DNA from: Halalkalicoccus sp. CGA53
GTDB taxonomy: Archaea; Halobacteriota; Halobacteria; Halobacteriales; Halalkalicoccaceae
Assembly: GCF_036429475.1 (NCBI RefSeq)
Contig: NZ_CP144125.1
Coordinates: 2,356,001-2,420,000 of the forward strand
Direction: 5' to 3'
DNA: 64,000 bases
The notes under the pieces are model-generated. The model ran no database searches. It was given only the letters and a program-made list of their open reading frames with translations, and was not told where the DNA came from. Each line of letters starts with the position of its first letter. The first letter of the stretch is position 1. The position numbers and the translations under genes were made by a program. This document shows positions 1-64,000 of the stretch, piece by piece.

Positions 1-20
1 TGGTAGCCGAGGGCGGTCAT
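1..20 (-). CDS. N-terminal fragment of an unidentified gene, cut by the left edge
   Basis: An ATG on the minus strand at position 20 opens a frame that reads M-T-A-L-G-Y before the window ends. The gene upstream on this strand stops at 144, which leaves about 120 bp for a promoter. Six residues are too few to identify a product, and the start itself is only a plausible guess. Confidence 0.25.
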
Positions 21-143
21 CGCTCTACTCCCTCCGACGGGTTCGAGCGTCGCCCTCCGTGACGATCCGTTCCCGTCCGATGCCCGCGGCGTCCGCGACG
101 CCATCGGTCGACCGTTCGCATACCGGCGTCTCGACGGAGCGAC

Positions 144-2069
144 CTATAGTACCACGGCATGGCTCTGCGTGGCCGTCCCTACGTCGAGGGTCCAGTCGCC
201 GTCGGCCTCCACGGCGATCCAGACGACCCCGCCGGCGCTGTACGACCGCGAGGCGTCGACCTCGCCCTCCCGGTTGATCAGCTGTTCCCTGCTTCCGTCG
301 GCCCCGTGACCGTCGACGACGAACGCGCCGTCGCCGTCGTGCGCCGCGACGACCCGCACGTTCCCCTCGGTCCAGAGCGGGCCGACGAACGACGGGCCGG
401 TCCCCGAGTCCGAGACCGGGAGGTCGGCCAGGTCGTCGCGGTCGACCGAGGGCTGGGCCAGGTCGATCGTCCAGTCGTCGTCGGCCTCGACGTCGAGGCG
501 GTAGCTCCCGCCGGAGACGACGAGGACCGACTCGCCCGTCCCGTCCCCGTCGGCGCGGGCCAGTACGTCCCCACTGGCCTCGCCCTCCACCCCGACGGCG
601 AACGCTCCCTCGTGGGCGAACCGCGCCCGCAAGAGCCCCTCGTCGAGGTCGAACTCGTCGGTTCTCTCCGGGCCGGAGCCCTCGAACGAGTGCGACTCAC
701 CTCGCTCGAAGACGGTCCCGTCGGGGCGTTCCCGCGTCCCCTCTTCCCCGTCACCGCCGAGGTCGAGCGTGCCGTCGATCAGATCGGAGGGGGTGATCAC
801 GTCGAGCCCGCGCTGTTCGATGTGATCGAGCAGGTGCTCGTAGTCCTCGACGGGCATCCCCTCGCCCTCCCCGTCGACGATCCGGGGGATGTGGAGGACG
901 GTCAGCTGTCCGTACTGGTCGGCGAGGTTGACGTGTCTGCGGACCCCGTTGTGCAGGTCCGGCCCCCACATCATCGGGGTCACGTGGATGCCGGTCGGCG
1001 GCGCGCCGGTCGGACAGCCGCCGAAGACGAAGCCGGTCTCGTGGCTCTCGCGGATCACGGCATGTGTCGTCGGCTCAAGCCGCCGCCATTCGGGGGCGAA
1101 GAAGTGTCTCGCACCCCTTTCGAAGCCCCGCTCGACGAGGTACTCCCTCGCCTGCTCGATCGTTCGCCGCTGGTCCTCCTCGCTCTCGCCGGCGAGGTCG
1201 CCGCTCCCCGGCGAGGAGCCGACGTCCCAGCCACGGTCGCGGAGCTCGCGGAGTTCGTCGAGGTCCATCCGGCCGCCCTCGCCGATCCGGCTCGGGTCGA
1301 CGGCGACCGCGGCGGGCCACTCGCGCTCGCCGAGCGCCTCCGCCGCGATCGAACGGTGGGAGTCGAGCCCGCCGTAGTGGACGAGGATCGCCGCGCCGGT
1401 CTCGAGTCCCCGCGTTCTGCGGAGGTCGTCGACGACCACCCGCGGCGGCTCGTCGTCCGGGCCGACCGCGACGAGGTTGATCCCCGAGACGGCCGAGAGG
1501 TCGGGCTCGTCGGCCGGCTTGTGCTCGTAGCCGCAGTCGATTCGGAGCCAGTCGTCGTAGCCCTGCGGGAAGAAGCGAACGCTCGTGAGCCGCTCGTCGT
1601 ACGTCGGCGCGAGGAACTCGACCTCGATCCGGCTCGCCTCCTCAGGTTTGATCGCGAGCGAGGTGTCCCATCCCCCGAAATCGAGCGGTTCGGGGAACCT
1701 GAACGAGGCTGCGGCGATCCCCTCGTCGCTCTCGACGATCGCCGCCTGCGAGCCGACGCGCGCCTCCTCCGTGTCGGGCTCGATCCGACCCGCGAGCGCC
1801 TCCCACCGGTCGAGTTCCTCGAAGTCCGAGAGGAGCTCACCCGCCTCGATCGCCGGCCACTGCCGATCCGTCTCCGTCTCCGTCTCGGTCTCGTCGTCGT
1901 CGCTCGCGTCGTCCGCACCGCCCCCCGAGTCGTCGGCCTCGCCGTCGTCCTCCTGACTCGATTCCGGGGATTCGGGTTCCTCGTCGTCCGGGTCGGAACA
2001 GCCCGCCAGCGAGACCGCGGCCGCGCCGAGCGTCGCCAGCACGTGCCGCCGGGAGGGGCTTCCAATCAT
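144..2069 (-). CDS. Secreted lipoprotein with polysaccharide deacetylase-like domain
   Basis: This 641-residue protein begins with a twin-arginine lipoprotein signal (R7-R8, hydrophobic stretch, lipobox LAGC with Cys24) and an Asp/Glu-rich linker to about residue 75, so it should be anchored outside the cell. The middle (roughly 215-420) resembles the NodB/polysaccharide deacetylase fold: an 'ILVHYGG' strand, then HFFAPEW and VLHIPR blocks. The usual metal-binding His-rich motif is not obvious, so catalysis is uncertain. The C-terminal 200 residues hold two similar beta units, each ending in a 'W-T-(I/L)-D' strand. The frame is open further upstream, but the signal peptide fixes the start at 2069. 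Confidence 0.7.
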   Translation of the reverse strand: MIGSPSRRHVLATLGAAAVSLAGCSDPDDEEPESPESSQEDDGEADDSGGGADDASDDDETETETETDRQWPAIEAGELLSDFEELDRWEALAGRIEPDTEEARVGSQAAIVESDEGIAAASFRFPEPLDFGGWDTSLAIKPEEASRIEVEFLAPTYDERLTSVRFFPQGYDDWLRIDCGYEHKPADEPDLSAVSGINLVAVGPDDEPPRVVVDDLRRTRGLETGAAILVHYGGLDSHRSIAAEALGEREWPAAVAVDPSRIGEGGRMDLDELRELRDRGWDVGSSPGSGDLAGESEEDQRRTIEQAREYLVERGFERGARHFFAPEWRRLEPTTHAVIRESHETGFVFGGCPTGAPPTGIHVTPMMWGPDLHNGVRRHVNLADQYGQLTVLHIPRIVDGEGEGMPVEDYEHLLDHIEQRGLDVITPSDLIDGTLDLGGDGEEGTRERPDGTVFERGESHSFEGSGPERTDEFDLDEGLLRARFAHEGAFAVGVEGEASGDVLARADGDGTGESVLVVSGGSYRLDVEADDDWTIDLAQPSVDRDDLADLPVSDSGTGPSFVGPLWTEGNVRVVAAHDGDGAFVVDGHGADGSREQLINREGEVDASRSYSAGGVVWIAVEADGDWTLDVGTATQSHAVVL

Positions 2070-2145
2070 GTCCGAGAAGTGTACTCGCCCGCGATACTTG
2101 GCGTTATCGAAGACGTTTCGCACCTCGATCGGCGGAACCCACCCG

Positions 2146-2167
2146 AAAAACCGCCGGAGGGCTCCGG
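2146..2167 (-). terminator. Hairpin plus T-run after the ThuA-like gene
   Basis: On the minus strand CCGGAG and CTCCGG form a 6-bp stem with a 2-nt loop, followed 3 nt later by five T residues. It lies about 50 nt downstream of the stop at 2215 and before the lipoprotein promoter, which is where a transcript end is expected. Confidence 0.5.
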
Positions 2168-2214
2168 AGGGCGTTCTTCGTGCGATCAGTTCCTCTCGGA
2201 TTACTGTGTCTTCC

Positions 2215-2943
2215 CTATCGGTCGCTCGAGAGCTCCTCGAACGGCTCGGTCCGGTTCTCGAACGAGGGATCGGGACCGTCCTCGGGCACCGCCCACCGGA
2301 CCGCGTTCTCGATAACCCTCTGTATCTCCGGCTGGCGGTAGATCGGGTACGTCTCGTGGCCCGGCCGGAAGTAGAAGACGCGCCCGGCACCCCGCCGATA
2401 ACAGCAGCCCGAACGGAACACCTCCCCGCCCTCGAACCACGAGAGGAAGACGAGGTCGTCGGGTGCGGGCACGTCGAAGCGCTCGCCGTACATCTCGGCG
2501 TCCGGTATCGCGAACGACTCGGGGAGCCCGGCGGCGATCGGGTGGCTCGGCTCGACCACCCAGAGGCGCTCGCGCTCGCCCGCCTCCCGCCAGGTGAGCG
2601 AACAGCTTGTGCCCATCAGCCGCGTGAACGGCTTCGAGTAGTGTGCGGAGTGGAGCGCGAGAAAGCCCATCCCGGAGAGCACCCGCTCCACGACCCGCTC
2701 CACCACCTCGTCTCCGACCTCGTCGTGTGCGGCGTGGCCCCACCAGAGCAGGACGTCGGTCGCCTCCAGTCGCTCCTCGGAGAGCCCGTGGTCCGGTTCG
2801 TCGAGCGTCGCCGTCTCCACGTCGAAGCCCGCATCCGAGAGAAACCCGGCGATCGCCCCGTGGATCCCCTCGGGGTACTGTTCTCCGACCTTCCGGTCCT
2901 CGCGCTCGTGACGGAACTCGTTCCAGACGGTGACGCGCGTCAT
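2215..2943 (-). CDS. ThuA-like (trehalose utilisation family) protein
   Basis: This 242-residue cytoplasmic protein has the ThuA glutamine-amidotransferase-like fold. It starts M-T-R-V-T-V-W-N-E, then shows the block [12 protein letters not shown] near residue 70, the [10 protein letters not shown] block near 105, and a C-terminal [11 protein letters not shown] block. Family members act in disaccharide or keto-sugar metabolism, but the reaction is poorly defined. A sugar-phosphate isomerase/epimerase-type gene starts 75 bp away on the other strand, which fits a divergent carbohydrate locus. The start at 2943 was chosen because conserved sequence begins immediately; the open frame continues upstream without family similarity. 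Confidence 0.8.
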
Positions 2944-3018
2944 CACGCTCACTCTCTCCGCGTCGGAGTAGTGGCTGTCGATCGGAAGGGGTATCCACCG
3001 CGCCGGCGAGGAGGCCCC

Positions 3019-3738
3019 ATGCGAACGGCGATCAACCTCTACACGCTCCGGTCGGTCGAGGCCCCGTCTTCGGAGATCCTGCACTCGATCGCCAGCGCGG
3101 GCTACGCGGGCGTCGAGTTCGCCGGGCTCTCCGATCCCGAAACGGTCGCGGACGCGCTCGAGGGGACCGACCTCGCGGTCGCCGGCGCACACGTCCCGAT
3201 CGACGACCTGGAGAACGAGTTCGAGGCGACGGTCGAGAGGTACCGAACGATCGGCTGTCGCGACCTCGTGGTACCGTACCTCCCGGAGGAGGCGTTCGCC
3301 TCGGAGGACGCGGTCACACGCACCGCAGCGCGCCTCGACGCGCTCGCCGATCGGGCGAGCGACGAGGGCTTCTCGTTTCACTACCACAACCACGACCACG
3401 AGTTCACCGATTTAGGTACCGAAACGGGCTTCGAGGCGTTCTGCGACCGGAGCGAGCGGGTCGGGATCGAGCTCGATTCGGGCTGGGCGGTCGCCGCGGG
3501 CGCGGATCCCGTCGCACTGCTGGAGCGCTACGCCGACCGGGTCCGGCTGGTCCACGCGAAGGACGTCGAGCGCGGTTCGGGAACGCCGGTCGAGCTCGGC
3601 GAGGGCGACCTCCCGCTGGAGGGGGTGCTGGCCGAGGCGGACCGAAGCAGAGTCGAGTGGGCGGTCTACGAGCACGACGAGCCGACCGATCCGATCGAAT
3701 CGATGCGCCACGGCGTCGGGCTTCTCGATCGGTCGTAG
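3019..3738 (+). CDS. Sugar phosphate isomerase/epimerase family protein
   Basis: The 239-residue protein is an AP-endonuclease-2-like TIM barrel of the xylose isomerase-like/IolE type. Visible signatures are the N-terminal INLYTLR strand, [10 protein letters not shown], the metal-ligand region [10 protein letters not shown] near residue 125, GIELDSGWA, and VRLVHAKDV near 185. The family isomerises or epimerises sugars and inositol derivatives with a divalent metal; the substrate cannot be deduced. It is divergent from the ThuA-like gene, and the two families often occur together in sugar-catabolic loci. The ATG at 3019 sits directly before the first beta strand. Confidence 0.8.
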
Positions 3739-3941
3739 TGCCGGTCGAGGACAGAACCCCTCGTCGAACGTGACGGTGACCCGCGAGGCCCCACAGGCTC
3801 CCGATCGGCCTCGGCGCGGGCGACGAAGTCGTCGACGACGTCGGGGTGGTGGGAGTCGTCGATTCTGACCGGTTCACCCCGTCGAACGGGCCGCTACATT
3901 CAACCCCGTCGCATCCCTAGCCCTGCCACCACAGGACGACG

Positions 3942-4862
3942 ATGCAGGACTTCTACGAGGTACTCGACGTCGATCCGGACGCCTCCCGGAGACGGATCAG
4001 GCGTGCCTATCGAGAGAAGGTGAAGGAGTACCACCCGGACGTGAACGACGACTCGCGGGCACGCGCCCAGTTCACGACGCTCAAGCGGGCGGAGGAGGTG
4101 CTCACCGACGGGACGGAACGGCGGGCGTACGACCGACTCGGCCACGAGCGGTACGTCGCCGAGCGGCTGAACGGCGGGCTCGTGGGCAGCGGACGATCGC
4201 CGCGGACGTCGGCGGCGGCGGGGGGGACGGCCACGACGCGCAACCGGACACGAGGGAGAACGAGCGCGCAGCAGGGGTCTCAGTGGCCGGGGGGGGACGT
4301 CCCGCGCGGTGGGCGTGTCGACGATCGGCGTCGAGCGGGGGCGAACCCGACCGCTGGGAGCGACGACTGGCGGTCGGTCCGCGAGACGTACTCCGGATAC
4401 TCCGCGACCGAGTACACGGTCCGGTACCTCTGGCTGTTCGTCCTCGTCGCCTCGCTTCCCTACGTCGGGGGGCTCGCGGCGTTCTCTCTTGCCCACGGGG
4501 GAACGATCCTCGCCGCGCTCGTCGCCGATCCGGCCGCGCTCGCGACCGACCGGTCCGGACTGCCGACGCTCACCTCGGCGATCGTCGCGAGCGTCGAGGG
4601 CGACCCCGGCGTCGGCGTCGCGGGCGTCCTGTTACTCGTCGGCGCGGTCGTCCTCCCGGTCGCGTTCGCGATGACCGTCTGGCAGCTCAGGCGGCTCACC
4701 GTCTGGCGGGCGAGCCCGCTCTACGTCGTCGCCGCCGCGGGGCCAGTGGGTGGAATCGCGCTCAACCTCGCCGGGGTCACCACCCTGCCGGTCGACGCGG
4801 TCTGTTACCTTCTCTTGCCGCTCGCAGCGATCTCGACGCTGCTCTACCACCGGTTTCGGTGA
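3942..4862 (+). CDS. J-domain membrane protein
   Basis: Residues 1-64 are a J domain with the invariant HPD triad at 31-33 and the helix IV segment RRAYDRLGHERY. A glycine/arginine-rich, low-complexity stretch follows (about 75-150). The C-terminal half has four or five hydrophobic segments, starting with YLWLFVLVASLPYVGG. J domains stimulate the ATPase of Hsp70/DnaK. This is not canonical DnaJ: it has no zinc-finger or substrate-binding domain, and the membrane anchor suggests recruitment of DnaK to the membrane. Related J-domain/transmembrane proteins occur across haloarchaea. Length is 306 residues. Confidence 0.8.
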   Translation: MQDFYEVLDVDPDASRRRIRRAYREKVKEYHPDVNDDSRARAQFTTLKRAEEVLTDGTERRAYDRLGHERYVAERLNGGLVGSGRSPRTSAAAGGTATTRNRTRGRTSAQQGSQWPGGDVPRGGRVDDRRRAGANPTAGSDDWRSVRETYSGYSATEYTVRYLWLFVLVASLPYVGGLAAFSLAHGGTILAALVADPAALATDRSGLPTLTSAIVASVEGDPGVGVAGVLLLVGAVVLPVAFAMTVWQLRRLTVWRASPLYVVAAAGPVGGIALNLAGVTTLPVDAVCYLLLPLAAISTLLYHRFR

Positions 4863-4883
4863 CCGCCACCAACCGATCGGCGG

Positions 4884-4893
4884 ATTTTATACG
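4884..4893 (+). promoter_or_regulatory. TATA box of the acetamidase/formamidase gene
   Basis: An AT-rich block reading ATTTTATACG is centred about 29 bp before the ATG at 4917, in GC-rich surroundings. This spacing places the transcript start at or just before the start codon, which is the usual leaderless haloarchaeal arrangement. Confidence 0.55.
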
Positions 4894-4916
4894 TGTTCCA
4901 CCGTCCGTGACACTCG

Positions 4917-5876
4917 ATGACGGGGGAGACGCGAACGGTCGATCACCGCCTGAGCGACGCCGACGAGAACATCCACCACGCCTGGGACAACTCGCTCGAT
5001 CCAGTACTCGAGATCGAGCCGGGCGAGACGGTCCGGTTCGAGTGCCGGGACGCGGTGGACCGACAGGTGAACGTCGAGTCCGGGACCGAAGAGTTCGCGG
5101 CGATCTCGTTCGACCCGGTCCACCCGCTCACGGGTCCGGTCCACGTCGAGGGTGCCGAACCGGGTGACGTGCTGGTCGTCGAACTGCTCGAGTTCCAGCA
5201 CAAGGGCTGGGGGTACACGGGATACCTCCCCGGCGAGATGGGTCTCGGCCTGCTCCCCGAGGAGTTCCCCGAGGCGGGCGTCCACGTCTGGGATCTCGTG
5301 GGGGACGTCGGTCACTTCGTGAACGGGATCGAGGTTCCGCTCGACCCGTTCCCGGGCGTGATCGGCGTCGCGCCCGCCGAGTCGGGCGACCACGGTACGC
5401 TGCCGCCCCGGTCGGTCGGCGGGAACATGGACGTCAAACACATGACCGCGGGGTCGACGGTCTACTTGCCCGTCGACGTCGAGGGCGCGCTGTTCTCGAC
5501 CGGCGACTGCCACGCCGCACAGGGCGACGGCGAGGTCTGCGTGACGGGGATCGAGGCGCCGATGTTCGTCACCGCGCGGTTCGACGTCGATACGGAGATG
5601 TCGATCGACCAGCCCCAGTTCGAGACGACCGGGCCGTTCACCCCGACCGGGAGGGACGAGCCGATGTACGCGACGACGGGCATCGCCGACGACCTGATGG
5701 AGGCGACGAAGCTCGCGGTCGAACACATGATCGACCACCTCCACGGGGAGCGGGGGCTGACGCGGGGCGAGGCCTACATCCTCTGTTCGGCCGCCGTCGA
5801 CCTCAAGATCAGCGAGGTCGTCGACGCGCCGAACTGGGTCGTCACGGCGTACCTCCCCGAGAGCATCTTCCCGTAA
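4917..5876 (+). CDS. Acetamidase/formamidase family protein
   Basis: The 319-residue protein matches the FmdA/AmdA family along its length. It shows the N-terminal HHAWDN block, the EPGETVRFECRDA segment, HPLTGPVHVEGAEPGDVLVVE, and GDCHAAQGDGEVCVTGIE in the second half. Family members hydrolyse formamide or acetamide to ammonia and the carboxylic acid in the cytoplasm, giving access to simple nitrogen sources. Substrate specificity is not readable here. The gene appears monocistronic: it has its own TATA box and a strong hairpin immediately follows the stop. Confidence 0.85.
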   Translation: MTGETRTVDHRLSDADENIHHAWDNSLDPVLEIEPGETVRFECRDAVDRQVNVESGTEEFAAISFDPVHPLTGPVHVEGAEPGDVLVVELLEFQHKGWGYTGYLPGEMGLGLLPEEFPEAGVHVWDLVGDVGHFVNGIEVPLDPFPGVIGVAPAESGDHGTLPPRSVGGNMDVKHMTAGSTVYLPVDVEGALFSTGDCHAAQGDGEVCVTGIEAPMFVTARFDVDTEMSIDQPQFETTGPFTPTGRDEPMYATTGIADDLMEATKLAVEHMIDHLHGERGLTRGEAYILCSAAVDLKISEVVDAPNWVVTAYLPESIFP

Positions 5877-5877
5877 C

Positions 5878-5911
5878 GGCGCGGACGGAGCACCAGTCGG
5901 GTGTCCGCGCC
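5878..5911 (+). terminator. 9-bp perfect stem-loop after the amidase gene
   Basis: GGCGCGGAC (5878-5886) pairs perfectly with GTCCGCGCC (5903-5911) around a 16-nt loop, starting one base after the TAA stop. It lies between convergent genes, so it may end transcription of the amidase gene. No T-run follows. Confidence 0.5.
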
Positions 5912-6069
5912 AGGTAGAGCGTTCGTTCCGGGGGGCAAACCGGTTCAGTTCGGGTCAATATTCACGGGCCGACGCTCGGAAACCGTAACTACCGTCGCCG
6001 ATAGCGGGGCGCTCTGACCGCGTGTCCGATATCGGCCCCGTCGAGACGATCGTTTCCGACGCCCGTCGA

Positions 6070-6714
6070 TCAGCGAACCCAGTAGAGTTCGGACGTTCCG
6101 AGAAACCGACTCAGGTCCGAGGTCTGTCGGTAGTCCATCGCGAGGATCGTACCGAGCCGGTCGACCAGCGCCCTGTGATCGTTCTCGTCCCACTCCGCGG
6201 GCTCCGCGATCGGGACGACGAGAAAGCCGCTCCCGCGGATCTCTGTGGCGTGGACGCTCTCGACGTCTATCTCCCCTGCGACCTTCGCGGTGTAGCCGGC
6301 GACGACGTGGCGGATCGCCCGCTCGCCGACCGGCAAGAGGACGTGGGCTGCGATCGCCCGGAGTTCGGCGTCGAAGAAGCGTTCGAGGTCGGCGTACTCC
6401 CGCTCGGTCGGCTCCTCGCCCTCCGGCCGGCACATGTGGAGGTAGCTCAGGAAGAGGTTCCACACCGCCGGTTCGTCGCTGTACGGCTCCTCGAGAAAGC
6501 CCGCCTCCGAGAGCGCCGCCTGGAGGCGCTCGCCCGCGAGCGATCCTGTGAACGGAACGCCCGTCGAGGCCCCTCCGTGGACGTTCGGGTGGTCGCCGAT
6601 CACGTGGAAGTCGGCGTTCGCGTCGCCGTAGCCGGGGACCGCACTCTCGGCGCCGTGGGGACAGGGCGGGCGCATGCCGAACGGGTTGCTCGTCCGATCC
6701 GTGACGTTCTCCAC
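6070..6714 (-). CDS. Uracil-DNA glycosylase superfamily protein
   Basis: The 214-residue protein has the pattern of the UDG superfamily: a motif-1-like stretch FHVIGDHPNVHGG near residue 37, followed by GVPFTGSLAGERL and an internal WNLFLSYLHMCRP segment corresponding to the 'NxxKC' region. These enzymes remove uracil from deaminated DNA to start base-excision repair. Only two Cys residues are visible, so the four-Cys iron-sulphur site of family-4 enzymes is absent. This divergent type is common in haloarchaea. It shares a strand with the halocyanin gene upstream but is probably transcribed separately. Confidence 0.65.
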   Translation of the reverse strand: MENVTDRTSNPFGMRPPCPHGAESAVPGYGDANADFHVIGDHPNVHGGASTGVPFTGSLAGERLQAALSEAGFLEEPYSDEPAVWNLFLSYLHMCRPEGEEPTEREYADLERFFDAELRAIAAHVLLPVGERAIRHVVAGYTAKVAGEIDVESVHATEIRGSGFLVVPIAEPAEWDENDHRALVDRLGTILAMDYRQTSDLSRFLGTSELYWVR

Positions 6715-6751
6715 GCCCCTTTCCAGCTAGCGGGGGAGCAAAAGTCGATCG

Positions 6752-7246
6752 TTACTCCCCCACGGCGACCACGCCCTTCATCGCCTGTGCCTGGTGTGGC
6801 GTACAGAGGTAGCGGTAGACGCCCGGGTCGGAGAACGTGTAGGTGAAGGTGTGCCCGGCGTCGGCGGTCTGCTCGCTCTCGAACGCCCCGTCGACCTCCA
6901 CCACGTTGTGGCCGCCGCCCTGTCCGGTCCACTCCCAGACGACATCGGTGCCGGGGTCGACCAGGACCGCCGGCGGGGTGAAGCGCAGCCCGTCGTTGCC
7001 GGTCCCGACCTCGACGGTCACCTCCCCTTCCCCCCGCAGATCGGCGGTCCCCTCGTAGTTCGGCACGTCGTCGAGCCAGCCGTCGTAGGTCGGTACCTCG
7101 TCGTCCGGGACCGATTCGGCCTCGTCGAGTCCCGACGCGCTTCCGTTGCCGCCGCCGAGACAGCCGGCGAGCGAGCCACCGAGGACCACTCCACCGATCG
7201 CTCTCAACACCGTCCGACGTCCTCCGAGGGTAGGATCTCCTCTCAT
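6752..7246 (-). CDS. Halocyanin (blue-copper lipoprotein)
   Basis: This 164-residue, membrane-anchored electron carrier has a twin-arginine motif (R10-R11) and lipobox LAGC with Cys29, so it is exported folded and lipid-anchored. The plastocyanin-like domain carries all four type-1 copper ligands: His in GGGHNVVEV, and Cys, His and Met in the C-terminal block C-T-P-H-Q-A-Q-A-M. The segment DVPNYEGT is typical of halocyanins. It likely shuttles electrons on the outer face of the membrane. A second halocyanin-type gene lies 75 bp upstream on the same strand. The start at 7246 is set by the signal peptide. Confidence 0.88.
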   Translation of the reverse strand: MRGDPTLGGRRTVLRAIGGVVLGGSLAGCLGGGNGSASGLDEAESVPDDEVPTYDGWLDDVPNYEGTADLRGEGEVTVEVGTGNDGLRFTPPAVLVDPGTDVVWEWTGQGGGHNVVEVDGAFESEQTADAGHTFTYTFSDPGVYRYLCTPHQAQAMKGVVAVGE

Positions 7247-7321
7247 GGCTCCGGGGGACCTCTCGCTCACCGTTCGTATCGAGCGGCCAAAAACCACGTG
7301 AAACCGATCGGCAGCCGAGGA

Positions 7322-8071
7322 TCAGTCCTCGGTCTCGTCGTCCGCGTCGTCGCCGACGTCGGCGTCGTCCTCGCCGTTCCCCTCGGTGTCGTCTTCGGTC
7401 TCCGCACCGTCCTCCTCGTCGTCGACCGCTTCGGTCTCGTCGTCCTCGACGTCCGCGTCTTCGTCGTCGTCAGCGTCCGCATCGCCGTCGACGGCGACCG
7501 CACCCTTCTTGCCCTGTGCCTCGTGGGGCTCACAGACGTAGAGGGTGACGCCGCCTTCTTCCTCGAACGTGTGCTCGTAGGTGAACCCCTCCTCGTCGGT
7601 CAGCTCGCTCTCTAGTTCCTCGCCCTCCTCGCTCACCACGTTGTGCTCGCCGCCCTCACCGGTCCACTCCCAGACGACTTCCGTGCCTGGATCGACCGTG
7701 ATCGCGGCCGGCTCGAACAGCAGGCCGTCGTCGCCCGCGCCGACGGTCACCTCGACGCTCTCCTCGCCGCGGAAGTCGTAGGTCCCCTCGTAGTTCGGCA
7801 CGTCGTCCATGAACTCGCCGTAGTCCGGCTCCTCGTCGTCGTCGACGAACTCCGCGTCCGTCTCGTCGCCCGCGTCGTCCGTCTCCTCGGTGTCGTCCTC
7901 CTCGTCGAGGCCGTCGTCGTCCTCCACCATGTCGTCGTCACCGTCGTCGGCCGGCTCCTCTCCCTCCTCCGGGTCGTCCGCACAGCCGGCGAGCGCCGTC
8001 ATCCCGAAGACGGCTGCGCCGGTGGATCTCAGCACGGTACGGCGGTCCAGCTCCGAGGTCTGCGGTGTCAT
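7322..8071 (-). CDS. Halocyanin-like lipoprotein lacking the axial methionine
   Basis: The 249-residue protein has a Tat lipoprotein signal (R10-R11, Cys30), an acidic linker, a cupredoxin domain, and a long Asp/Glu-rich C-terminal tail of about 55 residues. Three copper ligands align with the downstream halocyanin (His in GGEHNVVSE; Cys and His in C-E-P-H-E-A-Q). The position of the axial Met is Lys in G-K-K-G. The copper site should therefore be altered or absent. It probably arose by duplication of the neighbour. The acidic tail may be an adaptation to salt or a partner-binding surface. Its start is fixed by the signal peptide. Confidence 0.8.
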   Translation of the reverse strand: MTPQTSELDRRTVLRSTGAAVFGMTALAGCADDPEEGEEPADDGDDDMVEDDDGLDEEDDTEETDDAGDETDAEFVDDDEEPDYGEFMDDVPNYEGTYDFRGEESVEVTVGAGDDGLLFEPAAITVDPGTEVVWEWTGEGGEHNVVSEEGEELESELTDEEGFTYEHTFEEEGGVTLYVCEPHEAQGKKGAVAVDGDADADDDEDADVEDDETEAVDDEEDGAETEDDTEGNGEDDADVGDDADDETED

Positions 8072-8319
8072 TGGTGTATCTGGAGACGGCCGAACGACCG
8101 CTCCGAACGGTGGTTGGGACCGAACCGGGAAAAGGGGTTCGAAGATGACACCTGGTCTGAACGTCGGCACCACATCACACCGCCTCCCTCGGGATCGCTG
8201 ACCGTCCGTCGGTCGGCTGTACAGCCACGGCGACCGAACGCGCGGCGAGGACCTGGAGTCGACCCGCGAACCGTCGACGAGATCACGACGCCCGCGCGGG
8301 CGGCGATCCGAGTCGAACC

Positions 8320-8829
8320 TCAGCGATCGCGGACCTCGTCGGCGACGGTCCGAACCGTCTCGTACTCCCCGTCGCTGTACGTGACGAACCGGACCTCCGA
8401 GAGCGACGCCGGCTCGTACGAGCCGATCTCCTCGGCGATGATCCGCGCCCCGTCCGCGAGGTCGAAACCCGCGACACCGCAGCCGAGCGCGGGGATCACG
8501 AGCGACTCGCAGCCGAGCTCGTCGGCCCTCTCCAGGCTGTTGCGCGTCGCGTCCCGGACGCTCTCGGTGGTGGCCTTCCCGTCCCCGTAGTGGGGCATCG
8601 CGGCGGCGTGGATCACGTACTCGCAGTCGAGGTCGTAGCCGTCGGTGACGGCTACCTCGCCGAGCTCTATCGGTCCCTCCGCGGTCGCCGCCTCGTCGAT
8701 CTCCTCGCCCGCACCCCGTCTGAGCGCGCCGGCGACGCCCGAGCCCATCCGCAGGCTCGTCCCCGCCGCGTTCACCAGCGCGTCGGCCCGTTGCGCCGCG
8801 ATGTCCCCCTGGATCACGGTGAACTCCAT
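8320..8829 (-). CDS. Macro domain (ADP-ribose-binding) protein
   Basis: The whole 169-residue protein is a single macro domain. It begins I-Q-G-D-I at residues 6-10, followed by ALVNAAGTSLRMGSGVAGAL and the phosphate-binding block PALGCGVAGF near 117. Stand-alone macro proteins of this kind hydrolyse ADP-ribose derivatives such as O-acetyl-ADP-ribose or mono-ADP-ribosylated targets. The Asn-Ala-Ala-Gly element and glycine-rich loops needed for ADP-ribose binding are present, so an active protein is likely. A good TATA box lies upstream; no operon partner is apparent. Confidence 0.85.
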   Translation of the reverse strand: MEFTVIQGDIAAQRADALVNAAGTSLRMGSGVAGALRRGAGEEIDEAATAEGPIELGEVAVTDGYDLDCEYVIHAAAMPHYGDGKATTESVRDATRNSLERADELGCESLVIPALGCGVAGFDLADGARIIAEEIGSYEPASLSEVRFVTYSDGEYETVRTVADEVRDR

Positions 8830-8852
8830 GCTCGAGCGTAGTTCGTCCGCGA

Positions 8853-8860
8853 GTATAAAT
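8853..8860 (-). promoter_or_regulatory. TATA box of the macro-domain gene
   Basis: On the minus strand ATTTATAC is centred about 28 bp before the ATG at 8829, consistent with a leaderless transcript. Confidence 0.55.
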
Positions 8861-8884
8861 CTGGGAGCGGGCTCCGTTCCCCTG

Positions 8885-10087
8885 CTACCAGGCCGCCCGG
8901 AGCACCCGCTCTATCTCGTCGACGGTCGGGTCCGTAGGGGAGCGCTCCATCGGCGGATCGTCGACGACGAACGCGGCGATCGCCGGCAGGTCCTCCTCTC
9001 GCGTCTCCGGGAGCTCCCGGAGACGCGCCGGCAGGCCGATCGAGTCGCGGACCTCCGCGACCCGCTCGACCACGGCGTCGGCCACCTCGTCGTCCGAGAG
9101 TCCCTCCGGATCGACCCCGAACCCGCGTGCCAGGAGCGACCGGCTCCCGTCCACCTCGCCGAAGAGGTACTCGAGCACGTGGGGGACGACGGCCGCGTGG
9201 ACCGCCCCCTGCTGGACCGAGTACCGCCGCGCGAACCCGTGGCCGAACGCGTGGACGATCGAGATCTTCCGATCGAGCTGGACGAGCAACGAGCCGACGA
9301 CCGCCCGGTCCATCGCCTCCCTTTCCTCGGCAGCGTCCTCGCCCTCCCCGACGACCCGTGGCAGGGCGTCACTCATGAGCCGTAGCCCGTGGACCGCGAG
9401 CGCGTCGCTCACCGGGTTCGCGTCCCGGGCGTACGGCGTCTCGATCCCCTTGTCCAGGCCGTTCATCGCCGAACCCGCCAGGACGCCAGGGGGACTCGTC
9501 TCGACCAGCGCCGGGTCGGCCACGTCCGCGATCGGCATCGCCGACCCGCTGACGGTGATCGGTTGGCCCGTCGGCGAGTCGGATGCAGGGAGGACCTCGA
9601 GCGAGCCGCCCGCCGAGACGTCCGCACCGGCGAACGTCGTCGGGACCACGACCACGGGGAGGGGATCCTCCGTCGGCTCCGGCGAGCGAACCGCCCCCTC
9701 GAGCGCCTCCTCCCGGAGGTCCGAGAGCGATCGGTCGTCGGTCGCGAGGAGGCTCGCCTGCCGAGCGGTGTCGAGGCTGCTCCCGCCGCCGACGCCCACG
9801 AGGACGTCCGCCCCCGTCTCCTCTGCTTGCCCGATCAGGGAGAAGGCGGTCTCGACCCGTTTCTCGGGGACCGTCCCGTCGAACGTTCCGACGTGACGCT
9901 CTCCCAGCCCCTCGCGAATCCGTGCCATCAGCGCCTCGTTCGCCCCGACGTTCGATCCACAGACGATCAGCGCGCGGTCACGGCCCCGCCTCGCGAGGTA
10001 CTCACCGAGGTCGGCCACGCGCCCGCGACCGTAGAGCAGATCACAGCCCCGGTAGTCGTACTCGAACGAACCGGCGATCGGTAGCAT
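8885..10087 (-). CDS. Iron-containing alcohol dehydrogenase
   Basis: The 400-residue protein belongs to the group III (iron-dependent) alcohol dehydrogenases. The Rossmann part has VGVGGGSSLDTARQ near residue 100. The metal-binding part has the His-rich helix SIVHAFGHGFARRYSVQQGAVHAAVVPHV near residue 275. These cytoplasmic NAD(P)-dependent enzymes oxidise alcohols or reduce aldehydes; the substrate is unknown. The S9 peptidase gene ends only 46 bp upstream on the same strand, so the two may share a transcript. Confidence 0.85.
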   Translation of the reverse strand: MLPIAGSFEYDYRGCDLLYGRGRVADLGEYLARRGRDRALIVCGSNVGANEALMARIREGLGERHVGTFDGTVPEKRVETAFSLIGQAEETGADVLVGVGGGSSLDTARQASLLATDDRSLSDLREEALEGAVRSPEPTEDPLPVVVVPTTFAGADVSAGGSLEVLPASDSPTGQPITVSGSAMPIADVADPALVETSPPGVLAGSAMNGLDKGIETPYARDANPVSDALAVHGLRLMSDALPRVVGEGEDAAEEREAMDRAVVGSLLVQLDRKISIVHAFGHGFARRYSVQQGAVHAAVVPHVLEYLFGEVDGSRSLLARGFGVDPEGLSDDEVADAVVERVAEVRDSIGLPARLRELPETREEDLPAIAAFVVDDPPMERSPTDPTVDEIERVLRAAW

Positions 10088-10133
10088 GTGTCCCCCTCAT
10101 CGGGACGCGATAAAGCGGTGGCGAAAGCGGTAC

Positions 10134-12170
10134 TCAGTTGCGAGCGGGGTCGAACCGCTCGAACCAGGCCGCCAGCTCCTCGTACCGGTGGATCGCCCGG
10201 TCGGGATCGTCCACCGCGTGGTGCTCTCCGGGGTAGACGACGAGTTTCGCGGGAACGCCACGCTTTTTCACGCTCACGTAGAGCTGTTCGGCCTGGGAGG
10301 GCGGACAGCGCCAGTCCTCGCCACCCGCGGTGACCAGAAGCGGCGTCTCGATCCGATCCACGTCCGTGATCGAGGAGGCGCCGTCGTAGGTTTCGCGCTC
10401 CTCCCACGGCAGGCCGAAGTCGTTCTCCAGCCACAGGTGCGTGTCGTCGGTGCCGAAACAGGACCGGAGGTCGTAGATGCCGTGCTCGGCCGCCGCTGCG
10501 GTGTAGAGATCGGTCTGGGAGACGAGGAACGCGGTCGATATTCCGCCGTAGGAGAAGCCGGTGACGAAGAGTCCGTCCTCCTCGGCCCAGCCGCGTTCGA
10601 CGAGCGCCTCGGTACAGGCGGCGACGTCGGTGACCTCGTGGGTCCCCCAGCGGCCTCTGAGGCGCTCGCAGAACTCCCGGCCGTAGGAGGAACTCCCGCT
10701 GTAGTTGGGTCGCATCACGAGGTAGCCTCGAGAGGTCCAGTACGCGAAGTCGAAGCCCCGGACCGGCTCGTCGTAGGACATCGGCCCGCCGTGGATCGCG
10801 ACGAGCAGCGGCCGGGCGACGGGCGCTTCCGGGTCGAACTCCTCGGGGTAGTAGACGAGCGCTTCGACCGTCTCCCCCTCGCTCTCGACGTCGATCCGGG
10901 TCATCTCCGGGAAGGCGTCGGCACGCTCGAAGCCCGCGTTCAGGTCGGCCAGCCTCGTGAACGGCTTTTCTCCGCCGTCGAGGGCCGCCGCGTCGAGGGC
11001 GTACGGATCGAAACCGGTACCTGGTTCGTTGACGAGTAGTGCGACGGTCTCCGAGGCGACCGAACAGCCAGCGAGCGAGCGCCCCTCCCCCTGGGCGTCG
11101 AGCGTCCACTCGGCGTCATCGTCGAGCGGGAGCCGGGCCAGCCGAGTGTTGCCCTCGTTCGCGATCCGTGCGAGAACTGTCTCGGAATCGAGCCAGTGCG
11201 GTTCGGCGTCCCGCGCGACGGTCCGGTCGAGGCTCGCCGAGAGCGAGCGGACCTCTCCATCCGTCACGAACACTTCCGAGGGGACGTACCAGTTGTCGGG
11301 CTGTCCGGCGACGAACGCGAGGCGCTCGCCGTCGGGACTCCAGGTCGGCGCGCTCGCCATCAGCGAGCCGTCGGTTCTCTCCCTGAGATCCGAACCGTCC
11401 GGCTCGATCGTGCAGACGTCCATCGCGTAGGAGTCGTCGGGCTCTCCCTCCCGGTTCGTGACGAACGCGATCCGCTCGCCGGGCGCCCAGGCGGGCTGGA
11501 GCCCCGATAGCGGCTCCATCGCTCCCGCGCCGTAGGCCTCGTCGAGGCGCGTCTCCTCGCGACTCCCGTACTCGATCACGAAGAGGTAGCTCCGCACCGT
11601 GTCGAGCCAGCCCACCCCGTCCGCTTTGTGCTGGAGGCGTTCGGTCTCGACGGGCCCGCCAGCCTCGCGTCGCTCTATATACTCCCGTTCCTCCTCCGTC
11701 GGATCGCGCGCGGAGATCACCAGTCGGTCGCCCTCCGGCCCCCAGGCGAACTCGCGGACGCCCTCCTCGCGGTCGGTGAGCTGTCTCGCGTCGCCCCCAC
11801 GGGCGAGGTCGAACGCCCAGAGCTGCGTTTTCGGCTCGTCGTCGCCGTCGGCGTCGCCCTCGTCCTCGCCGTTTCCGACCGCTTCGTCCTCCCGGCCCAC
11901 CCGGAGCTCCGTGTCGGGTTCCCGGGCCGCGAGGAACGCGAGTTTGGAGCCGTCAGGGCTCCACGCCGGCGAGGAGGCCGACGAGGCGCGGGTGAGTCGG
12001 TGGGGCCTTTCGCTCGCGTCGGTCGGGACGACGAGCAGCGACGACCGCCTCGTCTCCTCGGTCGGATCGAACTCGTCGACGACGAGGGCGAGTCGGTCGC
12101 CGTCGGGCGAGAGCGCGAGCTCGGTCGGGGTGCGGAGGTCGTAGAGCGCCTCCGCCGGTAGCTCGGACAT
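10134..12170 (-). CDS. S9 family serine peptidase (acylaminoacyl-peptidase type)
   Basis: This 678-residue protein has an N-terminal beta-propeller of WD40/TolB-like repeats (recurrent 'ALSPDGDRLA', 'PTWSPDGERLAF' blades) and a C-terminal alpha/beta-hydrolase. The nucleophile elbow is GFSYGGIST, the acid lies in GGEDWRCPPSQ and the base in PGEHHAVDD, so the triad is complete. It has no signal peptide, so it should act in the cytoplasm on short peptides or acylated N-termini. Length matches the family. It starts at 12170 with M-S-E-L-P, directly before the first propeller blade. Confidence 0.88.
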   Translation of the reverse strand: MSELPAEALYDLRTPTELALSPDGDRLALVVDEFDPTEETRRSSLLVVPTDASERPHRLTRASSASSPAWSPDGSKLAFLAAREPDTELRVGREDEAVGNGEDEGDADGDDEPKTQLWAFDLARGGDARQLTDREEGVREFAWGPEGDRLVISARDPTEEEREYIERREAGGPVETERLQHKADGVGWLDTVRSYLFVIEYGSREETRLDEAYGAGAMEPLSGLQPAWAPGERIAFVTNREGEPDDSYAMDVCTIEPDGSDLRERTDGSLMASAPTWSPDGERLAFVAGQPDNWYVPSEVFVTDGEVRSLSASLDRTVARDAEPHWLDSETVLARIANEGNTRLARLPLDDDAEWTLDAQGEGRSLAGCSVASETVALLVNEPGTGFDPYALDAAALDGGEKPFTRLADLNAGFERADAFPEMTRIDVESEGETVEALVYYPEEFDPEAPVARPLLVAIHGGPMSYDEPVRGFDFAYWTSRGYLVMRPNYSGSSSYGREFCERLRGRWGTHEVTDVAACTEALVERGWAEEDGLFVTGFSYGGISTAFLVSQTDLYTAAAAEHGIYDLRSCFGTDDTHLWLENDFGLPWEERETYDGASSITDVDRIETPLLVTAGGEDWRCPPSQAEQLYVSVKKRGVPAKLVVYPGEHHAVDDPDRAIHRYEELAAWFERFDPARN

Positions 12171-12362
12171 GCGACCACGTCGGCACGGTAGGCCATGAAC
12201 GCCGGTCTTCCGGCAACCGACCTCGAGGGATTCCCGGCGTTCGCTCGCTGACCCTCCGGTACCGTACGGCAGCGTGCGGGGAAGGTCGATAGCTTTCTAG
12301 AACGGACGCGGGTGGTCGGCAGAAAAATCGGACGTCCGGTCCACCGATCCGGTCGCGACGTC

Positions 12363-12491
12363 TCAGTTCGTCAGCCGCACGAGGAACCCCTCGAGACGCT
12401 CGAGCATCTCGAGCGATGGCGTTCCGGGCAGGTAGAGTTCGAGTTCCGGCTGCTCGTCGGCGACCGCGTCGTCGTGGATGGTTCGACTCAT
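12363..12491 (-). CDS. 42-residue acidic protein of unknown function
   Basis: A short frame from ATG 12491 encodes M-S-R-T-I-H-D-D and an acidic, leucine-containing C-terminal half (PELELYLPGTPSLEMLERLEGF). The composition matches haloarchaeal proteins, and a clear TATA box sits 26 bp before the ATG, which supports real expression. The frame stays open for another 64 codons upstream, but that extension has non-coding composition and would lie upstream of the promoter. No domain is recognised. Confidence 0.55.
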   Translation of the reverse strand: MSRTIHDDAVADEQPELELYLPGTPSLEMLERLEGFLVRLTN

Positions 12492-12513
12492 ACCTGTTCG
12501 TTCGCGCGACGCG

Positions 12514-12521
12514 CATTTAAG
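12514..12521 (-). promoter_or_regulatory. TATA box of the 42-residue protein gene
   Basis: CTTAAATG on the minus strand is centred 26 bp before the ATG at 12491. It lies in an AT-rich island (about 12510-12565) that stands out from the surrounding GC-rich DNA. Confidence 0.5.
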
Positions 12522-12660
12522 AATTCGCAATAATCTTTTTCGAAACGGAAAACAAAAATCGTGATCGAGTGATAGTGACACCCGATCCGGCGGGGCCGCG
12601 GAGTTGCCAGAGGCACTACCCTCCCCCGTCGGATCCCTCTGTGGCCCGCCGCGACGCTCG

Positions 12661-12871
12661 TTCGCCGAGGTCACCCGGCTCACCGAGGGGGCTCGCTCGC
12701 GTAGACGGACGGAGCTGCTTTACACCTCGTCCCCCAGCGGGTTCTTCGAGTCGCCACGGACCCTCACCGGGCGGGAGGTCGCCGACACTCGGCGTCTCCC
12801 AGCCGACGTTCGCGACCCACCTCTACGGAGCGGAACGGGCGGTCTGTGACGTGCCGTTCGAGGGACCGTGA
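12661..12871 (+). pseudogene. Remnant of an HTH_10 (bacterio-opsin activator-like) regulator
   Basis: Two overlapping frames together spell the C-terminal helix-turn-helix of the HTH_10 family. The frame through 12679 reads 'LTEG...ELLYTSSPSGFFESPRTLTGREVAD' in pieces; a +1 shift near 12787 continues as LGVSQPTFATHL and then AERAVCDV, ending with TGA at 12871. The first helix also looks eroded (GARSRRRT where the family has a QRE-type helix). No N-terminal sensor domain is found upstream. It therefore looks like the surviving tail of a dead regulator gene. Confidence 0.65.
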
Positions 12872-13277
12872 CGGTCGCGGTCTCAGTATTGAACCCTCGG
12901 GGAGGCAGCTCCTCGGTATCTAGCGTCAACTGACTTTCGGGTTTTCCTCGTACGGGGGGATGGCGGTCGGTGGGACGGTGACGACCACACTGCTCGTCGA
13001 CGAGCGTGACCGCCGGATCGGGGGAGTCCGACCCGCCTCTGACACGGGCTCACCCCGCCCCTCGACGTCCGACGGTCTGCTCGAGATGCGGTGCGCTCGG
13101 GGATTCGGGGGTCTCTTTCCGGTGACGACACCCGCTGCCGAGCGTGTCGGCCCCGACCACGACACCTCCGAGGTCCGGAGGCCGTAGCGAGGGACTCCGA
13201 CGCCCGGGACGCTCCCCCGCCGATCGAACGAGGTGAGAACCCGTTCTTTCATTTCGCCTCGGTTCGAACCCCACCTG
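12872..13277 (+). other. Gene-free 0.4-kb stretch
   Basis: No frame on either strand shows haloarchaeal protein composition or a recognisable motif. It separates the HTH_10 remnant from the PH-domain pair and presumably holds the pair's promoter; no clear TATA box was found. It may be further decayed sequence of the same lost locus. Confidence 0.4.
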
Positions 13278-13739
13278 ATGAACTCGCTCCATCCCCGCAT
13301 CCGCCTCGTCTGGATCGGACAGGCGGTCGTCTCCGCGGCGTTCTTCGCCCTCGTCGCCGGCGTGGTGGACTTCTTCACCGTCGAGGTCGGCCTCCCCCTC
13401 GCCGGCGGCGTCTTCCTCGCCTTCTTCGTGCTATTCGCGTTCCACAGCCTGCTCCGGTATCGGGTCTGGCGTTACGAGATCAGAGGCGACGAACTCTACC
13501 TCGAACGCGGCGTGTTCACCCGGGTGAAGACGGTCGTTCCGTTCGTGCGGATCCAGCACGTCGACTCGCGGCGCAGTCCGCTTGAACGGCTCACCGGACT
13601 CGCGAGTACGGTGGTCTACACCGCGGGATCGCGCGGGGCCGACGTCACCGTCCCGGGACTCACCCCCACGGGAGCCGACGACCTCCAGGCCCGGCTCAAG
13701 CGGCTCGCGACCGAGGCCGAGGGTGACGACGCCGTATGA
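13278..13739 (+). CDS. PH-domain membrane protein, YdbS-like
   Basis: The 153-residue protein has two N-terminal transmembrane helices (about 10-32 and 40-57) followed by a bacterial-type PH domain (bPH2). Typical sequence is YEIRGDELYLERGVFTRVKTVVPF, then RIQHVDSRRSPLERLTGL and the 'VPGL' strand. This is the YdbS family, which is usually paired with a larger YdbT protein. That is the case here: its TGA overlaps the ATG of the next gene (ATGA), indicating translational coupling. The Bacillus pair has been linked to envelope stress and bacteriocin resistance; the archaeal role is unknown. Confidence 0.82.
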   Translation: MNSLHPRIRLVWIGQAVVSAAFFALVAGVVDFFTVEVGLPLAGGVFLAFFVLFAFHSLLRYRVWRYEIRGDELYLERGVFTRVKTVVPFVRIQHVDSRRSPLERLTGLASTVVYTAGSRGADVTVPGLTPTGADDLQARLKRLATEAEGDDAV

Positions 13740-15595
13740 CCGGGACGAAACTGCACCCCGTCTCGATCCCCTACCGGGTCGTCCAGGGCGGGATCGGACT
13801 GCTCCCGCTCGTGATCTTCGGGGGGATATTCGCCGCGCCGGTCGTCGGCGGCCTCTCGCTCGTGCTGCTCCCCGTGGCCGTCGTCGTCGTCGTCGGTCTC
13901 CTGATCGCCTGGCAGGTCGCCTACTATCGGAGATTCGAGTACGAACTCACCCCCGACACGTTCGACATCCGATCGGGCGTGATCTCGCGGCGCAACCGAG
14001 AGATCCCATACGCCCGCATCCAGAACATCGACATCTCGCGTAACGTCGTCCAGCGGGCGCTCGACGTCGCGGAGGTCCGCATCGAGACCGCCGGCGGGAG
14101 CCAGACGGAGGCGATGTTGCGTTACGTCGCCTACGAGGAGGCCAAACGCCTCCAGAACGACCTCCGGAGACAGAAACGCGACGCGGAGGCGGCGGTGGGC
14201 GAACCCGAGGAGGAGAGACCCGAACGGGCGCTCTACGAGATCACGCCGAACGACCTGCTCGTCCTCGCGGTCGCCTCCTTCGACCTCAGGCTCGCCTCCG
14301 CGGTGTTCGTCCTGCTCTCGTTCGCTGCGCCGGGCGTCCTGGTGGACGTCGTCGCGGGGCTGCCCATCAGTCCGATCGTGGTCGTCGCGGTCGGCCTCGC
14401 GCTCGTCGTGGTCGGCTCGGCGCTCCTGAGCGGCGTCGGTGCGGTGTTCAACACCTACGGCTTCCGACTCACGCAGGCCGGCGACGAACTCCGCTACGAG
14501 CGCGGGCTGATCCAGCGCTTCGACGGGACGATTCCCCTGGATAAGGTCCAGACGCTCGCCTTTCGCGAGAACCTGCTGAAACGGCTGTTCGGCTACTCGA
14601 CGCTCGCGATCGAGACGGCGGGCTACGCCCCCGGACGGGGCGACGCCAACGTCGGCTCCGAGGCGGCGGTTCCGATCGCGAGACGCGAGCGGGCGTGGGG
14701 GATCGGCCGCGAGATCGAGGCGTTCCCCGACGTCGAACTCGAACGGCCGCCGAAACGCGCACGCCACCGCTACGTCGTCCGCTACCTGATCGGATTCACC
14801 CTGCTCGGCGGGGCGCTGTTCACCGCCGAGTTCGTCACCGGCGTCGAGACCTACTGGTACGCGGCGGCGGTCGGTCTGCTCGTCGCCCCGTTCGCGGGTC
14901 ACTACAAGTGGAAGGCCCGGGGCTACCGCGCGGCGGCGGGGTACGTCCTGACGCGAAACGGCTTCTGGCGGCAGACGACGCGGATCGTCCCCTACTACCG
15001 GGTCCAGAACGTCATCGAGACGCAGACGCTCTTCCAGCGACGCTGGCGCCTCGCCACGGTGACCGTCGACACGGCCGGCACGGGTAGCCTGATCGGCGGG
15101 GACTCGCAGGCGGTCGACCTCGACCGCGAGGCGGCCGAGCGGTTCAGGGGGACGATCGGGGAACGACTCCAGGAGGCGCTGATCGAGCGGGCACGCGAGA
15201 AACGGCGCGAACGCGAGGCACGCGAGCGCCGGCGAGCGATGCGGGAGCGACCGCTCTGGGACCCGGACGCCGCGGCGCTCGCGGCGGATCGGACGTCGGT
15301 CTCGGGCTCGGAGAACGGCGAGGGTCGTGCGACGGACGAGGGGGCGTTCGACTGGGTGGGAGAGTCCGGCCCCGATCCGCCACCGCCCGATCGGACGGGC
15401 GCGGAGTGCCGCGGACCGAACGGATCGAACGAACCGGTCGACGGGGAGGGAGAGACGGATCCGGACGCGCCGACGACCGGTGACGACACCGACGACGGTG
15501 GTGGGGAGAACGTCGGTAGAACGGATCGGCGGACCGACGACGTGGACGGTGAGCGCGAGGGCGACGAGGGCGAGACGGAAGAGGAGCCGAGATAG
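13736..15595 (+). CDS. Multi-PH-domain membrane protein, YdbT-like
   Basis: This 619-residue protein has three repeats of a hydrophobic helix pair followed by a bPH2 domain. Each repeat carries an arginine/aromatic signature such as IPYARIQNIDISRN, IPLDKVQTLAFREN or VPYYRVQNVIETQT. A charged, acidic C-terminal tail of about 120 residues looks disordered. It overlaps its YdbS-like partner by 4 nt and is probably in a complex with it at the membrane. The long polar tail is unusual for the family and may be a haloarchaeal addition. A perfect palindrome follows the stop. Confidence 0.82.
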   Translation: MTGTKLHPVSIPYRVVQGGIGLLPLVIFGGIFAAPVVGGLSLVLLPVAVVVVVGLLIAWQVAYYRRFEYELTPDTFDIRSGVISRRNREIPYARIQNIDISRNVVQRALDVAEVRIETAGGSQTEAMLRYVAYEEAKRLQNDLRRQKRDAEAAVGEPEEERPERALYEITPNDLLVLAVASFDLRLASAVFVLLSFAAPGVLVDVVAGLPISPIVVVAVGLALVVVGSALLSGVGAVFNTYGFRLTQAGDELRYERGLIQRFDGTIPLDKVQTLAFRENLLKRLFGYSTLAIETAGYAPGRGDANVGSEAAVPIARRERAWGIGREIEAFPDVELERPPKRARHRYVVRYLIGFTLLGGALFTAEFVTGVETYWYAAAVGLLVAPFAGHYKWKARGYRAAAGYVLTRNGFWRQTTRIVPYYRVQNVIETQTLFQRRWRLATVTVDTAGTGSLIGGDSQAVDLDREAAERFRGTIGERLQEALIERAREKRREREARERRRAMRERPLWDPDAAALAADRTSVSGSENGEGRATDEGAFDWVGESGPDPPPPDRTGAECRGPNGSNEPVDGEGETDPDAPTTGDDTDDGGGENVGRTDRRTDDVDGEREGDEGETEEEPR

Positions 15596-15598
15596 ACG

Positions 15599-15628
15599 CC
15601 GTCCGGTCCACGATCGTGGACCGGACGG
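15599..15628 (+). terminator. 30-bp perfect palindrome between convergent genes
   Basis: The sequence from 15599 to 15628 is its own reverse complement (15 + 15 bp, starting CCGTCCGGTC). It starts three bases after the stop of the upstream gene and lies about 70 bp before the end of the convergent lipoprotein gene. It could act as a bidirectional terminator or as a cruciform-forming or dimeric protein-binding site. There is no poly-T tail. Confidence 0.55.
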
Positions 15629-15698
15629 GACCGTCGACGGACGACGACCACGTGATCCCGAGGTGCGACCGATCGGACTCCCGGGGCTGGCGACGGGG

Positions 15699-16682
15699 CT
15701 ACCGGAGGACGTCCCGTTCGAAGACGAGCGTTCCCTCGGGATCGAACAGCCGGACCGTGTCGCCCTCCCGGTTCCACACCTGCGTCGACTCGCCCCAGTA
15801 GAGGTTCTCCGCGTCGTCCCCACCGCTCCCGGTCCAGATCCGAACGGTGGCGTTCCCGTCCAGGACGAACTCGGGGAAGACGTACGGAGCCTCGGGATCG
15901 CCGTCTGACGCGACGACGCCCTCCTCCCGGTCCCACAGCTCGTGGCCGGTGAGGTCGAGGGGCTCCTCGCCCGTGTTCGCGAGCGCGACGTACTCCTCCT
16001 CGGGGCTGTCGACGGCCACCTCGAACCCCGCGACCTCGAGTACGTCACCGACCTCGACGTCGGCCTCCTCTGTCTCGTCGTCCCGCTCGTCGCCCTCCTC
16101 GCCGTCTTCGGAGGAGACCGAGCGTTCCGCCTCGGTATCGCCGTCGACCTCGACCGACGTCTCGGTCCCGTCGTCGACGTACCCCTCCGCGTCTGCATGC
16201 AGCAGGTACTCGCCGGTCGAGACGTCGAGCGCGACGCTTCCCCCGGAGTCCGTGGTCCCCTCCGCGACGACCGATCCGGTCCCCGCGTCCTCCAGTCTCA
16301 CGGTGGCTCCCTCGACCTGCTCCCCGCTCGGGTGATCGACGACGGTGACGGTCACCGTGTGCGTCTCCTCCTCCTCCTCCTCCTCCTCCTCTACGTCCTC
16401 TGCTTCCCCGGTCTCCTCGTCCGGGTCGTCCCCCTCCCGTTCGTCGTCGTCAGCCTCCGAGTCGTCGGTCTCCTCACCGTCGTCGCTCTCGTCGTCCGGT
16501 GTCTCCACCTCGGCGGCCCCGTCGTCGACCTCCTCGAACTCGATCGCGTCGTCCGCTCCGGACCCGTTCTCGTCGTCGCGGTCGGATCCCTCGTCGGTTT
16601 CCCCATCGTCCCCGACGTCCGCGTCCGCACAGCCGGCGAGGACCGTGAGCCCGACGGCGCCGATGAAGACCCTCCGGTGCAT
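15699..16682 (-). CDS. Lipoprotein with carboxypeptidase-like beta domain and lamin-tail domain
   Basis: The 327-residue precursor has a Tat-type lipoprotein signal (R3-R4, LAGC with Cys18) and a very acidic linker of about 110 residues containing a run of glutamates. A carboxypeptidase-regulatory-like beta-sandwich follows (VTVTVVDHPSGEQVEGATV, then GEYLLHADAEGYV). The last 110 residues are a lamin-tail domain with EYVALANTGEEPLDLTG and a terminal TVRLFDPEGTLVFE. Lamin-tail domains in prokaryotes are extracellular and often sit on nucleases or adhesins. No enzymatic domain is present, so binding or surface structure is likely. Confidence 0.8.
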   Translation of the reverse strand: MHRRVFIGAVGLTVLAGCADADVGDDGETDEGSDRDDENGSGADDAIEFEEVDDGAAEVETPDDESDDGEETDDSEADDDEREGDDPDEETGEAEDVEEEEEEEEETHTVTVTVVDHPSGEQVEGATVRLEDAGTGSVVAEGTTDSGGSVALDVSTGEYLLHADAEGYVDDGTETSVEVDGDTEAERSVSSEDGEEGDERDDETEEADVEVGDVLEVAGFEVAVDSPEEEYVALANTGEEPLDLTGHELWDREEGVVASDGDPEAPYVFPEFVLDGNATVRIWTGSGGDDAENLYWGESTQVWNREGDTVRLFDPEGTLVFERDVLR

Positions 16683-16776
16683 ACCCCAGCATCTCGTCAC
16701 GGCCCCTTCACCCTGTGGGTGTGTGGCTCGTGCCGATCGGGTCCGGCGGACCGGTTCGAGGACGCGACGAGCGCCG

Positions 16777-17109
16777 CTAGAGGAACCGCTGGACCTCGAC
16801 CGTACGCCCCTCCGGGTCGTTCGCGAAGAAGCGGTAGATCCCGTACCGTTCGACCTCCGTCGGTTCGCCCTCGGCGTGTGCTCCGAGCCGGCCGTAGACC
16901 GCGTCGACGCCCTCCCGTGAGTCCTCGACGAACGTGAGGATGCCACACGTCTCCGCCGACTCGCGCGAGCAGAAGCCGAAGCGAAAGCCACCCCGATCGA
17001 GGACCGTACAGTCGGTCTGTGAGAGCCAGATCTCGGCGTCGAGGTGTTCGCGGTAGAACTCCACCACCGCGTCGCGTCGTTCGGTCGCGAAGAAGACGAT
17101 GCCGGACAT
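16777..17109 (-). CDS. VOC family (glyoxalase/bleomycin-resistance-like) protein
   Basis: The 110-residue protein is one beta-alpha-beta-beta-beta VOC unit. It opens G-I-V-F-F and has the AVVEFYREHLDAE helix, IWLSQTDCTVL strands and a C-terminal FANDPEGRTVEVQRF, in which Glu is the usual last metal ligand. Single-unit proteins of this kind act as dimers on small metabolites or as resistance proteins. The substrate cannot be inferred. It is divergent from the aldo/keto reductase, 89 bp apart. Confidence 0.75.
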   Translation of the reverse strand: MSGIVFFATERRDAVVEFYREHLDAEIWLSQTDCTVLDRGGFRFGFCSRESAETCGILTFVEDSREGVDAVYGRLGAHAEGEPTEVERYGIYRFFANDPEGRTVEVQRFL

Positions 17110-17198
17110 GGTGTGGGTATCTCCTCCGGGGGTGCTAACCGTTTCTCCTCGCTCTCATAACCCCAGTCGTTTTGCTCGTCGGTTCCCCACGTGTCGGT

Positions 17199-18005
17199 AT
17201 GACGATCGACCTCCCACGACTCGGGTTCGGGACGTACAAGCTCGAGGACCCCGAAGAGTGCGTCGAGAGCGTCGAACGCGCGATCGACGTCGGCTACCGA
17301 CATATCGACACCGCACAGGGCTACGAGAACGAGGCGTTCGTCGGCGACGCGATCGAGAACGCCGCCGTCCCCCGCGAGGAGCTCTTCCTCGCCACCAAGC
17401 TCTCGACCGGAAACCTCGCCTACGAGGACGTTCTCGAGAGCGCCGAGGCGAGCAGGAAGAAACTCGGCGTCGAGACGATCGACCTGCTCTACGTCCACTG
17501 GCCGCTGAACACGTACGACCCCGACGAGACGCTCTCGGCGCTCTCCGAACTCCGGGAGCGAGGGGTGATCGAACACGTGGGGCTATCGAACTTCCGGATC
17601 GACCAGCTACAGGTCGCTCGGCGGGAACTCGACGAACCGATCTTCGCCCACCAGGTCGAGTGTCATCCGCTGCTCCCACAGGAGCGACTACGCGAGTTCG
17701 CCGCCGAGGACGGCCACCACCTCGTCGCCTACTCGCCGATCGCGAGGGGGGAGCTGTTTTCGGTGCCTGAAATCAACGACGTGGCCGAGCGCCACGACGC
17801 GACCGCGGCGCAGGTCGCCCTCGCGTGGGCGATCGAGAAAGGGATCTACCCGATCCCGAAGGCCCGTGGAGGGCACATAGCGGAGAACTACCGGGCGCTC
17901 GCGCTCGCGGAGGAACTCGAGCCCGGAGAGATCGAGAAGATCGACGCGCTGGAAGAGCGACGCCGGCTGGTCGACTTCGAGGAGGCCCCGTGGAACGCGG
18001 CGTGA
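17199..18005 (+). CDS. Aldo/keto reductase
   Basis: The 268-residue protein is a classical AKR TIM barrel of the 2,5-diketogluconate reductase-like type. The catalytic tetrad is complete: Asp37 and Tyr42 (HIDTAQGYENE), Lys67 (FLATKLS) and His100 (LLYVHWPL). The NADPH-binding C-terminal block IPKARGGHIAENY is present. It should reduce aldehydes or ketones with NADPH in the cytoplasm. The ATG at 17199 is preferred over an upstream start because the core begins R-L-G-F-G-T. Its TGA stop coincides with the end of an 85-bp repeat element, and the HAD gene starts at the element's other end. Confidence 0.85.
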   Translation: MTIDLPRLGFGTYKLEDPEECVESVERAIDVGYRHIDTAQGYENEAFVGDAIENAAVPREELFLATKLSTGNLAYEDVLESAEASRKKLGVETIDLLYVHWPLNTYDPDETLSALSELRERGVIEHVGLSNFRIDQLQVARRELDEPIFAHQVECHPLLPQERLREFAAEDGHHLVAYSPIARGELFSVPEINDVAERHDATAAQVALAWAIEKGIYPIPKARGGHIAENYRALALAEELEPGEIEKIDALEERRRLVDFEEAPWNAA

Positions 18006-18088
18006 TACGGACGGCTGTGGCTGTCTACCGGAGCGACCGCTGCGTGGTTCGGGGTCGTTCCGGAAACGACTCACGGCGGTCCGTATGA
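18003..18088 (+). repeat. 85-bp terminal-inverted-repeat element, copy A
   Basis: The proximal end is TGATACGGACGGCTGT and the distal end is GTCCGTATGA; the ends are imperfect inverted repeats of about 16 bp. The first TGA is the stop codon of the aldo/keto reductase, and the ATG in the distal end is the start codon of the HAD phosphatase. The element thus forms the entire intergenic spacer. The interior is not strongly conserved with the other copies apart from a TACCGG motif. Confidence 0.75.
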
Positions 18089-18870
18089 GGGGTGCGGTGA
18101 TCGACGTCGACGGGACGGTCGTCCGGGGAACGAGCGTGGTCCCCGGCGCGATCGAGGCCGTCTCGCGGCTCCGCGAGGCGGGGATCGACCCGCTGTTCGT
18201 CTCGAACAACCCGATCGAGACGCGGGCGGCGTACGCCGAGCGGCTCCGCCGCCTCGGCTTCGACGTCGCCTCCGAGGACCTGCTCACCGCCGGCTCGATT
18301 ACGGCGTCGAACCTCGCCAGCGAACACCCGGAGGGGACGATCTACGTGATCGGCGAGTCGGGACTTCGGACACAGCTCTCGGAGGAGGGTCTCACGCTCA
18401 CCGAGGAGCCGTCGCGTGCGGCGGTCCTCGTCGCCTCGATCGATCGGGAGTTCTCCTACGACACCCTCACCGAATCGCTCGTCGCACTCTCCGACGAGGG
18501 GACGCTGTTCGTGGGGACCGACCCCGACGTGACGATCCCGGTCGGGGAGAACCGCGTCGTTCCCGGGTCGGGAGCGATCGTGCGGGCGATCGCCGGCGTG
18601 AGCGGTCGCGAGCCGGATCGGATGATGGGAAAGCCCTCGGAGACGACGATAGAGGCGGTGAGAGCGGCGATCGGAGTTCCTTTAGAGGACTGTCTCGTGA
18701 TCGGCGATCGTCTCGACACCGACCTCGCGATGGGCGAGCGGGCGGGGATGCAGAGCGTGCTCGTGCGGACCGGCGTGACCGACGACCGGGCGATCGCGCG
18801 CTCTCCGGTCGAGCCGACTCACGTCATCGACTCGATCGCGGAGATCGAGGACGTGCTGACGAAGCTCTAG
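18085..18870 (+). CDS. HAD-IIA family sugar phosphatase
   Basis: The 261-residue protein is a NagD-like (HAD subfamily IIA) phosphatase. Motif I is DVDGTVVRG at residues 8-16, motif II is LFVSNNP, the cap domain lies at about 75-180, and GKPSETTIEA and GDRLDTDLAMG provide motifs III and IV. It should dephosphorylate small phosphorylated metabolites (sugar phosphates, nucleotides or phosphoglycolate) in the cytoplasm. The start codon lies inside the distal end of repeat copy A, which may place its translation under control of that structure. It ends by overlapping the convergent YdjM-like gene by four bases. Confidence 0.85.
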   Translation: MRGAVIDVDGTVVRGTSVVPGAIEAVSRLREAGIDPLFVSNNPIETRAAYAERLRRLGFDVASEDLLTAGSITASNLASEHPEGTIYVIGESGLRTQLSEEGLTLTEEPSRAAVLVASIDREFSYDTLTESLVALSDEGTLFVGTDPDVTIPVGENRVVPGSGAIVRAIAGVSGREPDRMMGKPSETTIEAVRAAIGVPLEDCLVIGDRLDTDLAMGERAGMQSVLVRTGVTDDRAIARSPVEPTHVIDSIAEIEDVLTKL

Positions 18871-19352
18871 AGCCCGACGGCGAGGACCAGCGCGACGGTG
18901 ACGGCCATGATCCCCGTTGCGAGCAGGAGGAGGTTCGCGATCGGGTTCTTCGCGGGGACGACGTTCGCGGAGTAGTGCCAGCCCCACAGTGGCGTGAACG
19001 GGCGGATCCCCATCGGGGTGATCGAGTCGGCCAGCAGGTGCGAGACGATGGCGAGCGTACTCACACCGAACCCCACGGAGGCGAGCAGCAGCGGGTCGTA
19101 GCCGAGCAGGTCCGCTGAGAGGTAGCCCGCAGCGCCGACGATCCCGCCGACGGCGAGCGCGAAGTAGACGGTGTGGGTGATCCCCCGGTGGGAGACGAGC
19201 GGCAGGGCGTGATCGGCGTCGGGAAGTGTCGAGAGCGCGATCGAGAGGAGCCCGCCGAGAACCGCGAGTTCGCCGAGGCCCAGCGTCAGGAGGAGAAATC
19301 CCACCGGCGCGTAGAGCGTCAGCGCGGCCCCGATGTGGCCGTACTTGTACAT
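18867..19352 (-). CDS. YdjM/DUF457-like membrane-bound metal-dependent hydrolase
   Basis: The 161-residue protein has four or five transmembrane helices and the conserved metal-binding pattern of the YdjM/DUF457 family: GHIGAAL at the N-terminus, STLPDADH near residue 45, SHRGITHT near 53, and SHLLADSITPMG near 105. Many annotations call these inner-membrane metal-dependent hydrolases; the reaction is unproven. A TATA-like TCATAATCC lies 25 bp before the ATG at 19352, which supports this start. Confidence 0.75.
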   Translation of the reverse strand: MYKYGHIGAALTLYAPVGFLLLTLGLGELAVLGGLLSIALSTLPDADHALPLVSHRGITHTVYFALAVGGIVGAAGYLSADLLGYDPLLLASVGFGVSTLAIVSHLLADSITPMGIRPFTPLWGWHYSANVVPAKNPIANLLLLATGIMAVTVALVLAVGL

Positions 19353-19447
19353 ACCCTCGCTTGGAACGGGGGGATTATGAGTGCATCTCACCGCGGGCGT
19401 CGGGGCCGACGGGACAACGGTATACTCGCTGGCTCCCAACCCCGGGC

Positions 19448-19576
19448 ATGGATCCGCTGGTCGTCGACGCGCTGGTCGAGACGTTCGGCCCGTTCCTGAT
19501 CCCGGTCGTGCTCTTCGTCGCCGGTATCTTCGGCTACGCCGCGATCGTCGCGCTCGGCCGCGCCGGGGTGTGGTGA
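19448..19576 (+). CDS. 42-residue single-span membrane protein
   Basis: The short frame encodes M-D-P-L-V-V-D-A-L, then one hydrophobic helix (about 14-36, with FLIPVVLFVAGIFGYAAIVAL) and ends G-V-W. Small single-helix proteins of this type are common in haloarchaea. The AhpD-like gene starts 31 bp downstream with its own TATA-like sequence between, so co-transcription is possible but not required. Function unknown; the evidence for coding is hydrophobic composition and GC-ending codons. Confidence 0.55.
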   Translation: MDPLVVDALVETFGPFLIPVVLFVAGIFGYAAIVALGRAGVW

Positions 19577-19607
19577 GTATTATACTCCGACCGGACGAGG
19601 GTGAGCC

Positions 19608-20192
19608 ATGACCGAGGAGACACCCGCGATGACCCGATTCGACGTGCCCGATCCCGAGGAACTCCCCGCGGACCTCCGCGAACGGATCGAGGCCGAGACC
19701 GAGCGCGCGGGGTTCACCCCGAACGTCTTCCTCGCCTACGGCTTCCGGCCCGCACAGTCGCGTGCCTTCTTCGCCTACTACGACGCGCTCGTCGAGGAGG
19801 GAGCGCTCACCCGCGAGGAGGTGGAGATGATCGTCGTCGCCGTCTCCGGCGTGAACCACTGCTACTACTGCAACGTCGCCCACGGCGCACTCTTACGGAT
19901 CTACTCGGAGAACCCCGAACTCGCCGACCAGCTCGTCGCGAACTACCGGACCGCCGAGCTGAGCGAGCGACACCGACGGATGCTCGATCTCGCAGTCAAA
20001 CTCACCGAAGCTCCCGAGACGGTCGAGGAACGGGACCTCGAACGGCTCCGCGAGGTCGGTTTCACTCCCGAAGCGATCTGGGACGTCGGGAGCGTCGCGA
20101 GCTTCTTCAACCTCAGCAACAGGATGGCTCACCTCGCGGACATGCGACCGAACCGCGAGTTCCACACCCTGGGGTACCCGGACGACGAGTGA
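19608..20192 (+). CDS. AhpD-like/carboxymuconolactone decarboxylase family protein (peroxidase-related)
   Basis: The 194-residue all-helical protein carries the AhpD-type redox motif in V-N-H-C-Y-Y-C-N-V-A-H (Cys-x-x-Cys plus His) at about residue 85. The sequence continues with the EAIWDVGSVASFFNLSNRMAHL helix typical of the peroxidase-related (uncharacterised, alkylhydroperoxidase-like) branch. It should act in the cytoplasm as a thiol-dependent antioxidant. A TATA-like TATTATACTC lies about 25 bp before the ATG. An alternative start eight codons later (M-T-R-F) is possible. Confidence 0.82.
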   Translation: MTEETPAMTRFDVPDPEELPADLRERIEAETERAGFTPNVFLAYGFRPAQSRAFFAYYDALVEEGALTREEVEMIVVAVSGVNHCYYCNVAHGALLRIYSENPELADQLVANYRTAELSERHRRMLDLAVKLTEAPETVEERDLERLREVGFTPEAIWDVGSVASFFNLSNRMAHLADMRPNREFHTLGYPDDE

Positions 20193-20272
20193 GACCGGAC
20201 GGACGAGGACGCGATCGGAACCGACCGCACAGCGTCGACGAAACCGGCCGGATCTCCACAGGAACCGGCCCG

Positions 20273-20290
20273 ACTCACATCTATGTGAGT
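20273..20290. promoter_or_regulatory. Perfect 18-bp palindromic operator
   Basis: ACTCACAT and ATGTGAGT are perfect inverted repeats separated by CT. A further half-site-like sequence (CTACATGAGT) follows at 20292. The site lies about 26 bp upstream of the TATA box of the gene at 20346, a position typical of an activator site or a distal repressor site. The HTH gene at 20983, second in the same transcript, is a natural candidate for the binding protein. Confidence 0.6.
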
Positions 20291-20314
20291 TCTACATGAG
20301 TCGATTTGGAGGGT

Positions 20315-20324
20315 ATTTATATAT
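20315..20324 (+). promoter_or_regulatory. TATA box of the 20346/20983 gene pair
   Basis: ATTTATATAT is centred about 27 bp before the ATG at 20346, consistent with a leaderless transcript. It is one of the clearest TATA boxes in the window. Confidence 0.6.
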
Positions 20325-20345
20325 GGCTACAACGAAGACACACAT

Positions 20346-20996
20346 ATGACCCGGGAGATCAGGATCTCGATCGACGACGACGAGGTGTTCGAGCGGATGC
20401 GAGCACGGAAGAACGAACTCGACCTCTCGTGGGAGGAGGTGCTCCACCGGGGGCTCCGTCGGTCCCGCGGCGGGTACGGAGTGGGTGCCGGGACGGGGGG
20501 GCGGTGGAGCGCGCCGGAGGCGGACCTGGCCGACGAGCTCCAGCGCGAGATCCGCCAGAAGGTCGCGAACTCGATCCGGGCGTCGGTCGGCGGTCTCGGC
20601 CCGGAGCCGACGGGCTGGGAGGACGACCTGGACGAGGAGATGTCGGCGCTCTCCGCCGCCGAGGACGCCGTGGTTGTCTTCGAGGGCTCCGAGGACGACC
20701 CGAGCTGTCAGATCCCGCTTCGGGTGTCGCTCCGGACCGACCGGAACGGGCTCGCGGTCGAGGTCGTCGCGATCCGACGTGGCAGGGGGGTCGAGGGCAT
20801 GAACGCCTTCCCGCCGGAGGCCCGTCGACGGATCGTCGAGTCGCTCGCCCGGGGCGAGACGGCGACGCTCCGGATCGAGGAGGGGATCGAGGAGTACCCG
20901 ATCGTCCCCCGGCTCGCCTGGAGCCGCGACGAGGCCGGCCGGCCGACGGTCGTCGAGGTCTCCGTCGAGGACGTCTCCTTCGATGACGGACGCTGA
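20346..20996 (+). CDS. Haloarchaeal protein with ribbon-helix-helix-like N-terminus, function unknown
   Basis: The 216-residue acidic protein starts T-R-E-I-R-I-S-I-D-D-D-E-V-F-E-R-M, a beta strand followed by a helix as in ribbon-helix-helix DNA-binding proteins. A Gly-rich linker follows at about 42-55. The rest is alpha/beta with no recognised motif; the middle has a basic/acidic helix ADLADELQREIRQKVANSI and the end is rich in beta strands. It overlaps the next gene (an HTH protein) by 14 nt, so the two are translationally coupled. I infer a regulator-effector pair. The strong promoter and upstream palindrome suggest controlled expression. Confidence 0.6.
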   Translation: MTREIRISIDDDEVFERMRARKNELDLSWEEVLHRGLRRSRGGYGVGAGTGGRWSAPEADLADELQREIRQKVANSIRASVGGLGPEPTGWEDDLDEEMSALSAAEDAVVVFEGSEDDPSCQIPLRVSLRTDRNGLAVEVVAIRRGRGVEGMNAFPPEARRRIVESLARGETATLRIEEGIEEYPIVPRLAWSRDEAGRPTVVEVSVEDVSFDDGR

Positions 20997-21330
20997 TCCC
21001 GGGCCGGGGCGCCCGATCCGGGAGGCGCTCGGAGAGGCGCCCGGGGCGCCGACCCTCCCGGAGACGTTCGATCTGCTCGCCGACGACACCCGGCTCCGGG
21101 TCGTCGAAGCGCTCTACGAGCGCGGCTGTACGGTCACCGGAGAGACGGCGCTCTCGTTCTCCGAACTCCGCCGGCTGACGGACGTCCGCGACACCGGCAG
21201 GTTCAACTACCACCTCGGACGTCTGCGCGGACCGTTCGTCCGCAAAACCGACCGGGGGTACGTCCTCACGGAGACCGGTGAGGCCGTCGGGGCGATGATC
21301 GCCGACTCGGAGCGGTCCCCGCCGTCGTGA
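20983..21330 (+). CDS. Winged-helix transcriptional regulator (ArsR-like)
   Basis: The 115-residue protein carries a winged helix of the haloarchaeal ArsR-like type: TFDLLADDTRLRVVEALYE (helix 1-2), LSFSELRRLTDVRDTGRFNYHLGRL (recognition helix with the N-Y-H-L signature) and GYVLTETGEAVGAMI (wing and C-terminal helix). It has no metal-binding Cys and no ligand domain. It is the second gene of a coupled pair behind a perfect palindrome, so autoregulation is likely. The start at 20983 overlaps the upstream gene; no later start would preserve the first helix. Confidence 0.78.
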   Translation: MTDADPGPGRPIREALGEAPGAPTLPETFDLLADDTRLRVVEALYERGCTVTGETALSFSELRRLTDVRDTGRFNYHLGRLRGPFVRKTDRGYVLTETGEAVGAMIADSERSPPS

Positions 21331-21336
21331 TCGGGA

Positions 21337-21534
21337 CTACCCCGCGACCTCGAAGCCCGCACCCTCGATCGCGTCTCGGACCTCGCCCTCGTCGGCGTCG
21401 CCCTCGACGGTGACCCTGTCCGCCTCGTGGTCGGCCGTGACCTCCGAAACGCCGTCGATCTCGCCCACCGCGTCAGTGACGGTGTCCTCGCAGCCGGTAC
21501 ACTTCATCTCGGTGACGGTCAGTGTGTAGCTCAC
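21337..21534 (-). CDS. Heavy-metal-associated domain protein, CopZ-like copper chaperone
   Basis: The 65-residue protein is one HMA domain with the beta-alpha-beta-beta-alpha-beta pattern: SYTLTVTEM, the metal site M-K-C-T-G-C, helix EDTVTDAVGEI, and a final GAGFEVAG. It should carry Cu(I) to the P-type ATPase or regulator encoded alongside. The GTG at 21534 is chosen because the later ATG (before K-C-T-G-C) would delete the first beta strand. It is divergent from the Lrp/TRASH regulator, 127 bp apart, so one regulator could control both directions. Confidence 0.82.
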   Translation of the reverse strand: MSYTLTVTEMKCTGCEDTVTDAVGEIDGVSEVTADHEADRVTVEGDADEGEVRDAIEGAGFEVAG

Positions 21535-21661
21535 ACCCGTCGGTAGTGCCGCAACCTTTTTCACCGTTAGCCTTTCGATCGTTCGGTAGTAGGTGCCGGT
21601 TCGTCGTTTGACCGAAGGCGAACTCCGGAATCTACTTTCGTATCCTGTCCGTAGCTGCCGC

Positions 21662-22255
21662 ATGACCGACCTCGACGACGTCGACCTCGAACTACTCTCG
21701 TTGCTGATCGAGGACGCCCGCCGGCCGTACAGCGATCTCGCCGAACACGTCGGGCTCTCGCCGCCTGCGGTCTCCGATCGGATCTCGCGGTTGCGGGAGG
21801 CGGGCGTCGTCCGGCGGTTCACGGTCGACCTGGACCGCTCGACGCTTGAGAACGGCACGCCGGTCCTCGTGACGCTCGCCGTCGACTCCGGGCGGGTGGG
21901 CGAGATTCGCGACGCGCTCGTGGCGCTGGAGGCGGTCGAACACGTCTTCCAGACGGCGGACGGGGACCTCGTCGTCCACGCGAACGCCCCCGATCGGGAC
22001 GTGCGGACCTGGCTCTCGGCGTCGCTCGGCACCGAGGTCGACGTGGAAGAGGTGGCGCTCCTCGCGGACGTGGAGTGGACGCCCTCGGTCGGCGGCGCGG
22101 AGTTCTCGTTGACCTGCGTCGAGTGCGAGAACCCGGTCGGACCGGGCGGCGTGAGCCGACGGGTCGACGGCGACCGGAAGCACTTCTGCTGTTCGTCGTG
22201 CGAACGGCTCTACGTCGACCGCTACGAGTCGCTCGCCCAGGGAGTCGATTCGTAG
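21662..22255 (+). CDS. Lrp/AsnC-type regulator with C-terminal TRASH metal-binding domain
   Basis: The 197-residue protein has an AsnC-type HTH at residues 1-55 ([36 protein letters not shown]), a central Lrp-like dimer domain, and a C-terminal TRASH motif with Cys residues in L-T-C-V-E-C and H-F-C-C-S-S-C. TRASH domains bind metals. The same architecture is known from Halobacterium VNG1179C, which controls a copper-efflux ATPase. Here the gene sits between the CopZ-like gene and the CopA gene, which supports a copper-sensing role. Start at 21662 is directly before the first helix. Confidence 0.85.
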
Positions 22256-22325
22256 CTCACCTCGGCCCCGTGCTTTGGAATCGAAAGGACAACCCCGTTC
22301 AAGGGGGAGCCCCTCTAGTAGGACG

Positions 22326-24914
22326 ATGAGTTCAGAGCGGACGGGGATCGAGGTCTCCGGTATGTCGTGTGCGACCTGTTCGGGGAGCGTCGAGGAGGCG
22401 GTGCGCGCGCTCTCCGGGGTGACGTCGGTGAGTGCGAACTTCGCGACCGACGAGGCCCACGTCGAGTACGATCCCGACCGGGTTTCGCTCTCTGCGATCT
22501 ACGAGGCGATCGAGGGCGCGGGCTACGAGCCCGAGCGCGCGAGCGCGCGGATTGAGGTCGGCGGAATGAGCTGTGCCACCTGCTCGGCCAGCGTCGAGGA
22601 GGCGGTGGAGGGGCTGCCGGGCGTGCTCCGCGTCGACGCCAACTTCGCGACCGACGAGGCACACGTCGAGTTCAACCCGGCTCAGCTCTCGCTCCCTGCG
22701 ATCTACGACGCGGTCGCGGCTGCGGGCTACGAACCCGTCCGGGAGGACGAGGGAGAGGACGGCCAGGCGCTGACCGAGCGCAGGGAGTCGGCGATCGAAC
22801 GCGAGATGCGAAAGCAGTGGCGGCTCGTCCTCTTCGGTGGCGTCCTCACCCTCCCGTTCGTCCCGATGATGGTCGACATGCTGTTCGGGCTTGCAGGGGT
22901 CGCCTCGCCCGTCCCGCACGGGATCGCCCATCCGCCGGGCTGGCTGGAGTTCGGCCTCGCGACGGTGCTGATGGCGACGCTCGGAAGGGAGTTCCTCGTG
23001 GGGGCGTGGCGGGCCTTCTCGAAGAACCGCCGGGCGAACATGGACACGCTCGTCGCCGTCGGGACGAGCGCGGGCTACCTGTTCAGTACGGCCGTCCTCC
23101 TGGGAGCCGTCGCCGACGGCGGGCTCTACTTCGAGGCGGTGGCGTTCATCCTCTGGTTCATCACCCTCGGGAACTGGCTCGAAGCCCGCTCGAAGGCGCG
23201 CGCGAGCGACGCCCTCAGATCACTGCTGGAGATGGAGGCCGAGGAGGCGACGCTCGTCAGAGAGGGCGAGGAGGTCGTCGTTCCGCTCTCGGCGGTCGAA
23301 GTCGGCGACCACATGAAGGTCAGGCCCGGCGAGCGGATCCCGACCGACGGCGTCGTTCTCGACGGAGAGAGCGCCGTCGACGAGTCGATGGTCACCGGCG
23401 AGTCCGTCCCGGTGGAGAAGACGGAGGGTGACGAGGTCGTCGGGAGCACGATCAACGAGAACGGGCTGCTCGTGGTGGAGGCGACGAAGGTCGGAGAGGA
23501 CACCGCGATCCAGCAGATCGTCGAGCGGGTGAAGGAGGCCCAGGCCCGCCAGCCGGAGATCCAGCGGCTGGTCGATCGGGTGAGCGCGTACTTCGTCCCC
23601 GCGGTGATCGCGAACGCGCTCCTCTGGGCGACCGTCTGGTTCGCGTTCCCCGAGACGATCTACGCGGTGACGACGGCGCTGCCGCTCTGGGAGCCCGTCG
23701 GCGGCGGACCCGTCGCTGGCGGCGTTCCCGTGATCGAGTTCTCGATGATCGTCCTCGCCTCCGCCCTCCTGATCGCCTGTCCCTGTGCGCTCGGGCTGGC
23801 GACGCCCGCGGCGACGATGGTCGGCTCGACCATCTCCGCGACCAACGGCGTGCTCTACAAGGGTGCGGATATCCTCGAGAAGGCCCGCGGGATCGACACG
23901 GTCGTCTTCGACAAGACCGGGACGCTGACCCACGGCGAGATGCGCCTGACCGACGTCGTCCCGGTCGACGAGGCGCGAGCGGACGGCGGCCTCCCCGACG
24001 GGGGTGTCCTCGAACCCCGGACGACCGAGGAGGCGGTGCTCGCAGCGGCAGCGAGCGCGGAGTCCGGCTCCGAACATCCCTTGGCGCGAGCGATCGTCGA
24101 GGGCGCTCGCGATCGAGGGGTCGAGACGAACGATCCGGAGGGCTTCGAGAACGTCCCCGGTCACGGGATCCGCGCGACGGTCGCGGGAAGCGAGGTGCTC
24201 GTCGGCAACCGGAGACTGCTGGGCGAGGCGGGCGTCGATCCGGGCGAGGTAGAGGAGACGATGCAGCGTCTGGAGAGCGAGGGCAAGACCGCGATGCTCG
24301 TCGCCCGCGACGGTGAGCTTCTCGGGGTTATCGCGAGCGCCGACACGGTGAGAGAGAGCGCGAAGGAGACGGTGAGCGCGCTTCGAGACCGGGGCCTGCG
24401 AGTCGTGATGCTCACCGGCGACAACGACCGGACGGCACGGGCGGTCGCGAGGGAGGTCGGGATCGACGAGGAACACGTCCGGTCGGAGGTGTTGCCCGAG
24501 GACAAGGCCGACGAGATCGAGGCGATCCAGAGAGAGGGGGCGCGGGCGATGATGGTCGGCGACGGGGTCAACGACGCGCCCGCGCTCACCGCCGCCCACG
24601 TCGGCGTCGCGATCGGGTCCGGGACCGACGTCGCGATCGAGTCGGCGGACGTTACGCTGATGCGCGACGATCCCGCGGACGTGCTGAAGGCGATCCGGAT
24701 CTCCGAGGCGACGATCACGAAGGTGCGCCAGAACCTCTTCTGGGCGTTCGCCTACAACGTGACGCTGATCCCGATCGCCTCGCTCGGCCTGCTCAACCCC
24801 GCGCTCGCGGGGCTCGCGATGGCCGGTTCGTCCGTCTCGGTGATGACCAACAGCCTCGCGTTCGCGAACTACGATCCCCACGAGGAGTACCGGTTCCTCG
24901 GCCGACTCCGGTAG
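22326..24914 (+). CDS. copA: Copper-exporting P1B-type ATPase
   Basis: The 862-residue membrane pump has two N-terminal HMA domains (Cys15-x-x-Cys18 and Cys83-x-x-Cys86), the actuator motif TGES, the membrane Cys-Pro-Cys site ([12 protein letters not shown]), the phosphorylation motif DKTGTLTHG, the P1B-specific SEHPLARAI, and the hinge [13 protein letters not shown]. All catalytic elements are present. It exports Cu(I) from the cytoplasm using ATP. It lies 70 bp downstream of the Lrp/TRASH regulator, on the same strand. The start at 22326 (M-S-S-E-R-T-G) directly precedes HMA1. Confidence 0.93.
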
Positions 24915-25115
24915 CTACCCGTCGATCTCGGCGATCTCGGACTCGCCGTTCTCGCTGACGTGGACGTTCAGCCGCTCGCCGTCGGCTTCGGCAGGTACGA
25001 CCCAGGTCGCCGTCTGCTGGTGTGGCTCGTCGGTGAGCGAGACGTCGTCGTACCCCGCCACCTCGAGGGCTTCCCTCGCTTTCGACCGCGCGTCGTCGGC
25101 CGTCTCGACTGTCAT
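24915..25115 (-). CDS. Small acidic haloarchaeal protein, unknown function
   Basis: The 66-residue protein starts M-T-V-E-T-A-D-D-A-R-S-K-A and reads as one helix followed by three or four beta strands, with a strongly acidic composition. It is convergent with copA, and the two stop codons abut, so antisense interference is possible. No domain is recognised. The acidic composition and GC-ending codons support coding. Confidence 0.65.
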   Translation of the reverse strand: MTVETADDARSKAREALEVAGYDDVSLTDEPHQQTATWVVPAEADGERLNVHVSENGESEIAEIDG

Positions 25116-25154
25116 GTCTCCGTGGAGGGGAGCGAGGCGAAAAAGCGATCCGGT

Positions 25155-26372
25155 TCACTCGACCGCGACGGGAAGCGACTCGACGCCGTAGATGAACGAA
25201 CTGCGCACCGGCTGCAGTTCGTCCGTCCGGATCTCGAAGCCCTCGATCCGCTCGAACAGCTCCGAGAGCACTACGGACGCCTCCAACCTCGCAAGCGGCG
25301 CGCCCAGACAGTAGTGGGTCCCGTGGCCGAACGCGATGTGCTGGTTCGGCGAGCGCGTCGGGTCGAACTCGTCGGGCGAGTCGAACTTCCTCGGATCCCG
25401 GTTTGCCGAGCCGATCCACGCGACGACCCCCTCGCCGGGGGTGATAGTCTGCCCGCCGAGGTCGGCCTCCCGCTTCGCGACCCGGAAGAACGCCTGGACG
25501 GGCGAGCGGTACCGGAGGACCTCCTCGACCGTGTGGCTCCTCGCCGTCTCGTCCTCCACGATCAGGCGCGTGAGCTCCGGTCGGCCCTCCAGACACCGTA
25601 GCGCGTTCGAGAGCAGGTTCGTCGTCGTGATGTTGCCCGCGACGAGCAACAGCATACAGAAGCCGATCAGTTCGCGCTCGGTGAGTTCGGCCTCCTCGTC
25701 GTGGACCACCGCGCTGATCAGGTCCTCGCGCGGGTCCGTACGGCGCCGGTCGATCATTCCGGCGAAGTACTCCTGGAGTTCGGAGAGCGCCGTCTCCTGC
25801 TCGCGCTGGAGTCGCTCGAACCCCTCTCTGGTCTCCTCGTCCGGGCGGGCGACGAGCGTGTCCGACCAGGACTTGAACCGATCCCTGTCGTCGGCGGGCA
25901 CGCCGAGCAGCTCCGCGATGACGATCACCGGCACCGGGTACGCGAGGTCGGCGACGAAGTCGAACTCGGGTTCGGAGAGCGCGTCTTCTACGCGTTCGCG
26001 CGTGATCCGTCTGATCGCGGGTTCGAGGTCGGCCACGGCGTTCGGTCTGAACTCGCTCTCCGCGACCGCGCGGAGCCGACGGTGCTCCGGCGGGTCAGTG
26101 AAGAGCATCGTCTCGGTCATCGGCGACTCCTCCATCTCCGTCGAGCGCTCGCTCGGGAGGTTCATCGGGTCGACCGAGAACGCGCTGTCGTCGGAGAGCA
26201 CCGCCTTCACCTCCTCGTAGGCGAAGACGTCCCACACCTCTCGCGTCCCGTCGTAGCGAACCGGGGACTCCCGTCGCATCCGGTCGTACCAGAGAAAGGG
26301 CTCGAGCCAGCCCCCGCGTGTCGAGAGGGCCTCGGGAAACGTCACGATCGGCTGTGGGTCTGCCGCGCTCAT
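25155..26372 (-). CDS. Cytochrome P450
   Basis: The 405-residue soluble P450 has the K-helix Glu-x-x-Arg (EEVLRYRSPV), the heme-binding loop FGHGTHYCLG with proximal Cys355, and the PP-rich N-terminal start typical of bacterial-type class I enzymes. Haloarchaea carry P450s of this type (CYP174-like), which need a ferredoxin partner. The oxygen-activating I-helix reads A-G-N-I-T-T-T: the usual acid before the Thr is Ile. That may change proton delivery. Substrate unknown. The start at 26372 (M-S-A-A-D) fits the family; 20 further upstream codons are open but not typical. Confidence 0.87.
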   Translation of the reverse strand: MSAADPQPIVTFPEALSTRGGWLEPFLWYDRMRRESPVRYDGTREVWDVFAYEEVKAVLSDDSAFSVDPMNLPSERSTEMEESPMTETMLFTDPPEHRRLRAVAESEFRPNAVADLEPAIRRITRERVEDALSEPEFDFVADLAYPVPVIVIAELLGVPADDRDRFKSWSDTLVARPDEETREGFERLQREQETALSELQEYFAGMIDRRRTDPREDLISAVVHDEEAELTERELIGFCMLLLVAGNITTTNLLSNALRCLEGRPELTRLIVEDETARSHTVEEVLRYRSPVQAFFRVAKREADLGGQTITPGEGVVAWIGSANRDPRKFDSPDEFDPTRSPNQHIAFGHGTHYCLGAPLARLEASVVLSELFERIEGFEIRTDELQPVRSSFIYGVESLPVAVE

Positions 26373-26526
26373 GGTGGGTGTACGTCGATGGCGACCAACA
26401 GTGTTTGCATCGCACCCTTCGTCCCCAATCACGAACCGAGTACGACTGTTGAACTTAGACTACTCTCGGCGCATCCAACGGGGAGAGAGATCGAGACGTG
26501 GTACGAAACCGGGATCCGGCGGGCGC

Positions 26527-27504
26527 TCAGTCGTGACCGGAGACGCGAACCGGCTCGTACGGCTCCTCGAGGTACTCGATATCGCTCCCCGAGAGCGAGA
26601 TGTCGAGCGCCGCGACGGCCTGCTCCAGGTGCTCGACGCTCGTCGTCCCGACGATGGGCGCGTCGACCGCATCCTTCGAGAGCAGCCATGCGAGGCCGAT
26701 CTGTGCCATCGTCGCGTCCTCCTCCGCGGCGAGCTCCTCGACGCGCTCGTTGATCTCGCGACCGCCGCCCTCGCGGTACGGGTGTCGGTAGATGTGCTCT
26801 TCCGTGCTTCCACGCGTCGTGGCGTCGATCTCATCGTGTGGCCTGGCGAGATATCCTCGGGCGAGCGGGCTCCACGGGATCACGCCGATCCCCTCATCGC
26901 GACAGAGCGGCAGCATCTCGCGTTCTTCCTCGCGGTAGACGAGGTTGTAGTGGTTCTGCATCGAGACGAACCGTTCGAGGTCTAAGAGCCGGCTCGTCGC
27001 GAGCGCGTCGGCGAACTGGTAGGCCCACATCGAGCTCGCGCCGACGTATCTCACCGTCCCTCGCCTGACCGCGTCGTCGAGGGTGCCGAGCGTCTCCTCG
27101 ATCGGCGTCTCCTCGTCGTAGCGGTGGATCTGGTAGAGGTCGACCGTCTCCATGTCGAGTCTCTCGAGGCTGTTCTCGAGCTCCTGCTCGATCGCCTTCC
27201 GCGAGAGGCCGCGTGCGTTCGGGTTCCCCTCGTCCATCGGGTTGTAGACCTTCGTCGCGACGACCGGCCAGTCGCGGTCGTAGCCCGAGAGCGCCTCGCC
27301 GAGGATCCGTTCGGACTCCCCACGCGAGTACATGTTCGCGGTGTCGAAGAAGTTGATCCCGAGGTCGATCGCCCGCTCGACGAGTTCTCTCCCCTCCTCG
27401 TCTTCTAACACCCACTGGCGCCACTCCTTCGAGCCGAAGCTCATGCAGCCGAGACAGATCCGGCTCACGTTCAGCCCCGTCGATCCGAGGGTGGTGTACT
27501 CCAT
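26527..27504 (-). CDS. Aldo/keto reductase, YajO/Tas-like
   Basis: This 325-residue AKR starts E-Y-T-T-L-G-S-T-G and has Asp54 and Tyr59 (FFDTANMYSRGESE), the catalytic Lys in VVATKV and His in LYQIHRYD. The C-terminal NADPH-binding segment APIVGTTSVEHLEQ is present, so the protein should be active. It belongs to the larger 'voltage-gated K channel beta/YajO' branch, different from the shorter reductase at 17199. Start at 27504 rather than at the in-frame ATG eight codons earlier, because the family begins here. Confidence 0.86.
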   Translation of the reverse strand: MEYTTLGSTGLNVSRICLGCMSFGSKEWRQWVLEDEEGRELVERAIDLGINFFDTANMYSRGESERILGEALSGYDRDWPVVATKVYNPMDEGNPNARGLSRKAIEQELENSLERLDMETVDLYQIHRYDEETPIEETLGTLDDAVRRGTVRYVGASSMWAYQFADALATSRLLDLERFVSMQNHYNLVYREEEREMLPLCRDEGIGVIPWSPLARGYLARPHDEIDATTRGSTEEHIYRHPYREGGGREINERVEELAAEEDATMAQIGLAWLLSKDAVDAPIVGTTSVEHLEQAVAALDISLSGSDIEYLEEPYEPVRVSGHD

Positions 27505-27573
27505 GCACGGTGTGTGCGGGCGGTTCACAAAAGCGTACCCGAGGCGGCAGAACGGCGGGTTCGACCGAAGGGC

Positions 27574-27744
27574 TCAGTCGTCGAGCCCCGATGACGCGAC
27601 CGCGACGCCGACGATCCCGGTCCCGACGAACAGCGAGGAGAACGCGAGCACCCAGAACGTATTCGACTCCGGGATGACGACGTGCGCGCTGAGGCCGACG
27701 AGCGGGACTTGAACGCCTACGAGGACGAGCATCGTATCGTCCAT
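27574..27744 (-). CDS. 56-residue two-span membrane protein
   Basis: ATG at 27744 opens a short frame with two hydrophobic segments: residues 4-24 (MLVLVGVQVPLVGLSAHVV) and 29-50 (TFWVLAFSSLFVGTGIVGVAV). It ends S-S-G-L-D-D. The hydrophobic pattern and codon use indicate a real small gene. It has no recognised family and sits alone between the aldo/keto reductase and EamA genes on the same strand. Confidence 0.6.
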   Translation of the reverse strand: MDDTMLVLVGVQVPLVGLSAHVVIPESNTFWVLAFSSLFVGTGIVGVAVASSGLDD

Positions 27745-27813
27745 GCGAACGAGTTTCGGGGACTATTCATACCCTTTCTGGGACTCCAAACCGGGGAGCC
27801 GGGTTCGAACGAC

Positions 27814-28710
27814 TCACCCCGAGACCGAGACGACGATCGCACCGGCCACGACGACGCTCGCGGCGACCGCCAGATCCCAGGTGACCCGTTCGAGTCCACG
27901 CGGGAGGAAGGTATAGGAGAGGACGAGCACCGCGAGCGGTGAGACCTGGATGATCGGGACGACGACGACCACCGGGGCGATCTCGAGCGCGAGGAAGTAC
28001 GCCCCGAGGGCGAGCGTGCTGGCGACGCCGGCGGCGACGTACCACCGGAGGCTGGGACCGAGTAGGTCGGAGTCGGGCAACGACCGGGTGAGCGCGAGCG
28101 CGAGGAGAAATCCTACGGAAGCGGCCGTGACCTTGATCGCGAAGCCGGCGAGCACGGGCGTCCCGTCGGCGAGTCCCCAGGAGATGAACACCGGTTCGAT
28201 CGCGAAGAAGACCGCCGCGCCGAGCGGGACCGCGAGCGAGAGGCCGACCTCTCGGAGCGGGACCTCCGCTTCCTCGCTCGCCGTCTCCCAGGAGATGTAG
28301 GCGACGCCCGCGACGATCAGGACGATACCGAGGGCGTGGACGAGGGTTAGCGCCTCTCCCAGGAAGGCGACGGCGAGGACGGTCGAGAAGAGCGCGGTCG
28401 AGGCGACGACCGGTGCCGATCGACTGGCTCCGATCGTCTCGACCGCCCGGAACTGACAGAGCCGGCCGAACAGCGAGCCGGCCAGACCGGCACCGACGAA
28501 CGCGCCGACGGCTTCGAGGCTCGTCACCTCCGCGGGCGAGGAGAACACCACCGCGAGGGGGACGACGATGAGGACGTTACAGATCAGCGCGACCGTCACG
28601 GCGTCGAGCGTGGAGCCGTCGGTCGTCGCGAGCCTGACGAAGACGTACTGGGCGGCCCAGGCGAGCGCCGCGACGAGCGCGAGTCCGGCACCGAGGAGGG
28701 CGTCGACCAT
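27814..28710 (-). CDS. EamA/DMT family transporter
   Basis: The 298-residue protein has ten predicted membrane helices in two EamA repeats, starting with LVAALAWAAQYVFVRLA. The second repeat contains a W-G-L-A-D motif. DMT proteins export or import small metabolites (amino acids, nucleosides, sugars) across the cytoplasmic membrane; the substrate is not readable. The next gene on this strand starts only 3 bp before its ATG, so the CopD-like gene and this one are likely co-transcribed. Confidence 0.85.
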   Translation of the reverse strand: MVDALLGAGLALVAALAWAAQYVFVRLATTDGSTLDAVTVALICNVLIVVPLAVVFSSPAEVTSLEAVGAFVGAGLAGSLFGRLCQFRAVETIGASRSAPVVASTALFSTVLAVAFLGEALTLVHALGIVLIVAGVAYISWETASEEAEVPLREVGLSLAVPLGAAVFFAIEPVFISWGLADGTPVLAGFAIKVTAASVGFLLALALTRSLPDSDLLGPSLRWYVAAGVASTLALGAYFLALEIAPVVVVVPIIQVSPLAVLVLSYTFLPRGLERVTWDLAVAASVVVAGAIVVSVSG

Positions 28711-28713
28711 CGC

Positions 28714-29169
28714 TCAGAACGAGAGCGGGCTGGTGATGAGCGCGGCGTTGACGAACAGGAGCACGCCGACGGCCGACGCCGCGAGGAAGAAGGGCCGCGC
28801 TCGCGCGGCGGGCTCTCTGACCTTTCGCTCGGCCAGCCCGCGGGCGAGCCTGGCCGACCCGACCTCGACGAGCGCCGCGAGGACGAACCAGAGCGCGACC
28901 ATCGCGAGGACGAGGTGGCCGCGGGTCGAACCGAACAGGGTTTCGGTCGTGTAGCCCGTCCCCGCGAGGTGGCCGCCGGTGACGAGTAGGACGAGTACGC
29001 TCGCCCGGGAGACGGTCTTCAGCCGGGAGACGACCGATTCGAGGGGGGCGGCGTTGAACTCACCTCTCCGAGCGAACGGGAGGACGCCGAGGGTGACGAA
29101 GAACACGCTGCCGACCCAGAGGGCGGCGAACAGCAGGTGGAGCGCGTTCATCGCGGTGTGGATCGCCAT
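28714..29169 (-). CDS. CopD-like membrane protein
   Basis: The 151-residue protein has four membrane helices and the CopD/DUF2269-like start (MNALHLLFAALWVGSVFFVTLGVLPFARRGE), where a conserved His and Trp lie in the first helix. CopD proteins have been linked to copper uptake, but the small haloarchaeal members are uncharacterised. It is sandwiched between the small membrane protein upstream (24 bp) and the EamA gene (3 bp), all on the minus strand, so it may be the middle of an operon. Confidence 0.7.
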   Translation of the reverse strand: MAIHTAMNALHLLFAALWVGSVFFVTLGVLPFARRGEFNAAPLESVVSRLKTVSRASVLVLLVTGGHLAGTGYTTETLFGSTRGHLVLAMVALWFVLAALVEVGSARLARGLAERKVREPAARARPFFLAASAVGVLLFVNAALITSPLSF

Positions 29170-29193
29170 ACCCGCACGTTCGACGGCGCCGTA

Positions 29194-29475
29194 TCAGCCC
29201 TTGCGGTTTCGCTCCGATCGTTCGGCCCCCCCGTCAGCGTCGCTCACCCGGGAGTCGACCGAGGCGAGCAGGATCAGGTAGAAGACGAGCGCGCCGACCG
29301 CGAGCGCGTAGAACGCGGTCTCCGGATAGCTCCGTCTCGCGAACAGCCAGGCGAGCAGCGCGGTCCAGGCGAGCACGACGAGGCCGTTTCTCGCGAGCGC
29401 CGCGGGCGAGCGCTCGATCCGAACCTCGCGAGGGTCGAACCGCGAGCGTTCGATCCGGTCGGGAGGGTCGGCCAT
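29194..29475 (-). CDS. Small two-helix membrane protein after the TRAP operon
   Basis: The 93-residue protein has a polar basic N-terminus, two hydrophobic helices (about 30-47 with LVVLAWTALLAWLFA and 54-72 with FYALAVGALVFYLILLA), and a charged tail. The TRAP permease gene ends 48 bp upstream on the same strand, so this may be an accessory gene of the transporter operon. No family recognised. Confidence 0.65.
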   Translation of the reverse strand: MADPPDRIERSRFDPREVRIERSPAALARNGLVVLAWTALLAWLFARRSYPETAFYALAVGALVFYLILLASVDSRVSDADGGAERSERNRKG

Positions 29476-29523
29476 GTCGCTCCTCCGCGTCGACGGGTGC
29501 TAAACTCGACGGGTTTCGACCGA

Positions 29524-32244
29524 TCAGCGGGTCGCGCTGGCACCCGTCGGCTGCGGCTCCGCCTCGTCCGTTCCCCGGCGGTTGACGACGAGGAGCGCGA
29601 CCAGCAACACGAGTCCGAGTGCGCGCAGACCGAGGTCGAACATCGGCTGGTCGAGGATCAGCCAGACGCCGGCCCACCGGCCGATCCCCTGCGCCGAGAG
29701 CAGGAAGAGCGCGGGCGCCATCATCGCCACCGAGGAGATCCCGAACAGCACGCGCTGGGGCGTGCTCACCTCGTCCTGGTAGTAGCCGATGATCGCGACG
29801 CCCATCGCGTAGACGCCGACGAACATCCCGACGATCGGGATGGCGACCTCCGGAACGAAAAAGCCGACGTCGGCGACGTCGGCGGCGGTGATGATCCGGT
29901 AGCCCTCCTCGTCGGGACGGAGCAGCAGGATCCCTGGCGAGAAGACGAACGCGAACGGGACGAGGATCTTGTTCAGCGAGAGCATGAACGCGATGATCGC
30001 GGTGGCGAACTCGTCGGCCTTCGCGACGCCCGCGGCGGCGAACGCGGCGACCGCGACCGGCGGGGTGACGTCGGCCATCAGCCCGAAGTAGAGGATGAAC
30101 AGGTGCGCCGCCAGGATGGCGATGCCGAACTCGGCGATCGGCCCGCCGAGCATCGCGACGAGGATGATGTACATGACGGTGGTCGGCATCCCCATCCCGA
30201 GGATCACCGCCGAGATCCCGGTGAGCAGCAACAGGACGATGAACGAGCCCCCGCTCACCGCCTCGATCAGGGCCGCGAGGTTCGGACCCAGCCCGCTGAC
30301 GGCGATCACGCCCGGGATGACGCCCGCCGCGGCGACGGCGATCACGACGGTGGTCGCGGTTCGCGCCCCCGAGTCCATCGATCGGAGGACGAACGTGAGG
30401 AAGGTCCCGGGTTTGGTGGTGGCGAACGACCGTCCCGTGAGCTCGTTCGCGCGGTCTGCGGTCTCGCCGACGGAGGGATCGAGTTCGAGCAGCGGCGCGT
30501 CGCCCCGGGGACGGGCGGCGACGAACAGCAGGCTCACGATCAACACCACCACGTCGAGCGTTCCCAACGAGGCTCGGATCCCCTCCGCGAACGAGAGCGT
30601 CTCGCCGGCGGCCCCCGAGACGACGCCCGCGAGGCTCACACCCGCGGTGGCGAACGCCGCGGTGTTCGCGAGGAAGACGGCGAGGATGGCGCCGATGAGC
30701 GGCACTCTCGTCCGCTCCTCGTAGGCGGCGATGAACGCGATCAGCGCGACGACGGCGACGATGGTGAGCCAGCCGGCGCGGCCGACCGAGAGCCGGGCGA
30801 TCACGAGGTAGTAGAGCAACAGGAGGACGGGAACGAGGTAGAACCAGCCCACCGTCAGGTAGCCCGGTATCGACCCGAGTTCGCTCCGGTCGATCCCGCC
30901 GATCTCCTGTCGTCCAGCTTCGAGGTGGACCATCACCCACATCCCGACGAAGAAGGCGATCGCGGGGAGCGTCGCCGCGATGATCACCTCGCGGAACGGG
31001 GTGCCGGTGTACTCGACGATCAGGAACGCCGCCGCGCCCATCACGGGCGGGAGGATCTGGCCGCCGGAGGAGGTCGAGGACTCGACCGCACCCGAGAACT
31101 CCGGCGAGTAGCCAGAGCGCTTCATCAGCGGGATGGTGAACGCGCCGGTGGTGACGGTGTTCGCCACCGACGAGCCCGAGAGCATCCCCATGAACCCCGA
31201 GGAGACGACGCTCGCCTTCGCGGGGCCGCCACGGCGGGTGCCGGTCAGCGAGTAGGCGAGGTCGATGAACCACTTGCCCGCGCCGCTCATCTCGAGGAAC
31301 GCCCCGAAGAGGATGAAGATGTAGATGAAGCGGACCGAGACCGTCACCGGGATGCCGAAGACGCCCTGGTCGGTGTACCAGAGCGCGCTGATGATGCTCG
31401 CCCAGGTGAGGTTTGGGATCGCGAGCGAGCCGATCACGGCGATATCGGTCGGGAGCAGGTAGCCGAAGCGGGCGTAGGCGACGAACAGCCCGACGAGGAT
31501 CATCAGAAAGAGGCTCAGCACCCGTCGGGTCGCCTCCATCACGAGCAGGATCCCCACCGCGCCGAGGAGGAAGGCGTAGGAGACCTGATCGAGCGGGATC
31601 CCGACGGCGACCAGGATCGAGACCGGCAGCTCGAGCAGCGGGTAGACCTCGTCGATCGACCGGCCGGCGGCGAGCCCCCGTGCGCGCATCGCCCGGATCT
31701 CGTCGAACTCCCGGATCATGTAGAGCGGGATCAGCAGCGAGAGCCCGATCATGCCGACGTCGACGGGCGTGATCCGGTCGCGTCCGGGGTCGAGGGCGGC
31801 CCAACGGACGCCGCCCTGTATTCGGGTGAGCCCGGCCGCGAGCGGGCTCCCGGCACCGACGCGCTCGCGCGCGGCGGGGACGATCCGGGCACCGCGGCGC
31901 GAGAGCGGTCCCTCGCCGGTCGTCGAGGGAAAGAGCAGAAAGGAGAGCACCAGCGCGAACGTGACGTGGATGGCGTTCACCTGGAGCTGCTGGAGACTGG
32001 TGATCGTGTACTGGATGTCGGTGAGCGGCACCGCGAGGTAGAAGGTGTAGCTCCTTGCGGCGATCCACATCTGGAACGCCGAGAAGGTGATGCCGATCAG
32101 CGCGACCAGCAGGACGACCGGCCCCGTGAGCGTACGCCGTTTCTCGACCTCCTGGAGCAGCCGTTCCTGTTCCTCTTCGGTCAGTACGTCCTCGGGGTCG
32201 GCGCTCGCTGCGATGTCCGGCGTGTCGGTGTGATCAGACGACAT
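29524..32244 (-). CDS. TRAP transporter permease, fused small and large subunits (TAXI type)
   Basis: The 906-residue protein combines the DctQ-like four-helix part and the DctM-like part (about 17 helices in all), as in TAXI-associated TRAP permeases. Visible blocks are the PVVLLVALIGITFSAFQMW first helix, FGSTA-like GMLSGSSVANTVTTGAFTIPLMKRSGY, and GQILPPVMGAAAFLIVEY, which are signature loops of the DctM family. It imports organic acids or similar solutes, driven by an ion gradient, together with the binding protein at 32751. It overlaps the DUF1850 gene by 11 nt. The start M-S-S-D-H-T-D-T begins an acidic cytoplasmic leader. Confidence 0.9.
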   Translation of the reverse strand: MSSDHTDTPDIAASADPEDVLTEEEQERLLQEVEKRRTLTGPVVLLVALIGITFSAFQMWIAARSYTFYLAVPLTDIQYTITSLQQLQVNAIHVTFALVLSFLLFPSTTGEGPLSRRGARIVPAARERVGAGSPLAAGLTRIQGGVRWAALDPGRDRITPVDVGMIGLSLLIPLYMIREFDEIRAMRARGLAAGRSIDEVYPLLELPVSILVAVGIPLDQVSYAFLLGAVGILLVMEATRRVLSLFLMILVGLFVAYARFGYLLPTDIAVIGSLAIPNLTWASIISALWYTDQGVFGIPVTVSVRFIYIFILFGAFLEMSGAGKWFIDLAYSLTGTRRGGPAKASVVSSGFMGMLSGSSVANTVTTGAFTIPLMKRSGYSPEFSGAVESSTSSGGQILPPVMGAAAFLIVEYTGTPFREVIIAATLPAIAFFVGMWVMVHLEAGRQEIGGIDRSELGSIPGYLTVGWFYLVPVLLLLYYLVIARLSVGRAGWLTIVAVVALIAFIAAYEERTRVPLIGAILAVFLANTAAFATAGVSLAGVVSGAAGETLSFAEGIRASLGTLDVVVLIVSLLFVAARPRGDAPLLELDPSVGETADRANELTGRSFATTKPGTFLTFVLRSMDSGARTATTVVIAVAAAGVIPGVIAVSGLGPNLAALIEAVSGGSFIVLLLLTGISAVILGMGMPTTVMYIILVAMLGGPIAEFGIAILAAHLFILYFGLMADVTPPVAVAAFAAAGVAKADEFATAIIAFMLSLNKILVPFAFVFSPGILLLRPDEEGYRIITAADVADVGFFVPEVAIPIVGMFVGVYAMGVAIIGYYQDEVSTPQRVLFGISSVAMMAPALFLLSAQGIGRWAGVWLILDQPMFDLGLRALGLVLLVALLVVNRRGTDEAEPQPTGASATR

Positions 32245-32737
32245 GGGTGGCTTGGAGAGGGAGGGCTCCGAGGCGGGGTTCGACCGAGATCCGGACGCTC
32301 TCACCGTCGGCGAGTTCGACCAGGTCGACGGTCTCCTCGCCGACGGTCAGGGTGTGGCCCGCGATCGGTCCCGGCGAGAGGTGGACGGCCTCGTGGCTTC
32401 CCTCGGGGTAGGTGACGTAGCGGCCGTCGTCGGCGCGTTCGACGGCGGCGTCCGATGGCAGGCCTGCGCCGTAGGAGTCGAAGAGCATCCGCGTCGGCGA
32501 GAGCGTGGTCCCCGAGACCGCGTACTCCTCCGTCACGAGGGTCTTCTCGACGCTGTGGGTGTACTCGACGGTTACGAGCGTCCCGTCCGAGACGGGTGTG
32601 GAGTAGAGGACCGTCCCCTCCCCATCGGTGATCGTGAGCACGTTTCCGGCCCCGACCGCGCCGGCGGTCGCCACACAGACGACGAGCGCGACGGCTACGA
32701 CGGAAAGCGAGCCGACGTGATCGGGGAGAGGTGCCAC
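32234..32737 (-). CDS. DUF1850 domain protein (TRAP-associated)
   Basis: The 167-residue protein has an N-terminal hydrophobic segment (LSVVAVALVVCVATAGAVGA) and then an extracellular beta domain with VEYTHSVEKTLVTEEY, the DUF1850 hallmark, followed by FDSYGAGLPSDA. DUF1850 genes sit between TAXI solute-binding proteins and fused TRAP permeases in many genomes, exactly as here, so a role in the same uptake system is inferred. A GTG at 32737, 13 bp after the TAXI stop, is preferred over an earlier GTG that would overlap the TAXI gene. Confidence 0.78.
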   Translation of the reverse strand: MAPLPDHVGSLSVVAVALVVCVATAGAVGAGNVLTITDGEGTVLYSTPVSDGTLVTVEYTHSVEKTLVTEEYAVSGTTLSPTRMLFDSYGAGLPSDAAVERADDGRYVTYPEGSHEAVHLSPGPIAGHTLTVGEETVDLVELADGESVRISVEPRLGALPLQATHVV

Positions 32738-32750
32738 GGCTGTGCGGGCC

Positions 32751-33833
32751 CTAGCTGAAGTAGGCTTCCGCACCGGGGTGGAGTTCGACCGACATCCCGT
32801 CCTGTGCGGTGTCGACGTCGATGAAGTCGGCCTTGATCGAGAAGTCGTCGACGTTGTCGAAGATCGCCGCCGTGACCTCCTCGACGATCCCCTCGTCCAA
32901 ATCCTCCCGGGTCGCGATCATCGCCTGGACCGAGACCGTGTCGACGTCGTCGTCGACGCCGTCGTAGGTGCCGCCGGGGATCGTGTCCTCGGCGAACCAC
33001 TCGGCACCGTCGAGGATCTCCTCGCGCGTCTCCGCGTCGATGTTCAGGATCGCGATGTCGACGGTCTGGGAGAGGTCCTCGACCGCGCCGACCGGCCAGC
33101 CGCCGACGATGAACGCCGCGTCGACGTCGCCGTCCCTGAGCTGGTCGGCTGCGGTGCCGAAGCCGGTGTTCTGTTCCGAGAAGTCGTCGGTGGTGAGCCC
33201 GACCGTCTCGAGGATCTGCAGGGCGTTGACCTGCGTCCCGCTGCCGAGGTCGCCGGTGTTCACGGGTCGGCCCTCCAAGTCCTCCAGGCTCTCGACCTCC
33301 GCCTCTGGGCGGGTGATGATGTGGATCGTCTCGGGGTAGAGCGTCGCGACCCCGCGGATCGACTCGATCGGGTCGCCCTCGAACTCCTCGAGACCCGTGC
33401 CGTTGAACGCGAAGTAGGCGACGTCGTTCTGGATCAGCGCGAAGTCCGCCGAGCCGTCGTCGAGGCTGCCGACGTTCTCGACCGAGGCCCCCGTCGCCTG
33501 CACCTGCAGGACGTGTGGGGTGTGCTCCTCGACGATGCTCTTCATCTCGCCCGAGAGCGGGTAGTAGGTACCTTCGGTGCCGCCCGCGTGCCAGGCGAGG
33601 CGCTCGCCACCCTCCTCGGGTTCGGCGTCGTCGTCGAGGTCTTCCCCGTCGTCGTCGGGTTCGGCGTCGTCGTCGGGCTCCTCGCCGTCGTCGTCCGGGT
33701 CCGCCGCGTCCTCGTCGTCGTCGTCCTCCGGCTCCTCGCCGACACAGCCGGCGAGCGTGAGCGCGCCGACCCCCCCGATCGTTCCGAGGAGTGCTCGACG
33801 GGTGCGCGGCTGCGTGTGGTACGTTCGTCGCAT
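32751..33833 (-). CDS. TAXI family TRAP solute-binding lipoprotein
   Basis: The 360-residue precursor has a Tat lipoprotein signal (R12-R13, LAGC with Cys30) and an acidic linker of about 50 residues, then a TAXI-type periplasmic-binding fold: WHAGGTEGTYYPLSGEM, then FALIQNDVAYFAFNGTG and TGDLGSGTQVNALQILE. It should capture the solute outside the cell and deliver it to the fused permease. It is the first gene of the operon, with a clear TATA box at 33859. Natural ligands of TAXI proteins include glutamate and other dicarboxylates; here it is unknown. Confidence 0.9.
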   Translation of the reverse strand: MRRTYHTQPRTRRALLGTIGGVGALTLAGCVGEEPEDDDDEDAADPDDDGEEPDDDAEPDDDGEDLDDDAEPEEGGERLAWHAGGTEGTYYPLSGEMKSIVEEHTPHVLQVQATGASVENVGSLDDGSADFALIQNDVAYFAFNGTGLEEFEGDPIESIRGVATLYPETIHIITRPEAEVESLEDLEGRPVNTGDLGSGTQVNALQILETVGLTTDDFSEQNTGFGTAADQLRDGDVDAAFIVGGWPVGAVEDLSQTVDIAILNIDAETREEILDGAEWFAEDTIPGGTYDGVDDDVDTVSVQAMIATREDLDEGIVEEVTAAIFDNVDDFSIKADFIDVDTAQDGMSVELHPGAEAYFS

Positions 33834-33858
33834 GACGCTGACAAACACGCTTCGGGGT

Positions 33859-33866
33859 CATATATG
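33859..33866 (-). promoter_or_regulatory. TATA box of the TRAP operon
   Basis: CATATATG, a palindrome read the same on both strands, is centred about 29 bp before the ATG at 33833. The transcript should be leaderless and cover the TAXI, DUF1850 and permease genes. Confidence 0.55.
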
Positions 33867-33982
33867 GGTATCGGAAACCTGTCACAGGTCCCGTGAGGTC
33901 TCTCTCGGCCGCTCGGACCTCCAGTGGCCCCGTTTTCCGCCCGGCCGCTGGGTTTAGGTCGGCGGGGCGATAACAGCGCTCG

Positions 33983-34345
33983 ATGAGCGACGACCCCGCG
34001 TTCGACGCGCCGACCCGTCCGGAGCGCGTGCTCGACGACGGAGGCGTCGAGTACGCCGGGAGGGTAGTCTACACGCTCTCGCCGGAGGACGGCCCCGTCG
34101 AGCGGTGGGTCGAGGACGTGCTCGACGCCGAGCGGTACACCGCCGGGGACTGGTTCGACCTCCCGCTCCCGGTCTACCTCGTCTGCGACCACGAGGTCGG
34201 AAGCCTCTTCCGGGTCGTCGTCGCCGCCGATTCCGTGCAGCTCCAGCTGCTCCCCGACACCGACGAGCGGGCGCTCTCGGCGTTCTTCGACCGGCTCCGC
34301 TCGGAGAGCGACGTTGAGTGGACCGTCTGCTGTGAGACGGACTAG
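33983..34345 (+). CDS. Haloarchaeal protein of unknown function
   Basis: The 120-residue acidic protein is alpha/beta with no signal peptide or membrane helix. It starts M-S-D-D-P-A-F-D-A-P-T-R-P and contains strands VVYTLSPEDG and VYLVCDHEVGSLFRVVVAA, a pattern typical of conserved haloarchaeal proteins. It is divergent from the TRAP operon with 149 bp between. The intergenic region contains the TRAP TATA box; no clear TATA for this gene was identified. Function unknown. Confidence 0.65.
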   Translation: MSDDPAFDAPTRPERVLDDGGVEYAGRVVYTLSPEDGPVERWVEDVLDAERYTAGDWFDLPLPVYLVCDHEVGSLFRVVVAADSVQLQLLPDTDERALSAFFDRLRSESDVEWTVCCETD

Positions 34346-34358
34346 AGCCGCTTCAGCC

Positions 34359-34601
34359 CTAAACTGCAAGGTTAATGCCACCCGCCCCACCCGGGAATCC
34401 GACGGATTCTGGTACATCAGCGAGATGCGGAACTCGCCACCCTCGTGAGGGTCGAAGCGATGTGCGTGGTCGCTTATCCTTCCGGTGCGAGTCACGATGG
34501 ACATCCGGATCGAGAAAGGCTCGATACTTCGCTTCGCGGGGCGCTTGGGCGACTCTCGTGACTTCCGTGCTCGCACCCTCGGTTGACGATTCCGTCGTCA
34601 T
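34359..34601 (-). pseudogene. Truncated, frameshifted AHSA1/SRPBCC family gene
   Basis: The ATG at 34601 begins M-T-T-E-S-S and the family N-terminus TEVTRVAQAPREAKYRAFLDPD, typical of the activator-of-Hsp90-ATPase-1-like (START/SRPBCC) family. After about 35 codons the frame is lost. A second frame resumes the family sequence as HRFDPHEGGEFRISLMYQNP, then truncates at about 34400, where the C-terminal half of the domain is missing. So it carries at least one frameshift and a 3' deletion. Base composition and codon use are less GC-biased than in neighbours. It is next to the PhnB-like gene, a pairing common in bacteria. Confidence 0.72.
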
Positions 34602-34612
34602 CAGACGCCCTC

Positions 34613-34804
34613 TCAAAACGACGTACCGTGCGTCTCGATCGCCTCGCGGGGTGTTTCGAGCGCGCTTGGATCGATCTCGTGTAGCTCCTCGACGTCCCTC
34701 TCGGGGAGGTCGGCTAGCTGGTCGAGCGTCGTGATGCTCGCACCGTCGAGCGCGTGGCCTGCAGAGGCGCCGAGTTCCTCGTCTGGATGGATGTTCCTTC
34801 CGAA
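34613..34804 (-). pseudogene. Helix-hairpin-helix (RNA polymerase alpha-CTD-like) protein remnant without start codon
   Basis: The frame continues directly after the TAG stop of the PhnB-like gene and ends with TGA at 34613. It reads DEELGASAGHALDGASITTLDQL, then LPERDVEELHEIDPSALETPREA and ends HGTSF. This is the pattern of small bacterial HhH proteins related to the alpha-CTD (compare 'LGAPARRALAGAGITTLEQL...LHGVGPKAL...GLSF' from memory). No ATG, GTG or TTG precedes the domain, although a Shine-Dalgarno-like GGAAGGA is present just before an ATC. It is either a gene that lost its start codon or a readthrough extension. Confidence 0.55.
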
Positions 34805-35788
34805 CTATCGGTCATATGCCTCCTCTAGGTCCGCTATGTCGAGCTTCTCCATCTTCAACATCGCCTCCATGACTCGAGCTGCTTTTTCGGCATCCTCGTC
34901 TTGGAGGAGTTCGGGGAGGAGTGTCGGGACGATCTGCCAGGACATGCCGTACCTGTCTTCGAGCCAGCCGCACTGTCCCTCCTCACCGCCGTCGGCAGTG
35001 AGTGCCTCCCAGAAGTAGTCGACCTCTTTCTGGTTCGCACAGCCGACGATGAACGAGATCGATTCGTTGATGTCGAAGCCGTGTTCTCGAGCGCTGTCCA
35101 TCGCGGCGAACCGCTGACCGCAGAGCGTGAAGTCGGCGAACATGACCGTACCTTCCCCGTCAGGATGCTGGTCCGGACCGTAGCGGGCGATAGCACCGAC
35201 CTCTGCGTCATCGAATATCGACGTATAGAAGCTGATCGCTTCTTCGGCCTGGCCACACCTATCGCCGACGAACATCAACGATGGGACGATTTTCCGCTTC
35301 GGGACGTCGTCAGCGTAGATCAGCTGCCACGACACGCCGAACTCGTCGGTGGTCCAGCCGTATCGGTCGCTGAACGGATACGAACCGAGGGGCATCAGCT
35401 GCTCACCCCCAGGCGACAGATGCGCCCACAGGTCGTCCACCGCGTCTCGGGTGGGGCAGTTGACGATAAACGATATCGCGGGAGTGAACGGAAATTGGGG
35501 TCCACCGTTGAGCGCGACGAACGCCTGACCTTCCAGCCCGAATTCTACCGTCAAGACGCTTCCTTCCGGCTGGCCGGAGGCGTTCGCTGACGCTTCGTCG
35601 TAGCGACTGATGGTTCCAATCTTCGCGTCGTCGAATAGACTCGTGTACCGAGTCACCGCGTCTTCTGCGTTTCCGTCGAACCAGAGGTTCGGGGTGATCT
35701 TCTGCATCGCACTTCCCCCGTCGCCGATCGGCGATCGGATCGGGTTCTCTTGCATTCCTGTTTCGGCGTTTACGTCGGTGGTAGTCAT
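34805..35788 (-). CDS. Tandem PhnB-like VOC protein (3-demethylubiquinone methyltransferase-like)
   Basis: The 327-residue protein has two PhnB-type VOC units: the first begins QKITPNLWFDGNAEDAVTRYTSLF (near residue 30), the second PSLMFVGDRCGQAEEAISFYTSIF (near residue 170). Both have the FxFG/E-rich strands of the family. Tandem fusions are common in bacteria. Codon use is less GC-biased than in neighbouring genes, suggesting acquisition from bacteria. Three starts are possible: GTG 35884 (leaderless after the TATA box), ATG 35788 used here, or an ATG at the first domain. No enzymatic activity is established for the family. Confidence 0.7.
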   Translation of the reverse strand: MTTTDVNAETGMQENPIRSPIGDGGSAMQKITPNLWFDGNAEDAVTRYTSLFDDAKIGTISRYDEASANASGQPEGSVLTVEFGLEGQAFVALNGGPQFPFTPAISFIVNCPTRDAVDDLWAHLSPGGEQLMPLGSYPFSDRYGWTTDEFGVSWQLIYADDVPKRKIVPSLMFVGDRCGQAEEAISFYTSIFDDAEVGAIARYGPDQHPDGEGTVMFADFTLCGQRFAAMDSAREHGFDINESISFIVGCANQKEVDYFWEALTADGGEEGQCGWLEDRYGMSWQIVPTLLPELLQDEDAEKAARVMEAMLKMEKLDIADLEEAYDR

Positions 35789-35908
35789 CGTCGTGTCTTT
35801 CGTTGTGAGTCCCCTCCAATCTTCAGTTGCTCCACCTACCGATCTACCTCGCTCGCGACCCGCTCTGCCGGAGGGTTGCTCCACTAGAAGGAAGGGTTCT
35901 GGAGAGGG

Positions 35909-35915
35909 TATATAC
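35909..35915 (-). promoter_or_regulatory. TATA box of the PhnB-like gene
   Basis: The palindromic stretch around GTATATAC would place transcription start near 35886 on the minus strand. That matches a leaderless GTG start at 35884 better than the ATG at 35788. The 0.3 kb from here to 36083 holds no gene that I can support. Confidence 0.45.
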
Positions 35916-36083
35916 GAGCCAAGCAGGGCGAAAGTGAACGATCTTCCCGGTCAGTTCGGATTTTCGCGGTGGGGTCTGATGGGATGGCTGCTTCTCGTTC
36001 GGAGAGATCGATACCGAACACGCTCACGACAGTCCCTATCGAACTCCGTCAGCTACACCCAACAGATCACGCTTAAAACGGCA

Positions 36084-36293
36084 CTAGAGCCCTCGACGAG
36101 GGTCGTCCGAACTCCCGAGGAGGATCCGGTAGAGGAGGTAGCCCAGCAACAGCGCGAACAGCAGCAGTCCCATCGTCTCGGCGAAGCGGTAGGTGGCGTA
36201 CAGCAGGCGCGTGACCCAGCGCATGGCGACGAACCCGCCGAAGATCAGGACGGCGAACGCGAGCCCACCGAGCGCCGCACCGGCTCTGTCCAT
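36084..36293 (-). CDS. Small two-helix membrane protein
   Basis: The 69-residue protein has two hydrophobic helices (about 5-27, LGGLAFAVLIFGGFVAM, and 38-58, ETMGLLLFALLLGYLLYRIL) and a short charged tail. A TATA-like GATATAGG lies about 30 bp upstream on the minus strand. It lies 29 bp downstream of another small membrane protein on the same strand; together they form a small membrane-protein pair of unknown role. Confidence 0.65.
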   Translation of the reverse strand: MDRAGAALGGLAFAVLIFGGFVAMRWVTRLLYATYRFAETMGLLLFALLLGYLLYRILLGSSDDPRRGL

Positions 36294-36322
36294 GACGAGG
36301 GTGGACCCTCCGGCTACCTATA

Positions 36323-36544
36323 TCACTCGCCGTCGGGTTCGATCGGTCGGAGCCTGGTGACCGAGAGCATCGCGAGCGCGAACAGCAGACAGAGGAGCGC
36401 GAGCGCCGCGAGCCCGAAGGGGAGCGAGAGCAGCATCGACGTCCGGTCACCGATCACGAGCCGTGTCGTCCCGCGGACGACGAACGTCGCGAGGATCAGC
36501 CCGAACGCGAGCAGGCCGAGGCGGACGTACGTCGACTGGCGCAT
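36323..36544 (-). CDS. Small membrane protein of unknown function
   Basis: The 73-residue protein starts M-R-Q-S-T-Y-V-R-L and has two hydrophobic helices (RLGLLAFGLILATFVV and LSLPFGLAALALLCLLFALAML). The frame is open upstream, but the hydrophobic gene starts at 36544. It is transcribed divergently from the gene at 36615. Confidence 0.62.
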   Translation of the reverse strand: MRQSTYVRLGLLAFGLILATFVVRGTTRLVIGDRTSMLLSLPFGLAALALLCLLFALAMLSVTRLRPIEPDGE

Positions 36545-36614
36545 ACGTCCCCTTCCCCCTCCCCCGGCGAGTGGCTTTCGGTCGGCTTTTGCCCACTCGC
36601 CCCGACGTGACCCC

Positions 36615-37214
36615 GTGCGACCGACGAGCGAGGGCCGCTTCCGCGTGCTGGAGGACCCACACGGCGAGGGACTGATCCTCGTGGACGTGGAGACGATAGA
36701 AGCGACGACGGTCGAACCCACCGAGCGGACCGGAGGGGTTCGTCCCGGATACCTGATCGACGGGACCGTCACCTGGGACGATGGCCGAGCGGAGCTGATC
36801 GAGGCGAGCGTGCGCGAGCGGAGCCTGATCGAGTTCGTCGACGGTGCGGAGCCGCTGTTCGCGCTCGCACGCGAGCTCTGTGTGGAGACCCGGCGGGCGG
36901 GCGAGGCGGTCGGCTCTCGGACCACCTACAGCACGGACGGGGTGGCGAACGGTGCGCTCTACGCCTTCGCCGACGGTGGCGCGCGTGAGGTCTTCGACGA
37001 GTTCGCCACGGGGACGCTCCCGATCGAGCCGCTGTTCGAACGGCTCGGCGAGCACGCCGACCCTCCACACGAAGCCTTCGTCATCCGGTCGCCCGAGGTC
37101 GAGTTCGTGCTGGTCTACCTCGTCGCCCGGAGGGGATCGACGCTCGCGGAGACCGTGAGAGAGACCTACGGTCGTCCGCGACCGACCGAACCCGAGAGCG
37201 GCGACGGACCGTAA
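36615..37214 (+). CDS. Haloarchaeal conserved protein (possibly DUF6663 family)
   Basis: The 199-residue protein begins at a GTG with R-P-T-S-E-G-R-F-R-V-L-E-D and shows a beta-rich N-terminal half (YLIDGTVTWDDGRAEL), a central helix, and an internal segment YALFADGGAREVFDEF-like that I recall from the haloarchaeal DUF6663 family; the family number is from memory. It has no signal or membrane helix. The peroxiredoxin gene starts 31 bp downstream on the same strand, so the two may share a transcript. Confidence 0.55.
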   Translation: MRPTSEGRFRVLEDPHGEGLILVDVETIEATTVEPTERTGGVRPGYLIDGTVTWDDGRAELIEASVRERSLIEFVDGAEPLFALARELCVETRRAGEAVGSRTTYSTDGVANGALYAFADGGAREVFDEFATGTLPIEPLFERLGEHADPPHEAFVIRSPEVEFVLVYLVARRGSTLAETVRETYGRPRPTEPESGDGP

Positions 37215-37245
37215 CGGTTTGGAGGGTCGGCCGTTCACTGCGCGT

Positions 37246-37719
37246 ATGCTCGACGTAGGCGAGGAGGCCCCGGCGTTCGCACTCGAGGACCAGCACGGCG
37301 AGACGGTGAGCTCCGAGGAGTTCGACGGCCCCGTCGTCGTCTACTTCTACCCCAGAGCCGACACCCCCGGCTGTACGACCGAGGCCTGTGGCTTCCGGGA
37401 CCGGTACGAGGAGTTCGACGAGCGGGGGATCGCGGTGCTCGGGATCAGCGACGACCCCGTCTCCGACCTCGCGTCGTTCGCCGAGAGCTACGACCTGCCG
37501 TTCCGACTGCTCAGCGATCCCGACGGCGAGGTCGCGAGCGCCTACGACTCCTACGGCGAGAAGGAGATGTTCGGGAACGTCTTCGACGGCACGTTCAGGA
37601 ACACGTACGTGATCGACGACGGGACGGTCGTCGCCGCCTACGAGGGCGTCTCCCCGGAGGGTCACGCCGAGGAGATCCTCGCCGACCTCGACGCCGGGAG
37701 GTCCGAAGACCGACCGTGA
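37246..37719 (+). CDS. Bcp-type peroxiredoxin
   Basis: The 157-residue thioredoxin-fold protein has the peroxidatic Cys43 and resolving Cys48 in T-P-G-C-T-T-E-A-C-G-F, as in the BCP/PrxQ atypical 2-Cys peroxiredoxins. FYFGNVFDGTFRNTYVIDDG supplies the C-terminal part of the fold. It reduces hydroperoxides in the cytoplasm with thioredoxin-like donors. The ATG at 37246 begins M-L-D-V-G, the usual family start. Confidence 0.92.
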   Translation: MLDVGEEAPAFALEDQHGETVSSEEFDGPVVVYFYPRADTPGCTTEACGFRDRYEEFDERGIAVLGISDDPVSDLASFAESYDLPFRLLSDPDGEVASAYDSYGEKEMFGNVFDGTFRNTYVIDDGTVVAAYEGVSPEGHAEEILADLDAGRSEDRP

Positions 37720-37750
37720 TCGGGAGGGGTCGACACGGGCCCTTCCCGAA

Positions 37751-37907
37751 TACATAGAGTATATAGATAATATCGTATGTCGTACTCCTCGCGGTAGATA
37801 CGGATCGACCACGCCTCCGATCCCCCGTCCAACACGACCTCGGCCTACTGCGTCCGTTTCGGTGCAGGCGTAACGCATAGGTACATAGCAGTATATACTC
37901 TACATAG
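37751..37907. repeat. AT-rich inverted motifs in the spacer before the MgtC/DUF4010 gene
   Basis: TAGAGTATATA (37755-37765) and its exact complement TATATACTCTA (37892-37902) lie in inverted orientation 126 bp apart, each next to a TACATAG heptamer. The right copy ends only 8 bp before the ATG at 37910, too close to act as that gene's TATA box. The 190-bp spacer has no gene; the motifs may be regulator sites or remnants of a mobile end. Confidence 0.4.
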
Positions 37908-37909
37908 TA

Positions 37910-39148
37910 ATGCTGGACGAGCTGCTCGCATCGGTCAGTCCGACGGTGATCCAGCTCCTGCTGGCGACGGCGCTGGGCACCTTCCTCGGGCTGGAACGCG
38001 AGTGGTCGGGGAAGGCCGCGGGCATCCGGACGTTCGCGCTGATCACACTCGCGGGCGCCGTGTTCACCATCCTCGGTCACGAGCCCCTCCTCGTCGTCGG
38101 CGGGCTGCTCGTCGTCGCCCAGGGGGTGTTCATGGGGGTTCGTGGGCTGTTCGAGGAGGACCACGGTCTCTCGCTCACGACGAGCGTCAGCCTCCTCGTC
38201 GCCTACGGCGTCGGCATCCTCGTCGCCTCGGGCTACGAGCTCGAGGGCGTCGTCGTCGCGCTGCTCTCCTCGCTGTTGCTCGTGTTAAAGCGCGAGCTCC
38301 ACGGCTTCGCGCGCGAGCTCTCGCACGAGGAGGTCAGGAGCGCGAGCGAGCTCGCCATCCTCGCGTTCGTCGTCTACCCACTGCTCCCGACGGAGCCGCT
38401 CGGGCCGTGGAACGCGATCGACCCTCGCACCGTCTGGCTGCTCGTCATCGCGATGAGCGCTATCGGGTTCGCCAACTACGTGCTGATCCAGACCTACGGC
38501 GCGGAGGGGATCGGCCTCAGTGGCTTCCTCGGCGGGCTGGTGAACTCGACGGCGGTCGTCGGCGAACTCGCCTCCCGGACCGGCGAGGACGGGTTCGACC
38601 GCCTCGCCGTCGGCGGAATCCTGCTCGCCATCTCGGCGATGTCGTTCCGTAACGCCGTGATCGTCGTGCTCTTTCTCCCCGAACTCGCGCTGCTCGTCGG
38701 CCTCCCGCTGGTCCTGATGACGCTCGCGGGGGTCGCGATCTCCCTGCGGGTCGGGGACTGGTCCGGCGGGTTCGATGCGGAGTTCGACTCGCCGTTCAGC
38801 CTCAAATCCGCGCTGAAGTTCGGCACGCTCTTCCTCGTCGTGCTCGTCGCCTCGGCGGCCGCCCAGGCCACCGTCGGCGAGGCCGGTTTCGTGCTCACGA
38901 GCGCGCTCGGCGGGCTCGTCTCGTCGGGATCGGTCGCGACCACCGCGGTCGTCCTCGTGGGTAACGGCCAGCTCGCACCGACGACCGCCGCGATCGGCGT
39001 CGTCGTCGCCACAGCTGTGAGCGTCGCCACGAAGGTCGCCCTCGCCGCTTCGATGCGCCGATCGATCGTCAGACCCGTCGGGATGGCGAGTGCAGCGCTG
39101 ATCGCGGTCGGCGCGCTCGCGACCGCCGCGGTAGTCGTGCTCGCCTAA
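37910..39148 (+). CDS. MgtC/SapB family membrane protein with DUF4010 domain
   Basis: The 412-residue protein has about 12 membrane helices. The N-terminal third is MgtC/SapB-like (LLATALGTFLGLEREW, with the conserved E-R near residue 30, then GIRTFALITLAGAVF), and the rest is the DUF4010 part (GFLGGLVNSTAVVGELASR and VTSSGSVATTAVV-type loop). Proteins of this architecture are annotated as MgtC family transporters or regulators; magnesium transport is not demonstrated. The stop codon overlaps the convergent GDPD gene by 4 nt. Confidence 0.82.
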   Translation: MLDELLASVSPTVIQLLLATALGTFLGLEREWSGKAAGIRTFALITLAGAVFTILGHEPLLVVGGLLVVAQGVFMGVRGLFEEDHGLSLTTSVSLLVAYGVGILVASGYELEGVVVALLSSLLLVLKRELHGFARELSHEEVRSASELAILAFVVYPLLPTEPLGPWNAIDPRTVWLLVIAMSAIGFANYVLIQTYGAEGIGLSGFLGGLVNSTAVVGELASRTGEDGFDRLAVGGILLAISAMSFRNAVIVVLFLPELALLVGLPLVLMTLAGVAISLRVGDWSGGFDAEFDSPFSLKSALKFGTLFLVVLVASAAAQATVGEAGFVLTSALGGLVSSGSVATTAVVLVGNGQLAPTTAAIGVVVATAVSVATKVALAASMRRSIVRPVGMASAALIAVGALATAAVVVLA

Positions 39149-39867
39149 CCGAACGGCCGGTCCGCGATCACTCCGTCGACGCCCGCGACGCGCAGCCGTC
39201 TGAACTCCCGCTCGGTCGTCGCCGTCCACGCCTCGACGCGCAGGCCGGCCCCGTGTGCGCGTTCGACGAGGTCGGTCGCGAGCGGGAGCCCGAGACGGGG
39301 GTGGATCGCCTCGCAGCCGAGCCGGTCGGCGAGTCCGATCGCTCGCCGCACGTCCTCGCGGGCGTAGAGCCAGTTCGGGTGGCCGGGGACGACCGGTTCG
39401 AGCAGCTGCACCGGGAGCGATCCGGGGACGACCAGCGCGCGGCGAATCTCCCCATCGACCGATCGGGCCTCCGAGAGTGCGCCAGGGTCGGCGGCCGAGA
39501 CCAGCGGGTCGTGACCGTTCCGGGTCGCGAGGTCGACGACGTCGTCGAGCAGACCGGGCTCTTTCAGCTCGGGGATCACCTCGACGTCGGGCGAGAGCGC
39601 CTCGAACACCTCCTCGAGTCGTGGGACGTGCTCGCCCGAATCGAGCACCGAGAGCTCCCCGAGTTCGTCGTAGGGCGTCTCCGCGAGGGGTTTCCGGACG
39701 CCGGTGAGCCGCGAGAGGTTCCGGTCGTGGAAGGCGACGAGCTCGCCCGACCCACACCGCCTGACGTCGATCTCGATCGCGTCGGCGAGCCGAGCGGTGG
39801 CGCGGACGGCGGCGAGGGTGTTCTCGGGGTGTTCGCCCGCGAAGCCACGGTGAGCGATCAGCCGCAC
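39145..39867 (-). CDS. Glycerophosphodiester phosphodiesterase
   Basis: The 240-residue GDPD has the catalytic HRGFAGEHPENT (first His, Arg, Glu and Asn) at residues 6-17, EIDVRR in strand 2 and VAFHDRNLSRLTG, which supplies the second His and Asp. It hydrolyses glycerophosphodiesters to glycerol-3-phosphate and an alcohol; in haloarchaea the substrates are probably glycerophospho-headgroups. The start is GTG 39867, only two bases after the stop of a second GDPD gene, so the pair is an operon. The two are about as similar as recent paralogues. Confidence 0.88.
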   Translation of the reverse strand: MRLIAHRGFAGEHPENTLAAVRATARLADAIEIDVRRCGSGELVAFHDRNLSRLTGVRKPLAETPYDELGELSVLDSGEHVPRLEEVFEALSPDVEVIPELKEPGLLDDVVDLATRNGHDPLVSAADPGALSEARSVDGEIRRALVVPGSLPVQLLEPVVPGHPNWLYAREDVRRAIGLADRLGCEAIHPRLGLPLATDLVERAHGAGLRVEAWTATTEREFRRLRVAGVDGVIADRPFG

Positions 39868-39869
39868 CG

Positions 39870-40529
39870 TCAGAGGAGGTCCCACCGGTCGGTGATGAGA
39901 CCGTCGACGCCGGCGGCCGCGAGCGTCCGCGCCTCCGAGAGCGTCGAGACGCTCCAAGCGTTCACCTCGAGGTCGTGGTCGGCAGCTCGCTCCACGAGGC
40001 CGTTCTCCAGACAGAGGTCGAACTCGGGGTGGACCATGACGGCGTCGAGCTCGACCGCGAGGTCGGTGTTCTCCTCGGGTCGTTCCGAGAAGACCGGCGC
40101 GAGGCCGACCTCGTCGTCGTGCCCTCTGAGCTCCCAGAGCGCCTCGGGGACGAACGACGAGACCAGGACCTCGTTCTCGATCCCCTCGATCGTCCGGAGG
40201 AGCTCCCGCGCCATCCCGGCCCGCTTGAGCTCGAGGTTGAGACCGACGCCGTCGGGGACGGAACCGAGGAGCTCGGAGAGCGTCGGGATCCGCTCGCCCG
40301 AGTCGAGGATCTCGAACTCGCTCATCTCCTCGTAGTCGGTGACGTCGACGCGCCGGTCGACGCCGGTGAGCCGCGAGAGGTTTTGGTCGTGGAAGGCGAC
40401 GAGCTCGCCCGACCCGCACCGTCTGACGTCGACCTCGATCATGTCGACGTGGGGCGAGCAGGCCCGGACCGCACCGACCGTGTTCTCGGGGTACTGATCC
40501 GCACAGCCACGGTGGGCGACGATCCGCAT
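39870..40529 (-). CDS. Glycerophosphodiester phosphodiesterase, tandem paralogue
   Basis: The 219-residue protein has the same motifs (HRGCADQYPENT, EVDVRR, VAFHDQNLSRLTG). Its C-terminal half has WSVSTLSEARTLAAAGVDGLITDRW where the downstream copy has ...VAGVDGVIADRPF. It is 21 residues shorter. Head-to-tail spacing of two bases and shared motifs indicate local duplication. The catalytic residues are intact, so the two may differ in substrate or expression rather than activity. Confidence 0.86.
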   Translation of the reverse strand: MRIVAHRGCADQYPENTVGAVRACSPHVDMIEVDVRRCGSGELVAFHDQNLSRLTGVDRRVDVTDYEEMSEFEILDSGERIPTLSELLGSVPDGVGLNLELKRAGMARELLRTIEGIENEVLVSSFVPEALWELRGHDDEVGLAPVFSERPEENTDLAVELDAVMVHPEFDLCLENGLVERAADHDLEVNAWSVSTLSEARTLAAAGVDGLITDRWDLL

Positions 40530-40574
40530 TCACCTCGACTCACGGACCCGGAGCCTAAGCCGCTTTCGTCTCGG

Positions 40575-40677
40575 CGGTACGGACGGCACGGGTCGACACG
40601 CGAGCGCTCCCGAGAGCTCCGGGCTCCGGTGGAAGCGAGCGATCGTATCGGATCGAGTCGGCCACGGCGGCCGCTCA
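40575..40677 (-). repeat. Possible decayed copy of the 85-bp element (copy E)
   Basis: Read on the minus strand it starts TGAGCGGCCGCCGTG, where the TGA is the stop codon of the MATE gene and GGCCGCCGTG resembles the proximal end of the 85-bp elements with TA lost. The other end contains TACGGACGG. It is longer (103 bp) and weakly matched, so it may be coincidence. Confidence 0.3.
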
Positions 40678-42105
40678 GTCGCCCGGCGTCTCCCTGTACC
40701 CCCGGCTTACCGACTTCCACTTCCCGGTCCCGAACCGGTAGTAGTTGAGCAGGGCGGGGACGACGGTCTCGGCGACCATCGCGACGTAGAGCGCGGCGAC
40801 GCCGAGACCGAGGCCGAGTGTCCCCGCGTACGCGACCGGGAGCGCGACGAGGTACATCCCCACGACCGTCGCGAGGAAGGGGAAGCGGGTGTCGCCCGCG
40901 CCGCGGAGCGCCCCGGTGACCGATCCGTCGAGGCCGAGACCGAGGACGCTCACCGCGCCGACGGCGACGAAGACCATCGCGAGCGAGAGCGTCTCCGGGT
41001 CGTCCGTGAAGACCCCCGCGATCGGGTTCGCGAGCGCAATCACACAGACCGCGAGCAGTACGTAACACGAGAGCGAGAAGCGGAGGATCTCCCGTCCGTA
41101 GGCCTCCGCCTCCGCCTCGTCCTCGCGACCGAGGGTCTGCCCGACGAGCGTGCTCGCAGCGATCGAGAAGCCCCAGCTCAGGCTGTCGATCAGCCCCCGC
41201 ACCCGCCGTCCGATCTCGAGCGCCGCGACGACCGACGTGCCGAACGTGCCCGCGATGGCGAGCAGCGGGAAGATCAGCGCCGTCTCGGCCGCGCGTCGGC
41301 CCATCAGGGGGAGCGAGATCGAGAGGAGCTGTCTCGTGAGCGGACCCTCCACGTGCGGCCGGGAGCGGGTGACCGGGACCGGGAGCGGTGGTCGGTCGAT
41401 CACCGGATACCGGTTCCCGACGATCCCCCACGCGAAGGCGACGGTCACGGCCGCGAGCGAGATGCCGGTCCCGAGCGCCGCGCCGACGACGCCCATCTCG
41501 AGGCCGAAGATGAAGATCGCGTTGAGCGTGATGTTGAGGAGACCGCCCGCGACGCGGACGATCATCGGGGTGTACGTGTCGCCGATCGCCGCGTAGGTGC
41601 GCGAGACGATCATGTTGAGGAACTCGAAGACCGCCGCGGGGGCGAGGACCGCGAGGTAGGCGGTGCCGTAGCCGATCGCCGCCGGGTCCGAGGAGAGCAG
41701 CCCGATCAGCGACGCCGCGCCGACAACGTAGGCGGCCGAGAGCGGGATCGAGATGGCCACCGACAGCACCAGGCTCGCCTTCACCGCCAGCTCCGCGCGG
41801 TCGAACCGTTCGGCGCCGTAGTGCTGGCTGACGAGCGCGATCGTCCCGCCGGCGAGCCCGATCGCGAGGAACGTGACGATCCCCCAGAAGGCATAGGCGA
41901 ACGCGAGGCCGGCGATCGCGGGCGGTCCGAGGACGAGACCGACCATCGCCACGTCCGCGGTCTGCTTGCTCATCAGCGCGACGCCGGTCAGCACCCGTGG
42001 CCACGCGAGCGAGAGCGTCGGGCGGAGCCGGTGCTCCGCGATCACGCCCGCGCGATCGAGCGAGCGCGCGAGCGATCCACCGGCCCGGACGAGAACGCCG
42101 CGCAC
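40675..42105 (-). CDS. MATE family efflux transporter
   Basis: The 476-residue membrane protein has twelve hydrophobic helices in two bundles, with MATE signatures ALMSKQTADVAMVGLVLGPPAIAGLAFAYAFWG and LIDSLSWGFSIAASTLVGQTLGRED. MATE proteins export cationic drugs or organic compounds with Na+ or H+; the substrate is unknown. The N-terminus (first 40 residues) is longer than in many homologues, so an internal start is possible. It is downstream of the two GDPD genes, divergent from nothing, and may be a single transcript. Confidence 0.88.
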   Translation of the reverse strand: MRGVLVRAGGSLARSLDRAGVIAEHRLRPTLSLAWPRVLTGVALMSKQTADVAMVGLVLGPPAIAGLAFAYAFWGIVTFLAIGLAGGTIALVSQHYGAERFDRAELAVKASLVLSVAISIPLSAAYVVGAASLIGLLSSDPAAIGYGTAYLAVLAPAAVFEFLNMIVSRTYAAIGDTYTPMIVRVAGGLLNITLNAIFIFGLEMGVVGAALGTGISLAAVTVAFAWGIVGNRYPVIDRPPLPVPVTRSRPHVEGPLTRQLLSISLPLMGRRAAETALIFPLLAIAGTFGTSVVAALEIGRRVRGLIDSLSWGFSIAASTLVGQTLGREDEAEAEAYGREILRFSLSCYVLLAVCVIALANPIAGVFTDDPETLSLAMVFVAVGAVSVLGLGLDGSVTGALRGAGDTRFPFLATVVGMYLVALPVAYAGTLGLGLGVAALYVAMVAETVVPALLNYYRFGTGKWKSVSRGYRETPGD

Positions 42106-42143
42106 GGCTCACGGTTCGGCCTCTCCGCCTTTCGCGTTCCGGT

Positions 42144-42455
42144 TCACTCCACCGAGAGCGAGACGAGGTCGAGCTCCGCGAGCAGCCGCTCCCTGGCGCC
42201 GGCGAGCACCTCGCTCGTGGGGACGTCCCAGGCGAGCGCGACCGGTCGGGCGATCCGTAGTGCCCGAGTCCGGTGAAGACGGTAGCGCTTTCCGGCGTGG
42301 CGTTCGGCGAGGTCGTCCCACCGCTTGCGGATCGTCTCGGTCACCTCCGAGACCGCGCTGTCGAGCGGGTCGACGCTCGGGTCGAGCCAGGCGTGGCCCT
42401 CGCAGTACGGCGACCCCCTCGCGGGGGAGCGTCGGCAGGTCGAGAGCAGGCACAT
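42144..42455 (-). CDS. Small Cys-rich haloarchaeal protein, unknown function
   Basis: The 103-residue protein starts M-C-L-L-S-T-C-R-R-S, with another Cys-x-x-x-His (Y-C-E-G-H) at about residue 18, which would fit a small zinc site at the N-terminus. The rest is helical (VSEVTETIRKRWDDLAERHAG), ending L-S-V-E. It lies downstream of the 42488 gene on the same strand, 32 bp apart. No family was recognised. Confidence 0.6.
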   Translation of the reverse strand: MCLLSTCRRSPARGSPYCEGHAWLDPSVDPLDSAVSEVTETIRKRWDDLAERHAGKRYRLHRTRALRIARPVALAWDVPTSEVLAGARERLLAELDLVSLSVE

Positions 42456-42487
42456 CGGGGACTCGGTTCGGACGGGGTGCCCGACGG

Positions 42488-42856
42488 TTAACTGTCTTCT
42501 CGCTCGTCGAACGAGACCGTCGAGAGCACGCGCCGGGAGAACTCGACCTCGGTCAACTCCTCCGCCTCAAGCGACCGGAGCCACTCCGCCTCCATCCCCC
42601 AGCGCCCCCTGAACTCCCCGTCCGTGTCGTAGACTGCAACGTGGAGACCGGTCGGCTCCCAGCCCTCCTCGATCGCGTCGCGGAACGTGTTGATCACCCG
42701 GCCCATCTGCTGGCGGGGGATACCCTCGCCCGGCGCGACCGTCTCGTACTCGATCCGGAGCTCCCCTCCCCGCTCCTCGACCGACTGGAAGTAGACGCCC
42801 TGGCTCATCAGCCGGTAGCCGACCTGCTCGATCACCTCGTCCTCGTCGGCGAACAT
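42488..42856 (-). CDS. Acidic haloarchaeal protein, unknown function
   Basis: The 122-residue cytoplasmic protein starts M-F-A-D-E-D-E-V and alternates helices and strands (LRIEYETVAPGEGIPRQQMGRVINTFRDAIEEGW). It resembles small conserved haloarchaeal proteins that lack a known function. The XPD-like helicase gene ends 22 bp upstream on the same strand; a TATA-like CTTTAATCC lies just upstream of the start, inside that gap, so it may be transcribed separately. Confidence 0.6.
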   Translation of the reverse strand: MFADEDEVIEQVGYRLMSQGVYFQSVEERGGELRIEYETVAPGEGIPRQQMGRVINTFRDAIEEGWEPTGLHVAVYDTDGEFRGRWGMEAEWLRSLEAEELTEVEFSRRVLSTVSFDEREDS

Positions 42857-42878
42857 ACCCCTCGTAGGGACGCTGGGA

Positions 42879-45227
42879 TTAAAGGCCTCGCTCCGAAAAG
42901 CGCTCGAGCCCCAGCGAGAGCATGTCCGGGCTCACCGGCTGGAACTCCTCGCGTTCGCCCTCCGGGAGGTAGCCCCGGACGCTGTCCCACGAGTCGCGGG
43001 CGTAGCGCTCGTCGAGGAACACCCGGACGCCGACCTCCTCTTCGCCTCTGATCACCCGTCCGACCGCCTGTCGTGCCTTCCGCACCGCGGGAACGGTGAG
43101 CGCGTACTCGAAGCCGTTGCCGAAGACGCGGTCGTAGGCAGCCCGCACCGCACGGGTTCTGGGGCTCGCCGTGTTCACGATCGGCACCCCGCAGACCGCG
43201 GCCGCAGAGAGCCGATCACCCCGGTAGTCGACGCCCTCGGTGAGCGTTCCTCGGAGACTCGTGACGAGCACCTTCCCCTCCCCCGCGAAGAACTCTCGTT
43301 TGAGTCCCTCGGTTGTGTCGTCGCCCGAGGACTCGTCGAGGAGGACGGTCTTCTCGACCCGTGCACCGAGCGCTCCGGCGGCCCACTCCGCCTCGGCGTA
43401 GTTCGGCATTCCTATCAGTGTATTGCCGGGGAGTGAACAGACCTCCGAGAGCAGGTCGGCGTAGTGCCGCCGGACGTCGTTCGCCTCCCCGACCGGCCCC
43501 CGGTTCCCGTAGGTGAACTTCGGGGCGGCCACCGCGAAGCTCTCTCGGTTCTCCTCGGGGAAGGCGAGCGGGTAGACACGCTCCTCGACCGGTCGGCCGC
43601 CCTCGCGCAGGTCGTCGAGACCCGTCACCCGCCGGAAGACCGAGAACGGTTCGAGCGTCGCGCTCATCAGGATGCCGCCGCCGAACTCTGCGAGGCGCTC
43701 GGCGATCGCGTCGCCGGGGACACAGTTGTGCAGCGCGAGGCGTGCCGAGTAGGGCCGTCGCCAGGAGTCAGCCGGTTCGAGTTCGTTCCAGGTCCGATCG
43801 AGTTCGATCTCCCGGAAGTAGCGCTCGTGGTCGGCACGGTACCACTCGCCGAGCACCCGACCGACGAGCGGTGCCGCCCGCGTCCGCTCCTCGTCGTCGG
43901 CCTCGTTCAGCACCCGTTCGACGACCGCACCGACCGCGTGCGAGCGTACCCAGACGCCCCCGCCGTAGCCCTCGCGCTCGGCCCACTCGCTGATCCCGTC
44001 CGGTTCGGGCACCTCCGGCTCGCGCAACGGGATCTCCTCGTCGGGGAGTGAGGTGGGGTCGGAGCGCCAGGCCGGGTGCTCGTGGTCGAGGTGTTCTCGC
44101 ACTCTGCGGTCGATCTCACCGCGCAGGTCGCGAACGAACCCGCGGGTCCGTTCGAGTTCGGCGAGCGTGACCTCCCCCTCCGCGAGCTCGGCTCTCACGA
44201 GTTCGGCGTCAGTCGTCTCGCTTCCCTCATCGTCGAACTTGAGCGGCTGGATCACCCGCGTGAGCTCGCTCTCGGCGTCCCTGAGCGTCGTGTCGCCCAC
44301 CCCGTCGCTGACCAGCTCTCGAACCCGCGGTTCGAGCATGTGCGCCTCGTCGCAGACGAGGAAGGTCGACTCGTCGAGCAGCCCCCCGGTGAACGCCGCG
44401 AGCGTCGTCGGGTCGAAGGCGTGGTAGTAGTTGCCGACGACGACCTCGACCTCCGAGAGCAGCGCACCCATCATCGAGTGCGGGCAGGTGCCGTGTGAGA
44501 CCGAGAGCCCGACGAGCTCGTCCGGGTCGATCATTCCCACCTCGGTGAGATCGAACGGCACCGCCTCGACCCGCTCGCCGTCGTCGGGAAGCGCGTCGAG
44601 GTACTCGGCGTAGAACGGACAGAAAGCGACGTCGTCGTACTCCGGCAGGTGCGTCGGGTAGGGTGCGGGCTCGCCCGCCGTCTCCAGGTAGTCCACGCCC
44701 CCGCTCGCTCCCGAGTCCGCGAGCCCCACCTGCTGGCTTCGCGCCTCCGTGGCGAGCGTCGCGGCCGTCGTCGGCCCGCCGTTTCCCGAGAGGTCGCGGG
44801 TCCGGTCCCGGAGCGTCTCGCAGCGGTCGTAGACGTTTTTCCTACTGATCCCGGCCTCGCGCTCGCGGCTGTACGGACAGACGTCGGCCTTCCCGACGAG
44901 CGTGAGTCCAGAAACGGGCGTCCAGTCCTCGGGGAGCCCCGCGTTGATCGTCCGGACGTCCTCCTCGAACTGTCTGAGCTGCTGTTTCACGCTCGTCAGC
45001 ACGAGCACCCGCTCGTACTCCGTACCGGGATCCCGGACGAGCGAGAGCCCCGCGGTGAGCGCGAGCATCGTCTTGCCCGTCCCGCAGGCGCCCTCGATCA
45101 CCGTGTATCCGTGTTCCTGCCCCACCCCGATCGCCGTCTCGATCCCCTCCGTCTGGCTGTCGTAGGGCTCGTCGTGTCCGAAGATCTCCCGCCAGGTCAC
45201 ACTCACTCCTCCCGGGTCGCGCTGCAT
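42879..45227 (-). CDS. XPD/Rad3-like ATP-dependent DNA helicase
   Basis: The 782-residue superfamily-2 helicase has Walker A G-A-C-G-T-G-K-T at 46-53, the DEAH box in LVCDEAHML, the SATLEPF motif III, and motif VI QAVGRVIRGEEEVG. Cys residues in DVCPYSRE, YDRCETL and VAFCPFYAEYLD fit the XPD iron-sulphur cluster, with a further one in GTCPHS. This type unwinds DNA 5' to 3' in repair. An internal start (V-S-V-T-W-R-E-I-F-G-H) is possible, but the ATG at 45227 is in good context. Confidence 0.88.
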   Translation of the reverse strand: MQRDPGGVSVTWREIFGHDEPYDSQTEGIETAIGVGQEHGYTVIEGACGTGKTMLALTAGLSLVRDPGTEYERVLVLTSVKQQLRQFEEDVRTINAGLPEDWTPVSGLTLVGKADVCPYSREREAGISRKNVYDRCETLRDRTRDLSGNGGPTTAATLATEARSQQVGLADSGASGGVDYLETAGEPAPYPTHLPEYDDVAFCPFYAEYLDALPDDGERVEAVPFDLTEVGMIDPDELVGLSVSHGTCPHSMMGALLSEVEVVVGNYYHAFDPTTLAAFTGGLLDESTFLVCDEAHMLEPRVRELVSDGVGDTTLRDAESELTRVIQPLKFDDEGSETTDAELVRAELAEGEVTLAELERTRGFVRDLRGEIDRRVREHLDHEHPAWRSDPTSLPDEEIPLREPEVPEPDGISEWAEREGYGGGVWVRSHAVGAVVERVLNEADDEERTRAAPLVGRVLGEWYRADHERYFREIELDRTWNELEPADSWRRPYSARLALHNCVPGDAIAERLAEFGGGILMSATLEPFSVFRRVTGLDDLREGGRPVEERVYPLAFPEENRESFAVAAPKFTYGNRGPVGEANDVRRHYADLLSEVCSLPGNTLIGMPNYAEAEWAAGALGARVEKTVLLDESSGDDTTEGLKREFFAGEGKVLVTSLRGTLTEGVDYRGDRLSAAAVCGVPIVNTASPRTRAVRAAYDRVFGNGFEYALTVPAVRKARQAVGRVIRGEEEVGVRVFLDERYARDSWDSVRGYLPEGEREEFQPVSPDMLSLGLERFSERGL

Positions 45228-45281
45228 AGGGCTGTCGTGTCTGGATCGCTCTCCGATAAGAACCCCTGGTCCCGAGCGCGC

Positions 45282-45596
45282 CTACCGGAGCCGCACCGCG
45301 GTGCCGTAGGCGAGGATCTCCGATCCTCCTTCGGCGATCTGTGAGGTCTCGTAGCGGATATTCACTACCGCGTCCGCGCCCATCTCATCGGCCTCCGCCG
45401 CCATTCTCGAGAGCGCCTCGGTTCGTGCCTCGCTCAACAGGTCGGTGTACGCCTTCAGCTCCCCACCGGTGATGTTCCTGATCCCCTGTGTGAAGTCGCG
45501 AAAGGCGTTCTTCGCTCGCACCGTGTTGCCCGTCACCGGGCCCAAACTCTCGGTGATCTCTCGTCCCGGAACGCTTTCGGTCGTCGTCAGCTCCAT
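45282..45596 (-). CDS. YbjQ/UPF0145 family protein
   Basis: The 104-residue protein has the UPF0145 pattern: TTESVPGREITESLGPVTGNTVRAK at the start and GADAVVNIRYETSQI in the second half, ending with a beta strand. The family forms pentameric or oligomeric soluble proteins of unknown function. A TATA-like GATTTGTATC lies 25 bp upstream of the ATG at 45596, supporting a leaderless transcript. Confidence 0.85.
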   Translation of the reverse strand: MELTTTESVPGREITESLGPVTGNTVRAKNAFRDFTQGIRNITGGELKAYTDLLSEARTEALSRMAAEADEMGADAVVNIRYETSQIAEGGSEILAYGTAVRLR

Positions 45597-45675
45597 ACTG
45601 ACGGTTCTAGACACCTGATACAAATCGCCTTCGGCCGGGCGCGAGTGGTTTGTCGATCGCGGTCGATAGTGGTGT

Positions 45676-46068
45676 ATGGAGCTCCTCTGGACCGCGGACG
45701 GCCGGCGACTGCTCGTCTCCAGGACCGTCGACGCCCCGGCGGAGGTCGCCTGGAAACTGCTGGTCGACACCCACCGGTGGCCCGAGTGGGGACCCTCGGT
45801 GACGGACGTGGAGTGTTCTCGTCGATTCATCCGGGAGGGGTCGACCGGTCGTGTTCAGGTCGCCGGGACCATCTGGGTCCCCTTCGAGATCACCTCCTGT
45901 CGGGACCTGCGCTGGACCTGGCGCGTCGCGCAGATCCCTGCGACCGGCCACCGCGTCGAGCCGTACAACGGGAGCTGTCGCGTGGGGTTCGAACTGCCGC
46001 TGTGGGGCGTGGGGTACGTGCCCGTGTGTGAGCGGGCGCTGGATCGGATCGAGGAGATGGTGGGGTGA
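45676..46068 (+). CDS. SRPBCC family protein
   Basis: The 130-residue protein has the polyketide cyclase/START-like fold. Family sequence is VSRTVDAPAEVAWKLLVDTHRWPEWGPSVTDVE near residue 15, followed by FEITSCRDLRWTWRVAQIPATGHRVEP. It has a hydrophobic ligand-binding cavity; the ligand is unknown. It is divergent from the YbjQ-like gene with 79 bp between. A repeat element (copy D) lies 51 bp downstream. Confidence 0.8.
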   Translation: MELLWTADGRRLLVSRTVDAPAEVAWKLLVDTHRWPEWGPSVTDVECSRRFIREGSTGRVQVAGTIWVPFEITSCRDLRWTWRVAQIPATGHRVEPYNGSCRVGFELPLWGVGYVPVCERALDRIEEMVG

Positions 46069-46119
46069 AATTCGACCCCGGACACCGGCTTTTCCGAACT
46101 CCGAGGGATCGACCTCGGT

Positions 46120-46203
46120 TCGTACGAACTGCTGTCCCTGTGTAGCCCTCGGGTCGAGAGGTGGGTACCAGGCTGAACGGTGGACGTTCAGCAGTCCGTA
46201 TCA
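46120..46203 (-). repeat. 85-bp terminal-inverted-repeat element, copy D
   Basis: On the minus strand it starts TGATACGGACTGCTGAA at the VOC gene's stop codon (TGA, 46201-46203) and ends ACAGCAGTTCGTACGA. It is 84 bp long. Its distal end is the most diverged of the four copies. An internal TGGTACCC matches copy B. With copy B it brackets the HxlR/DoxX/VOC module in inverted orientation. Confidence 0.7.
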
Positions 46204-46812
46204 GATCCCGGCGCCGGTCGGTGCGTCGGGCAGTTCGTGGGGGTCGACCTCGAGGCCGAGTTCCTCCAGTGCGGCCTCGACGTGCTCGTCGTCGACGTAG
46301 CGTGCACCGGCCTCGACGCGCGTCTTCTGGGCGAGCGCGAGCACCTCGCCGCGGCGGTCGTCGGGAATGTCGTACTTGTCGGTCGCAAGTTCGATCACGA
46401 GACCGTTGTGATCGCTGGTGTACAGCGAGTGAAACGCCCCGCGGTCGAACTCGTTGTAGCGGTAGCCCGCCTCGTCCAGGCGCTCTTTCGTGGAGATGAA
46501 CTCCTCAGGGGGGATCGAGAACGCGAGGTGGTGGACCGCACCGACGCCCGGACGCTGTGGCCCCTGGTGGGAGGGCCTGTCCTCGGTGACGAAAAAGGTC
46601 AACATCCGGCCGTCGCCGGTGTCGAAGAAGAGGTGGGTCACCTCCGGCTGGTCGAGGTTCGGCTGTCGCAGCACGAGCGGCATGCCGAGGACGTCCCGGT
46701 AGTACTCGATCGTGTCCTCGACGTTGCTGCCGATCAGCGTGATGTGGTCGGTGCCGGTTACTCGGATGACGCTCTCGGGCAGCTCCGCGGTGACTGGGAT
46801 GTCGTCTGTCAT
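46201..46812 (-). CDS. VOC family ring-cleavage dioxygenase-like protein
   Basis: The 203-residue protein has one and a half VOC units: VTGTDHITLIGSNVEDTIEYYRDVLGMPLV (with the first His ligand), VGAVHHLAFSI (second His), and an HNGLVIELA strand supplying Glu. This arrangement is typical of extradiol dioxygenases of the CatE/MhqO type. A C-terminal extension of about 45 residues is helical. The gene lies 42 bp downstream of DoxX on the same strand, with an HxlR regulator divergent. I infer a role in detoxifying quinones or catechols. Confidence 0.8.
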   Translation of the reverse strand: MTDDIPVTAELPESVIRVTGTDHITLIGSNVEDTIEYYRDVLGMPLVLRQPNLDQPEVTHLFFDTGDGRMLTFFVTEDRPSHQGPQRPGVGAVHHLAFSIPPEEFISTKERLDEAGYRYNEFDRGAFHSLYTSDHNGLVIELATDKYDIPDDRRGEVLALAQKTRVEAGARYVDDEHVEAALEELGLEVDPHELPDAPTGAGI

Positions 46813-46854
46813 GTGGATTGGGTTCGTGATCGTGGGGTCGGTTCGCTCGCGAAC

Positions 46855-47259
46855 TCACGCGAGGAGTGCGTACGGCCAGGAGAGGCTCGCCAGGAGCATA
46901 AACGCCAGCGCACCGGCGAGCAACCCCACGTTCTTCAGGAACGCGGTCATCTCAGACTGCCGCTGCTCTTCGGGTGCCGCCCAAAAGTCGTGCATCGTGG
47001 GCGTCGCGACGAGCAGGAACAGGACGATCGCGCCCGCACCGAGCAGCGGGAGGACGCCCAGGGCGATCGCCAGCCCGCCGAAGAGCAGCATTCCGCCCGA
47101 GAGCACGACCGCGAGCCTCGGTGCCGGAAGCCCCTTCGCCTCGGCGTAGCCGGCCATCGACTCCCCGTCGAGGAAGTGATTCAGTCCTGTGAACGCGAGC
47201 ACGCCGCCGAAGGCGACCCGCGCGACGAGGAGCAACCCTCCCTCGATCCCGCTCAGCAT
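46855..47259 (-). CDS. DoxX family membrane protein
   Basis: The 134-residue protein has four membrane helices and the DoxX/DoxD pattern: LLLVARVAFGGVLAFTGLNHFLDGESMAGYAEAKGLPAPRLAVVLSG (with the R near the start and the N-H-F), followed by MHDFWAA and KNVGLLAGALAFMLL. In Bacillus, CatD, a DoxX protein, is encoded with CatE under a DUF24/HxlR repressor (YodB), as in this arrangement. DoxX may supply electron transfer or quinone reduction at the membrane. It is transcribed away from the HxlR gene. Confidence 0.88.
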   Translation of the reverse strand: MLSGIEGGLLLVARVAFGGVLAFTGLNHFLDGESMAGYAEAKGLPAPRLAVVLSGGMLLFGGLAIALGVLPLLGAGAIVLFLLVATPTMHDFWAAPEEQRQSEMTAFLKNVGLLAGALAFMLLASLSWPYALLA

Positions 47260-47300
47260 CTCGCTCCCCGGTTCGCCGTCCGCAGTTTCAGTATCATCAC

Positions 47301-47361
47301 GTTACCTGGTACGCAACGGAACCTATATATCGCTTCCATAACAAAGGCGTCAGCAGGTAAC
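47301..47361. promoter_or_regulatory. Divergent operator: inverted GTTACCTG/CAGGTAAC around a shared TATA box
   Basis: GTTACCTG (47301-47308) and CAGGTAAC (47354-47361) are perfect inverted repeats 45 bp apart. The second overlaps the expected transcription start of the HxlR gene. Between them, CTATATAT (about 47323-47330) can serve as a TATA box; read on either strand it is AT-rich and palindromic. A two-site operator that lets the HxlR protein repress itself and the DoxX/VOC operon is the simplest reading. Confidence 0.55.
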
Positions 47362-47365
47362 ACCG

Positions 47366-47683
47366 ATGTCATCGCACGCGGAGGAGGAAGGCGAGTTCTG
47401 TCCGGTGATCGACTCCGTCGAGCAGATCGGCTCGCAGTGGCGACTGATCGTGCTCCACGACCTCCAGGACGGCGAGAAGCGGTTCAACGAGCTCAAACGG
47501 TCGACCGGCGCGAGTTCGCGCACGCTCTCGCGCGTGCTGGAGGACCTCCAGGAGACGGGCTTCGTCGAGCGTCGCGTCGAGACCGACTCGCCGATCGCGA
47601 CCTACTACGAGCTCACCGAGAAGGGCTTCTCGCTCTGTCCGGTCTTCGACGAGATCGTCGCCTGGGCCGACGAGTGGCTCTGA
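47366..47683 (+). CDS. HxlR-type (DUF24) transcriptional regulator with two cysteines
   Basis: The 105-residue protein has the winged helix of the HxlR/MarR-like DUF24 family: CPVIDSVEQIGSQWRLIVLHDLQDGEKRFNELKRSTGASSRTLSRVLEDLQETGFVERRV. Cys12 sits at the position of the conserved redox Cys of Bacillus YodB/HypR; a second, Cys91 (F-S-L-C-P), is near the C-terminus as in YodB. I infer a thiol-based sensor of quinones or electrophiles. It is divergent from DoxX/VOC. Its TGA stop is the first codon of repeat copy B. Confidence 0.83.
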   Translation: MSSHAEEEGEFCPVIDSVEQIGSQWRLIVLHDLQDGEKRFNELKRSTGASSRTLSRVLEDLQETGFVERRVETDSPIATYYELTEKGFSLCPVFDEIVAWADEWL

Positions 47684-47767
47684 TACGGACTGCCCTCCGT
47701 CCGTACCGGTGGGACCGGTACCCGTCGTTCGGTCCCAGCGGTAAAGAAGTCACAGCAGTCCGTTTGA
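47681..47767 (+). repeat. 85-bp terminal-inverted-repeat element, copy B
   Basis: It starts TGATACGGACTGC at the TGA stop codon of the HxlR gene and ends ACAGCAGTCCGTTTGA, 10 bp before the GTG of the DUF429 gene. Length 87 bp. The interior contains CCGTACCGG and GGTACCC palindromic motifs shared with copies C and D. Confidence 0.72.
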
Positions 47768-47777
47768 GCGGCCGATC

Positions 47778-48482
47778 GTGAGCCTGATCGTCGGCGTCGA
47801 CGGCGCGCCGGGCGGCTGGCTTGTGGTCGGAATCCGGGGCGGTGAGTGGGTGTGCCGGCTCTTCGAGTCGTTCGAGGCGCTCTGGAGCGAGTACGGGGCT
47901 GCGGAGCTGATACTCGTCGACGTCCCGATCGGGCTGCCCGAGGACGCCCCACGGGACTGCGATCGGGCCGCGAGGGACCGCCTCGGCGCTCGTGGGTCCT
48001 CGGTCTTCCCCGTGCCGACGCGGGCGGCGCTCGCCTGCGAGGATCGCGAGGCCGCCAGCGTCGTGAACGAGCGGCTGGTCGGAAACCGGATCTCGATCCA
48101 GAGCTGGGCGCTCGCGCCGCGCATTCGCGAGGTCGATCGGCTGCTCCGTTCGGAGCCACGCGCACGGGGGACGGTCGCCGAGGCCCACCCGGAGCTCTGT
48201 TTCGCGGGGCTGAACGGGGGTGAACCCATGGCGCACTCGAAACAGGACCCGGGCGGTCTCGACGAACGGCTCGCGGTGCTCTCCTCACGGTTCGAGGGGA
48301 GCGAGGCGATCTACGACCACGTGCTCGACCGCTTTCTGAGGAAGGAGGTGAGCAGGGACGACGCGCTCGACGCCCTCGCCCTGGCCGTCTCGGGAGCCAC
48401 GGGCGACCTCGCGTCGGTCCCCGAAATCCCGCCGACCGACGCCCACGGCCTGCCGATGCGGATCGTCTACCCCGATCCGTGA
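47778..48482 (+). CDS. DUF429 family protein
   Basis: The 234-residue protein has the DUF429 (actin/RNase-H-like) signatures: a first strand IVGVDGAPGGWLV, VDVPIGLPE, CDRAARDRLG and a C-terminal DALDALALAVSG with a conserved Asp. Some relatives are predicted nucleases or nucleic-acid-binding proteins; function is unproven. The start is GTG at 47778, ten bases after repeat copy B, and the first beta strand begins within five residues, so a later start is unlikely. Confidence 0.8.
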   Translation: MSLIVGVDGAPGGWLVVGIRGGEWVCRLFESFEALWSEYGAAELILVDVPIGLPEDAPRDCDRAARDRLGARGSSVFPVPTRAALACEDREAASVVNERLVGNRISIQSWALAPRIREVDRLLRSEPRARGTVAEAHPELCFAGLNGGEPMAHSKQDPGGLDERLAVLSSRFEGSEAIYDHVLDRFLRKEVSRDDALDALALAVSGATGDLASVPEIPPTDAHGLPMRIVYPDP

Positions 48483-48592
48483 GGATCACCACCGTCGATC
48501 CGACCTGCGAGGGTGCTCCATCGGCGGAGAGGCACGAAGGAAACGCCGACCCTCCTCTGAGAAACGATAGAACCTGGCAAGAAGACCACTTC

Positions 48593-48607
48593 CCGTTCGG
48601 GGAACGG
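48593..48607 (-). terminator. Stem-loop after the tyrosyl-tRNA synthetase gene
   Basis: CCGTTC and GAACGG form a 6-bp stem with a GGG loop, one base after the TyrRS stop codon on the minus strand. It lies between convergent genes. The remaining 110 bp before the DUF429 gene end shows no gene. Confidence 0.4.
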
Positions 48608-48608
48608 T

Positions 48609-49637
48609 TCAGTACTCGTCCGGGTAGGCCTCGGCGAGCAGCTCCGAGCCCGCAAACCGCTCTCTGATCGGCGCGAGAACCTCGGCGAGGCAGTCTCCAG
48701 TCGCGCCCTTGAGATCCGCGGGGTGGAGCTCGCCGGAGACGAAGTCGGCTTCGAGCGCGTCGTATCGCTCGTAGCTGAGCTCCCCGCCGTACTCCTCCGG
48801 GCGCTCGACGACGAACGGCTCGCCTCGCTCTTCCAGGATCGGAAAGAGCAGGTACGAGAGGTACTCCAGCACGCCGTTGTCCTCCACCTCGCCCGCCGGA
48901 CAGTACGCCCCGTCGATCTTCTCTCTCACCACCGCGGGATCGTCGGTGAGCGACAGTCTCGAGGACTCGTCGCTCGCGCTCATCTTCCCGCCGGAGAGCC
49001 CCGAGAGCAGCGGCGCGAAGACGCAGACCGGTTTCCCGTGGCCGTGATCGGGCAGGACCTCGCGGGCGAGCATGTAGATCCCGCGCTGGTCGATGCCACC
49101 GTAGGCGATGTCGGCGTCGAGGGCGGCGACGTCCAGACTCTGCATCAGCGTGTAGACGAGCCCGCCGAGCGCCGGGCTGTCGGACTGACGGACGACCTCG
49201 CTGCCCGCGCGCTGGGCACGCGAGAGCGTCGTGTCGGCCATCATGCGGTAGAGCGAGAGCGTGTACTCCTCGCTCAGCTCGAACTCCGTCCCTCTCACGA
49301 ACTCGATCTGGGTGGGATCGGCACCCGCGACCTCGACCATCGCCTCGATCGCCTCGCGGTAGTAGGCAGATCGAGCGTCGAGCAGCTCGAACGGGCTCTT
49401 CTCGTCGTCGAGGTGGGCGTGGAGGTCCGCTATCAGTACCGTGACGTCGAGACCGGCCTCCAGGAAGTCCGCGAGCTTCCTGATCGTCGTGAAGTGGCCG
49501 ATGTGCATCTCACCGGTCGGGGCGTAGCCGATGTAGACGCTCGGGTCGGGCCGTCCGAGGAGCTCCCTGAGCTCGTCGTCGGTGACGACCTCCTCCGTGT
49601 TCCGGCCCACGAGACGGGCGCGCTCGTCGGTGTCCAT
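48609..49637 (-). CDS. tyrS: Tyrosyl-tRNA synthetase
   Basis: The 342-residue class I synthetase has the HIGH motif at 45-48 (GEMHIGHF), the KMSKS-equivalent in SGGKMSASDES, and the tyrosine-binding IGYAPTG and SLDVAALDADIAYGGIDQRGIYML segments. It charges tRNA-Tyr. Length and motifs fit the archaeal type, which lacks the C-terminal S4 domain of bacterial enzymes. An upstream in-frame ATG 13 codons earlier is possible; 49637 matches the usual archaeal start. Confidence 0.95.
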   Translation of the reverse strand: MDTDERARLVGRNTEEVVTDDELRELLGRPDPSVYIGYAPTGEMHIGHFTTIRKLADFLEAGLDVTVLIADLHAHLDDEKSPFELLDARSAYYREAIEAMVEVAGADPTQIEFVRGTEFELSEEYTLSLYRMMADTTLSRAQRAGSEVVRQSDSPALGGLVYTLMQSLDVAALDADIAYGGIDQRGIYMLAREVLPDHGHGKPVCVFAPLLSGLSGGKMSASDESSRLSLTDDPAVVREKIDGAYCPAGEVEDNGVLEYLSYLLFPILEERGEPFVVERPEEYGGELSYERYDALEADFVSGELHPADLKGATGDCLAEVLAPIRERFAGSELLAEAYPDEY

Positions 49638-49742
49638 GTGCCCGCGGAGTCCTGCCGCGGGGTTAAGTGGTTCCATCCGCCGTGTTCGGGTGCCCGAATC
49701 CGTTGCGCTAAGTAGCCCGGGCGGGCGTGGATACGGTAGAGA

Positions 49743-51014
49743 ATGTCGCTCGACGCGAACGACCGGTCGATCGCCGGCTTCACCATGGCCGGTCACTCGC
49801 TGGTCCACTGGTTCGAGATGTCGATCCCGATCTTCCTCGTCGTCTGGCTCTCGGAGTTCGACGTGAGCGTCGCGCTCCTGGGCATCGTCGTCGCCCTCGG
49901 CTACGCCCCGTTCGGCCTCGGCGCGCTCCCCGGCGGGATACTCGCCGACCGCTACGGGACGAAACGCCTGATCGTTCTCTGTTTGGCCGGTATGAGCGCC
50001 TCCTTCCTCCTGCTCGCGCTCGCGACGGGGATCGCGACCGTCGCGATCGGCCTCGTCTGCTGGGGGATCGCCGCGAGCGTCTACCACCCCGCGGGGCTCT
50101 CGCTGATCAGCACGGGCGTCGAGGAGCGCGGCACGGTCTTCGCCTGGCACGGTATCGCCGGCAACGTCGGCATCGCGCTCGGGCCGTTCGTCGCCGCCAC
50201 CCTGCTGGTCCTCTTCCCGTGGCAGGTCGTCGCCGCCTCGCTCGCGATCCCCGGCCTCCTCGCCGCCGCCTACGGCCTCTCCGCGGACTTCGACCCGACC
50301 GCCGCCACGAGCCCCGAGGAGGCTGCCGGCCCGGACGAGGCGCTCTCGCTGTCGGACCTGGTCTCGAACTCCCGGGCGCTGTTCGCGGGTGCGTTCGCCG
50401 TCGTCTTCCTCATCGTCACGTTCGAGGGGCTCTTCTACAGGGGGATCCTCACCTACCTCCCCGAGATCCTGCTCGACGTGCCCGCGATGGACGACCTCTC
50501 GATCGATGCCGGCTTCGAGGGGATCGAACCCTCCGACTACGTCTACGTCGACCTCCTCGTCGTCGGGATGGCCGGTCAGTACGTCGGTGGACGGGCCACC
50601 GACCGGGTCGCCGTCGAACGCGGACTGGCGGTCGTCTTCACGGTCCTCGCCACGCTCGCGGTCCTCTTCGTCCCCGTGAGCGGCATGGGGCTGCTCCCGC
50701 TGGTGGCGCTCTGTGCGCTCGTCGGCTTCTTCCTCTTCGCGATCCAGCCGTTCTACCAGGAGGCCGTCGCGGTCCACACCCCCGCCGACACCCGCGGACT
50801 CTCCTACGGCTTCACGTACCTCGGGGAGTTCGGCCTCGGCGCGGGTTCGATCGCTATCGGCGGCTTCCTCCTCGACGGTCCCGGTCTCGCCACCTTCTTC
50901 CTCGTCCTCGCCGGGTTCGCGCTGACCGGCGCCGCGCTCTCCGTGGGGCTGCTCGCGCTGCTCGACCGGTTCGACGCCCGCGCCGAGCGGGTCGGCACTG
51001 GCTCCGACGACTAG
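49743..51014 (+). CDS. Major facilitator superfamily transporter
   Basis: The 423-residue protein has twelve membrane helices with the MFS loop between helices 2 and 3 (GGILADRYGTKRLIVL) and a cytoplasmic central loop near residue 195. The N-terminal helix carries GHSLVHWFEMSIPIFLVVW, resembling the haloarchaeal MFS type annotated as multidrug or sugar transporters. Substrate unknown. It is divergent from the TyrRS gene with 105 bp between. The cysteine-rich frameshifted gene starts 34 bp downstream. Confidence 0.88.
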   Translation: MSLDANDRSIAGFTMAGHSLVHWFEMSIPIFLVVWLSEFDVSVALLGIVVALGYAPFGLGALPGGILADRYGTKRLIVLCLAGMSASFLLLALATGIATVAIGLVCWGIAASVYHPAGLSLISTGVEERGTVFAWHGIAGNVGIALGPFVAATLLVLFPWQVVAASLAIPGLLAAAYGLSADFDPTAATSPEEAAGPDEALSLSDLVSNSRALFAGAFAVVFLIVTFEGLFYRGILTYLPEILLDVPAMDDLSIDAGFEGIEPSDYVYVDLLVVGMAGQYVGGRATDRVAVERGLAVVFTVLATLAVLFVPVSGMGLLPLVALCALVGFFLFAIQPFYQEAVAVHTPADTRGLSYGFTYLGEFGLGAGSIAIGGFLLDGPGLATFFLVLAGFALTGAALSVGLLALLDRFDARAERVGTGSDD

Positions 51015-51048
51015 CGAGAGATTTTCCCTCGCGATCCCAGCTATCGGT

Positions 51049-51476
51049 ATGTACACCGGAAAGACCGAACAGCCGTGCTGTCTCTGTGGCGACCCGGAGA
51101 CCGAAACGAGAGTCGACCTCCCGCCCCGTGCGATCCCGCTGATGAAACACGGCGAGGTGGTCGCCCTGCGCGACGTCGTCGGCGAGGTGTCGATCCACTT
51201 CTGCCAGTCCGACTGGGCGCTCGTCCGCGACCTGGTCCTCGAGATGGACCAGAACCCGCTCTCGCGTGTAACGTCGCCCGCACGTCGTTCGACCTCAGAG
51301 AGGACTTAGAGGCGCTGCTCGACGACGTGCGGGAGGAACCCGACCACTCGCCGCTGGAAGCGCGGATGAGCGCGAAGAGCGAGCGAGCGCTCGACTCCGG
51401 AACCGATCTGGAACGTGTCGAGGCGAGGCTCGTTCGCTTCGCGCTCGAGGGGATCTCGCCCGGCGTTTCCGAGTGA
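51049..51476 (+). pseudogene. Frameshifted gene for a Cys-rich haloarchaeal protein
   Basis: The first frame (ATG 51049) encodes CCLCGDPETETRVDLPPRAIPLM and VSIHFCQSDWALVRDLVLEMDQNPLSR, with a possible zinc site made of Cys15-Cys16-x-x-Cys18 and the H-F-C near residue 50. At about 51266 the frame breaks. The next frame continues smoothly as CNVARTSFDLREDLEALLDDVREE and ends G-V-S-E at 51476. A single missing base restores one 142-residue protein. It is either a recent pseudogene or a sequencing error. A family name is not known to me. Confidence 0.72.
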
Positions 51477-51506
51477 CCGGTACGCCGCGTGTCAGTTTTG
51501 CCGGCT

Positions 51507-51516
51507 AACTTATACC
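51507..51516 (+). promoter_or_regulatory. TATA box of the HalX regulator gene
   Basis: AACTTATACC is centred about 30 bp before the ATG at 51542, allowing a short or no leader. Confidence 0.5.
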
Positions 51517-51541
51517 GACGCGGACTAGAGCCGAGACAACG

Positions 51542-52129
51542 ATGGAAGGTTCCACCTCCGACTGTCGCGAGCCGGTCGTCCTCGTGGTGGACGACGAGCC
51601 ACAGCTCGCGGACCTCTTTTCCACCTGGCTCTCCGATCGATGGGAGGTAGTGACGGCCTACAGCGGCGACGAGGCGCTCTCGGCGATCGACGAGGCCGTC
51701 GCGGTCGTCTTACTCGACCGGCGGATGCCGGGGCTCTCCGGCGACGACGTCCTGGAGGCGATCAGGGATCGGAACCTCGACTGCCGGGTGGTCATGGTCA
51801 CCGCGGTCGACCCCGACTTCGACATCATCGAGATGGGCTTCGACGACTACCTCGTGAAGCCGGTCGACAGCGACGAACTGCTCGAGACCGTCGAGGGCGT
51901 CCACAAGCGTAGCGAGTACACCCGGGCGATGCAGGAGTACTACAGCCTCGCCTCGAAGCGCGCGGTCTTAGAGACCGAGAAGTCACCGAGCGAACTCGAG
52001 GACAACGAGGAGTTCGAGGAGCTAGAAGAGCGCCTCGCCGAACTGAGAGAGAGCGTCGACGAGGCCATCTCGGACCTGGAGAGCCACGAGGAGTTCGCCA
52101 CGGCCTTCCGTGACCTCTCGCGCGAGTAA
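51542..52129 (+). CDS. HalX-domain response regulator
   Basis: The 195-residue protein has an N-terminal receiver domain with the acidic pair D17-D18, phospho-acceptor Asp59 (LLDRRMPG), Thr87 and Lys106 (LVKPVD). After a linker, the C-terminal half is the helical HalX domain found only in haloarchaea (SLASKRAVLETEKSPSELEDNEEFEELEERLAEL). It has no DNA-binding domain. The sensor kinase is not nearby, so it is an orphan regulator. The nearby frameshifted gene is upstream on the same strand. Confidence 0.9.
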   Translation: MEGSTSDCREPVVLVVDDEPQLADLFSTWLSDRWEVVTAYSGDEALSAIDEAVAVVLLDRRMPGLSGDDVLEAIRDRNLDCRVVMVTAVDPDFDIIEMGFDDYLVKPVDSDELLETVEGVHKRSEYTRAMQEYYSLASKRAVLETEKSPSELEDNEEFEELEERLAELRESVDEAISDLESHEEFATAFRDLSRE

Positions 52130-52144
52130 CGAACTCCGTGGGAG

Positions 52145-52228
52145 TCATACGGACGGTCGAAGCCCCGTACCGGCGACCGCCAGTACGGGCCGACGATCAC
52201 CGGTACCCAGTTACAGCCGTCCGTATCA
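52145..52228 (-). repeat. 85-bp terminal-inverted-repeat element, copy C
   Basis: On the minus strand it starts TGATACGGACGGCTGTAA, where the TGA (52226-52228) is the stop codon of the acyl-CoA dehydrogenase gene, and ends GACCGTCCGTATGA. It is 84 bp long, between the convergent HalX and acyl-CoA dehydrogenase genes. Its proximal end matches copy A, its interior shows GGTACC and CCGTAC motifs. Confidence 0.74.
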
Positions 52229-53371
52229 GGCCTGTCTGTAGATCAGGTTCCGCTGGACCTCGTTCGCGCCCTCGTAGATCACGGGGATGCGGGCGTCGCG
52301 GAACACCCGGGCGATCCGCCGGTCGGTGAAGATCGACCGGCCGCCGTGGAACTGCATCGCCTGCTCGGAACACTCCACTGCGACCTCGGTCGACTTCGTC
52401 TTCGCCATCGCCGCCCAGAACCCGGGGTTGATCCCGTCCCTCACGTGCTTCGCCGCACGGTAGTTGAGCGCGCGGGCGGCCTCGAACTCGAGGCGCATGT
52501 CCGCCAGTCCGTGTTGTACCGCCTGAAACTCGTTGATTCCCCGCCCGAACGCCTCCCGGTCGTGGACGAACGCCCACGCCTCCTCGATGGCCGCCGCAGC
52601 GAGCCCGAGACCGTGGCCGCCGACGACGATCCGGCCGTGGTTGAAGAAGTCGACGAGCTGGAGGAAGCCGCCGTTCTCGTAGCCGACGAGGTTCTCCTCC
52701 GGCACTCTCGCGCCGTCGAACGTGATGTGGGCCTGTTTCGATGCGCGCATCGCCATCTTCTCCGGGATGTGCTCGGCCTCGTAGCCGTCGATGTCCGTCG
52801 GGACGATCAGCAACGAGTGGTTCGAGTAGCGGTCGCTGTTCTCGCCCGTCCGGACGAAGACGGTGAGCCAGTCGGCCTCGACGCCGTTGCCGATCCAGAA
52901 CTTCTCGCCGTCGATGACGTACTCTCCGTCGTCCTTCGCGGCGGTCGTCGAGACGCTCGTCAGGTCGCTTCCCGCGTCGGGTTCCGAGACCGCGAGCCCC
53001 GTGATCTCCTCGCCGTTGGCGACGGGAGTCAGGTACTCCTCTCGTTGCTCCTCGGTGCCGTACTCCTCGACGATCTCCGCGCCGAAACTGGCGAGCTGGA
53101 GCGTGAGCGCGATCCCAGCGTCGGCCCGGAAGAACTCCTCTGCGATCGCGAGGATCTCCACCACGTCGAGGTCCCGACCGCCGTAGGTCTCGCCGATGTC
53201 CTGTGCGACCAGCCCCGCGTCCTGGCCGGCTTCGAGGATCTCCCACGGGTATTCTCCAGATCCGAAGTACTCCTCGGCGTTCGGCTCGATCCACTCCTCG
53301 GCGAACGCACGCGCCTCTGCCTTTACCTCGCGGGCGTACTCCGGGATGATCTCCTCGTCGAGTAGCTCCAT
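52226..53371 (-). CDS. Acyl-CoA dehydrogenase
   Basis: The 381-residue flavoprotein has the family signatures: TGLAVSEPDAGSDLTS (substrate/FAD contact), GEKFWIGNGVEADWLTVF, and the C-terminal QFHGGRSIFTDRRIARVFRDARIPVIYEGANEVQRN containing the Glu region that acts as catalytic base. It catalyses the alpha-beta dehydrogenation of acyl-CoA thioesters. Chain length preference is not readable. The ATG at 53371 lies 26 bp after a TATA box, which fits a leaderless start. An earlier in-frame start is open but unconserved. Confidence 0.92.
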   Translation of the reverse strand: MELLDEEIIPEYAREVKAEARAFAEEWIEPNAEEYFGSGEYPWEILEAGQDAGLVAQDIGETYGGRDLDVVEILAIAEEFFRADAGIALTLQLASFGAEIVEEYGTEEQREEYLTPVANGEEITGLAVSEPDAGSDLTSVSTTAAKDDGEYVIDGEKFWIGNGVEADWLTVFVRTGENSDRYSNHSLLIVPTDIDGYEAEHIPEKMAMRASKQAHITFDGARVPEENLVGYENGGFLQLVDFFNHGRIVVGGHGLGLAAAAIEEAWAFVHDREAFGRGINEFQAVQHGLADMRLEFEAARALNYRAAKHVRDGINPGFWAAMAKTKSTEVAVECSEQAMQFHGGRSIFTDRRIARVFRDARIPVIYEGANEVQRNLIYRQA

Positions 53372-53393
53372 AGCGAGCGATAGGACGCCGGGA

Positions 53394-53402
53394 TCATATA
53401 GT
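53394..53402 (-). promoter_or_regulatory. TATA box of the acyl-CoA dehydrogenase gene
   Basis: ACTATATGA on the minus strand is centred about 26 bp before the ATG at 53371, giving a leaderless transcript. The next gene (M24 peptidase) is divergent, sharing this 107-bp region. Confidence 0.55.
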
Positions 53403-53478
53403 TCTCCAAACCGAAAACAACTCCCGAGTGGTGGATCCGTGTCGAAACGACTTCGGGCCACCCGGGTATCGACGTGGT

Positions 53479-54579
53479 ATGGACGGCTACAGAAGCCGGC
53501 TCGATAGCGTACGACAGGCACTCTCGGAGACGGATAGCTCCGCGCTCGTCACCGGGCCGGGACCGACGATGTGCTATCTCACCGGAGTGAGAGAGGAGCC
53601 GAGCGAGCGCCACTTCCTCCTGCTCGTCTCCCCCGACCGAGCGACGTTCGTCGTCCCGGAGATGTACGACGACCAGCTCTCGGGGACGACGCCCGTCGCC
53701 GACCTCCGGACCTGGGCGGACGGCGACGACCCGACGGCGCTCGTGCGGGAGTTCGGCTCCGACCTCGAGCCCGGACGCGTGCTGATCGACGACCGGCTCT
53801 GGGAGCTCTTCTCGCGCGAAGTCCGGACCCACCTCCCCGGAACCGAGTTCGGCCTGGCGAGCGAGCTGGTCGCCGACCTCCGAATCGTGAAGGACGAGAC
53901 GGAACTCGCGTCGCTCCGGGAGGCGGCGCGTATCACCGATCGAGTCGTACGGGAGGTCCGAGGGTTCGGGGAGGAGGCGATCGGGATGACCGAGGCGGAG
54001 CTCGCCGCAGAGATCGAGTCGCGGCTCGCGGCCGCGGGCGGCGAGGGGCTCTCGTTCGAGCCGATCGTCGGCTCCGGGCCGAACGGCGCGCACCCGCACC
54101 ACCGACACGGCGGTCGAGAGATCGAGGCGGGCGACCCGGTCGTCCTCGATTTCGGGACCCGGTTCGAGGGCTACCCCGGCGACCAGACCCGGACCGTCGT
54201 CTTCGGCGGTGAGCCTCCCGAACGGTTCGAGGAGGTCCACGAGGTCGTACGGGAGGCACAGCGAGCGGGGGTCGACGCGGTCGAACCGGGCGTCGCGGCG
54301 AGCGAGGTCGACCGGGCGGCACGCGAGGTGATCGAGTCGGCGGGCTACGGTGAGGAGTTCACGCACAGGACCGGCCACGGTGTGGGTCTCGAGGTCCACG
54401 AGCCGCCGTACGTCGTCGCCGGGAACGATCGCGAACTCGAAGCCGGGATGGTCGCGAGTGTCGAACCGGGGATCTACCTCGACGGCGAGTTCGGCGTCCG
54501 GATCGAGGATCTGGTCGTCGTCACCGAGGAGGGCTGTGAGCGGCTGAACACGACCTCCCGGGACTGGCGGGTCGAGTGA
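53479..54579 (+). CDS. M24 family Xaa-Pro peptidase-like protein
   Basis: The 366-residue protein has a creatinase/prolidase-type two-domain layout: an N-terminal RNase-H-like domain (about 1-120) and the C-terminal pita-bread domain. The metal ligands are in DFGTRFEGYPGDQTRT (two Asp), HRTGHGVGLEVHE (His), EPGIYL (Glu) and GVRIEDL (Glu), so the dinuclear site is complete. It should cleave Xaa-Pro dipeptides or related compounds in the cytoplasm. Start at 53479 (M-D-G-Y-R-S) after a 17-codon open stretch. Confidence 0.88.
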   Translation: MDGYRSRLDSVRQALSETDSSALVTGPGPTMCYLTGVREEPSERHFLLLVSPDRATFVVPEMYDDQLSGTTPVADLRTWADGDDPTALVREFGSDLEPGRVLIDDRLWELFSREVRTHLPGTEFGLASELVADLRIVKDETELASLREAARITDRVVREVRGFGEEAIGMTEAELAAEIESRLAAAGGEGLSFEPIVGSGPNGAHPHHRHGGREIEAGDPVVLDFGTRFEGYPGDQTRTVVFGGEPPERFEEVHEVVREAQRAGVDAVEPGVAASEVDRAAREVIESAGYGEEFTHRTGHGVGLEVHEPPYVVAGNDRELEAGMVASVEPGIYLDGEFGVRIEDLVVVTEEGCERLNTTSRDWRVE

Positions 54580-55059
54580 TCACCGATCGAAGGTGAGGAC
54601 CTCCCCGTCCGAGCCGCAGCAGGAACAGCCGCCATCGAACGTGGGCTCGCGGATCTCGTCGGTACGGATGGGCGTCTCCGAGAGCGCCGAGAGCTCCGCC
54701 GCGAGGTCCTCCACCGACTCGACGGGCGCGCCGAACGGGTGGCGCTCGATCAGGATCAGGTCGCGTGCGACCCGCGTTCCGTCGTAGACGACCGTCCCCT
54801 CGGTGTAGAACCACCTGTCGCCGGGGCCGCCCTCCGGAGTGCCCTCCGCGTAGCCCTCGGTCAGTGAGGTCGCCCTGTCGGCGTACTCGTCGAACGTGGT
54901 GGCGTGACCGATCCGTTCGCGCGTACTGAGCGTGATCTCGGTGTGGGTGAGCGAGCGGACGCGGTCGACGAACAGCCCACAGGCGAGCGTGATCGGCAAC
55001 GGGACCGGCTCCATTAGGTGCTCGTCGGGGTGGCGGAGACAGCGCTGGAGGGTGACCAT
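54580..55059 (-). CDS. Haloarchaeal protein with C-terminal Cys motif
   Basis: The 159-residue protein starts M-V-T-L-Q-R and ends with G-G-C-S-C-C-G-S-D-G-E-V-L-T-F, a cysteine cluster that could bind metal. The middle is alpha/beta (DRWFYTEGTVVYDGTRVARDLILIERHPFGAPVESVEDL). A later start at M-E-P-V-P is also possible. Its stop codon abuts the convergent M24 stop. I do not recognise the family. Confidence 0.65.
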   Translation of the reverse strand: MVTLQRCLRHPDEHLMEPVPLPITLACGLFVDRVRSLTHTEITLSTRERIGHATTFDEYADRATSLTEGYAEGTPEGGPGDRWFYTEGTVVYDGTRVARDLILIERHPFGAPVESVEDLAAELSALSETPIRTDEIREPTFDGGCSCCGSDGEVLTFDR

Positions 55060-55119
55060 ACCTCGGGGGACTCCGAGACGGACTTAACGGCTCGCGGAGC
55101 GGGGGGTAACTCCCGGGAG

Positions 55120-55782
55120 TTACCGGACGTGCGTCACCGCGATCCCCTCGCCGATCGGGAGGACGCTCGTCTCGCAGTCCGGGTCCGAGCGAACTCGTTC
55201 GAGGTACGCCGCGACCCCGCGTGCGGAGTCCGTCGCGTCCGTCTCCTCGCCACGGAGCAGTCGGTCGACGTCGTCGTAGTAGACGGTGTTCGCGGCGAGC
55301 ATGTTGTCCGCGATCACGACCGCACCCGGTGCGAGTTTCTCCCGCACCGCGTCGAACGCCTCTCTGTACCGGTGCTTCTCGTTGTCGATCAGGACGGCGT
55401 CGAGCGGCCCCTCGTAGCTATCGATCGTCTCGATCGCGTCGCCGAGTTCGTACCGAACGTCGGCGTCGAATCCGCCTCGATCCATGTACTCGCGGGCCAT
55501 CGAAAGCTCGTCGGCGTCGACCTCCGTGAGGACGATCTCGTCACCCTCGGAGAGCGCCCCCGCGAACCAGTACGCCGAGTAGCCGTAACCCGAGCCGAAC
55601 TCGAAGATGCGCTCTGCACCGGCCACCCGGACGAGCAGCCGGAGGAACCCACCGACCTCGGGACCGACGTGCGGGAAGCCCTCGCGCTCGGCGTAGGCGT
55701 CCATCTCCGCGAGCACCTCGTCTCCCTCGGGACCTGCCGTTTTGAGGAAGCTCACCACGTCGTCGGCGAGGACGTCGGACAT
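55120..55782 (-). CDS. O-methyltransferase family protein
   Basis: The 220-residue SAM-dependent enzyme has motif I FEFGSGYGYSAYWFA near residue 60, VLTEVDADELSMAREYM and the metal-coordinating AVLIDNEKHRYREAF followed by GAVVIADNMLAANTVY, all typical of the catechol O-methyltransferase/caffeoyl-CoA methyltransferase family. It should methylate small hydroxylated aromatics or similar acceptors in the cytoplasm. The start M-S-D-V-L-A-D at 55782 is preferred over the ATG five codons upstream. Confidence 0.85.
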   Translation of the reverse strand: MSDVLADDVVSFLKTAGPEGDEVLAEMDAYAEREGFPHVGPEVGGFLRLLVRVAGAERIFEFGSGYGYSAYWFAGALSEGDEIVLTEVDADELSMAREYMDRGGFDADVRYELGDAIETIDSYEGPLDAVLIDNEKHRYREAFDAVREKLAPGAVVIADNMLAANTVYYDDVDRLLRGEETDATDSARGVAAYLERVRSDPDCETSVLPIGEGIAVTHVR

Positions 55783-55812
55783 ACCGATCGCTCGCACCCG
55801 GGGGAGAAAACC

Positions 55813-57072
55813 CTACGGGGTCGTCCCCGCGAGGCGGGCGAGCGTCCCGGCGAGCACTCGCGTCGCCCGAGCGCAGTCCTCCCAGTCGGTCCACTCCCGT
55901 GGGCTGTGCGAGACGCCGTCCCGCGAGGGCGCGAAGAGCATCCCGACGTCGGTCACCCGGGCGACGTGCATCGCGTCGTGAGCCGCTCCGGAGTGCAGGT
56001 CCATCGTCGTGATCCCCGCCTCCTCGCCCGCCGCCCGTGCGGCCTCCCCGACCCGTGGGGACATCGGCGTCGGCTCCAGGTCGAAGCCTCGATCCAGCGT
56101 CGTCTCGACGCCGCGCTCGCGCTCGATCCGGGCGAGGCTTCGCTCCGCGCGGCCGACGATCGCGTTCATCGCGTCGTACTCGACGTCGCGCACGTCGACG
56201 CTCAGGTCCACGGAACCGGGAACGACGTTCGTCGCGTTCGGGCGGACCTCGAGCGAGCCGACGGTCCCCACGGCGCTCTCGCTGTCGACGGCGACGGTCT
56301 CGTTCGCCGCGCGCTCGACGTCGAGGACGAACTCGCTCGCCGCACACAGAGCGTCGGTTCGATCGACCATCGGCGTCGCCCCCGCGTGGTTCGCCTCGCC
56401 CCGGATAGAGACCGCACAGTGGGTGATGCCCGTGATGGCGCTCACGATCCCCACCGGGATCCCCATCGTCTCAAGGCGGTCGTGCTGTTCGACGTGGAGT
56501 TCGACGAACGCCTCCCAGCCGGCGGCGTCGAGGCGTCCCTCGCCCCGGAAGCCGATCTCCTCCAGAGCGTCCTCCAGCGTCCGCCCCTCGCCGTCGTCGA
56601 GCGCGAGCGCCTCCTCGACACGTCGCTCGCCGACGGCCACCGAGGAACCGAGCAGCCCCGGCGCGAAGAGCTGCCCTTCCTCCTCGGTGAAGCTCACGAC
56701 CGCGATCGGTCGCTCCGGTTCGATCCCCGCGTCCTGCATCGCCCGGACCGACTCGAGTGCGGCGTAGACGCCGAGTGGCCCGTCGAAGATCCCACCCTCG
56801 GGGACCGAGTCGAGGTGGCTCCCCGAGGCGATCGGCTCTCTCCTCGGACTCGCACGCTCGGGTGTCCAGTGACCGACGACGTTCCCCACCGCGTCGACTC
56901 TCACCTCTAGTCCCGCGGCCTCCATCCGGGAGACGAGGTACTCGCGCGCATCGCGGTTCGCCTCGCTCCCGGTGAGGTTCGTCCGGCCGTGGCCCTCGCC
57001 GGCGACGGCCCCGAACCCCGCGTTCGCCTCGATGTCCCCTCGCAACCGCTCCTCGTCGATCCGGAGTCGCAT
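55813..57072 (-). CDS. M20-type Zn-dependent hydrolase (N-carbamoyl-amino acid/allantoate amidohydrolase)
   Basis: The 419-residue protein has the amidase/hydantoinase/carbamoylase signatures: SGSHLDSVPEGGIFDGPLG (metal ligands His and Asp), FTEEEGQLFAPG (Glu-Glu), ELHVEQHDRL and the C-terminal MDLHSGAAHDAMHVARV with its His ligand. It hydrolyses N-carbamoyl or ureido compounds and releases ammonia in the cytoplasm. The start M-R-L-R-I-D-E-E-R-L at 57072 is the family N-terminus. Confidence 0.88.
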   Translation of the reverse strand: MRLRIDEERLRGDIEANAGFGAVAGEGHGRTNLTGSEANRDAREYLVSRMEAAGLEVRVDAVGNVVGHWTPERASPRREPIASGSHLDSVPEGGIFDGPLGVYAALESVRAMQDAGIEPERPIAVVSFTEEEGQLFAPGLLGSSVAVGERRVEEALALDDGEGRTLEDALEEIGFRGEGRLDAAGWEAFVELHVEQHDRLETMGIPVGIVSAITGITHCAVSIRGEANHAGATPMVDRTDALCAASEFVLDVERAANETVAVDSESAVGTVGSLEVRPNATNVVPGSVDLSVDVRDVEYDAMNAIVGRAERSLARIERERGVETTLDRGFDLEPTPMSPRVGEAARAAGEEAGITTMDLHSGAAHDAMHVARVTDVGMLFAPSRDGVSHSPREWTDWEDCARATRVLAGTLARLAGTTP

Positions 57073-57151
57073 AGTCGGCCCTCGAGGCCTCGGGGTATGG
57101 TCCTTGCGACACGAGCACAACGGGCAAGACCTCTGGCTTCCAACGGGGCTC

Positions 57152-57703
57152 ATGCGAATCGGTTTCGTTGTCTTCGACGGGATGACCGCACTCGACTTCG
57201 TCGGCGTCTACGACCCGCTCACGAGGCTCGCGACCATGGGGTTCAGGGAGGACGTCTCCTGGGAGGTCTGTGGCCGGCGAGAGCGGGTCCGTGCGGGCGC
57301 GGGACTGGATATCGGTGTCGATACGGTCTCCAGACCGCTCGACCGCTACGACCTGATCGTCGTCCCGGGCGGGTTCGCAACCCGCGAGCTGGTCGAGGAC
57401 GAGGGCTTTCTCGGCTGGCTCGACACCGCCGATGTCGACTTGCTCTCGTCGGTGTGTACCGGATCGCTGCTGCTCGGTGCGGTGGGGTTCCTGGATGGAC
57501 GGCGGGCGACGACCCACCCCTCGGCGTACGACGACCTCGCCGAGTACTGCACGGTGGTCCGAGAACGCGTCGTCGACGAGGGCGACCTGATCACCGCTGG
57601 CGGGGTGACCTCCGGACTCGACCTCGGCCTCGCGCTGGTCGAGCGGATCGACGGTACGGACACCCGGGAGCAGGTCGCCGCACAGATGGACTATCCGTAC
57701 TGA
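57152..57703 (+). CDS. DJ-1/PfpI family protein
   Basis: The 183-residue protein has the DJ-1/PfpI fold: MRIGFVVFDGMTALDFVGVYDPL at the start and the nucleophile elbow S-V-C-T-G-S-L-L-L-G-A at about residue 105. The Cys is present; a Glu in the N-terminal block completes the usual pair. Many such proteins are glyoxalase III or isocyanide-hydratase-like. It is divergent from the M20 hydrolase with 79 bp between. The exact activity is undetermined. Confidence 0.85.
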   Translation: MRIGFVVFDGMTALDFVGVYDPLTRLATMGFREDVSWEVCGRRERVRAGAGLDIGVDTVSRPLDRYDLIVVPGGFATRELVEDEGFLGWLDTADVDLLSSVCTGSLLLGAVGFLDGRRATTHPSAYDDLAEYCTVVRERVVDEGDLITAGGVTSGLDLGLALVERIDGTDTREQVAAQMDYPY

Positions 57704-57731
57704 GCCGGATTTATGTACGCGGGCCGCGTGC

Positions 57732-59078
57732 GTGACGACCGATGCACACGGGAGTCGATCGATCGTGAGCGAGCAAGGACGAATCGAGCGCGAAACCAGC
57801 GAGCGGGTGGTCGAGCGCGCTCGCCGGGTCATCCCCGGCGGGGCGCAGACGGGGCTCAGAGCGCAGGCGCACGACCCCTCGCCGGTCGCCTTCGAGCGCG
57901 CGAGCGGGACGACGCTCGAGACCGTCGAGGGCACCCGGTTCACGGACTACCACCTCGCCTTCGGGCCGATCGTCCTCGGTCACGGCCACGAAGCGGTGGA
58001 CAGAGCCGCCCACGAGGCGATCGATCGGGGTGTGCTCTTCGGCGCGGGAACGACCGAACTCGAGGTCGAGGTCGCAGAGCGTCTCGTCGATCTGTTCGCA
58101 GGTATCGAGGCGCTCAAGTTCTGTAACAGTGGTACGGAGGCGACCTACCACGCGATCCGTCTCGCACGGGCACACACCGGAGAGGAAAAAGTCGTCAAGT
58201 TCGAGGGCTGTTACCACGGCTGGCACGACTACGTCGACCTCAACGTCTACCCACCCGCCGAACACGCCGGCGAGCCGTACCCCGAGTCCGACGGGATGCT
58301 CGGGGGTGCCGTGGAGAACACGCTCGTCCTGCCGTTCAACGACCCCGACGCGCTGGCCGAGACCCTCGAGGAACGCGACGACGTCGCCTGCGTGATCCTC
58401 GAACCGATCCCGCACTCGGTGGGGTGTCTCCTGCCCACCGAAGAGTTCCTGTCCACGCTCCGTGAGGCGACCGAGCGGGCGGGGGTTCCGCTGATCTTCG
58501 ACGAGGTGATCACCGGGGTTCGCCACTCGATCCACGGCGCACAGGGCATCTTCGACGTGACGCCCGACCTCACCTGTCTCGCGAAGGCGATGGGCAACGG
58601 CTACCCGGTCGCGGCGGTCGGCGGTTCTCGACCACTCCTCTCCCAGGCCGGCGGCGACAATACCTCTGGAGTGGTGATCAGCGGCACCTACTCGGGGCAC
58701 CCGATCGGGCTCGCCGCCACGAAGGCGACGCTCCGGATCGTCGAAGACGAGGGTGTCACCGACCACCTCGCCGATCTGGGTGGGCGGTACAGAGCGGGAC
58801 TACGCGACCTGCTCACGGACCACGGGATCGAGGGCCGTGTCGTGGGGTATCGCTCGGTCTTCAGCCCGCAGTTCGGCGTCACCGGCGAGCCGAGGAGCTA
58901 CGACGACGTGCTCGGCCTGGACGAGGAGCGGTTCGAGGCGTACGCGAACGGAATGCGCGAACGCGGACAGTTCTTCACGCCGAACCCGTACAAACGTCAC
59001 CACCTCTCGGCGGCTCACGGCGAGGAACAGCTCACCGAGTATCTGGAGGCTGCAGACGAGGTGCTCGCGGGGCTCTGA
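57732..59078 (+). CDS. Glutamate-1-semialdehyde 2,1-aminomutase-like PLP enzyme
   Basis: The 448-residue class III aminotransferase fold protein has GGAQTGLRAQ near the N-terminus, FCNSGTEATYHAIRLARA, FEGCYHGWHD, VIFDEVITGVR with the Asp contacting the PLP ring, and TCLAKAMGNGYPVAAV, in which Lys should form the Schiff base. It resembles HemL but the genomic context is not a heme locus, so it may act on another amino acid. A second possible start is a GTG eleven codons later (V-S-E-Q-G). It follows the DJ-1/PfpI gene by 28 bp on the same strand and may be co-transcribed. Confidence 0.85.
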   Translation: MTTDAHGSRSIVSEQGRIERETSERVVERARRVIPGGAQTGLRAQAHDPSPVAFERASGTTLETVEGTRFTDYHLAFGPIVLGHGHEAVDRAAHEAIDRGVLFGAGTTELEVEVAERLVDLFAGIEALKFCNSGTEATYHAIRLARAHTGEEKVVKFEGCYHGWHDYVDLNVYPPAEHAGEPYPESDGMLGGAVENTLVLPFNDPDALAETLEERDDVACVILEPIPHSVGCLLPTEEFLSTLREATERAGVPLIFDEVITGVRHSIHGAQGIFDVTPDLTCLAKAMGNGYPVAAVGGSRPLLSQAGGDNTSGVVISGTYSGHPIGLAATKATLRIVEDEGVTDHLADLGGRYRAGLRDLLTDHGIEGRVVGYRSVFSPQFGVTGEPRSYDDVLGLDEERFEAYANGMRERGQFFTPNPYKRHHLSAAHGEEQLTEYLEAADEVLAGL

Positions 59079-59127
59079 GCGGGTTCGGTACGGGATCCTG
59101 CCAGTTCGTCGCGGAGCCGTCCAAGTA

Positions 59128-59161
59128 GGACTCTCGACGGCTCCGGCCGTCGGGAGAGTCC
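59128..59161. terminator. Hairpin between convergent genes
   Basis: GGACTCTC and GAGAGTCC pair in an 8-bp outer stem; GACGG and CCGTC add 5 bp, with a two-base bulge and a 6-nt loop. It separates the aminomutase-like gene and the beta-helix lipoprotein gene, which end at 59078 and 59180. The position suits a bidirectional terminator. Confidence 0.5.
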
Positions 59162-59179
59162 GGTTCGCGAACCGGCGCT

Positions 59180-61087
59180 CTACTCGAACGACCAGCCGCC
59201 GCCGTCACGGACCTCGTGATCGCTCTCGTCGACACCGTCGAGCGCCGTATCGACGCCGTGGAGGGCGTTGTCGGCGACGACCCAGTCCTCGGCGACCACG
59301 TCGCCGCCCAGCTCCATCCGGACGAACGTACCGCAGTCCTCGGCGTGGTTACCGTGGACGGAAACCCGGTGGGCCGTTCCGTCGACGCGGATACAGTCGG
59401 CGACGGTCCCGAACAGGTTCCCCTGGATCACCAGGTCGCGCACCGCGGGGGTCCACTCCTCCCGGTCGCTCGCGTCGTACTCCATCCGGATCGCCGAGGC
59501 GGCGGGGACGTCGCGGAAGACGTTGTTCGCGACGATCCCGCCGTTCAGCACGTACGGCCTATCCTCCTGGCCCTCGACGGCGTCGCGGACGGCGAACCGG
59601 AGCTGATCGTCGGTGCCGCCGAGACACGTGTTGTCCGTGAATGTGAACTCCTCGACTGCCTGGTTCGTCCGGACGGCGTGTGTGACGTTCTCGAACCGGC
59701 ATCCGGTGATCGTCACCGACGAGAAGTGCGTGTCCGATCGCTGGAGGCGGATGCAGTTCCGGCCGACGTCCTCGAAGGTACAGTCGGCGACGGTCAGGTG
59801 CCGGTCGCCCCACTCGCCGTTGTCGTAGATGGCGTCGGCGCGGTCGTTCCCTCCCATCTGGAACGTACACCCCCTGACGACCGTGTCCTTCCCGTAGCTG
59901 ATGCACTCGTCGTTCGCCTGCGAGAACGTGCAATCGATCACCCTGTGGCCGACGTCCTCGCCGTGCATGTCGAGCGCCGTCGACCGATGGGCGGTGAAGA
60001 GACAGTTCTCGATCTGCGAGCGTCGACGGTTCGTCCCCGTCTGCCCCGACCCGGCGTGTGCGATCCCGTGACGCATCATGTGGAACGTACAGTCTTTGAC
60101 GTGCGTGTGGGCCGTACCGCCGCCTACCTTCACGCCGTATCCGTCGCCGCCGTCGTGGTTGCTCGCACCCCACGTGAACACCGAGTTCTCCACCGTCGTG
60201 TCGTAACACTGGACGAGCGTGAGGCACTCGTAGGCCACTTCCTGAACGGAGAGGTCGCGGAACGTACAGTTCGCGCCCCCGCGAACGTGGATCGCACCGA
60301 CCTTCGGCCGCCAGACGTCTGGACCGTAGATGTCGAACCCCTCCATCGTCACCTCGACGGGTTCGATGTGTAGTGCTTCGATCTCGAAGGAGGTGTCGTA
60401 CTCGAACTCGAGGAGGTCGAGCAGCGAGATCTGGTCGTCCTCGAGGCCGTGGGCGACGTCGGCACCGTCGTCCATGGTCGCCTCGTCGGCGGCGTTCGCC
60501 GCCACCATGTGTCCCTCACCCTTGGTCGGTCCTGTGTCGCCGCCGGGCCACATCTCGGCTTCCTCAACCGATTCGAGCATCACCAAGTGGTGTCGGAAGA
60601 CAGTGTCGTCGACGTCCTCGTCGAGCGTTAGGACGTACCGGTGTGCCTCGCCCTCCTCGACGAGTTCGACGTCCTCGACCCCGTAGGAACTCCCGACTTC
60701 GCCCTCGACGAAGAGGAACATCTCTCCGTCCTCGTCGTCGGTGTACGTCGTCTCGAGGACGGCGCCGTGGCCGAGGATGCGGATGTCCTCGTCGATGTAC
60801 CACTCCTCTCCGTCCTCGAACTCGTAGTGACCCTTCACGACGAGCGTCCCGCCCTCGGGCGTGGCGTCGCTCGACTCCTGGAGGGCCGTCGCCGCGTTCG
60901 CCGTCGAGACGACCGCCTCGCCCTCGGCGTCGATCGCCTCGTACCCCTCGTCGTCGAGTTGGCCGACGAGGACGTCCCACTCCTCGACTCCGGTCGTGTC
61001 GATATCGCCGTTCCGACCGCCGACACAGCCGGCAGCGGGGAGTGCCCCGACAGCCACGCCGGTTTTGAGGAACGTTCGTCTGTCCAT
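59180..61087 (-). CDS. Right-handed parallel beta-helix lipoprotein
   Basis: The 635-residue precursor has a Tat lipoprotein signal (R3-R4, AAGC with Cys21). From about residue 255 it contains many short repeats (NCTFRDLSVQEV, VENSVFTWG, VKDCTFHMM, VIDCTFSQ, VRGCTFQMG, VADCTFEDVG, ITGCRFENV), each a coil of a right-handed parallel beta-helix of pectate-lyase type. Such proteins bind or degrade polysaccharides outside the cell. No clear catalytic triad was identified. A separate PQQ-type lipoprotein gene with a near-identical signal lies 200 bp upstream on the same strand. Confidence 0.85.
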   Translation of the reverse strand: MDRRTFLKTGVAVGALPAAGCVGGRNGDIDTTGVEEWDVLVGQLDDEGYEAIDAEGEAVVSTANAATALQESSDATPEGGTLVVKGHYEFEDGEEWYIDEDIRILGHGAVLETTYTDDEDGEMFLFVEGEVGSSYGVEDVELVEEGEAHRYVLTLDEDVDDTVFRHHLVMLESVEEAEMWPGGDTGPTKGEGHMVAANAADEATMDDGADVAHGLEDDQISLLDLLEFEYDTSFEIEALHIEPVEVTMEGFDIYGPDVWRPKVGAIHVRGGANCTFRDLSVQEVAYECLTLVQCYDTTVENSVFTWGASNHDGGDGYGVKVGGGTAHTHVKDCTFHMMRHGIAHAGSGQTGTNRRRSQIENCLFTAHRSTALDMHGEDVGHRVIDCTFSQANDECISYGKDTVVRGCTFQMGGNDRADAIYDNGEWGDRHLTVADCTFEDVGRNCIRLQRSDTHFSSVTITGCRFENVTHAVRTNQAVEEFTFTDNTCLGGTDDQLRFAVRDAVEGQEDRPYVLNGGIVANNVFRDVPAASAIRMEYDASDREEWTPAVRDLVIQGNLFGTVADCIRVDGTAHRVSVHGNHAEDCGTFVRMELGGDVVAEDWVVADNALHGVDTALDGVDESDHEVRDGGGWSFE

Positions 61088-61287
61088 ACGTACCCGAGGG
61101 CGATCGTTCGTTTACACCCTTCGCCGGATCGTCGTCTCGAAGCGTGTCACTGTTCTCGGGACGGATATCGGTCGCATGGCGAGACTCGACGCTCGAGGGT
61201 TACGGAAGACGACCACTCACGTGTGAGGGCGGTCGGCGAAATCCCCTTCATAGCCGGCCGAAACGAGCGCTCGGTGCTGTAGGACGG

Positions 61288-62565
61288 CTAACCGTCCGGC
61301 ACGAGCCGGACGATCGGCGCGTCGCCGTCGTCGACCGCCACGTGCAGATACCCCGTACCCGGCTCGACCGCGACGTCACGGACCCGCCAGCCCTCGTCGG
61401 CGAGCAGCGGATCGACCTCCTCGATCTCGATCTCCTCTCGCTCCTCGCCCTCGACCGTGAAGTGCCCGAGATACTGGCCCGCGAGGTTGCCCACGAACAG
61501 GTCGCCCTCCCACCCGGGGAACGCGTCGCCGTCGTAGAACGCCATCCCGGCGGGAGGAAAGCCACCGGAACCACACTCCCAGTGGTGGACCGGCGGGATC
61601 GTCCCGTCCCGTTCCTCCGGATCGTCCCCGACCGGGTCGTCGGTGCCGTACTCGCAGCCGTAGGTCGCGATCGGCCAGCCGTAGTTCTCCCCGCCCTCGA
61701 TCACGTTGATCTCGTCGCCGTCCTCCTCGCCGTGTTCGGACTGCCAGAGCGTTCCTGTACCTGGGTGGACGGTCATCCCCTGGACGTTCCGGTGCCCGTA
61801 GGAGTAGATCGTGTCCAGGCCGTCCTCGTCGTCGACGAACGGGTTGTCCGACGGGACCGAGCCGTCGAGAGCGAGTCGGAGCGTCGTCCCGAGTTCGTTC
61901 GTCGTGTCCTGCGAGACGTGGTCGTCGAACGTCTTGTCCTGGCGGTCGCCGACCGTGAGGTAGAGAGCGTCCTCGTCGACGACGACCCGCGAGCCGTAGT
62001 GACCGTTCGAGTCGACGAACGGCTCGGCCGCGTGGAGCTCTTCGACCCCCTCGATCGTTCTTCCCTCGACGTCGAGTTCACCGCGGCCGATCGCCGTCGT
62101 CGACTCGCCGTCGTCGTTCGCCACCGAGTAGGTGAGGTAGACCCAGGACTCCTCGGGGAACGCCGGGTGGAGCGCCACGTCGAGCAGGCCACCCTGGCCC
62201 TCGGCGTACACGTCGGGAGCGCCCTCGACCACTTCGGCCTCCCCCTCCTCCGTGTCGACCAGGAGGAGTGTCCCCTCCCGTTCCGTGACGAGCGCGAACG
62301 GCTCGTCGGGGAGGAACTCGATCGCCCACGGGTGGGCGAGCCCCTCGACGACGGTCTCGACCGTGAACTCGACCGTCTCGTCCCCCTCCGATCCGTCGTC
62401 CGAGGCACCCTCGTCGTCCTCCGGGACCGATCCGTCGTCCCCGTCTGGCTCGTCGCCGTTCGCGTCGTCGCCGTTCGGCTCGTCACCGTTCGCGTCGTCG
62501 AGACAGCCGGCGGTTCCGAGCGCTCCGATCGCCGTGCCGGTCGCGAGGAAGGTTCGTCGGTTCAT
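61288..62565 (-). CDS. PQQ-type sugar dehydrogenase lipoprotein
   Basis: The 425-residue precursor has a Tat lipoprotein signal (R3-R4, TAGC with Cys21), an acidic linker with repeated N-G-D-E-P-x-G-D-D units, and a six-bladed propeller of the soluble glucose/sorbosone dehydrogenase family: GLAHPWAIEFLPDEPFALVTEREG, GQGGLLDVALHPAF, YGHRNVQGMTVHPGTGTLWQSEHGEEDGDEIN and NYGWPIATYGCEYG. The family oxidises sugars outside the cell with PQQ; electron transfer to halocyanins is plausible. Cys pairs (GCEYG, WECGSGG) may form a disulfide. The signal fixes the start. Confidence 0.88.
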   Translation of the reverse strand: MNRRTFLATGTAIGALGTAGCLDDANGDEPNGDDANGDEPDGDDGSVPEDDEGASDDGSEGDETVEFTVETVVEGLAHPWAIEFLPDEPFALVTEREGTLLLVDTEEGEAEVVEGAPDVYAEGQGGLLDVALHPAFPEESWVYLTYSVANDDGESTTAIGRGELDVEGRTIEGVEELHAAEPFVDSNGHYGSRVVVDEDALYLTVGDRQDKTFDDHVSQDTTNELGTTLRLALDGSVPSDNPFVDDEDGLDTIYSYGHRNVQGMTVHPGTGTLWQSEHGEEDGDEINVIEGGENYGWPIATYGCEYGTDDPVGDDPEERDGTIPPVHHWECGSGGFPPAGMAFYDGDAFPGWEGDLFVGNLAGQYLGHFTVEGEEREEIEIEEVDPLLADEGWRVRDVAVEPGTGYLHVAVDDGDAPIVRLVPDG

Positions 62566-62629
62566 GGTGTGTAGGCGTCCGATCGCCCGCTGTACGATAC
62601 TCGGGTCGAACCCGCAATACGGTTGCGGA

Positions 62630-62646
62630 CTCCCGGTTCCCGGGAG
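62630..62646 (-). terminator. Stem-loop between tctA-like and PQQ-type genes
   Basis: CTCCCGG and CCGGGAG form a 7-bp stem with a 3-nt loop, 44 bp after the TctA stop codon on the minus strand and before the lipoprotein start at 62565. Confidence 0.4.
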
Positions 62647-62690
62647 ATCGTCTCGGGTACGGACTCGGAACCCGACCCGGTGCGGAGGCG

Positions 62691-64000
62691 TTACGACCGG
62701 CGCGCCTCGAGCCAGGGCTGGAGGAACGGCGTGGCGAGGATCAGCACGATCACCACGACGATGGCGAGCGACAGCGGCTTCGTGAAGAAGATCGGGATCG
62801 TCCCCTCGGTGAGGATCAGCGACCGGAAGAGGTTCTCCTCGGCGATCCCGCCCAGCACCACCCCGAGGACGAAGGCGATGATCGAGTAGTCGTACTTCTT
62901 CATGTAGAAGCCGATCACACCGAGGCCGACGATGGTGATGACGTCGACCCAGCGGCCGTTGTTGAGCGCGAACGCCCCCAAAAAGGAGAGGACGATCACC
63001 ATCGGGATGATGTAGTCGGTGTCGATCTGGGTGAGTGCACCGCCGACCCGGGTGACGACGAGTAGCCCGATGGCGAGGATGAAGACGTTGCCGATCAACA
63101 GCGCGACGAACACCGCGAACGTCACGTCGAGGTTCGCGTCGACGTCGAACAGGGCGGGCCCGGGATTCAGCCCGTGCATGATCAGCCCGCCGATGAGTAC
63201 AGCAGTTGCGGCGCTTCCCGGGATGCCGAAGGCGATGGCGGGGATGACCGAGCCGCCGATCGTCCCGTTGTTCGACGCTTCGCTCGCGATCACGCCGACC
63301 TCGTTTCCCTTCCCGAAGGATTCGGGGTCGCTCGAGGCGCGGACCGCCTCGGTGTACGCGACGAAGTTAGACACCGTCGAACCCGCGCCGGGGATCGCGC
63401 CGATGCCCATCCCGATGAACGCGGATTTGACGACCGTGAGGGGGTGGCCGAGCACCGACCGGACGCCGGGTCCGATCTCGCCGGTGACCTCGAAGCCGCG
63501 CTTCGAGATGCCGCCGGTCTCGTTGGCGAGTTTGAGCATCTCCGCGACGGCGAAGAGCCCGATCAGCGCCGCGATGAACGAGATGCCGTCGTAGAGCGCG
63601 AACTGCCCGAACGTGTAGCGGACGTCGCCGGTCATCGGGGCGGAGCCGACCGTCGTGAGCGCGAGACCGAAAAAGCCCGCGAGCAACCCCTTCACCATCG
63701 AGCCGCGGGCGACGATCGTGATCATCGCCAGTCCGAGAATCGCGATCAGGAAGCGCTCGGGCGTGCCGAACGCGAGGACGAACTCGACGAGCACGGGCGA
63801 GAAGAGGATCAACGCCGCGACGGTGAGAAAGCCCGCGAGCGCCGACGCAGTGGCGGAGAGCGAGAGCGCCGTCACGGCCTTGCCCTGTCGACTCATCGGG
63901 TAGCCGTCGAACGTCGTCGCCGCCGCCGCGGAGGTCCCCGGCGCGTTGATCAGGATCGCGGCGATCGAGCCGCCGTACATCGCGCCGCTGTAGATCCCGA
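62691..64000 (-). CDS. Tripartite tricarboxylate transporter permease TctA family, C-terminal part
   Basis: At the right edge the frame is still open (G-I-Y-S-G-A-M-Y-G-G-S), so the N-terminus lies outside the window; about 436 residues are visible. They match TctA: GGSIAAILINAPGTSAAAATTFDGYPMSRQGKA, GMGIGAIPGAGSTVSNFVAYTEAVRASSDPESFGKGNEVGVIASEASNNG, and FGIPGSAATAVLIGGLIMHGLNPGP. These hydrophobic segments transport tricarboxylates or other carboxylates with a TctC-type binding protein and TctB. Partner genes were not visible here and should lie to the right. Confidence 0.93.
   Translation of the reverse strand, partial: GIYSGAMYGGSIAAILINAPGTSAAAATTFDGYPMSRQGKAVTALSLSATASALAGFLTVAALILFSPVLVEFVLAFGTPERFLIAILGLAMITIVARGSMVKGLLAGFFGLALTTVGSAPMTGDVRYTFGQFALYDGISFIAALIGLFAVAEMLKLANETGGISKRGFEVTGEIGPGVRSVLGHPLTVVKSAFIGMGIGAIPGAGSTVSNFVAYTEAVRASSDPESFGKGNEVGVIASEASNNGTIGGSVIPAIAFGIPGSAATAVLIGGLIMHGLNPGPALFDVDANLDVTFAVFVALLIGNVFILAIGLLVVTRVGGALTQIDTDYIIPMVIVLSFLGAFALNNGRWVDVITIVGLGVIGFYMKKYDYSIIAFVLGVVLGGIAEENLFRSLILTEGTIPIFFTKPLSLAIVVVIVLILATPFLQPWLEARRS

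Follow-up and report, generated by a model that had tools for sequence, protein, structure and literature searches.

Why should a short hairpin repeat start directly after the last base of a gene? The question is raised by a window of 64,000 nt, the whole stretch of DNA that was analysed (Halalkalicoccus sp. CGA53, NZ_CP144125.1, positions 2,356,001-2,420,000, forward strand). An unfiltered search of the window with a covariance model trained on 27 copies recovers exactly four copies of the repeat, A, B, C, and D, with E values of 4e-11 to 1e-18. The copies and the triplets on both sides of them are given below in coordinates of the window.

18003-18005, plus strand: copy A, proximal triplet TGA, the stop codon of an aldo/keto reductase gene and the target-duplication triplet
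18006-18085, plus strand: copy A, hairpin element, TACGGACGGCTGT...GGCGGTCCGTA (covariance-model match E 4e-17; fold z -6.3)
18086-18088, plus strand: copy A, distal duplicate TGA
46120-46122, minus strand: copy D, distal triplet, CGA on the minus strand
46123-46200, minus strand: copy D, hairpin element (covariance-model match E 4e-11)
46201-46203, minus strand: copy D, proximal triplet TGA, the stop codon of a VOC/glyoxalase-family gene
47681-47683, plus strand: copy B, proximal TGA, the stop codon of an HxlR gene
47684-47764, plus strand: copy B, hairpin element (covariance-model match E 1e-18)
47765-47767, plus strand: copy B, distal duplicate TGA
52145-52147, minus strand: copy C, distal duplicate, TGA on the minus strand
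52148-52225, minus strand: copy C, hairpin element (covariance-model match E 2e-16; fold z -5.3)
52226-52228, minus strand: copy C, proximal triplet TGA, the stop codon of an acyl-CoA dehydrogenase gene

The names of the genes beside the four copies are backed by Pfam, and the position of the stop at the edge of each copy was determined by a frame walk and by a separate gene caller. Both bear out, with single-base precision, the original prediction that the first three bases beside copies A, B, C, and D are a TGA stop codon. A decayed fifth copy proposed at 40675 finds no support, the best covariance-model score there (E = 2.8, 40619-40672) being at chance level. At copy A, the last base of the element and the following TG form an ATG (18085-18087) that starts the ORF of a HAD hydrolase (18085-18870). 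As reconstructed, the site before insertion read GTGA, a stop-start overlap, and the new ATG of the HAD hydrolase was made by the insertion. TAG is the stop codon of 23 of the 66 genes called in the window, an unusually high share.

Across the genome (4.04 Mb), the covariance model finds at least 81 distinct copies; 150 candidates were scored, so the number of copies is a minimum value. Among the copies listed, 56 of 81 have an in-frame stop exactly at the element edge according to the gene caller, a simple program based on codon usage that was made for this analysis, and 59 of 81 according to either method, while TGA or TAA is present at one edge in 73 of 81. Stops account for 14% of the non-coding T-N-A triplets at the same loci, and against this chance level the placement of 56 of 81 copies gives a binomial p of about 6e-29. 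The copies are thus non-random relative to stops genome-wide, as the original prediction had supposed. Its stronger claim, that the element always lies at a stop, holds for the four clear copies in the window but not for the genome, where 56-59 of the 81 abut an in-frame stop. The stop rule is strong, not absolute. In addition, none of the 56 stops is TAG, although TAG makes up 22% of stops (p 2e-6); therefore, the machinery reads T-R-A, not the stop signal. Beyond this genome, matches to the element occur in 50 of 147 genomes sampled from the same order.

The element is composed of a single hairpin of 75-81 bp with inverted ends TACGGAC...GTCCGTA. The terminal inverted repeats match over 13-14 bp, and a 14-bp outer stem is followed by an internal loop and an inner stem. 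Family-wide, the ends are TA...TA and the stems are variable but matching. In 35 copies from about 30 genomes, 94.5% of the outer-stem pairs are kept and 11 of the 14 pairs change on both sides; in the covariation analysis of the stem, 13 of 20 pairs show changes in both bases, a level reached by none of 500 shuffles. Either a hairpin or a pair of ends recognised by one protein would show such covariation, which alone is no proof of RNA function. No match to Rfam at the gathering score is found in the window. The internal asymmetry faces either way with respect to the stop (36 versus 20 among the 56 stop-site copies). A double-stranded transposon should show this and a fixed 3'-UTR motif should not, and it follows that the TGA is no constant end of the element.

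The flanking TGA (or TAA) is a 3-bp target duplication that lies outside the element. In this genome, the flanks are TGA/TGA or TGA/CGA in 49 of the 56 stop-site copies, and the one copy at a TAA stop is flanked by TAA/TAA. In G108, a complete genome from another genus whose copies are mostly near-identical, the 3-bp flanks are identical in 22 of the 22 copies listed: one has TAA/TAA, the rest TGA/TGA or its complement. Because a TAA target leaves TAA at either edge, the triplet is not part of the element, and the suggestion that the stop belongs to the sequence of a 3'-UTR element is wrong in that form. Empty sites are in accordance. In G108, a second hairpin family interrupts three copies of the first family and thereby gives the empty site directly (filled, TTGTAA[TACTG..CAGTA]TAAGTC; intact, TTGTAAGTC). 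An orthologous empty site reads GGAGTGAGACGA in genome G089 and GGAGTGA[element]CGAGACGA in this genome.

The second family (TACTGCCGGCTGTAACAAACTG..., about 77 bp; loci L294, L295, L277, L299, L302, and L303 in G108) makes the same T-R-A duplication and enters TAA within first-family copies. At L277 (G108:C1:2696142-2696383), two elements stand in tandem after one stop with a shared TGA between them, as if the duplicated triplet had been struck a second time. The distal TGA has changed to CGA in 24 of the 56 stop-site copies (for example C2:3571170 and C2:3159334, and copy D in the window). This change is far commoner than any other in the distal triplet and is independent of the orientation of the gene or the element. 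An empty site indicates that TGA is ancestral to CGA. The change abolishes an ATG start and an A-T pair beside the stop.

The reading we favour, at a probability of roughly 0.7, is that a MITE-like hairpin inserts at T-R-A and duplicates it, and that the bias towards stops comes from the survival of harmless insertions. The element would be a non-coding, hairpin-shaped mini-transposon of about 80 bp, and insertion would proceed by a 3-bp staggered cut at T-R-A, mostly TGA and rarely TAA, with duplication of the triplet. When the target is a stop codon, the proximal duplicate would still act as the stop, leaving the protein unaltered and the insertion harmless. Insertions elsewhere in a gene-dense genome would mostly be lost, and the survivors would accumulate at TGA stops. 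For transposases in general, a 3-bp duplication implies a DDE-like cut; judging from the duplication, the element is probably mobilised by a DDE-type transposase acting in trans.

The 3' ends of orthologous genes bear on whether the stop was there before the element or was created by it, both of which had been proposed. Copy C is missing from the orthologous site in nine of nine relatives compared, and in relatives without it the acyl-CoA dehydrogenase stops at the same codon, with TGA, TAG, or TAA. Copy B is shared with G089 at the orthologous site and missing in G081, and the HxlR protein of a congener without it ends at the same codon, with a TAG stop. The proteins beside copies B and C are therefore of the same length without the element, and three further loci of this genome (346011, 2209760, and 3571170) also keep the terminal codon of their empty-site relatives, indicating that the stop pre-existed and was restored by the duplication. 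The alternative that insertion made new stop codons and shortened the proteins has no support at copies B and C, and it would need a T-R-A duplicated at a non-stop site to be in frame by chance. The observations in its favour come from the other two copies: at copy D, which has CGA as its distal triplet, the protein of relatives is longer by a few codons, and at copy A, the aldo/keto reductase is short of a few C-terminal residues (a short indel) in comparison with family-level relatives. We regard this alternative as extremely improbable. It is also very unlikely that the element has been recruited for a 3'-UTR function, as a terminator or mRNA stabiliser, and is retained beside stops by selection. 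The element does lie directly 3' of the stop and forms a strong hairpin in all four copies tested (z -5.2 to -8.8), but the target duplication alone accounts for the single-base placement, and other congeners have empty orthologous sites. Copy A and copy B each have a counterpart at the orthologous position in one congener and are thus older than that split. In five of six comparisons with congeners, shared copies have diverged beyond their flanks, with gapped identities of 50-70% against 80-94% for the flanks; the exception is copy B, at 91%. Since most of the old shared copies diverge faster than their surroundings, an acquired function is unlikely.

A further possibility, which we consider unlikely though less so than the previous two, is that the mobilising machinery itself prefers gene ends or stops beyond T-R-A, for example through features of DNA or transcription at 3' ends. 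In favour of survivorship, young copies are at stops less often than older ones. Nearest-neighbour identity is 0.97 for the copies of G108, which are young, and 0.83 for the older copies of this genome; 9 of 30 and 56 of 81 of the copies listed, respectively, are at stops (p 4e-4). Genome G063 (identity 0.86; six of nine at stops) is consistent with this age trend in a small sample, whereas G145 (0.92; four of four) and G073 (0.89; one of seven), also small samples, are not ordered by age. A test that pooled G073 with G108 was discarded, as these two were not grouped by measured age. Within this genome, by contrast, stop and non-stop copies show no difference in copy score (p 0.36). The stop fraction of the young copies of G108 nonetheless exceeds the 8% null (p 5e-4), so survivorship may not explain everything. 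In the zone from the stop to 60 bp downstream in this genome, stops make up 48% of T-N-A triplets, yet 56 of about 69 copies are exactly at the stop (p about 1e-8), and fewer copies than expected lie just past it. Against a preference for stops, however, the stop as such goes unrecognised, given the lack of insertions at TAG; the second family, of the same type, enters TAA inside other copies, away from stops; and some 70% of the young copies in G108 lie away from called stops. It seems doubtful to us that a haloarchaeal transposition system, with a putative transposase working in trans on the hairpins, actively targets stops or gene ends beyond T-R-A; if it did, such targeting would be a built-in way of inserting without damage. 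On the whole, and short of full proof, the data fit a model in which the element enters T-R-A and harmful insertions are then lost, and we infer that survivorship is the main cause of the stop bias.

An autonomous partner or mobilising transposase was not found in the genomes examined for families PF01609, PF13359, and PF01797. Almost every matching end in G108 has its partner a short distance away, and those without a partner read as truncated copies. A 1491-bp span at locus L337 of G108, with matching ends and TCA flanks, mimicked a full-length transposon and made an ISH8-like IS a candidate partner. Comparison with three other copies indicates that it is a second-family hairpin copy with a 1403-bp ISH8-like IS (L337 1071-2473) inside it. 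Other PF01609 transposases in G108, G145, G063, G024, and this genome have ends and duplications that differ from those of the element. DDE_Tnp_4 (PF13359) is absent in eight genomes, and Y1 transposase (PF01797) has no match in this genome, G024, or G035, all of which carry copies. Nine matches in viral contigs of 32-49% G+C, none with a partner end, were judged to be chance, and most pattern matches outside haloarchaea look like chance as well.

On this reading, a simple rule explains the regularity: once TGA is duplicated, hitting a stop codon carries no cost for the host. The element offers a natural case of how mobile elements become harmless and a clean measure of survivorship versus targeting. 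The family is widespread in Halobacteriales, with recent activity in at least one genome; having no known transposase, it points to a further mobilising enzyme. For annotation, copies can be used to fix gene ends and to spot spurious starts made by the distal ATGA. The family is apparently undescribed: a literature search returned no stop-codon-targeted haloarchaeal element, and a search for the end sequences found them printed in none of the papers searched on such an element, with one chance match.

Among known systems, MITEs, Haloquadratum SMRs, and mycobacterial MIRUs come closest to the element. The PATEs of IS200/IS605 lack the inverted ends and target duplication that the element has. 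The RAYT-associated REPs are palindromic, extragenic, and often beside gene ends (PMC3733652). The element likewise is palindromic, extragenic, and often adjoins gene ends. REPs are mobilised by REP-associated Y1 transposases and have a size of 20-40; in contrast, the element is 75-81 bp long, has a 3-bp duplication, and occurs in three genomes (this genome, G024, and G035) in which no Y1 transposase is found. The element resembles MITEs in being short, non-coding, and multi-copy, with terminal inverted repeats and a target duplication, and is too short for a transposase. However, haloarchaeal MITEs are defined by ends related to a known transposon, and no autonomous transposon sharing the ends of the element was found in the genomes examined. 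The element also differs from MITEs in being one whole hairpin with a T-R-A target and a strong stop-codon bias. The SMRs of Haloquadratum walsbyi are 80-110 bp long, have inverted ends unrelated to known transposons, reportedly make no target duplication, and insert into other mobile elements, their mode of mobilisation being unknown (PMC3119063). The element is like them in size, prominent inverted ends, and insertion into other mobile elements, but makes a 3-bp target duplication. The MIRUs of mycobacteria are small mobile repeats at gene boundaries whose insertion spares the neighbouring gene (PMC12548453). The element shares this logic of inserting without harm, copy A even rebuilding both a stop and a downstream start. 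MIRUs carry a small ORF that is coupled to the gene downstream; a gene start lies at the distal edge of the element in 3 of the 56 stop-site copies. The MIRU target, reportedly described by Supply in 1997, is said to be DTGA at overlaps of stop and start codons. The element also has TGA as a target.
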